Virus record (IMG/VR): IMGVR_UViG_3300030103_002256
Coordinates: 1 to 26,370 of that record
Source of the DNA: a virus
DNA length: 26,370 nucleotides
Reading direction: 5' to 3' (one strand)
The stretch's first letter is position 1; every line of letters begins with the position of its first letter. The notes under the pieces are model-generated. The model saw only the letters and a list, made by a program, of their open reading frames with translations, searched no databases and was not told where the DNA came from. Positions 1 through 26,370 of the stretch are shown here, in pieces. Both the position numbers and the translations under genes were made by a program.

Positions 1-16
1 TCATAGGAGCAACTAG

Positions 17-2338
17 ATGCTCACTGAAATAAAGTTTGCTCCCGGAATAGACAAACAAGACACTAGTGTTGGAGCAGCAGGTCGTTGGGTTGATTCAGAC
101 TTAGCTAGATTTAGATACGGACTACCAGAAAAAATAGGTGGTTGGTCTTCTTTACTTACAGATACAATGCAAGGCGTAGCAAGAGCACAACATTCTTTTG
201 TAGATAAAGAAGGAAATAGATATGTAGCTATTGGTACAGATAAATTTTTACTTATATATTTTGAAGGACAACTTTTTGATATTACTCCTTTTGTAGATAA
301 TAATGCCGGAGTATTAACTACTTTTACTGGTTCTACTCTTACTACTAGTACAACTAGAGGAACAGCAATTACAATTACAACAACAAGTGCCCATGGATTA
401 ATAGATGGTGATATGGTTGAATTAGATGCAGTAACGATGCCTACAAGTTCTAGTATTTCAGCATCAAACTTTGAAGATAAAATTTGTCAAGTTATAACAG
501 TACCTTCATCAACAACATTTACAATTACTTCTCCAAGTGCTGAGACAGGTGGAGGAGGTTCAGATTTAACTTCTGGAAGTTCTTGTACAGTTAAACCTTT
601 TGCAAATATTGGTCCAAGTGCACAATCCTATGGTTATGGATATGGTGCGGGATTATATGGTGGAACTGTAACAGGTGTTGTAACAAACGATTTAGATGGA
701 GCGCTGGCCGCGGATACTCAAGGTAACAATGGTTCTGCTACACAAATTAGATTAACGTCTACAACAGGATTTCCAACAGCTGGTACAATAGCTATAGAAA
801 ATGAATTAATAACTTATACAGGTGTAGCTGGTAATGAACTTACCGGTATAACTAGAGGTGCATTAGGAACAGCAACAACTGGAACTTCTAATGGTCAAGC
901 ACATAGTGATGGTGAAACAGTTACCAATGCTACTAACTTTAATGGTTGGGGTTCAGCAGTAAATGCTTCTACAGTACAATTAGAACCTGGTCTTTGGTCT
1001 TTAACAAACTGGGGTGATGTATTAATTGCAACTATTGCAAATGGTAAAACTTATGCATGGGATGCATCTGCATCTTCTAGATTAAGTGTAAGAGCATCTA
1101 GAAAAACTTTATCTCCAGGGTCAAGCACTATACAAAATTCTGAATACTACACTGCACTTGGTACATTAGATTCAACAAATACTTTAGGAGGTGATAATGG
1201 TGAAGCCGTAGGAAATCCTACAGCATCAAGATTAACATTAGTATCTCCGACAACAAGACACTTAATTCATATGGGAACTGAAACAACTATTGGTGATCCT
1301 GATACTCAAGATGATATGTTTATTAGATTTTCTACTGGAGAACAATTAAACCAATTTACTCCTCTTGCTACTAATTCTGCAGGCACACAAAGACTGCAAG
1401 ACGGAACTAAAATTGTTGGAGCGTTGATTGCTAAAGAAAATATTTTGATTTGGACTAACAATGCATTGTACACAATGAAATTTGTTGGAGCTCCATTTAC
1501 ATTTGGCTTTGAACAAGTTGGTACTAACTGTGGATTAATTGGTAAAAATGCAGCAGTTGAAATTGATGGTGTTGCTTACTGGATGTCTAACAATGGTTTC
1601 TTTGCATTTGATGGTACAGTTAACTCACTACCTTGTTCTGTTGAAGATTATGTATTTGATGATGTTGATACAACTAAAGGTCAACAAGTATGTGCAGGAT
1701 TAAACAATTTATTTACAGAAGTTATTTGGTGGTATCCTTCTTCAGGATCTGAATTTAATAATAGATCTGTTAGTTATAATTATGGTGAAGCTAAACAACC
1801 ACCATTAGGCACATGGGCTACAAATACTAATACAAATTTTAATAGAACAACTTGGATGGATACACTTATTTATCCTCAACCTTATGCTACTGCTTATGAC
1901 AACACAGGTACAGGTACTTTTCCTGTTGTAGTAGGTCAGTCAGGTTTAGGTAGTACAACTTATTTTGCACAGGAAACAGGCACAGATCAAGTTAATCCTG
2001 ATGGAAGTACAACTGCTTTAGAATCTTTTATTCAATCATTTAGTTTTTCATTACAAGCAAATCAAAGTGAAGTTTTTTTAGCTATGCGTAGATTTTTACC
2101 TAACTTCAAAGTGTTAACAGGTAATAATCAAGTTACTATTTCAGTTAAAGATTTTCCTGCTGATGATGATGAAAAAACTGCGTTAAGTCCTTTTACTATT
2201 ACATCAACTACTACAAAAGTTGATACACGTGCTAGAGGCAGATATGCAAATTTAAAACTAGCTAATACAGCAGCCGGTGAATCTTGGAGATTTGGTACAT
2301 TTCAAGTAGATTTACAACCAGATGGAAGGAGAGGATAA
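17..2338 (+). CDS. Large tail protein, hub/nozzle or DNA-stabilization candidate (773 aa)
   Basis: A late virion protein that probably closes or lines the tail channel below the portal. The N-terminus (residues 1-45) carries the GIDKQD...RWVDSD..RFRYGLPEKIGGW pattern that I recall as standard for this protein in marine podophages. The body is rich in Thr, Ser and Gly. Around residues 480-540 the stretch with YTMKFVGAPFTFGF, CGLIGKNAAVE and YWMSNNGFFAFDG resembles the beta-propeller of the P22 gp10 packaged-DNA stabilization family, in which a variable loop is followed by a 'not a real feature, check display' type blade. A Gly-rich YGYGYGAGLYGG segment sits near residue 210. The ATG has AGGAG at 5-9. 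The stop overlaps the next ATG (TAATG). A tailspike or a generic structural protein cannot be excluded. The P22 gp10 link is inference from pattern, not a search. Confidence 0.7.
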   Translation: MLTEIKFAPGIDKQDTSVGAAGRWVDSDLARFRYGLPEKIGGWSSLLTDTMQGVARAQHSFVDKEGNRYVAIGTDKFLLIYFEGQLFDITPFVDNNAGVLTTFTGSTLTTSTTRGTAITITTTSAHGLIDGDMVELDAVTMPTSSSISASNFEDKICQVITVPSSTTFTITSPSAETGGGGSDLTSGSSCTVKPFANIGPSAQSYGYGYGAGLYGGTVTGVVTNDLDGALAADTQGNNGSATQIRLTSTTGFPTAGTIAIENELITYTGVAGNELTGITRGALGTATTGTSNGQAHSDGETVTNATNFNGWGSAVNASTVQLEPGLWSLTNWGDVLIATIANGKTYAWDASASSRLSVRASRKTLSPGSSTIQNSEYYTALGTLDSTNTLGGDNGEAVGNPTASRLTLVSPTTRHLIHMGTETTIGDPDTQDDMFIRFSTGEQLNQFTPLATNSAGTQRLQDGTKIVGALIAKENILIWTNNALYTMKFVGAPFTFGFEQVGTNCGLIGKNAAVEIDGVAYWMSNNGFFAFDGTVNSLPCSVEDYVFDDVDTTKGQQVCAGLNNLFTEVIWWYPSSGSEFNNRSVSYNYGEAKQPPLGTWATNTNTNFNRTTWMDTLIYPQPYATAYDNTGTGTFPVVVGQSGLGSTTYFAQETGTDQVNPDGSTTALESFIQSFSFSLQANQSEVFLAMRRFLPNFKVLTGNNQVTISVKDFPADDDEKTALSPFTITSTTTKVDTRARGRYANLKLANTAAGESWRFGTFQVDLQPDGRRG

Positions 2339-2502
2339 TGACAAAAATAGTAGTAAGATTACCTGAACCTAGAAAAGAATATAGTGAAGATAATCAAAGA
2401 CAAATTAACAGATCTATCAGTTTGATTGTAGAACAATTAAATGCTACATACCTAACACAATTAAAAGAAGACCAAGAAAGGTTTACTTGGTTTATAAATT
2501 AA
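2338..2502 (+). CDS. Small hypothetical protein (54 aa)
   Basis: I do not recognise a function. The protein is short and mainly helical, with alternating charged and hydrophobic residues (KEYSEDNQRQINRSISLIVEQLN), and it ends in an aromatic FTWFIN. An upstream in-frame ATG at 2284 would extend it by 18 residues into the preceding gene. I chose 2338 because it sits in a TAATG stop-start overlap and has AAGGAGAGG at 2327-2335 just upstream. Its place between the large tail protein and another small structural-type protein suggests a minor virion component or assembly factor. Confidence 0.7.
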   Translation: MTKIVVRLPEPRKEYSEDNQRQINRSISLIVEQLNATYLTQLKEDQERFTWFIN

Positions 2503-2847
2503 ATGGCTAATATTTATAAAAATGCAAAACACGATTTTACCGGTACAGGTAATGTTTCTGTATATACAGTTCCAGAAAACTCTAGAGCTATTATAAAATC
2601 TATTTTAGTAACAGATGATTCAGGTAGTGGAGATACTATTCAAGTTGATTTAGTTACACCAACATCAGCAGGAAGTGCAGTATTTAATTTATTTAAAGCA
2701 CAATCAATAACAGCCAATCAATCATTACAATTGATAACAGAACCATTAATTATGATGGAAGGTGAAATATTAAGAATGACAGCGACTACTGCAGATAGAT
2801 TATTTGCTGTAGTTTCTATATTAGAAATAAACAGGGAGGATTTATAA
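2503..2847 (+). CDS. Putative small structural protein (114 aa)
   Basis: The sequence is beta-rich, with regular alternation (VSVYTVPENSRAIIKSILVTDD, DTIQVDLVTPTSAGSAVFNLF) and little charge. This is the look of a jelly-roll or immunoglobulin-like tail or decoration protein. I recall close look-alikes in marine podophages, where they stay unassigned. The start follows the previous TAA directly, without a spacer. The last codons overlap the next gene by one base (TAATG). A purine-rich GGGAGG stretch near the end serves the next start. A role in tail fibre attachment or as a head or tail decoration is inference. Confidence 0.7.
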   Translation: MANIYKNAKHDFTGTGNVSVYTVPENSRAIIKSILVTDDSGSGDTIQVDLVTPTSAGSAVFNLFKAQSITANQSLQLITEPLIMMEGEILRMTATTADRLFAVVSILEINREDL

Positions 2848-3098
2848 TGCCATTTGTAAAACAAAAATCAGAAAAAATATATGAAAAACAAATAGATGGT
2901 AAAACTATACCAGTTATTACACCTGAAGTAATAATGACTATTACTCATAAAGAAACTGGGAGAGAGTATCTTTCAGAAAAAGAAGCAGAAGACGATATTA
3001 ACAGCCCACATACAAGCACTACTAAAGACCATATTAAGAGAGATGTTGAAATAAAGATAGCAGAAATGCCTCCTCTTGGTGGGTCTAGTCAAATGTAA
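2847..3098 (+). CDS. Hypothetical protein (83 aa)
   Basis: I do not recognise the family. The sequence is Lys- and Glu-rich. The pattern GKTIPVITPEVIMTITHKETGREYLSEKEAEDDIN is beta-strand-like and then acidic, and is followed by a charged tail KDHIKRDVEIKIAEMPP. GGGAGG at 2834-2839 precedes the ATG. The final codons and the TAA lie inside a perfect 10-bp inverted repeat (3083-3113), so ribosomes clearing this gene would pass through that hairpin. It is the last gene of the first late block, before a 98-bp noncoding gap. Confidence 0.65.
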   Translation: MPFVKQKSEKIYEKQIDGKTIPVITPEVIMTITHKETGREYLSEKEAEDDINSPHTSTTKDHIKRDVEIKIAEMPPLGGSSQM

Positions 3099-3113
3099 GT
3101 TGGTTGACTAGAC
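3083..3113 (+). terminator. Perfect 10-bp hairpin spanning a stop codon
   Basis: GTCTAGTCAA (3083-3092) and TTGACTAGAC (3104-3113) are perfectly complementary around an 11-base loop that holds the TAA of the preceding gene. No T-run follows (GTAAAAACTC). It could therefore be a 3'-end stabilizer, an RNase site or a palindromic operator rather than a classical terminator. A weaker CAAGT/ACTTG stem at 3153-3169, followed by CTTTT, lies in the same gap. Confidence 0.5.
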
Positions 3114-3196
3114 GTAAAAACTCTAGTAAATTGTGGTACAATCGCCTATATACAAGTCTTGCGAACTTGCTTTTCAACAATAAAATATAGATAAAT

Positions 3197-4852
3197 ATGG
3201 GATTTTTTAAAAAGATAATCAGAAAAGTAACTAAACCTGTCTCAAAGGTATTAGATAAAGTCGTACCTAATGAGATAAAACCTTTCTTACCTTACGCTGC
3301 AGCTGCTGTACCTTTTTTAGCACCAGCTAGTTTTGGTTTGGGAAGTTTAAATCCTATTGTTAGTAGAGCTTTACTTTCAGGAGGTGCAAATTTAGCATCT
3401 CAATTAGCACAAGAAGGCAATGAGGGAGATGTAGATTTATTATCTTTAGCAATGGCTTCAGGTACAGGTGCGCTTACTGCTCCAGGAGCAGGAGAAGGTT
3501 TAAGAAGTTTAACAACTACAGGAAGAGCAGGAACTACAAATCCTATGGGATTAGATAGACTTATGTCTAACAGAAATTTTTTACAAAAAGCAGGAGATTT
3601 TGGTTTAACAAGTTTAGCTAAAGGAGCTGATTTCTTATCAGCAGCTAAAGGTAGTGGAGGAGCAGCTGATATATTAGCTCCTGGTGGCACAGAGTTAACA
3701 ATGAAAAATGCATTAAATGCTTTAGCAGTGCCTGTTACACAAGCTACAGGAGAAGCTATGAAGTTTGAAGCAAACGCAGCAATGAAAGAATATGAAAAAG
3801 CATTAGCAGCATATAACGAAGAACAAGGTGCATTAGGAACAGATGCAGGTAGAAGAGAAGCTATCCTTGCAGCGATGAGAGCTTACAATCATCCCGAAGA
3901 ATTAATTGACGAAACTTTAGCTGAATTAGGTTTAAGAAATGGTGGTAGAGTAGGTTTAGAATTTGGTGGTATACCAGCAGCTGTACAAAAAGTTGCAGAT
4001 AAAGAATTAACATCAAACTTAGAAACAGCACAAGATATGCAAATACCAATCGAAGAATTAATGCAAGAATTTATGGAACTTAAAGGTAGAAAACCAAATG
4101 ACTATGATGAATTAATGGATTACTACAGACAAAAATATGGTAAAGGAAGTCAGATATCTTCTATGACAGAAGAAATGACAGAAGAGTTTGCAGCTAATGG
4201 TGGTATGATGGGTAGAAAACCTTTTGTTTCAGGTGGTTTTGGTAGAGGTATAAAATCTTTAGTTGGTATGGGTGATGAAGTTGTAGATCTTGCTAAACAA
4301 AAAGAAGTATTTAGAGATGGTCCTATTACAGCAGACTTTTTACAAACAGTAGATAAAAGTATTATAGATCCAGCTATTAGAACTAGAGATACAATGGGTT
4401 CTGGCGGTTATGGTATGTACAAAAATTTAGCTGAAATGCCAGCAGGTTTACAAGCAGCAGAATTAATTAGTAGAATTAGAAAACCAGGTGGTGGAATTGA
4501 TTACGAAAAAGCAGAATTATTTATTGGTAAAAAGTTAAGAGGAAACGAGACAATTGACGAATTAATTGCTATGATAGTCAAACCTCAACGTGTACAAAAA
4601 GCAGCAGATGGTGGTATTATGGAATATAATATGGGTGGAAGTGTGCTACCAGATGGTATAGAAATGGATTATAGAGGTGGTGGATTTATTCCTATGGGAT
4701 CAAAAGAAAGAGCTGATGATGTCCCAGCAAGAGTAAGTAAGAATGAATTTGTAATGACTGCAGATGCAGTACGAGCAGCAGGTGGAGGAAACGTTAATAA
4801 AGGAGCAAAACGTATGTATGAATTAATGAACAACCTAGAGGCTAGAGCATAA
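3197..4852 (+). CDS. Putative internal virion / ejection protein with glycine-rich motifs (551 aa)
   Basis: The protein starts with a basic amphipathic segment (FFKKIIRKVTKPVSKVLDKV), followed by an Ala/Pro/Leu-rich stretch (residues about 30-65, PFLPYAAAAVPFLAP) that could insert into or lie on a membrane. The middle is Ala- and Glu-rich helix (AMKEYEKALAAYNEEQ). The C-terminal half carries scattered glycine motifs: NGGRVGLEFGG, NGGMMGRKPFVSGGFGRG, ADGGIMEYNMGGS and DYRGGGFIPMG. It ends with DDVPARVSKNEFVMTADAVR plus AAGGG...KRMYELMN, a terminal block I recall from many marine phage virion proteins. No Shine-Dalgarno sequence is visible before the ATG. Overlap with the next gene (TAATG) and size suggest one of a set of ejectosome or tail-associated proteins; this is inference. 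Confidence 0.65.
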   Translation: MGFFKKIIRKVTKPVSKVLDKVVPNEIKPFLPYAAAAVPFLAPASFGLGSLNPIVSRALLSGGANLASQLAQEGNEGDVDLLSLAMASGTGALTAPGAGEGLRSLTTTGRAGTTNPMGLDRLMSNRNFLQKAGDFGLTSLAKGADFLSAAKGSGGAADILAPGGTELTMKNALNALAVPVTQATGEAMKFEANAAMKEYEKALAAYNEEQGALGTDAGRREAILAAMRAYNHPEELIDETLAELGLRNGGRVGLEFGGIPAAVQKVADKELTSNLETAQDMQIPIEELMQEFMELKGRKPNDYDELMDYYRQKYGKGSQISSMTEEMTEEFAANGGMMGRKPFVSGGFGRGIKSLVGMGDEVVDLAKQKEVFRDGPITADFLQTVDKSIIDPAIRTRDTMGSGGYGMYKNLAEMPAGLQAAELISRIRKPGGGIDYEKAELFIGKKLRGNETIDELIAMIVKPQRVQKAADGGIMEYNMGGSVLPDGIEMDYRGGGFIPMGSKERADDVPARVSKNEFVMTADAVRAAGGGNVNKGAKRMYELMNNLEARA

Positions 4853-5619
4853 TGGCAGTAACAGAAACAAGGCAACTCGTAAACCCTACACTCGAAGGAT
4901 CGCTTACAGCCTTTCTTAAAAAATTAGATCCACTTGGTGGACAAGCAATTAACACAGCAAGTTATGCTCCACAAGTTGCAGCAAGAAATACTTTACAAAC
5001 AGGTGCAGAAACAGCCGCGGCTGGTTTAGGTGCATTAACTGGTACAGGCGCGGGGGCCGCTGATCAAGCTGGTTCTATTGCTTCTTACATGTCACCTTAT
5101 CAACAACAAGTGATAGACGCATCACTTGCAGAGTTTGATAGAAATGCTGCAGTACAACAACAAGGTTTAAGAGATTCTGCTATATCTAGAGGTGCTTATG
5201 GTGGTGGTAGAGAAGGTGTTATGCAAGCTGAAGCTATGAGAAACAATCAAATGAACAGAGCACAGTTACAAGCACAATTATTAAATCAAGGATTTCAAGA
5301 AGCAAGAGCTGCTAGAGGAGCAGACCTTGCAGCACAACAAGGTTTAGGTACTTATCAACAACAATTAGGTTCAGCACAACAAGGTTTTGAACAAGCTCAA
5401 CTAGATGCAACACAAATTGCAAATAGAGAAAAAGAGTTTGAAGAGTTTACAAGATTAGGTTTAGTTGGACAACAACTAGCACAAATACAACCAGGAGCCT
5501 TTGCTTCGCAAACTGTAGGTTATGCACCTCCAGCAGCACCAGCTAGTCCTATGACTAACTTTTTAACAGGAGCAGCAGGTGGCGCAGGTATCATGGGCAA
5601 ACTAGGACTGTTCGGATAA
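4852..5619 (+). CDS. Putative internal virion / ejection protein, Gln- and Ala-rich (255 aa)
   Basis: The sequence is dominated by Ala, Gln and Gly in long helices. Examples are SPYQQQVIDASLAEFDRNAA, then a run of Gln/Ala heptad-like segments (ARAARGADLAAQQGLGTYQQ) from about residue 85 to 200. The tail is Pro/Gly/Ala-rich (FLTGAAGGAGIMGKLGLFG). Low-aromatic, helix-only proteins of this kind next to larger partners are typical of podophage DNA-ejection proteins such as those of the P22 gp7 or T7 gp14 class, although I see no residue-level signature. It overlaps both neighbours by one base (TAATG), which implies coupled translation. Short GC-rich patches (GGCGCGGGGGCC near 5047) stand out from the AT-rich codons around them. 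Confidence 0.6.
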   Translation: MAVTETRQLVNPTLEGSLTAFLKKLDPLGGQAINTASYAPQVAARNTLQTGAETAAAGLGALTGTGAGAADQAGSIASYMSPYQQQVIDASLAEFDRNAAVQQQGLRDSAISRGAYGGGREGVMQAEAMRNNQMNRAQLQAQLLNQGFQEARAARGADLAAQQGLGTYQQQLGSAQQGFEQAQLDATQIANREKEFEEFTRLGLVGQQLAQIQPGAFASQTVGYAPPAAPASPMTNFLTGAAGGAGIMGKLGLFG

Positions 5620-6890
5620 TGAGTAGAATTTTAAGACGACCAATGTTTAGAGGCGGCGGGACCGTGGATAGTTATGGTATGGGAATAACTGCACCATTAG
5701 TACCAGGTTATAGAATGGGTGGTAATATAAGAGGTGGTATAGTTGATTTACCTGGTGGTTATAATGAAACAGCTAATGAAAGATTTATAAAAAGTCTTAC
5801 TAAAGATTTTGGAGTACCTAGTGCTGCCATAAGCGGTGGATCAACTGTTAATTTACCTCAACTAACATTAGGATCAGACTTATATCCATCTGGTGCAGTA
5901 GCTCCTAGATCAGTAAATGTTCCAGGTGTAGAAGAGACTGGTAAATCTGAAGTCATAGAAGATATAGATTTTTCAGGAATGGATAGTGATTTTGATCAAA
6001 CGGAAACTGTAACTGTTCCAGATGGTAAAGGCGGAACCAAAGAAATACGAGCTTATAAAGATCAGTCAGAAATTGAACCAAGTCCAATAGTAAAATTAAA
6101 TATGCCTTTTTCTGACTATGATAGAGAAGACTATAATAGAGACATGAAAAAAATTGAGACTGACAAAATACAAGAAAGATTAGATGCTGAATCAGATGGA
6201 GTTACAGGAAAAGGTGGTGGTGCTGATATGGGTGGCATGAGTGTAAGTGAAATAGAAGATTTAGGTACAGGTACAGGAGAGGGAGAGGGAGAAGAAACAA
6301 CAGAATTAAATGCTAAAGATGCAATCGCAGCAAACCAAAAATTATTTGCTGAACTATTAGGTTCAGACAAAGCAAGAGGTCAAGACATTGGTGACATGTT
6401 ATTAAGATTCTCTGGTTCTGGTGGAAACACTTTAGGTGAAAAATTCCAAAACTATGTTAGAGCAGAGTCAGCAGCAGGTCCAAGTAGAAGTGAAAAAATT
6501 AAACAAACTGCAGCAGGTCTAGCGATTAATGATTACGTAGCTGGTAAAAGAGCTAAAGAACAAGGTGAGTTGTTAACTAAAAAAATAGATTATGAATTAG
6601 ATGCAAAAGAAAGAAAACTAACACCACAAGCAGATGATAGTAATACTGACATTTTAAGAAAAATTGCAACAGCATATAAAATAGAACCTAATAGTAACAA
6701 AGCTATTAAAGCATTATTAAAATTTAGAACAGGTCGTTCAGACATATTTGCTATAACTAAAGATCCTACTAAAATTAAACCAAAAGATTTAGAGATTGGA
6801 ATAAACATTGTAACTCACAAAGGTGCTAAAACAATCATTGAAAAAATTTCAGAGACAGAAACAAAAGTATTACCATTTAGTGGAATTTAG
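5619..6890 (+). CDS. Putative virion-associated protein with glycine-rich N-terminus (423 aa)
   Basis: The N-terminus SRILRRPMFRGGG, followed by repeated YRMGGNIRGGIVDLPGG, repeats the glycine style of the 551-aa protein two genes upstream. I recall this start from uncultured marine phages. Residues about 105-220 are acidic and disordered-looking (GMDSDFDQTETVTVPDGKGG, and a GTGTGEGEGEETTE run). The C-terminal third is helical and basic and ends in strand-like EIGINIVTHKGAKTIIEK. No enzymatic motif is visible. Overlap with the preceding gene by one base and the very strong ribosome binding site for the next gene just after its stop place it in the same late set. It could scaffold or accompany the 1436-aa protein. 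Confidence 0.6.
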   Translation: MSRILRRPMFRGGGTVDSYGMGITAPLVPGYRMGGNIRGGIVDLPGGYNETANERFIKSLTKDFGVPSAAISGGSTVNLPQLTLGSDLYPSGAVAPRSVNVPGVEETGKSEVIEDIDFSGMDSDFDQTETVTVPDGKGGTKEIRAYKDQSEIEPSPIVKLNMPFSDYDREDYNRDMKKIETDKIQERLDAESDGVTGKGGGADMGGMSVSEIEDLGTGTGEGEGEETTELNAKDAIAANQKLFAELLGSDKARGQDIGDMLLRFSGSGGNTLGEKFQNYVRAESAAGPSRSEKIKQTAAGLAINDYVAGKRAKEQGELLTKKIDYELDAKERKLTPQADDSNTDILRKIATAYKIEPNSNKAIKALLKFRTGRSDIFAITKDPTKIKPKDLEIGINIVTHKGAKTIIEKISETETKVLPFSGI

Positions 6891-6906
6891 AAAGGAGGCA
6901 TAGTTT

Positions 6907-9900
6907 ATGGCTACTTTAGAAGAATGGCAAGCATCACAAAAAGGTGGTTCAATATCTAATGCTGGTGAAGATTTTAACTTTGGTAGTGAAGATTCTGCCT
7001 GGTATACATCTATGTTGGCAGCGATCCCTTCTGGTTTATTTAAAATTGCTGAAGGTATAACAACACTAGGTGCAACTCTATTAGATTTAGGTGTAGATAA
7101 AGACAGAGCAGAAGCAGTAGAAGATTTTTTTGCTAAGATAAATCCTTTTGATGAAGCAGCAAACGCAACAGCTGCTGGTAAAATTACAGAACTAATTGTT
7201 AACCTTGGTGTACCAGGGGTGCCTGCATTTAACATGGCATCTGGCCTAGCTAAAGCTACAGCTGCAGCAAAACAATCTGGTAAATACTTAAGCACTATGG
7301 AAAAAGCTAGAAGAATTGGTAAAGGTTCTTTAGCAACAGGTGTATCTGATGCACTTTTTGTAGGAGATGTAGAAGGAGCAGGAACGTTTGGAGATTTTAT
7401 GGGTGGTCCTACTCAACTAGATAGAGATTCAAGTTCTCCTTATGCAGAAATATTAAACAGAATAAAATTTGGTACTGAGGGTGTAGGATTTGCAGGATTA
7501 ATTGGTGGTATAGGTATGGGTGCTTCACAATTAAAAAATCAAACAGGAACTGGTAGAGCCATTACTGGTAAGATGAATAAATTTTTAGAGACTATTTCTA
7601 AAGGAATAAGATCTAGAAGTGGTCAAGACATAGATCAATTTTTAATCAACAACGCAAGACGTGGTGATATAGATGCAGACTTATTAGAAGCTGTAACTAT
7701 GAAAGATACTATAGAAGGTGTTACTAAAGATGTTGCTAGAAAATATGGCAAGATAGCTGGCAATAAAATTGCAGAACCTAAAATACAAAATCAAATGATG
7801 TTAGAATTAAATGATTTATTGACATCAGGTAGTGGTAAGGGTGGTCGAATGATGCCTATGTTTGATGAGGTTACAAAAATAAAAATAGATCCTAAAGAAG
7901 GAGCTCCTTTTAAAAGCGGAAAAGGATTATTAGAAAACAGAGATCCTCTTCTCCCATTACCAGATGAAGTTCCTAAATGGAATAAAGAATTAGGAGAAAC
8001 TATAAAAGATCCTAAAACTGGTAAAGAAATAATGGAAGATATTAGACAATTTGATTTGCAAGGTAAACCTATTAAAGAGGTGAAAGTAAGTATTGAACCT
8101 ATGAATCCTGACAAAGTAAAAGCATTAGGTAAAAAATTTATTAAAGAATACAAAGCAACAGCACCACAAGTTAGAAACTTATTTAATACTTTAACTTCAG
8201 GTAGAGAAAAATTTGCAGAACAACTTACAGCAATAGGTAGAAGATTAGATCCTGATTCTTTTGTAAAATTTAGAGAAGCTGTAGAAGAATCTTTAACTAA
8301 CGTTGTTGACAGAGGTTATCAAGTATTTAAAAATAATAAAAATCAATTTACTACAGCTGTTAATTACCCACCTACTAAACAACTTTTAAAAAAGACAATG
8401 AATTATTATAAAAGAGTTGCTAAACAAAAAGGATATAATGTAGGTAATGAAGCTGGTCAAATAGGTGATGATGTATTTGAAAGATTAGTTAGAGAAACGT
8501 GGGAAAGTTCTACACAAGACAGAGGTTTTATTACAGCGTCCGCTGTTAGACCAGGTACAGTTAAGTTTGGAAGTTTACCTAAATTTTTTAAAGCGTCTGT
8601 TGCAGATGATTTAGCAACAGCTGACAAGTCTTTTGTTGAAACAGTAACTACTAATTTAGATGAAGTTACGGGTATGGATAGAAAAATTATAGAAAGATTA
8701 TTAGGTAAAACTAAAAATCCTATGGATACTTTAGTAGATGGTATTAGTAATTTATCTGCACAAGTTAGAAACAGCGAAGCTTTTGATAACATGGTTATCA
8801 AAAGTAATGCAAGAAAAGTAGAATACGATAAATGGTTAGCAGCAGGTGGTGCTAAATCAGGATTGAAAGAACCACAATTACCTTTCTTATATGACAATCT
8901 TGGTGAAGCTCAAAAATATTCTGGTGGTGGTGCAACAGATTACACAACTATTGTACCTCTACAAGGTGATGCCGCTAGAAAAATAGATAGATTTGTAGAT
9001 CCTAAACTATCTTTAAAAGGTGTGGACGATATTGAACAAGCTAAAATAAATGAAGCTAAAAGATTAGCAGAAACACAAGGATTAGCTGTACAAAAAATTA
9101 TAAATCCAATAGCAGGTAAGGTTGCACTAAATGATGTAGCCGAAGCGTTTTTAAAGACTGAAGAAAGTATGAAAGGTCTAGGCGCACAGATATATAACAA
9201 TTTAGTTTTATATCCTAAAGGTACATCACAGATGGCTAAAACAATTCTTGCACCATTTACTCACGTAAGAAACTTTATTAGTGCAACAGCTTTTGCTGGC
9301 GCTAATGGTATACTTCCGTTTGGTAATATAAAAGATGTTAAAGCAGCGTGGAATGCATTACAAGCAGCCGGTCCAGGTATGAAAAAATCAAATGAATTCT
9401 ATCAAGAACTATTAAGACTAGGAGTTGTTAACTCTAACGTTAGATTAAAACAAGTACAAGATCTTTTACAAGATGCAAACTTTGGCGCTATCTTAAATAA
9501 TAAAAATAGTGATTGGGCATTAAATAAATTAATGAAAAGATTTAATAAAATTAAAAAAGGTGCAGAAGATTTTTACACAGCTGAGGATGACTTCTGGAAA
9601 ATATTTACATTCTTGGGTGAAAAAGCTAAAATTAAAAACGCTTATAGAGACGCAGGTTTAAGATTAGGTCAAGAGTTTACTGACATGAATGGTGTTAAAA
9701 GATTATTTAATGATAGAACAATGAATGAATTAGCAGCTGATCTAGTTAGAAACAATGTACCTAACTATTCTTATGTATCAGACTTTGTAAAAGGTTTAAG
9801 AAAGTTCCCACTTGGAAACTTTGTAGCTTTCCCTGCAGAAATTATGAGAACAGGTATGAACATAATCGATACTGCAATCAAAGAAATTAATTACACAGTT

Positions 9901-11217
9901 AAAGTAGGAGATAAAATATTAAAACCTTTTGCTTCAAGAGGTAGACAAAGATTAATGGGTATGGCTATTACTACAGCTGCAATACCACTAGGTACAATCG
10001 AAGCAATGAAAACTCTTTACGATATCTCAGATGAAGAGAGAAACGCGATGAGAAGATATGTTGCTGATTGGTCTAAAAATTCTGTATTAATTCCATTTAA
10101 AAATGAAGAAGGTAAAATGCAGTACATAGATTTTTCACACTTAAATGCATACGATACTTTAACAAGACCTATTCAAACTGTACTTAATAAAGTAGAAGAT
10201 GGTAGAGCTGATGAAGATGGCCTTATAGACGATGTAGTATTAGGTTTAATAGAATCAACTAAAGAATTATTAAGTCCATTTGTTAGTGAATCTATTTGGA
10301 CAGAAGCATTACAAGATGTAGCTCCTGTTCTTGGTAGAGATGGAACAGACTCAGAAGGTAGAAGAATTTGGAATCCACAAGATAGTATTGGAGATAAATT
10401 ATACAAAGCTGTTGCTCACTTAGTTGAAGCACAAGCTCCTCTTAACTGGAAACAATTAGAACGATTAGGTATTTCGATGTTACCTGTAGATGCTAAAGGT
10501 AGTTTTGATGAAAGAGGTAATCAATATGAATTAGGTAATGAAGCATTAGGTATTGCAGGTCTTAGAAGAGTAGATGTAGATCCTCAAAAATCTTTTAACT
10601 ATAAAATTACAGAATACAAAACAGGTGTAAGGGATTCTAGAAATTTATTTACAGCAGCTACTTTAAAAGGTGGTATTGTTTCTCCTAAAGAAATTGTAGA
10701 TGCATATATTAATGCTAACAGAGCTTTATATAATGTTAACAGAAACCTTTATGAAGACATAAAAGCAGCTCAAGTCTTAGGTACATCAGAAGATTTTCTT
10801 TATGATCGTATGGAAAATAGAGGAGAGAAAAAAGCATTTAATGCAATCAATGAAGGTGAGTTTAGACCACTTACTTTATCAGATGATTTAAAAGAATTAT
10901 TTTCTATAAGAGCCGAAGAATTAAATGTAACAGATCCCTATGATGCAGCGGCAGATATTATAGATCAAATTAAAGATCAATTAGAAAATATTACATTGGG
11001 AGGAGATTTATTCCCTGATATACAAAATCCTTTAGATACTAACTTAGTAGAAGGTATAACTGATATTGTTGCTGGGGCAACATTACCAAATATTAACACT
11101 GGCTTTTTAGGTCAAGGTAATGTTACTATTCCAAATAACACAGGGTTAGTTTATAATGAGAACGCACCTCTCGCAAATCGAATAGACACAATAGCTAAGG
11201 TCGATAGCTTAATTTAA
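6907..11217 (+). CDS. Very large internal virion / ejection protein (1436 aa)
   Basis: This is the largest gene in the window and is probably the main ejectosome protein that crosses the cell envelope ahead of the DNA, comparable in size and place to T7 gp16 or P22 gp16-type proteins. The sequence is mostly helical. Glycine/alanine-rich hydrophobic segments occur near residues 35-60 (IPSGLFKIAEGITTLGATLL), 195-215 (VGFAGLIGGIGMGAS) and 1010-1040 (LMGMAITTAAIPLGTIEAMK), any of which could touch membrane. I do not see a convincing lytic transglycosylase or peptidase signature. The C-terminus is acidic. AAAGGAGG at 6891-6898 is the strongest ribosome binding site in the late block and sets the start. 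Function is inferred from size, composition and position. Confidence 0.65.
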   Translation: MATLEEWQASQKGGSISNAGEDFNFGSEDSAWYTSMLAAIPSGLFKIAEGITTLGATLLDLGVDKDRAEAVEDFFAKINPFDEAANATAAGKITELIVNLGVPGVPAFNMASGLAKATAAAKQSGKYLSTMEKARRIGKGSLATGVSDALFVGDVEGAGTFGDFMGGPTQLDRDSSSPYAEILNRIKFGTEGVGFAGLIGGIGMGASQLKNQTGTGRAITGKMNKFLETISKGIRSRSGQDIDQFLINNARRGDIDADLLEAVTMKDTIEGVTKDVARKYGKIAGNKIAEPKIQNQMMLELNDLLTSGSGKGGRMMPMFDEVTKIKIDPKEGAPFKSGKGLLENRDPLLPLPDEVPKWNKELGETIKDPKTGKEIMEDIRQFDLQGKPIKEVKVSIEPMNPDKVKALGKKFIKEYKATAPQVRNLFNTLTSGREKFAEQLTAIGRRLDPDSFVKFREAVEESLTNVVDRGYQVFKNNKNQFTTAVNYPPTKQLLKKTMNYYKRVAKQKGYNVGNEAGQIGDDVFERLVRETWESSTQDRGFITASAVRPGTVKFGSLPKFFKASVADDLATADKSFVETVTTNLDEVTGMDRKIIERLLGKTKNPMDTLVDGISNLSAQVRNSEAFDNMVIKSNARKVEYDKWLAAGGAKSGLKEPQLPFLYDNLGEAQKYSGGGATDYTTIVPLQGDAARKIDRFVDPKLSLKGVDDIEQAKINEAKRLAETQGLAVQKIINPIAGKVALNDVAEAFLKTEESMKGLGAQIYNNLVLYPKGTSQMAKTILAPFTHVRNFISATAFAGANGILPFGNIKDVKAAWNALQAAGPGMKKSNEFYQELLRLGVVNSNVRLKQVQDLLQDANFGAILNNKNSDWALNKLMKRFNKIKKGAEDFYTAEDDFWKIFTFLGEKAKIKNAYRDAGLRLGQEFTDMNGVKRLFNDRTMNELAADLVRNNVPNYSYVSDFVKGLRKFPLGNFVAFPAEIMRTGMNIIDTAIKEINYTVKVGDKILKPFASRGRQRLMGMAITTAAIPLGTIEAMKTLYDISDEERNAMRRYVADWSKNSVLIPFKNEEGKMQYIDFSHLNAYDTLTRPIQTVLNKVEDGRADEDGLIDDVVLGLIESTKELLSPFVSESIWTEALQDVAPVLGRDGTDSEGRRIWNPQDSIGDKLYKAVAHLVEAQAPLNWKQLERLGISMLPVDAKGSFDERGNQYELGNEALGIAGLRRVDVDPQKSFNYKITEYKTGVRDSRNLFTAATLKGGIVSPKEIVDAYINANRALYNVNRNLYEDIKAAQVLGTSEDFLYDRMENRGEKKAFNAINEGEFRPLTLSDDLKELFSIRAEELNVTDPYDAAADIIDQIKDQLENITLGGDLFPDIQNPLDTNLVEGITDIVAGATLPNINTGFLGQGNVTIPNNTGLVYNENAPLANRIDTIAKVDSLI

Positions 11218-11221
11218 TATC

Positions 11222-11440
11222 ATGACAATAGAACCAAAAACAACAAGAGAACACATCATATCACTTTACGGACACATGACTGGAATTAAAAAAGAAATTG
11301 TTAAAAACAAACAAGATCTTAAACATATTCACGAAGACGTTGAGAAATTGGGCGGTAAGATAGATAAGTTCTATTGGGTTCTCTTAGTAGTTGCGGGAAC
11401 AACTACGTTATTCGTGCTCGATTTATTATTTAACAAATAG
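11222..11440 (+). CDS. Small holin-like / XhlA-like membrane protein (72 aa)
   Basis: Residues 1-48 are charged and helical (TREHIISLYGHMTGIKKEIV, NKQDLKHIHEDVEKLGGKID) and would form a cytoplasmic coiled coil. Residues 50-70 (FYWVLLVVAGTTTLFVLDLLF) are a single clear membrane span, and only NK follows. This arrangement matches the haemolysin XhlA-type phage lysis helpers. The gene directly precedes the endolysin with a 9-base gap. The combination suggests a holin or holin-associated protein that permeabilizes the inner membrane. No good Shine-Dalgarno sequence precedes this ATG. A non-lysis membrane anchor is the alternative. Confidence 0.65.
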   Translation: MTIEPKTTREHIISLYGHMTGIKKEIVKNKQDLKHIHEDVEKLGGKIDKFYWVLLVVAGTTTLFVLDLLFNK

Positions 11441-11449
11441 GAGAAGTAC

Positions 11450-11926
11450 ATGCAACTTAGTCGTAATTTTAGTTTATCAGAATTAATCAAATCAGACACT
11501 GCTGTCAGAAAGGGTATTAATAATAACCCTAATGCAGAACAAATAGAAAAATTAAAAGCACTGTGTGAAAATATTTTACAGCCAGTACGTGATCACTTCG
11601 GTAGGGTTAAAATAACCTCGGGCTACAGGTCCGTAGAATTGTGTGAAGCCATCGGCAGCTCGGCCAGATCGCAACATGCAAAAGCTGAGGCGGCAGATTT
11701 CGAATGTGTTGGAGTAGACAATGCTGAATTATTTGATTGGATTAAAGCAAACCTCACACCAGATCAATTGATCCTCGAGTACTACACTCCTGGCGAACCC
11801 AACTCGGGCTGGATCCATTGTAGCTGGATACCTGACCAACCCAGAGCATCCTTTTTACATGCTTATAGATCAGAGGGTAAAACAAAATACAAACCTATTC
11901 TTGGCAAAGCAAAAGAATTAGTATAA
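11450..11926 (+). CDS. M15-type peptidase endolysin (158 aa)
   Basis: A zinc peptidase that cleaves peptidoglycan cross-links or stem peptides to lyse the host. The family (peptidase M15, D-Ala-D-Ala carboxypeptidase-like) is shown by TSGYRS at residues 56-61, the SQHAKAEAADF motif at 74-84 with zinc ligands H76 and D83, and the GWIHCSW motif at 120-126 supplying H123. An acidic residue around E110 (LILEYYTP) fits the catalytic position. Length is normal for the single-domain phage form, and no signal peptide is visible, so release would depend on a holin, for which the upstream gene is the candidate. TAGGAGAAG gives a good ribosome binding site. The stretch 11580-11830 is richer in G+C and uses codons such as CGG, CTC and TCG unlike its neighbours. 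Confidence 0.88.
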   Translation: MQLSRNFSLSELIKSDTAVRKGINNNPNAEQIEKLKALCENILQPVRDHFGRVKITSGYRSVELCEAIGSSARSQHAKAEAADFECVGVDNAELFDWIKANLTPDQLILEYYTPGEPNSGWIHCSWIPDQPRASFLHAYRSEGKTKYKPILGKAKELV

Positions 11927-11935
11927 ACAGCTCCA

Positions 11936-12313
11936 ATGGAGAATAGTTTATTAGTACACAAACATTTAATTATTAGAGCAGAAGCTGCACGTCCACCAAT
12001 GGACGAAGAGCAACTTACTGAATGGATGAAAGAGTTTGTGGAATCTATAGATATGAAAATATTTATGGGTCCTTATGTTAAGTATTGTAGAATGCCAGGC
12101 AACAGAGGTATCACAGGTGTTGCAATCATTGAGACTTCACACATCACTATGCATATATGGGACGAACCTAATCCTGCACTAATGCAGTTTGATGTTTATA
12201 GTTGTGGTGAGTTTGATGTAGAAAAAATCTGTAATAAAATAAAAGAAGACTTTGCTACTACTAAAATAGAATATAAATTTTTAAACAGAGAAACTGGGCT
12301 TGTGGATTTGTAA
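11936..12313 (+). CDS. speD: S-adenosylmethionine decarboxylase-like protein (125 aa)
   Basis: Probably an auxiliary metabolic gene for polyamine synthesis: decarboxylation of S-adenosylmethionine to the aminopropyl donor for spermidine. The short bacterial/archaeal class is indicated by GNRGITGVAIIETSHITMHIWDE, here residues 55-77, with S68 at the self-cleavage and pyruvoyl position, H73 matching the processing histidine, and C90 in DVYSCG matching the active-site cysteine. KHLIIRAEA at residues 9-17 corresponds to the usual N-terminal strand. The residue before the cleavage serine is Thr, where typical family members have Glu, and the N-terminal GC motif is absent. It may therefore be a diverged active form or a relative with another substrate. 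It lies between the endolysin and the minus-strand island. No clear Shine-Dalgarno sequence is seen. Confidence 0.75.
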   Translation: MENSLLVHKHLIIRAEAARPPMDEEQLTEWMKEFVESIDMKIFMGPYVKYCRMPGNRGITGVAIIETSHITMHIWDEPNPALMQFDVYSCGEFDVEKICNKIKEDFATTKIEYKFLNRETGLVDL

Positions 12314-12346
12314 TTTTCGGTAAAAATACTTTTGTCTTAGAAAATC

Positions 12347-12553
12347 CTACCTACACATACAGCCAATAAAGTTACCACTACCATCATTCATTATATGTAA
12401 GTTTAATTTATCTACATATCCTGTTAATTTTAATCTAAGGATGTCACATAAATCAAAACAATCTACTTCACCTGTTATTACAATACCTTCTAATAGTTTT
12501 TTTGTAACAGGTATAAGATGATATAAACCATCATTTAAAATTATTAAATCCAT
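12347..12553 (-). CDS. Small hypothetical protein after the SNF2 helicase (68 aa)
   Basis: I do not recognise a function. The sequence is hydrophobic-alternating (MDLIILNDGLYHLIPVTKKL, GIVITGEVDCFDLCDILRLK) and ends with NDGSGNFIGCMCR, giving four cysteines in total, two of them near the C-terminus. I chose the ATG at 12553, preceded by GGAGAG; an in-frame TTG at 12562 would add three residues. The start overlaps the last codons of the helicase gene by 10 bases, so the two are translationally coupled as a two-gene minus-strand operon. Its stop lies 33 bases from the convergent plus-strand stop at 12313. Confidence 0.65.
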   Translation of the reverse strand: MDLIILNDGLYHLIPVTKKLLEGIVITGEVDCFDLCDILRLKLTGYVDKLNLHIMNDGSGNFIGCMCR

Positions 12554-13977
12554 TCTCTCCAATCCTCATCCATTATTGTATTAGCTATATTCATTTTAGA
12601 TCTTAAAGCTTTTACTATCTTTTCATCTACAGTTTTTGGTGCTATAAAATCTACGTATGTTACTGATTTATTCTGACCTATTCTATGTGCTCTATCTTCT
12701 GATTGTAATCTTTTTTCTAAGTCATACCCATTAGAATAATAAACAACAGTATTAGCACAAGTAAGAGTAATACCATACCCACCAGTTTGTGGATTACCTA
12801 TAAAGAATCTAGCTTTGGAGTTAGGATCTTGAAATTTTTCTATATTTTCTTGACGTTGTTCTGACGAAATTGCGCCATAATATTGTACTATAGAGTCTGC
12901 ACCAAATTCATCGGTAATAACTTTAACTATATTCTCTATATCATATACATAGTTAGCCCAAATAATTACTTTACCTTCTACTTCATCTAGTAATTCAACT
13001 AATTCTTTGAGTCTATTATTTTTTATTTCTGTAATAGTGCCATCATCATTTCGTAAATGACCACAAGTTATCTGATGTAGTCGCATCATTTGTGTAAGTA
13101 CGTGGGGAGCTGTAGCCATCTTACCTTTTAGAGAGGCGAGGGCCGCGGATTTCATAGTAGAATAAGCTTTGCTTTGTTCATCTGTAAGATCTACTTCACG
13201 TCTAATGTAAACTTTATCCGGTAAATCTAGGCAATCATCTTTAAGCACACGATAAGAAAAAGATTTTAGTTTGTCAGCTAGTTCATCGAGTCTTTTATAA
13301 CTACCTATTAATTGTACTCTTCTACCACCAAAGTTTCTGTCAATCATATTGGCATATCTATTTCTGAATGCATAAAAAGAATCATAACCTAAAAGATAAG
13401 AATTTAAAAAACCACATTGTGTATATAAATCTAATGGTGATTTAGTTACAGGAGATCCTGTAAGAATTCTTCTGTATGTAGCTTCTTTACCTAAAGCCAA
13501 AATAGATTTAGTTCGTTTAGCATTTGGATTTTTGATTGTAGTAGACTCATCAATTGCAAGCATTGTTTTATGACAACGCATAAACTTAGCTGCAAAGTCT
13601 AATCCTTTTTTAGTACTTAACGCTTCAACATTTATAATTAGGATGTGAAGGTCATGTCCTGTTTCAAATAATGTTTGATACTCTTTATCCTTTTTCTTTG
13701 ATGTTAAAGCAGTCCATAATACCATTTTGGGTTGTATGTGACTAGATAAATGATTTGGAATTTCTTGAGAATACCAGTTTCTATAAACACCTTTTGGTGC
13801 TACAATAACGGCCCCATTTATTTTACCTTTATCATATAGCATAGCCATATTATCAACTAACACTTTTGATTTACCTGTACCCATCTCCATAAAATAACCA
13901 TACTCAGTTTTATCCCACGATTTTTCTAACGCAGTTAATTGATGTGCGTAAGGCTTAGTCTTAAATTTATAATTCAT
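12544..13977 (-). CDS. SNF2-type superfamily 2 helicase (477 aa)
   Basis: An ATP-driven DNA translocase or helicase of the SNF2/RapA kind. Motifs in order: Q-like AHQLTAL (11-17), Walker A EMGTGKS (31-37), VAPKGVYRNW (59-68), Walker B DEST (143-146), LTGSP (172-176), and a C-terminal helicase lobe with IIWANYVYD, GGYGITLTCANTVVYYS (motif V region) and the SNF2 arginine-finger motif HRIGQ (431-435). Length equals the minimal two-lobe form without extra DNA-binding domains. In marine phages such genes sit among replication genes; here it is alone on the minus strand with its own promoter. It could remodel protein-DNA complexes during replication or displace host proteins. The start ATG is at the edge of the divergent promoter region. 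Confidence 0.9.
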   Translation of the reverse strand: MNYKFKTKPYAHQLTALEKSWDKTEYGYFMEMGTGKSKVLVDNMAMLYDKGKINGAVIVAPKGVYRNWYSQEIPNHLSSHIQPKMVLWTALTSKKKDKEYQTLFETGHDLHILIINVEALSTKKGLDFAAKFMRCHKTMLAIDESTTIKNPNAKRTKSILALGKEATYRRILTGSPVTKSPLDLYTQCGFLNSYLLGYDSFYAFRNRYANMIDRNFGGRRVQLIGSYKRLDELADKLKSFSYRVLKDDCLDLPDKVYIRREVDLTDEQSKAYSTMKSAALASLKGKMATAPHVLTQMMRLHQITCGHLRNDDGTITEIKNNRLKELVELLDEVEGKVIIWANYVYDIENIVKVITDEFGADSIVQYYGAISSEQRQENIEKFQDPNSKARFFIGNPQTGGYGITLTCANTVVYYSNGYDLEKRLQSEDRAHRIGQNKSVTYVDFIAPKTVDEKIVKALRSKMNIANTIMDEDWREWI

Positions 13978-13997
13978 AATTTATTTCTACTTTCTAG

Positions 13998-14034
13998 TTG
14001 ACAAGTATATAATCCCAGTGTAAAAGTTTGTCAA
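13998..14034. promoter_or_regulatory. Interlocked divergent sigma70-like promoters
   Basis: TTGACAA (13998-14004) and TTGTCAA (14028-14034) form a perfect inverted repeat. Read on the minus strand, TTGACA (14034-14029) followed by 17 bases leads to TATATA (14011-14006), a good promoter for the SNF2 helicase. Read on the plus strand, TTGACA (13998-14003) with a 17-base spacer reaches TAAAAG (14021-14026), and a perfect TATAAT occupies 14008-14013. Both promoters overlap, so polymerases would exclude one another and a single repressor could close both. Confidence 0.65.
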
Positions 14035-14045
14035 GAGAAATTAGA

Positions 14046-14447
14046 ATGAAAAATAAAATATTTGAATTATATAAACCTAACTCTTTAGCAGAGTTTTTAG
14101 AATTTTATAAAAACAATCCTGACGAGAAATTTGTTTATGTTGCACAAGAACCACCAAGACACATTAATATATTAAGTGCGTCTGATTATGGTTACTTAGT
14201 TTTTTGTTTGCCTAATACAGGACCAGAGTCGCAAGCAATATATTCAACACAACCTTTCGTAAGAAAGATGAAAAAAAATTTAAAAGAATTTAGACAACAA
14301 GATTATTTATTAGCAATAGGAGATCCTATTATAATTGGGATTTGCAATATTGTTATAAGTGATGTAACAAACGGAAAGTTTAATGTTCTTAAATGGGAAA
14401 AAAGAGAAAGTAGATACTACCCATTGGAAGTTGACTTTTATAACTAG
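14046..14447 (+). CDS. Hypothetical protein at head of replication operon (133 aa)
   Basis: I do not recognise a function. The sequence is compact and globular, with aromatic-rich strands (FVYVAQEPPRHINILSASDY, GYLVFCLPNTGPES) and a basic helix (FVRKMKKNLKEFRQQDY), and no membrane segment. I chose the ATG at 14046; an in-frame TTG at 14028 would add six residues but falls within the promoter-like region. The leader carries AGAAATTAGAATG (14036-14048), which recurs before the primase gene. As the first gene after the divergent promoter it could be an early or regulatory protein. Confidence 0.7.
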   Translation: MKNKIFELYKPNSLAEFLEFYKNNPDEKFVYVAQEPPRHINILSASDYGYLVFCLPNTGPESQAIYSTQPFVRKMKKNLKEFRQQDYLLAIGDPIIIGICNIVISDVTNGKFNVLKWEKRESRYYPLEVDFYN

Positions 14448-14458
14448 AAGGTAGAAAT

Positions 14459-14474
14459 ATGAGTAATGAAGTAA
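14459..14474 (+). repeat. 16-base start-region repeat shared by two adjacent genes
   Basis: ATGAGTAATGAAGTAA at 14459-14474 is identical to 15040-15055, the first codons of the next gene. Sequence then diverges, and the proteins are not otherwise alike. Shared initiation sequence may give the two genes matched translation or a common binding site. Confidence 0.8.
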
Positions 14475-15022
14475 CTAATATGATGCTAGAAGATTCTAAA
14501 GATCTTTTAGACAATGTAGAAGTTAACACAATAGCTGCAGAATGTGTTAAGCTTAAACAAAAAGAAGATGAGATTGCAGCACTAGAAGAGCAGCTAAAAA
14601 AGAAAAAAGAAGAAGCAGATGATATAGGTTCTAGAGTAATACCAGAACTATTAGCTGAACAAGGTTTATCAGAAATAAAATTAGCTGATGGATCTAAAGT
14701 ATCTGTGAAGAAAGAATTCAGAGCTACAATTCCTAAAGATGAATTGAGAAGAGAACAAGCTCTACAATGGCTTCGTGACCAGGGGTTAGGTGATATTATT
14801 AAAAACAATGTCACTGTATCTTTTGGTAAAGGAGAAGATGACAAGGCGGAGCAATTGCTCAATCTTGCAGCTGAACATGGTTTTGAACCACAACAGAAAT
14901 CTGATGTGGCTTGGAATACATTAACAGCTCTATATCAGGAGCGTGTACAGGCCGGCCTGGACATGCCTTCTGATAGCTTTAGTCTTTGGATTAAAGATAA
15001 AACTAAAATAAGCCGGAAATAA
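14459..15022 (+). CDS. Hypothetical coiled-coil protein in replication operon (187 aa)
   Basis: Residues about 25-55 form a strongly charged coiled coil (ECVKLKQKEDEIAALEEQLK followed by KKKEEADD). Then comes a mixed domain with LSEIKLADGSKVSVKKEFRA and IPKDELRREQALQWLRDQGL, and a C-terminal half ending in SLWIKDKTKISRK. I recall relatives beside the 256-aa protein that follows in marine phages, without a known function. Position suggests a DNA-replication accessory or DNA-binding factor. The first 16 coding bases are identical to the start of the next gene (both proteins begin MSNEV). AGAAGGTAG before the ATG is a moderate ribosome binding site. Confidence 0.75.
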   Translation: MSNEVTNMMLEDSKDLLDNVEVNTIAAECVKLKQKEDEIAALEEQLKKKKEEADDIGSRVIPELLAEQGLSEIKLADGSKVSVKKEFRATIPKDELRREQALQWLRDQGLGDIIKNNVTVSFGKGEDDKAEQLLNLAAEHGFEPQQKSDVAWNTLTALYQERVQAGLDMPSDSFSLWIKDKTKISRK

Positions 15023-15039
15023 CTAATGGAGAATGTGTA

Positions 15040-15810
15040 ATGAGTAATGAAGTAATGAACAAAAGCTCAGGGTCAGTGGCCTTATTTGGTGATGACCTAC
15101 AAAAAGGTTTTGAAAACATGACGCAAGAAGATATGGCGTTACCGTTTGTCAGAATCTTAGGACAACTATCACCGCAGGTAACTGATGGTGATGCAAAGTA
15201 TATAGAAGGTGCTAAACCAGGCATGATCTATAATACTGTTACCAGCGAATGTTTCGATGGTAAGAAAGGTATCAAGGTTATTCCTTGTTATTACAAAAAG
15301 GATTATCCAGAATGGTCGGATAGAGGGGACGGACCAGGTGCTCCAGTCGCAGTTCACCTACCGAACAGTCCGGTAATTCAAACTGGTAAGAGAGATGGAT
15401 CTAAAATTAGATTACCTAATGGTAACTATTTAGAAGAGACAGCTTCTTACTATGTTTTGGTTGAAACAAAAGCAGGTGGGATGACACCAGCGTTGATTAC
15501 TATGAAATCAACACAGCTTAACGTTAGTAAAAAATGGAATTCTATGATGAAAACCATACAAATATCTGATGGAAAAGGTGGAATGGCTATCCCTCCAATG
15601 CATGGGGTTGTGTATAACTTACAATCTGTACTACAAAAGAACGACAAAGGTTCTTGGTATGGTTGGTCTGTTACGCAGAACAGAATTATGGGACAGGACG
15701 ACAAATCTTTATACCTTACGGCTAAAGATTTTAGTGGTACTGCCTCAAAGGGTAACGTGCAAACAAAAGCTGATGTAGAAGAGAAAGCTAAGGATAGTAC
15801 TCCGTACTAA
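15040..15810 (+). CDS. Conserved protein, candidate ssDNA-binding protein (256 aa)
   Basis: After a short Ser-rich N-terminus the protein carries MALPFVRILGQLSPQVTDGD and YIEGAKPGMIYNTVTSE, a pattern I recall in many marine and other phages as a conserved replication-neighbour protein. The middle is beta-rich (SYYVLVETKAGGMTPALITM, KSTQLNVSKKWNSMM), compatible with an OB-like fold. The C-terminus is charged and flexible and ends DSTPY, faintly like the acidic tip of SSB proteins. No SSB or T7 gp2.5 is otherwise visible among the replication genes, which makes an ssDNA-binding role attractive but unproven. It is followed immediately by a terminator-like hairpin, suggesting that it is made in higher amounts than the primase downstream. 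GGAG lies 11-14 bases before the ATG. Confidence 0.7.
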   Translation: MSNEVMNKSSGSVALFGDDLQKGFENMTQEDMALPFVRILGQLSPQVTDGDAKYIEGAKPGMIYNTVTSECFDGKKGIKVIPCYYKKDYPEWSDRGDGPGAPVAVHLPNSPVIQTGKRDGSKIRLPNGNYLEETASYYVLVETKAGGMTPALITMKSTQLNVSKKWNSMMKTIQISDGKGGMAIPPMHGVVYNLQSVLQKNDKGSWYGWSVTQNRIMGQDDKSLYLTAKDFSGTASKGNVQTKADVEEKAKDSTPY

Positions 15811-15820
15811 ATTTAGTTTG

Positions 15821-15842
15821 AAGGGGATCGCAAGATCCCCTT
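15821..15842 (+). terminator. Hairpin terminator with GCAA tetraloop
   Basis: AAGGGGATC (15821-15829) and GATCCCCTT (15834-15842) form a perfect 9-bp stem closed by GCAA, a GNRA tetraloop. Only TTT begins the following tail (TTTACAAAG), so termination is likely partial. It lies 11 bases after the stop of the candidate ssDNA-binding gene and before the primase gene, which fits stepping down expression within the operon. Confidence 0.75.
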
Positions 15843-15866
15843 TACAAAGAAATTAGAATGTAATAT

Positions 15867-17387
15867 ATGGATAAATTCAAACAAATTTTCAGCGGATTAA
15901 CTATAGCATATGGCCAATATCAACCCGGTGACAGAGGAGAAAATGGTAGTAAACAACAAGGTAAAGCCTTCATTGTTCGTAAAGACGTCAACGACGAGCT
16001 TTGGTCCAATCATTTGGAAGGAAGAGGTCCAGCCCTTGGAATTATCCCTATCACGGATACTAATGATTGTAGGTGGGGGTGCATTGATATTGACGAATAT
16101 AACTTTGATCACGCTAGCCTCGTTAAAACTATTAGGAATTATAAATTTCCCCTCATAGTTTGTCGTAGTAAATCTGGCGGAGCTCACGTCTTTTTATTTA
16201 CCAAAGAAAATATACCTGCATCATTGATGCAATCAAAATTAAAATCATTTGCAAAAGTTTTAGGATATGAAGGTTCAGAAATATTTCCTAAACAAACAGA
16301 AATTTTAGTGGAACGTGGTGACACTGGAAACTTTTTAAACTTACCTTACCACAATCAAATGAAAGGACTACGTTATGCTATCAACGATAATGGCGCCGGT
16401 TGTACACTTGAGGAATTTTATAAGCTCTATGATGTTTACAGTTGCAGTAAAGAAGAAGTCGAAGCGATTAAAACAGAAGAGAAAAAAATAGAAGAAGCAT
16501 TTCCTGGAGGACCCCCTTGCTTAAACAAGTTAGCATCTATTGGTTTTGGTGAGGGTTCCAGAAATAATGCACTATTTAATATTGCAGTTTATTATAAACA
16601 ATCACATCCAGACACATGGGAAGATGAAATTGTAAAAGCTAATTCACAATATATGGAACCTGCTTTAAGTAATAGTGAGGTTCAACAATTAATTAAATCA
16701 GTAAACAGAAAAGGTTATGATAAATATAGATGTAAAGATGCACCTATCAATGCAGTATGTCAGTCTGGTTTATGTAGAACAAAAAGATTTGGTGTAGGAT
16801 TTGGTGAAGAAGAAATGCCTGTGTTAGGTAGTCTTACAAAATATACATCAACACCACCACAATGGTTTTTAAATGTAGATAAAACTAGAATAGAATTAAA
16901 AACAGAACAGTTGTATAGCTCACCTTTGTTTGCGTTAGCATGTTTAGATCAAGCTAATTTAGTTGTACCTGTACCTAAACCAAAAGATTGGAAGCAACAT
17001 TTTTTAAAACCTTTAATGCAAAATTTACAAGAAGTAGAACCACTAGAGTCATTGAATCCTACTAATGAAATTACAGGACTCTTGCAAGATTGGACAACTA
17101 ATAGACAATCAGCAAGAACAATAGATGATATATTTAATAAGTTACCTTTTACAGAAGATGGGTTTACATATTTTAGAATGGAAGACTTTTATTCATTCTT
17201 AAAAAAGAATAACTGGGACATGGATAAAATTAAAACAGGTAATTTAATTAAAAGATTAGATGATATTTTTGTAGAAGAAACAAGGTTAAGAGTTAAATCA
17301 CAACAACCAAGAGTAATTAAAATTAAAACTATGAAAAAATTAGAAGCAACAGTATCTAAAATTGCTTATCAACAGGAGGATTTTTAA
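15867..17387 (+). CDS. Archaeo-eukaryotic-type (AEP/PrimPol-like) primase (506 aa)
   Basis: Makes RNA or DNA primers for replication. The AEP catalytic core is shown by GCIDIDEY (71-78) with metal-binding D74 and D76, then CRSKSGGAHVFLF (99-111) with the conserved SxxGGxH-type block and H107, and GNFLNLPYHN (154-163) as the third motif. Cysteines C218, C289, C298 and C303 (CxxxxxxxxCxxxxC) may form a PriCT-like zinc site. The last 180 residues are helical (DWTTNRQSARTIDDIFNKLP) and could be a C-terminal helicase-binding or primer-handling domain. The ATG at 15867 is preceded six bases upstream by ATGTAA, a start-stop pair, and by the AGAAATTAGAATG repeat. The stop overlaps the next ATG. No DnaG or T7 gp4-type primase is seen in the window. 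Confidence 0.85.
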   Translation: MDKFKQIFSGLTIAYGQYQPGDRGENGSKQQGKAFIVRKDVNDELWSNHLEGRGPALGIIPITDTNDCRWGCIDIDEYNFDHASLVKTIRNYKFPLIVCRSKSGGAHVFLFTKENIPASLMQSKLKSFAKVLGYEGSEIFPKQTEILVERGDTGNFLNLPYHNQMKGLRYAINDNGAGCTLEEFYKLYDVYSCSKEEVEAIKTEEKKIEEAFPGGPPCLNKLASIGFGEGSRNNALFNIAVYYKQSHPDTWEDEIVKANSQYMEPALSNSEVQQLIKSVNRKGYDKYRCKDAPINAVCQSGLCRTKRFGVGFGEEEMPVLGSLTKYTSTPPQWFLNVDKTRIELKTEQLYSSPLFALACLDQANLVVPVPKPKDWKQHFLKPLMQNLQEVEPLESLNPTNEITGLLQDWTTNRQSARTIDDIFNKLPFTEDGFTYFRMEDFYSFLKKNNWDMDKIKTGNLIKRLDDIFVEETRLRVKSQQPRVIKIKTMKKLEATVSKIAYQQEDF

Positions 17388-17620
17388 TGTCTAAACCAAA
17401 AACTTATGACAGAGATGTAGGTAAAAATTGGCACTTAAGATTTAGATTAATAATACAAGAACTAACAGAAGAACTAGAACTAACACAAATACAGCTACAA
17501 ATAGCGGAGAGGAAACTGAAGAAATATGAAGACAATAATACTAGGTCCACCAGGAACGGGAAAGACAACAACATTGTTAAACTTAGTGGACGAATTTCTC
17601 AAAGATGGGATAAGACCTAG
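17387..17620 (+). CDS. Small coiled-coil protein overlapping the helicase gene (77 aa)
   Basis: Residues 15-45 make an amphipathic coiled coil (FRLIIQELTEELELTQIQLQ, IAERKLKKYED). AGGAGG at 17374-17379 is one of the best ribosome binding sites in the window, and TAATG couples it to the primase gene, so I think it is expressed. From residue 47 on, its codons lie inside the next gene in the +1 frame, giving 95 bases of overlap and a low-complexity tail (NNTRSTRNGKDNNIVK). The tail is dictated by the Walker A region of the helicase. It may bridge primase and helicase, but no function is recognised. Confidence 0.6.
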   Translation: MSKPKTYDRDVGKNWHLRFRLIIQELTEELELTQIQLQIAERKLKKYEDNNTRSTRNGKDNNIVKLSGRISQRWDKT

Positions 17621-19034
17621 ACAAATAGGTTATTTTTCTTTTACAAAAAAAGCAGCAACGGAAGCAGCAGACAGAGCTGCAGATAAATTTGGTTTAGATA
17701 AAGATAATGATCTACCTTTTTTCAGAACGTTACACTCATACGCTTTTAATCAATTGGGTATGACTAAAGAAAAAATGATGAAGACAGAAGACTATAAAGA
17801 ATTTGGACAGAAATGTGGCATACCTATTAAGACAGCAAAATTTTCTAATGATGATGGTACATTTAATTCTGATAATGAATACCTTACAATAATAAATACA
17901 GCAGCTGTCAAGCGAATGGATTTATTAGAATACTATGACTCTAGAAAAAATATACTAGACATAGAAAGAAACACATTATTTTTATTAGCAGAAGAATTAA
18001 AAAGATTTAAGAAAGAAAAGAATCTAAAAGACTTTAACGATTTGATAGAAGACTTTTTATTAAAAGATACTTTAAATAAATTTGAAGTATTATTTATAGA
18101 TGAAGCACAAGATTTATCTTTGTTACAGTGGGAAATGGTAAGAAAAATTTGGGGACGTGCAGAGAAAACTTACATTGCAGGTGATGATGATCAGGCTATA
18201 TTTAAATGGGCCGGTGCAGATGTGGATCACTTCATAGCACTTAAAGAAGAAGTTGATGACATTAAAACATTAGACCAATCATATAGAATACCAGGTGGTC
18301 CTATACATGAACTATCACAAAAAATAATTAACAAAGTACAAAATAGATTTCCAAAAGAATATAAACCTAGAGAAGAACAAGGATTATTAAGAAGATATTC
18401 TGATATAACACAAGTAGATATGAGTTCAGGTAACTGGTTAGTACTATCTTCTGCAAATTATTTTTTAGAAGATGCCAAAGATTTGTGTGAAATTCAAGGA
18501 TGGTACTACCAATGTAAAGGAATAAATTCTGTACCATTAAAATTATTGTTAGCATTAAATAATTGGGAGCATTGGCGTAAAGGTGAATTATTAAATCATC
18601 TAGAAATTAAAAACATTTATGAATACTTAGGTGACAATGTTTTAGTTGGATTCCAGAAGGGTAAAACTCTTCATTCGGATGCGAAGTATACACTAAAAGA
18701 ATGTCAAGATCAACACGGGTTACTCACTTCTAACGTTTGGTTTGAATCATTTAATGGTTTAGATCCAATGACAGAAACTTACATTCGTAACATGAGGGCG
18801 AATGGAGAAACACTAAATAAAAATCCTCGTATAAAAATGTCAACTATACACGCAGCGAAAGGAGGAGAAGCCGACAACGTTTTGCTTATGCAAGACTTAA
18901 CAGGTGCAGCGATTGAAACTTTTAGTCATGACCCGGATGAATTACATAGATTATTTTATACCGGAGCGACGAGAGCGAAGCGTGAATTGCATGTGTTAGA
19001 TCCAAAAAACTTTGATCGAGCTTACATCATATGA
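17526..19034 (+). CDS. UvrD/Rep-like superfamily 1 DNA helicase (502 aa)
   Basis: A 3'-5' DNA helicase of the UvrD/Rep/PcrA class. Motifs in order: Walker A GPPGTGKTTT (7-16), Ia FSFTKKAATEA (38-48), Walker B IDEAQD (191-196), III GDDDQAIFKWAGA (219-231), IV SYRIP (252-256), V STIHAAKGGEADNVLLM (439-455) and VI FYTGATRAKRELHVL (477-491). The Walker A box begins only seven residues from Met1, which fixes the start at 17526. At 502 aa it is shorter than cellular UvrD, lacking large 1B/2B insertions. It sits between primase and polymerase genes and is probably the replicative or recombination helicase of this phage. Its 3' end overlaps the next gene by four bases (ATGA). Confidence 0.92.
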   Translation: MKTIILGPPGTGKTTTLLNLVDEFLKDGIRPRQIGYFSFTKKAATEAADRAADKFGLDKDNDLPFFRTLHSYAFNQLGMTKEKMMKTEDYKEFGQKCGIPIKTAKFSNDDGTFNSDNEYLTIINTAAVKRMDLLEYYDSRKNILDIERNTLFLLAEELKRFKKEKNLKDFNDLIEDFLLKDTLNKFEVLFIDEAQDLSLLQWEMVRKIWGRAEKTYIAGDDDQAIFKWAGADVDHFIALKEEVDDIKTLDQSYRIPGGPIHELSQKIINKVQNRFPKEYKPREEQGLLRRYSDITQVDMSSGNWLVLSSANYFLEDAKDLCEIQGWYYQCKGINSVPLKLLLALNNWEHWRKGELLNHLEIKNIYEYLGDNVLVGFQKGKTLHSDAKYTLKECQDQHGLLTSNVWFESFNGLDPMTETYIRNMRANGETLNKNPRIKMSTIHAAKGGEADNVLLMQDLTGAAIETFSHDPDELHRLFYTGATRAKRELHVLDPKNFDRAYII

Positions 19035-19270
19035 CCAATAAAGAAATATTTAAAAAAGCAGTATATGATTCACTAGATAAGCAGGTAGGCGGGAAACACT
19101 ACCGCAATATGAAGATTCAACCTGCTGAATTTATTAACGAAAACAAGTTGCTTTTTGCAGAGGGCAACGCTATAAAGTACATATGTAGGCACTCAGAGAA
19201 GGGTGGCATACAAGATATAGATAAAGCAATACACTATCTTGAGATGGTAAAGGAGAGAGACTACGAATGA
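19031..19270 (+). CDS. DUF3310 family protein (79 aa)
   Basis: The family pattern is clear: LDKQVGGKHYRNMKIQPAEF (residues 15-34), then EGNAIKYICRHSEKGG (44-59) and DIDKAIHYLEM (62-72). DUF3310 proteins are common in phages beside nucleotide metabolism or replication genes. Their activity is not established, though a nucleotide-binding or kinase-like role has been suggested in some annotations. The gene overlaps the helicase and polymerase genes by four bases each (ATGA), so all three are translated together. Confidence 0.88.
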   Translation: MTNKEIFKKAVYDSLDKQVGGKHYRNMKIQPAEFINENKLLFAEGNAIKYICRHSEKGGIQDIDKAIHYLEMVKERDYE

Positions 19271-21132
19271 GAAGAACACAGATCCCACTATTTGCACCCG
19301 AAACAGAATGGGTTGCACCACATGAACTAAAAGATTTATCAGGAGCCAAAGAAGTAGCTATTGATTTAGAGACTTATGATCCTGAATTAACTACGTTAGG
19401 GTCAGGTAATGTCATAGGAAGAGGGCACATTGCTGGCGTTGCGGTGGCCGTAGAGGGCTGGTCAGGCTATTATCCGATAGGTCATGAGGGTGGTGGAAAT
19501 ATGGATAAAAAGCTCGTTTTAGAGTGGGTCCAAGATCTAGTAAATCAAGAGAAAACTACCTTTATATTTCACAATGCTATGTATGATGTCTGTTGGTTAA
19601 GACAGGCTGGTATAAAAATTAGAGGTAAGATTGTTGACACTATGATTGCAGCGTCTTTAATAGATGAGAATAGATTATCTTATGCATTAAACACGTTGGC
19701 TAAATTTTATGTAGGCATGGGTAAGAATGAAACATTATTAAATGAAGCAGCAAAAAGTTATTCAGTAAATCCTAAATCAGAAATGTATAAACTTCCTGCT
19801 ATGTATGTAGGTGAGTATGCTGAACGTGATGCTGAAGCTACATTAAAGTTATGGCAAAGATTAATTGTTGAACTTCATAACCAAGAACTAATGGATGTAT
19901 TTAACCTGGAGACAAAATTATTTCCTTGTCTAGTTGATATGAGATTCAAAGGTGTAAGAGTTGATCTTGAACATGCAGACAAATTAAAGAAAAATTTAAT
20001 GGAACGCGAAGCTAAAATTATTAGTAAAATCAAAGAGTTAACAGGAGTTGATGTAGAAATACACGCAGCCCGAAGTATAGCAAAAGCTTTTGACAAATTA
20101 AAACTTCCATATGACAGGACAGAAAAAAGTAACGAGCCTAGCTTTACAAAAAACTTTTTACAAAATCATCCTCATGAGTTAGCAAGATCAATTGCAGATG
20201 CAAGAGAGATTAACAAAGCGCATACAACTTTTATAGATTCAATTACAAAACATTCTGCTAATGGTAGAATCCATGCAGACATAAATCAAATAAGATCAGA
20301 TCAAGGCGGAACGGTGACCGGTAGATTCTCTATGAGCAATCCAAACTTACAGCAGATTCCAGCGAGGCATCCGGAACTCGGACCGATGATTAGATCTATA
20401 TTTATTCCAGAAGAAAATACAACGTGGGGATCATTTGACTATTCACAACAAGAGCCCAGAATTTTAGTACATTACGCAAAACTACAAAACTTAGAAGGCG
20501 TAGATGAAATTGTAAATGCATATAATCAAGGCGACGCAGACTTTCACCAGGTTGTTGCAGACATGGCAGGTATTGAACGTAAGCAAGCAAAAACTATTAA
20601 CCTTGGACTTATGTATGGTATGGGTAAAAATAAATTAATGGCAGAACTAGGTTTAATGAAAGAATCTGCAGAAAAATTAATTAGACAGTATCATGCAAAG
20701 GCTCCGTTTGTAAAAAAACTTATGGATAATGTAACTCGTAAAGCAGAGGACAGAGGTAAGATTAGAACTTTAGGTGGCAGAGCATGTCACTTTGATTTGT
20801 GGCAGCCTACACAGTTTGGTATATTTAAACCTCTACCATTAGAAATGGCTAGAAAAGAATATGATGAACCATTAAAACGTGCGTTTACATACAAAGCCTT
20901 AAATAAATTAATACAGGGATCAGCAGCTGATATGACAAAAAAATCCATGGTAGCTCTATATGAAAATGGTATAATACCTCACATACAGATTCACGATGAG
21001 GTAGATATTTCTGTAGAATCTGATAAAAAAGCAGAACAAATAATTGAAATTATGGAGTCTGCAGTAGAATTAAAAGTACCTAATAAAGTAGATTATGAAC
21101 AAGGTAAAAACTGGGGTGAAATAAAAGGTTAA
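19267..21132 (+). CDS. polA: Family A DNA polymerase with 3'-5' exonuclease (621 aa)
   Basis: The replicative polymerase of the phage. The proofreading domain is intact: Exo I AIDLETYD (D33, E35), Exo II FHNAMYDVCW (N103, D107), Exo III YAERDAEA (Y184, D188). Polymerase motif A is FDYSQQEPRIL (D391, E396), motif B RKQAKTINLGLMYG (R438, K442, Y450), motif C QIHDEVD (H576, D577, E578). The position equal to E. coli Phe762 is Leu446, and the Ile709 position is Gln395. The 5'-nuclease domain of bacterial PolA is absent, as in other phage enzymes. The start ATG overlaps the previous stop, and the stop overlaps the next start (TAATG). Leu at position 762 has been linked in marine virus surveys to slower or possibly temperate replication. 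Confidence 0.95.
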   Translation: MRRTQIPLFAPETEWVAPHELKDLSGAKEVAIDLETYDPELTTLGSGNVIGRGHIAGVAVAVEGWSGYYPIGHEGGGNMDKKLVLEWVQDLVNQEKTTFIFHNAMYDVCWLRQAGIKIRGKIVDTMIAASLIDENRLSYALNTLAKFYVGMGKNETLLNEAAKSYSVNPKSEMYKLPAMYVGEYAERDAEATLKLWQRLIVELHNQELMDVFNLETKLFPCLVDMRFKGVRVDLEHADKLKKNLMEREAKIISKIKELTGVDVEIHAARSIAKAFDKLKLPYDRTEKSNEPSFTKNFLQNHPHELARSIADAREINKAHTTFIDSITKHSANGRIHADINQIRSDQGGTVTGRFSMSNPNLQQIPARHPELGPMIRSIFIPEENTTWGSFDYSQQEPRILVHYAKLQNLEGVDEIVNAYNQGDADFHQVVADMAGIERKQAKTINLGLMYGMGKNKLMAELGLMKESAEKLIRQYHAKAPFVKKLMDNVTRKAEDRGKIRTLGGRACHFDLWQPTQFGIFKPLPLEMARKEYDEPLKRAFTYKALNKLIQGSAADMTKKSMVALYENGIIPHIQIHDEVDISVESDKKAEQIIEIMESAVELKVPNKVDYEQGKNWGEIKG

Positions 21133-21782
21133 TGGCTTATTTAAATGCGAACACACCAACTATATATGCACAAGTAAGAAGGGAATATTTATATGATTGT
21201 AAAAAACATCATGGAGAAGTTGAAGACTGTATTATCTTTGGTCTTACTAGCATGGGGGGCCGTGCTATATTATTTCATGCTCTTATGGGTAACGGTGCAA
21301 TATTTTATCGCCTACCAATTAGCGCGTTTATTCAAAAGGGATTTGACCCGGCCAGAGTGCCCACAAGACGACTTGATGAGTTGGAGCTTTGGAATTGTTT
21401 TTCTTACTATCCTACTGTCACTCATTGGGCTATCTTAAGCGCAGCTTCAGGTTATTACTTTGGTAAAGATAAGAAAAAGCATTACGGATCATATTTATTT
21501 ACTGTTGACTGGGGTCACCCAGATGCTAATATACTCGATACCGATCATTCGGAGATACCACACGAACATAAGTGTGCACACATAATTGCTTTAGATGATG
21601 GCAATTATGCAGCCCAACCAAACAATAGATGTATTTGGGACTTACCTTCTTTTACCGTGAAAGATAATATTCCGGATTGGAAAGTACAAACTAACGAATG
21701 GAACGTAGAAGATTCTGGTAAATGGAGAACTTCAGATACAGATGATTTCTTTTACGAGATAGAGGAAAAAAAAGATGATTGA
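21132..21782 (+). CDS. Conserved hypothetical protein after PolA (216 aa)
   Basis: I do not recognise a function, though I recall relatives in marine phages next to polymerase. Many aromatic and His/Cys residues stand out: YDCKKHHGEVEDCIIFG (21-37), PTVTHWAILSAASGYYFGK, DWGHPDANILDTDHSEIPHE and KCAHIIALDDGNYAAQP. The His/Cys/Asp density could mean metal binding. No membrane span is present. Codons are G+C-richer from about 21230 to 21370 than in neighbours. The start is in a TAATG overlap with polA, and the stop overlaps a tiny membrane-protein gene. A role in replication or nucleotide metabolism is plausible from place only. Confidence 0.7.
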   Translation: MAYLNANTPTIYAQVRREYLYDCKKHHGEVEDCIIFGLTSMGGRAILFHALMGNGAIFYRLPISAFIQKGFDPARVPTRRLDELELWNCFSYYPTVTHWAILSAASGYYFGKDKKKHYGSYLFTVDWGHPDANILDTDHSEIPHEHKCAHIIALDDGNYAAQPNNRCIWDLPSFTVKDNIPDWKVQTNEWNVEDSGKWRTSDTDDFFYEIEEKKDD

Positions 21783-21876
21783 TAAAATAAAAAGCAAAGC
21801 AATGAATTACTGGTCACACAACAAAATTGAATGTGTGGTATTCGCAGTTTTAATTGCTGCATTAATTCTAAAATAA
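21775..21876 (+). CDS. Tiny single-span membrane protein (33 aa)
   Basis: Basic start MIDKIKSKAMNYW, then one hydrophobic span IECVVFAVLIAALIL (residues 18-32) that would sit in the inner membrane. The ATG overlaps the previous stop by eight bases, and GAGG at 21762-21765 is a possible ribosome binding site. I accept it because of the coupled start, the sensible span and its place in a run of small genes. Confidence 0.55.
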   Translation: MIDKIKSKAMNYWSHNKIECVVFAVLIAALILK

Positions 21877-21907
21877 TTTAAGTTTAAATTTTATGGAGTA
21901 CGCTAGG

Positions 21908-21985
21908 ATGGATTACAGATTTACAGCGGTGCTTATAATAATGTTAACTCTATTAGCATTTTGTGGAGGACCACATGTCCAATAA
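21908..21985 (+). CDS. Tiny hydrophobic peptide, possible lipoprotein-like (25 aa)
   Basis: The peptide MDYRFTAVLIIMLTLLAFCG plus GPHVQ is almost entirely a hydrophobic export-type segment ending in Cys-Gly-Gly. The residue before the cysteine is Phe, so it does not match a standard lipobox. GGAG at 21895-21898 lies 9 bases before the ATG. Its 3' end overlaps the start of the next, longer membrane protein by 11 bases. It may be a leader peptide coupling translation of that gene rather than a functional protein. Confidence 0.4.
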   Translation: MDYRFTAVLIIMLTLLAFCGGPHVQ

Positions 21986-22352
21986 ACCACTTAACATATC
22001 TGAATCCGCTGCTGTACAGATGCCGATGAAAACGGTTGCTAGCCTTATAATTCTTGTTGGAATGGGCGTGCTCGGCTACACAGAGCTGACGGCGAGGTTG
22101 GTATCGTTAGAAACATCAAGAGAATTATTTACAAATGATTTGCTTAAAAAAAGTGAGCAGGTGCCCACGGACCAGGAACAACATTTTTTGATCGAGGATC
22201 TTTATAAAACCGTAGAGAAAATGGAAGAGACTCAAGAGATGAACATGACTAACAAGGTTAATATAGAATTTTTAAGAGAACAATTAGATAAAGCATTAGA
22301 AGATATAGAGGGATTAAAAGATAAAGTAAGAGAAAATGGAAAGAGTTACTAG
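21975..22352 (+). CDS. Membrane-anchored coiled-coil protein (125 aa)
   Basis: I recall this N-terminus (SNKPLNISESAAVQMPMKTV) as widely conserved in uncultured marine phages, without a known role. Residues 21-35 (VASLIILVGMGVLGY) are one membrane span. The rest is charged coiled coil (HFLIEDLYKTVEKMEETQEM, IEFLREQLDKALEDIEGLKD). GGAGG at 21965-21969 sets the ATG at 21975 over an in-frame GTG at 21963. The layout of a short cytoplasmic N-terminus, one span and a long coiled coil resembles i-spanins, but the gene lies far from the endolysin. It could also anchor replication complexes to the membrane. Confidence 0.75.
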   Translation: MSNKPLNISESAAVQMPMKTVASLIILVGMGVLGYTELTARLVSLETSRELFTNDLLKKSEQVPTDQEQHFLIEDLYKTVEKMEETQEMNMTNKVNIEFLREQLDKALEDIEGLKDKVRENGKSY

Positions 22353-22500
22353 GAAAATATTTGATTACATCTACGAGATGAAAAGAACGCTAACAAATAA
22401 ACGTTTAGCAAAAGATTTAAGAAAAGAAGTAGAAACAGGTAAGCATGGTACACAAAAATATGTACTAAAGCAAGGTCCCAACAAAGGTAAAACATTATGA
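22336..22500 (+). CDS. Small basic protein (54 aa)
   Basis: The sequence begins MERVTRKIFDYIYEMKRTLT and is highly Lys/Arg-rich, with a KRLAKDLRKEVETGKHGTQK segment that could bind nucleic acid. It starts within the last codons of the preceding gene (17-base overlap) and ends in an ATGA overlap with the next gene, which strongly supports it despite its size. No family is recognised. Confidence 0.6.
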   Translation: MERVTRKIFDYIYEMKRTLTNKRLAKDLRKEVETGKHGTQKYVLKQGPNKGKTL

Positions 22501-22712
22501 CAGAGTTAATCGTGGCCTTACTTATGATTATCAACGGAGAGATCAAGGAACACAGAATACAAGAATCAATGTCTCAATGTTTAAAGGGCAAGCGCATCGC
22601 GATGAGAACGAATAAAAATAATAACATTATTTATCAATGTATCAAGTCGATGGCCGAACTCGAGTCGAACATAGATGGTAGCAAAAGTATCAAAAAACTT
22701 ATTCTTGAGTAA
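22497..22712 (+). CDS. Small protein with signal-like N-terminus and two cysteines (71 aa)
   Basis: Residues 1-14 (MTELIVALLMIING) are hydrophobic and could be a short signal or anchor. The rest is charged, with C28 and C48 (SMSQCLKGKRIAM, IIYQCIKSMAELE). The layout resembles the 78-aa cysteine protein at 23120, and I recall similar small proteins in pelagiphage-type genomes. The ATG overlaps the preceding stop (ATGA). A secreted or periplasmic role with one disulfide is inference. Confidence 0.6.
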   Translation: MTELIVALLMIINGEIKEHRIQESMSQCLKGKRIAMRTNKNNNIIYQCIKSMAELESNIDGSKSIKKLILE

Positions 22713-22821
22713 AAGAAACCCAATTGCCAGGACTTTAAAAACCTTTACACAAAAGATTGTACCTGATAAAAAAAAATATGACCGTAAAAAAATCAAAAAA
22801 CCCATTTCCATTCAAGACTGA
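22675..22821 (+). CDS. Small basic protein with NPIA..DKKKY..K motif (48 aa)
   Basis: The protein is strongly basic. RNPIARTLKTFTQKIVPDKK plus KYDRKKIKK matches a short motif that I recall from many marine alphaproteobacterial phages, always in tiny proteins of unknown role. It overlaps the preceding gene by 38 bases and the next by 44 bases in other frames. Such basic peptides may bind nucleic acid or a host protein. Confidence 0.6.
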   Translation: MVAKVSKNLFLSKRNPIARTLKTFTQKIVPDKKKYDRKKIKKPISIQD

Positions 22822-22996
22822 AGTTGTTACCGGTGAATGTGATGCGTGTAAGTTAACTACATTGTTAGTTGGTATTGATGGTACTTTTTATCGTTGTATA
22901 AGTTGTGGAGAAGATCTTGAACAAAAAGTAAATGGTGTAATCAAATATATTAAAGTTGATAGACACACAGATCTCACAGCTCATGGCAAAGATTAA
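22778..22996 (+). CDS. Zinc-ribbon protein (72 aa)
   Basis: Two CxxC knuckles, C21-C24 (GECDACKL) and C40-C43 (YRCISCGE), are separated by a beta-hairpin LTTLLVGIDGTFYR, the classic zinc-ribbon layout. Such small ribbons can bind DNA, RNA or RNA polymerase. I chose the ATG at 22778, since the earlier in-frame TTG (22757) lies within the preceding gene. The tail KVNGVIKYIKVDRHTD is strand-like. It overlaps the basic 44-aa gene by 14 bases. Confidence 0.75.
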   Translation: MTVKKSKNPFPFKTEVVTGECDACKLTTLLVGIDGTFYRCISCGEDLEQKVNGVIKYIKVDRHTDLTAHGKD

Positions 22997-23117
22997 ATTT
23001 ACACATTTTATACCAAGAGATAAGCCTAAAAAAAGAGGGCCTCGACAACATAAAAAAAATCTCAATAAGGGAGAGAAGCGTCAAAAGAAACAAACGCGCT
23101 ATAAAGGTCAAGGTTAA
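22983..23117 (+). CDS. Small highly basic protein (44 aa)
   Basis: About 40 percent Lys/Arg: MAKIKFTHFIPRDKPKKRGP, then RQHKKNLNKGEKRQKKQTRY. The KKRGPRxHKK..NK pattern recurs, as I recall, in marine phage small proteins. It is probably disordered and nucleic-acid binding. It starts inside the zinc-ribbon gene and ends two bases before the next ATG; tight packing supports it. Confidence 0.6.
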   Translation: MAKIKFTHFIPRDKPKKRGPRQHKKNLNKGEKRQKKQTRYKGQG

Positions 23118-23119
23118 AT

Positions 23120-23356
23120 ATGAAATTTTTATTAACGGTTTATATCTGCTCTGCAATGAGTGGAGAATGTTACACTAACAAAGATTATCCAAAAGTATTT
23201 CCAGATCATCACGATTGCATACGTGCAGGTTTATCTGAGTCTTATGAAATTATATATGCAGAAGGAAATTTTACTAAAGAAGAAATAAATAATAATCAAT
23301 TATATCCTAAATTTACATGTATTCCTGCAAAAGATGAGGGTAAAATAGTTACTTAA
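23120..23356 (+). CDS. Small cysteine-containing secreted-type protein (78 aa)
   Basis: The N-terminus MKFLLTVYICSAMSGECYTN looks like a short signal or anchor followed by cysteines C10 and C17. Further on are C33 (HHDCIRAGL) and C67 (FTCIPA), enough for two disulfides, which would suggest a periplasmic location. I recall this layout from pelagiphage small proteins. It closes the small-protein belt: a strong 15-bp hairpin begins at the base after its stop. Confidence 0.65.
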   Translation: MKFLLTVYICSAMSGECYTNKDYPKVFPDHHDCIRAGLSESYEIIYAEGNFTKEEINNNQLYPKFTCIPAKDEGKIVT

Positions 23357-23423
23357 TTGTCTGCCGGAGCTTAGAAAGCTCACGGCAAACAAAAGGTGTG
23401 AGAAGAGATCTTCAGAATACACC
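23357..23423 (+). ncRNA. Tandem hairpins, 3'-end structure or small structured RNA
   Basis: The first hairpin spans 23357-23392. TTGT/ACAA, TGCCG/CGGCA, a G-C pair and AGCTT/AAGCT give 15 pairs with one mismatch, one bulged A (23382) and an AGA loop. The second spans 23395-23423: GGTGT/ACACC outside and GAAG/CTTC inside around AGAT, joined by internal loops. No T-run follows either hairpin. The structure could end the small-gene transcript, protect its 3' end, or be a structured RNA. Confidence 0.5.
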
Positions 23424-23445
23424 AAAAAATATTTTCTTGCAACAC

Positions 23446-23475
23446 TTGATTTATTAATGTAGTTTCCCATATATT
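23446..23475 (+). promoter_or_regulatory. Sigma70-like promoter before the RHH/SET operon
   Basis: TTGATT (23446-23451), an 18-base spacer and TATATT (23470-23475), placed 35 bases before the ATG at 23510. The lead-in ACACTTGA is shared with the promoter-like sequence at 26260. A short direct repeat, AATACAAAT at 23476-23484 with ATACAAAT at 23487-23494, follows and may be an operator. Confidence 0.6.
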
Positions 23476-23509
23476 AATACAAATAAATACAAATGAAAGT
23501 GAGAAAATA

Positions 23510-23683
23510 ATGGCAGATCCTGCAAAATTTAAGTCGGTTAGTGTATCCGTATCGACTTATAAAATACTAAAATATCTTGGAGACGGAAAAATTACAGATG
23601 CAGATTTAACTGTAAGTAAAACAATTGAAAGTCTAGCGAAAAAAGAAGGTAAGAAACATGGATACAAAAACGGAAAAGCGTAA
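23510..23683 (+). CDS. Ribbon-helix-helix-like small regulator (57 aa)
   Basis: FKSVSVSVSTYKILKYL (residues 7-23) fits the RHH pattern of a DNA-reading beta-strand followed by helix A, and LTVSKTIESLAKKEGKK (33-49) fits the turn and helix B. RHH dimers repress their own promoters, and this gene is the first after the promoter at 23446, so autoregulation through the AATACAAAT repeats is plausible. AAGTGAGA precedes the ATG. It overlaps the next gene by 26 bases. Confidence 0.6.
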   Translation: MADPAKFKSVSVSVSTYKILKYLGDGKITDADLTVSKTIESLAKKEGKKHGYKNGKA

Positions 23684-23801
23684 AACTATTTGCCCACAAT
23701 GTAAGGGTAATGGCTATGTTAGAGCTCTTGTTGAAGAAGGTAGAGAAGAGTTGATAGCTGATTGTAATAAGTGTGATAACCAAGGAGAGTTAAATGACTG
23801 A
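23658..23801 (+). CDS. DnaJ-type zinc knuckle protein (47 aa)
   Basis: Residues 12-19 (CPQCKGNG) match the CxxCxGxG repeat of the DnaJ cysteine-rich domain. A second knuckle C36-C39 (DCNKCDNQGEL) completes one zinc site. This is half of the normal DnaJ zinc region, with no J domain. It probably binds a protein or nucleic acid. It starts inside the RHH gene and overlaps the SET gene by eight bases, so the three are coupled. Confidence 0.65.
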   Translation: MDTKTEKRKTICPQCKGNGYVRALVEEGREELIADCNKCDNQGELND

Positions 23802-24216
23802 ACTAAAAGACGAACATTTTGAAGTTATAAGTGAGAATAGAGGAAGAGAACACGAAAAGAAAAATTATAGACCTCTATCCCATGATCTATTTATTGAAGA
23901 AAGTTTAATAGATGGTCAAGGTTTATTTGCATCAACAGATATACCTAAAGGAACTGATCTAGGTATTTGTCATTATCAAATAGAAAAAGATAAGATGAGT
24001 CCGGTTGAATTAATAAGAACACCACTTGGTGGATTTATTAATCATGAGCCACTTGTCTATAACAATATGGAAGAGAAGAAAGAACTTTCTGGTCCTAATT
24101 GTGAGAAAATAAAATCTAGACCCGATGGTGCAAAGACTGAATGGAATCTCGTAACGCGTAAGGATATTAAAGCAGGTGAAGAGTTAACTATTCACTATAG
24201 CTTTTACAAAATATAA
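23794..24216 (+). CDS. SET-domain protein, putative lysine methyltransferase (140 aa)
   Basis: A minimal SET fold that would transfer methyl groups from S-adenosylmethionine to protein lysine. Visible blocks are GQGLFAS (41-47, usual GxGxxA start), RTPLGGFINHEP (75-86, standing for the R/G-x-x-NHS block), GPNC (100-103), and AGEELTIHYSFY (127-138) with the conserved GEEL...Y and catalytic-type Y135. NHE replaces the usual NHS. The length is about that of a bare SET domain without flanking zinc domains, and the neighbouring zinc knuckle protein could supply that part. The target is unknown; a host chromatin-like or translation protein is possible. It joins the next gene in a TAATG overlap. Confidence 0.8.
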   Translation: MTELKDEHFEVISENRGREHEKKNYRPLSHDLFIEESLIDGQGLFASTDIPKGTDLGICHYQIEKDKMSPVELIRTPLGGFINHEPLVYNNMEEKKELSGPNCEKIKSRPDGAKTEWNLVTRKDIKAGEELTIHYSFYKI

Positions 24217-24422
24217 TGGACGACAGAGGACCCGCAGATCTAGAAAGAAGAATAGATGATCTTAAAAAAAGAGTTGATCATTATGAATCTTTAGATAAAC
24301 AAGAACTCATTGACAATCTAACTATGACTAAAGCTCAGTTACTTACAGCGGAGAAAGAAATAGATAGACTCAATGAGTATGTCCAAGTAATGGAGTTAGA
24401 AGAAATATCTAAAAAGTTATAA
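24216..24422 (+). CDS. Small coiled-coil protein (68 aa)
   Basis: Nearly the whole protein is coiled coil: DLERRIDDLKKRVDHYESLD and KAQLLTAEKEIDRLNEYVQV have regular heptad hydrophobics with acidic and basic flanks. There is no enzyme motif or membrane span. It is coupled to the SET gene and the HNH gene by TAATG overlaps on both sides, so it may be an assembly partner of one of them. Confidence 0.7.
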   Translation: MDDRGPADLERRIDDLKKRVDHYESLDKQELIDNLTMTKAQLLTAEKEIDRLNEYVQVMELEEISKKL

Positions 24423-25123
24423 TGACTGATGATGAAGAAGAAAAGATTCTAAAAGATTTAAATCCCAAAGAAGCAATAGATATCTCTACAGTTATAAATA
24501 CCCATCACATTGCACCTAATCAATATTTTATGTTTAGAACCGGTGGACCACATTTTTTTAGTAAATGTAAAAATAAAGAACTTGTCAATGCCAAATATTT
24601 AGATCTGTCTTGGCCATTTATTTATAATACTAAAGGTTCAAAAAATAGAATAATCACTGGAAGCATTGCTAAAAGTAAAGCTACGTCAGGTTATGTTTAT
24701 TGTAAACTTCATGACGCTAGTGAAAAAAGAGAAATGCAAGACTTTAGAAATGCTGCTAAAAAAAATATTAGAGAAGTTTATAAAGAACATGAATTTCTTA
24801 TGCATCGGTTGGTAGCGTTTGCTTTTGTACCTAATGATGATCCAAACAAAACAATAGTAGATCATATAAATGGTAACCGTTGTGATTATAAAATAACAAA
24901 TTTAAAATGGGAAACATTGAAAGGAAACTCGAGAGGGTCTGCCGGACAATCATCAGATCCAGACGCTGTCTATGAAATAGTAAACCAAACACTTTGGTTT
25001 CATGGTAAGATGGGTGAGTATGAGGGCGCTAAAGAATTATATAATAAACATAAAGAACAAGCGGTTAAACAATTAAATTTTTTTGATATATTTGAAAAGG
25101 AGTTAAAAAATGAAACACAATAA
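24422..25123 (+). CDS. HNH endonuclease (233 aa)
   Basis: The nuclease motif is FLMHRLVAFAFVPND (125-139), followed by VDHINGNRCDYKITNLKW (146-163), which gives the H-N-H/N block with D147-H148 and N160. This is the HNH_3 type found in phage homing and free-standing nucleases. The N-terminal part (residues 1-110) has a beta-rich region NQYFMFRTGGPHFFSKCKNK that may bind DNA. C-terminal AYEGAKELY-like helices (GEYEGAKELYNKHKEQAVKQ) could be a second DNA-binding element. The gene is coupled to both neighbours (TAATG; 14-base overlap), so it is built into the operon rather than looking like a fresh insertion. It may degrade host DNA or work with the exonuclease. Confidence 0.82.
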   Translation: MTDDEEEKILKDLNPKEAIDISTVINTHHIAPNQYFMFRTGGPHFFSKCKNKELVNAKYLDLSWPFIYNTKGSKNRIITGSIAKSKATSGYVYCKLHDASEKREMQDFRNAAKKNIREVYKEHEFLMHRLVAFAFVPNDDPNKTIVDHINGNRCDYKITNLKWETLKGNSRGSAGQSSDPDAVYEIVNQTLWFHGKMGEYEGAKELYNKHKEQAVKQLNFFDIFEKELKNETQ

Positions 25124-25865
25124 CTGTTTTATATACCCGAAGACGGTACGCGAAGCAATTGATGGTAAACGTCATTATGATACCGGTAAAGAAAAACTAC
25201 CGAGTGTTACGACTATATTATCAGCTACACAAGATCCGGAGAAGGCTAAGAGTCTGCAAGCATGGCGTGATCGTATTGGCGAGGCCAGCGCGACGCGGAT
25301 CGTTGATGAAGCAGCAGCCCGTGGAACTGCAATGCACAAAATATTAGAAAGGTATGTTGGTGAACAAGGTTATTTAGATCTAACACAAGTAGGACTGAAC
25401 GCACATAATATGGCCGTTAGAGTCATAGAGCAGGGTTTATGTAATGTTTCTGAGTATTATGGTATCGAATGTACTCTTTTCTATCCAGGGCTATATGCAG
25501 GTCAAACAGACATGGTTGGGATTCACAAAGGCCAAGACGCTATTATAGATTTTAAACAAACAAACAAACCTAAAAAAGCAGAATGGATAACAGATTATAA
25601 ACTTCAATTAGCAGCTTATGCTATGGCACATAACTATATGCACAAAACAGAAATAACCAAGGGTGTGATTATGATGTGTAGCAAAGATAATTATTATCAA
25701 GAGTTTGTAGTTGAAGGTAATGAGTTTAAAGAATATCAACATAAATGGTTAGGAAAGGTGAGTGAATATTATGAACATAAAAGAAAAAATGACAAAGCTA
25801 GACAGTCTAGCGAGAGCAGTGAAGAATGCGCCGAGTCCGGGGATGAAACAAATTTGGACGGATAA
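25110..25865 (+). CDS. PD-(D/E)XK exonuclease (251 aa)
   Basis: A RecB/Cas4/MGME1-like nuclease for recombination, genome processing or host DNA breakdown. Motifs: PSVTTIL (31-37), RGTAMHKILE (71-80) with H76 and E80, E120 in YGIECTLF, D134 in YAGQTDMVGI, the IIDFK block (145-149) with D147 and K149, and the helix YKLQLAAYAMA (163-173) with Q166. All catalytic positions are present. The last 31 residues (QSSESSEECAESGDETNLDG and the stretch before it) are Ser/Glu-rich and lie over the start of the next gene in another frame, so this tail is probably dispensable. GGAG at 25098-25101 precedes the ATG. Confidence 0.9.
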   Translation: MKHNNCFIYPKTVREAIDGKRHYDTGKEKLPSVTTILSATQDPEKAKSLQAWRDRIGEASATRIVDEAAARGTAMHKILERYVGEQGYLDLTQVGLNAHNMAVRVIEQGLCNVSEYYGIECTLFYPGLYAGQTDMVGIHKGQDAIIDFKQTNKPKKAEWITDYKLQLAAYAMAHNYMHKTEITKGVIMMCSKDNYYQEFVVEGNEFKEYQHKWLGKVSEYYEHKRKNDKARQSSESSEECAESGDETNLDG

Positions 25866-25971
25866 ATGGTATTCTTTAGTTAAAGAATATGCGAAAACAA
25901 TACAGAGTATGCAGGTATCTAAACCTGATCCATATAATGAACACTTAAATAAAACAAAGGGAGAACGTTAA
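25771..25971 (+). CDS. Small protein overlapping the exonuclease gene (66 aa)
   Basis: The sequence is helical, with aromatic residues late: DSLARAVKNAPSPGMKQIWT and KWYSLVKEYAKTIQ. No family is recognised. It overlaps the exonuclease gene by 95 bases in the +1 frame. I chose the ATG at 25771; an in-frame GTG at 25762 would add three residues. AGGAAAGGTGAG lies just upstream. The sensible helix pattern and direct abutment to the next gene support it. Confidence 0.6.
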   Translation: MNIKEKMTKLDSLARAVKNAPSPGMKQIWTDKWYSLVKEYAKTIQSMQVSKPDPYNEHLNKTKGER

Positions 25972-26208
25972 ATGAGTATGCGTGTAAGAGATTTGCAACA
26001 GTACCTTGGCAAATTTACAGAAAATGAAAAAGGTACAGCAATATCTAATTGTCATATTTATATAGAAACACACGACGGACATTTAGAAGAAATTAGAAGA
26101 ATTGAAATACAAGAAAATAATATCATAGGTCATCCAGAACCAACAAGAATGGTTTTGAAGAGTGAGAACATTGAGAGATGGAAATCATTAACCTTTAGAC
26201 AGAGTTAA
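25972..26208 (+). CDS. Hypothetical protein (78 aa)
   Basis: Small and strand-rich: RVRDLQQYLGKFTENEKG, then HIYIETHDGHLEEIRRIEIQ and a tail PTRMVLKSENIERWKSL. It has no cysteine pairs (one Cys) and no span. I recall similar small proteins next to phage exonucleases, without a role. The start directly follows the previous stop, with GGGAGAACG as ribosome binding site. It is the last clear gene in the window. Confidence 0.65.
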   Translation: MSMRVRDLQQYLGKFTENEKGTAISNCHIYIETHDGHLEEIRRIEIQENNIIGHPEPTRMVLKSENIERWKSLTFRQS

Positions 26209-26210
26209 GT

Positions 26211-26250
26211 TATCCCCAGGGATAGGGGTGGAAGCGAGAGTGGAAGCCCC
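26211..26250 (+). repeat. Palindrome and GTGGAAGC direct repeats after the last gene
   Basis: TATCCC/GGGATA (26211-26224) is a perfect 6-bp palindrome around CA. GTGGAAGC occurs twice (26228-26235, 26240-26247), 12 bases apart. GGGG (26225-26228) can pair with CCCC on either side (26214-26217 or 26247-26250), giving two exclusive stems. It could be a terminator or attenuator-like switch, or an operator array upstream of the next promoter. Confidence 0.45.
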
Positions 26251-26259
26251 ATTAAACAC

Positions 26260-26287
26260 TTGACATTATCCTAGAATATCCTATATA
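26260..26287 (+). promoter_or_regulatory. Strong sigma70-like promoter
   Basis: TTGACA (26260-26265), a 16-base spacer, TATATA (26282-26287). It is preceded by ACACTTGA, as in the promoter at 23446. It would drive plus-strand transcription off the right edge of the window, possibly of early genes. Confidence 0.6.
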
Positions 26288-26288
26288 G

Positions 26289-26370
26289 AAACTACTGAAA
26301 GCTCAAGGGCGTCCAAATCTTGCCGATGGCATTTCCCTGTACGTTAGCGATGACCGCAAGGTAGCAACCT
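26289..26370. other. GC-richer edge segment, partial reading frame of uncertain strand
   Basis: From 26289 the plus strand is open to the edge in one frame (AQGRPNLADGISLYVSDDRK appears in it), but it has no ATG, GTG or TTG after the TAG at 26286-26288. The minus strand is also open in the codon-aligned frame from the edge to a stop at 26292-26294. G+C is clearly higher than in most of the window. It may be the 3' end of a minus-strand gene, a gene starting at CTG, or noncoding RNA. Confidence 0.3.

Follow-up and report, generated by a model that had tools for sequence, protein, structure and literature searches.

Close to the end of a viral DNA of 26,370 nucleotides (the whole of which is called here the window), three overlapping genes encode an RHH-like protein, a small zinc-knuckle protein and a SET-domain protein. 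Do these make up a coupled protein-methylation module, with the zinc protein completing or targeting the enzyme, or is the SET protein an enzyme in its own right, whose partner should be sought elsewhere? The answer depends on where each gene occurs in other phages and in SAR11 chromosomes, and on a short peptide at the N terminus of the SET protein.

The locus and its SET protein

The features of the locus are as follows.

23446..23475, plus strand: sigma-70-like promoter match TTGATT-18-TATATT, 5′ of the trio (pattern match, count not above chance)
23510..23683, plus strand: RHH-like protein, 57 aa, beginning MADPAKFKSVSVSVSTYKILKYL (ORF list)
23658..23801, plus strand: DnaJ-type zinc-knuckle protein, 47 aa (ORF list, cysteine motifs)
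23794..24216, plus strand: SET-domain protein, 140 aa, termed ORF3 (Pfam, AlphaFold, PDB match)
23794..23865, plus strand: N-terminal tag MTELKDEHFEVISENRGREHEKKN, residues 1–24 of the SET protein (common to unrelated pelagiphage proteins)
23866..24213, plus strand: SET domain proper, beginning YRPLSHDLFIEES (the point at which untagged homologues begin)
24216..24422, plus strand: predicted coiled-coil gene, 68 aa, overlapping the SET stop (ORF list; family F5)

The three open reading frames all lie on the plus strand and overlap by 26 and 8 bases, in agreement with the coordinates of the original prediction. A single promoter had been placed before them. A matching sequence is indeed present, but it is no better than chance, since the region has two such sites and shuffled sequences give 4.8. 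Just 5′ of the trio (23360–23390) there is a GC-rich hairpin, TGCCGGAGCTTAGAAAGCTCACGGCA, which has no T run. The overlapping run goes past the trio, with an ATG at 24216 on the SET stop followed by ORFs from 24422 (HNH) and 25110 (exonuclease), and the trio is thus not a closed unit. The 68-aa coiled-coil family is also found after a tagged 60-aa protein in other phages. Elsewhere in the window an SNF2-type helicase (12544–13977) and a small ORF (12347–12562) are on the minus strand; the remaining gene array is plus-strand.

A search for the same trio in other marine phages, as had been suggested, showed that the RHH, zinc and tagged SET genes recur in this order in at least 12 distinct loci, with SET identity falling to ~71% and the 8-base zinc/SET overlap kept in most of them. 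This ordered recurrence indicates that the trio is more than chance. Relatives of the window phage infect SAR11, a group of marine alphaproteobacteria.

The description of the third product as a bare SET domain of 140 aa is borne out by Pfam, AlphaFold and the PDB matches. The protein passes the PF00856 cut-off (35.3 bits against 22.4, E = 1.7e-8), with residues 41–135 aligned to positions 1–104 of the 105 in the profile. The characteristic motifs are all encoded within 23866..24213: GxGLFA, GGFINH (containing N83 and H84), PNC and EELTIHY (containing Y135). In an alignment with 19 homologues, G41 and G43, N83-H84 and Y135 are invariant or nearly so. When the SET protein was modelled alone, as originally proposed, a confident SET-fold core was predicted by AlphaFold with pLDDT ~90. 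The best match in the PDB is vSET (3kma), with NSD1, MLL1 and LegAS4 close after; there are 147 matches at E ≤ 0.001, and the best 50 of the 147 are all SET-domain structures. After the tag, the SET part comprises 116 aa, too short for pre- or post-SET zinc clusters, and a post-SET CxCx4C motif was not found in the sequence of the 140-aa protein. Judged by its motifs and its modelled fold, ORF3 is a minimal vSET-like protein, with predicted protein-lysine methyltransferase activity. The same phage has an S-adenosylmethionine decarboxylase gene (PF02675, E = 3e-18) at 11936–12313 of the window, in addition to the SAM-using SET enzyme.

Separate occurrence of the zinc-knuckle and SET genes

The 47-aa protein contains one CxxCKGNG and one CxxCxNQG motif (C12-x2-C15-KGNG ... 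C36-x2-C39-xNQG), and all four cysteines are invariant in an alignment of the family. Its score against the DnaJ central domain PF00684 is 26.3 bits, compared with a curated cut-off of 32.7, and it has two CxxC motifs where four CXXCXGXG repeats define that domain. The DnaJ-type zinc site that had been described therefore stands as a knuckle with four invariant cysteines, but not as a DnaJ domain. The 57-aa RHH-like protein had no match in Pfam or PHROG; its gene is kept directly 5′ of the zinc gene, with SET present or absent.

Among close relatives the phage SET gene keeps its place beside the small zinc-knuckle gene. We counted 20 distinct loci in which the RHH-zinc core is followed by 2.6 kb or more of sequence. 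SET directly follows the zinc gene in 12 of these; seven have no SET and carry a tagged gene further downstream, and the remaining one has neither SET nor tag. Examples of the RHH-zinc pair without SET are L136, L258, L260, L261, L263, L264 and 023Pt_psg01. Conversely, SET homologues without the zinc gene are present in L023–L049, Kolga, P-SSM7 and P-RSM6, and homologues at 30–48% identity begin directly at the SET domain, among quite different genes. In the contig L022 a 145-aa gene (2532–2969) stands between zinc gene and SET.

The SET family of ORF3 is common to many marine phages and SAR11 chromosomes. Of 99 SAR11-family genomes sampled, 53 have a match to the SET profile. The host class closer to the phage proteins is a bare SET of 142–146 aa directly 3′ of alanine dehydrogenase; in L347, L348, L349, L351, L352, L354 and L355 SET follows alanine dehydrogenase, and in most of them the genes overlap. 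Host and phage proteins belong to the same subfamily (MYKPLP...LTIKKSPIEGLGL...IRTPLGGFYNHS) at ~33–37% identity. In a phylogenetic tree all the tagged SETs together with that of L022 form one clade (100/99), and the host SETs lie across a weakly supported branch (58/87) from those of phages. Enzyme-regulating methylation is possible for the chromosomal SET beside alanine dehydrogenase. Our literature search found no paper on SET proteins in pelagiphages or cyanophages.

The occurrence of SET without zinc, and of the RHH-zinc pair without SET, together with the spacing in L022, leads us to regard the zinc protein as a neighbour of the enzyme and not a needed part of it; on the gene distribution in phages and in SAR11 chromosomes we reject it as a SET subunit. 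The original proposal, that the 47-aa protein completes or targets SET and that the two jointly form a protein-methylation module, is in some accord with the tagged-SET clade, where RHH and zinc genes lie directly 5′ and the 8-base overlap is usually kept. In L216 (9486–9713), moreover, a CxxCKG zinc knuckle directly follows the tag in one fused protein. The window encodes a protein of this type separately, 5′ of its tagged SET; similarity between the L216 knuckle and the window's zinc protein spans 14 residues only, and is a lead, not evidence. The proposal is nevertheless very improbable. Distant phages and SAR11 chromosomes have SET but not the zinc gene, the pair is found without SET, the two are parted by another gene in L022, and vSET, the best match by structure, works as a bare SET (PMC7019647), contrary to the premise that SET enzymes require zinc domains at their flanks.

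A single-copy peptide on exchangeable carriers

The distinctive part of ORF3 is its first 24 residues. A tblastn search with the SET protein also matched the starts of unrelated ORFs, in residues 1–24 only. A degenerate DNA pattern for this tag, which has the consensus M[TA]ELx[DE]EHFEVI[SD]xN[KR], located 97 matching stretches among viral contigs. FEN exonucleases and additional small proteins came from a second pattern. The tag escaped the original prediction because it is visible only against unrelated proteins of other phages. We found nothing on it in the literature.

Past residue ~24 the tagged proteins separate into BLAST clusters, giving ~13 carrier clusters in all. The certainly unrelated carriers are SET, FEN exonuclease, RecA-dependent nuclease (PF16786), the CxxCKG zinc knuckle and several small proteins of helical or coiled-coil type. 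Distant relationships are possible between some of the small helical clusters. Many carriers have only ~30 residues past the tag and resemble a bare helix or a coiled coil. Among 118 distinct proteins N15 and K/R16 are both present in all 118, at positions that the search patterns left free, and position 20 is H or Y in 93. Where the same tag residue is found across families, codon identity is about that of the background. With residues fixed while codons vary in this way, constraint acts on the tag as a peptide, and we reject an RNA or DNA signal. In AlphaFold models the tag lies within a confident long helix in the 57–61-aa family, and forms a weak separate helix before SET in ORF3 (pLDDT <50).

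We searched 50,697 phage records with a longer tag query. Nine records matched, all of them Pelagibacter phages: HTVC027P, HTVC111P, HTVC112P, HTVC202P, HTVC011P (two records), Eyrgjafa, Gjalp and Lederberg (with a degenerate tag). The tag-bearing isolates, all SAR11 phages, belong to unrelated phage groups. The sole non-Pelagibacter phage record was at E = 8, and we reject the presence of the tag in non-SAR11 virus groups. The DNA pattern gave one convincing case in 85,000 bacterial and archaeal genomes, on a phage-like contig from the genome of a single Pelagibacter cell, the other matches in that set being only chance-like. Mimicry of a host protein was also rejected, as the tag profile matches only the phage-like contig among 297 SAR11-family genomes.

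A profile search of whole records gave exactly one tag match in each of the 34 tag-positive records, using a threshold of E ≤ 0.5 (with E-values to 1e-17). Twelve genomes other than these records, of which 11 are pelagiphage or pelagiphage-like, are without any tag match, and the tag is thus not essential for SAR11 infection. The genomes without a profile match include Kolga, the cyanophages, 023Pt_psg01, Lederberg and eight further pelagiphages. Comparison of eight tagged genomes or large contigs (BLAST, E < 1e-4) revealed no protein common to them all. Many contigs are fragments, from which the absence of a gene carries little weight.

The family phrog_25889 (~95 aa, xWxDIxGDxGH), with members in HTVC011P (14139–14426) and L001 (3164–3454), is a hallmark of SAR11 phages: 22 of its 23 records are from Pelagibacter phages. 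Its gene is often near or directly 5′ of the tagged gene, and is directly 5′ in the FEN group and G008. We rejected it as the phage partner of the tag, because it is present in tag-negative phages and absent from the complete tag-positive HTVC112P. In HTVC027P (L081, 3171–3758) a methyltransferase of another kind, Methyltransf_24-type, is encoded after the tagged 57-aa protein.

Closely related phages carry the tag on different proteins, or lack it. Relatives of the window have either a tagged SET (12 loci) or a tagged 50–55-aa coiled-coil protein encoded 1.1–2.4 kb downstream (seven loci), and none has both (Fisher p ~2e-5 with shared ancestry ignored, an optimistic value because the counted loci are related). 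In the SET genomes the alternative carrier gene is missing altogether, and not merely untagged. HTVC111P and HTVC112P have 48 ORFs in common. The tag is on the RecA-dependent nuclease in HTVC112P; HTVC111P has an untagged HNH nuclease and carries the tag on an adjoining 54-aa protein. The nuclease of HTVC026P is untagged, and there is no tag elsewhere in that genome. At one and the same genomic place, HTVC011P has a tagged FEN and HTVC025P an untagged one. SET is untagged in L022, Kolga and the SAR11 chromosomes; the L022 protein (from a 7-kb contig) nests inside the tagged-SET clade of the tree, indicating that the tag can be lost. The exchange of carriers, the tagged and untagged forms of nuclease and FEN, and the loss in L022 together characterize the tag as a separable accessory.

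Possible functions of the tag

What might a peptide of this kind do? The reading we favour, while rating it somewhat below an even chance, is that the tag is a docking helix for a SAR11-specific partner, found on interchangeable carriers, with SET possibly aimed at that partner. The phage lineage of the window would have fused a transferable N-terminal helix (residues 1–24) to a vSET-like enzyme. The tag would bind a partner present in SAR11 cells, and each tagged phage would hold one tag on an exchangeable carrier, be it a nuclease, an exonuclease, SET or a very small helical protein. Docking would bring the window's SET enzyme to the partner, whereupon the partner or a neighbour may be methylated, and the RHH-like and zinc-knuckle proteins would belong to the operon as a small-gene pair of their own rather than as enzyme subunits. 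We infer docking by the tag, the host-protein nature of the partner and the action of SET upon it. The presence of one copy per genome, on carriers with only ~30 further residues, suggests that much of the function lies in the tag, and the recurrence of enzymes among the carriers suggests that docking can also aim an activity. A point against docking is that such a signal might be expected to mark several proteins of one genome, as the capsid-targeting sequence does in T4; another is the low pLDDT of the tag in the SET model. Part of the spread of the tag could moreover be due to shared ancestry, as related phages often swap genes.

The same single copy can be read differently. The effector could be the tag, acting as a short helix that inhibits or adapts a SAR11 protein, much as small phage-encoded inhibitors act on the RNA polymerase or nucleases of the host. 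The carriers, SET included, would then serve only as scaffolds for expression and stability, with activities unrelated to the tag. The brevity of many carriers, the mutual exclusion of two carriers in sister phages and the position of the tag inside the confident helix of the 57–61-aa family are all consistent with this, but the recurrence among the carriers of enzymes that act on nucleic acid or protein (SET, FEN and RecA-dependent nuclease) is then unexplained. We consider it rather unlikely as it stands, yet the docking and effector views are close. Passive inheritance is improbable: the tag would then mark a mosaic junction, where recombination at a hotspot in the early operon joins one conserved gene start to various downstream genes, the peptide itself doing little. 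Gene exchange is wide among pelagiphages (PMC9599517), the carriers of the window group lie at comparable operon positions with the same coiled-coil family after the SET and 60-aa groups, and L022 lost its tag where another gene was inserted before SET. Yet a junction would not fix residues while leaving codons as free as background, the tag is at different loci in sister phages and in groups with few common genes, and a universal single copy is unexpected of it. Least probable of all, and remote in our judgement, is a capsid- or virion-targeting signal, by which the tagged protein would be packaged and injected like the internal proteins of T4. The T4 signal likewise stands as a short peptide at the N terminus of unrelated proteins (PMC7697877) and PBCV-1 packages vSET into its virion (PMC7019647), but the tagged genes sit with replication and other non-structural genes, there is one tagged protein per genome against several in T4, a FEN exonuclease adjoining DNA polymerase is unlikely cargo, and the tag is common to phage groups with few shared genes.

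Docking thus remains our preferred reading. A more general proposal, which we advance tentatively and with less confidence than docking itself, is that of a portable anti-host peptide, a docking or inhibitory helix of ~20 residues held in single copy on an arbitrary, exchangeable carrier by unrelated groups of SAR11 phages. SAR11 is the commonest bacterium of the ocean, and a single-copy peptide of its unrelated phages is a direct handle on what phages bind in the host, testable as a synthetic peptide. The reading of the locus is also corrected, SET belonging to a widespread marine family and not forming half of a zinc-dependent pair.

Several known systems can be compared with these proteins. 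The vSET protein of Paramecium bursaria chlorella virus 1 (3kma) resembles ORF3 as a viral, bare SET without pre- or post-SET zinc, and needs no zinc domain (PMC7019647); it differs in coming from an algal virus, in trimethylating histone H3 Lys27 and in lacking an N-terminal tag, and is only ~20% identical. The SET of the SAR11 alanine dehydrogenase operon is a bare domain of the same subfamily, but has neither tag nor zinc gene. Those of Kolga, P-SSM7 and P-RSM6 (phrog_28741) are homologous bare SETs with 38–43% identity to ORF3, but they begin at the SET domain, have other neighbours and are annotated as hypothetical. A survey of domain mosaicism in phage proteins (PMC10684548) described unrelated proteins sharing one fragment, with hotspots in receptor-binding, lysis and replication proteins; its sequence-based test took in shared fragments from 50 residues upwards, and a tag of ~20 residues would therefore escape it. 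The tag itself, found at the N terminus of ~13 BLAST-separable carrier clusters, can be set beside the capsid-targeting sequence of T4, a short N-terminal peptide that is portable between unrelated proteins (PMC7697877). The T4 sequence is however ~10 residues long, is cleaved by the prohead protease and is present on several proteins per genome, whereas the tag is found once per genome in 34 of 34 records.
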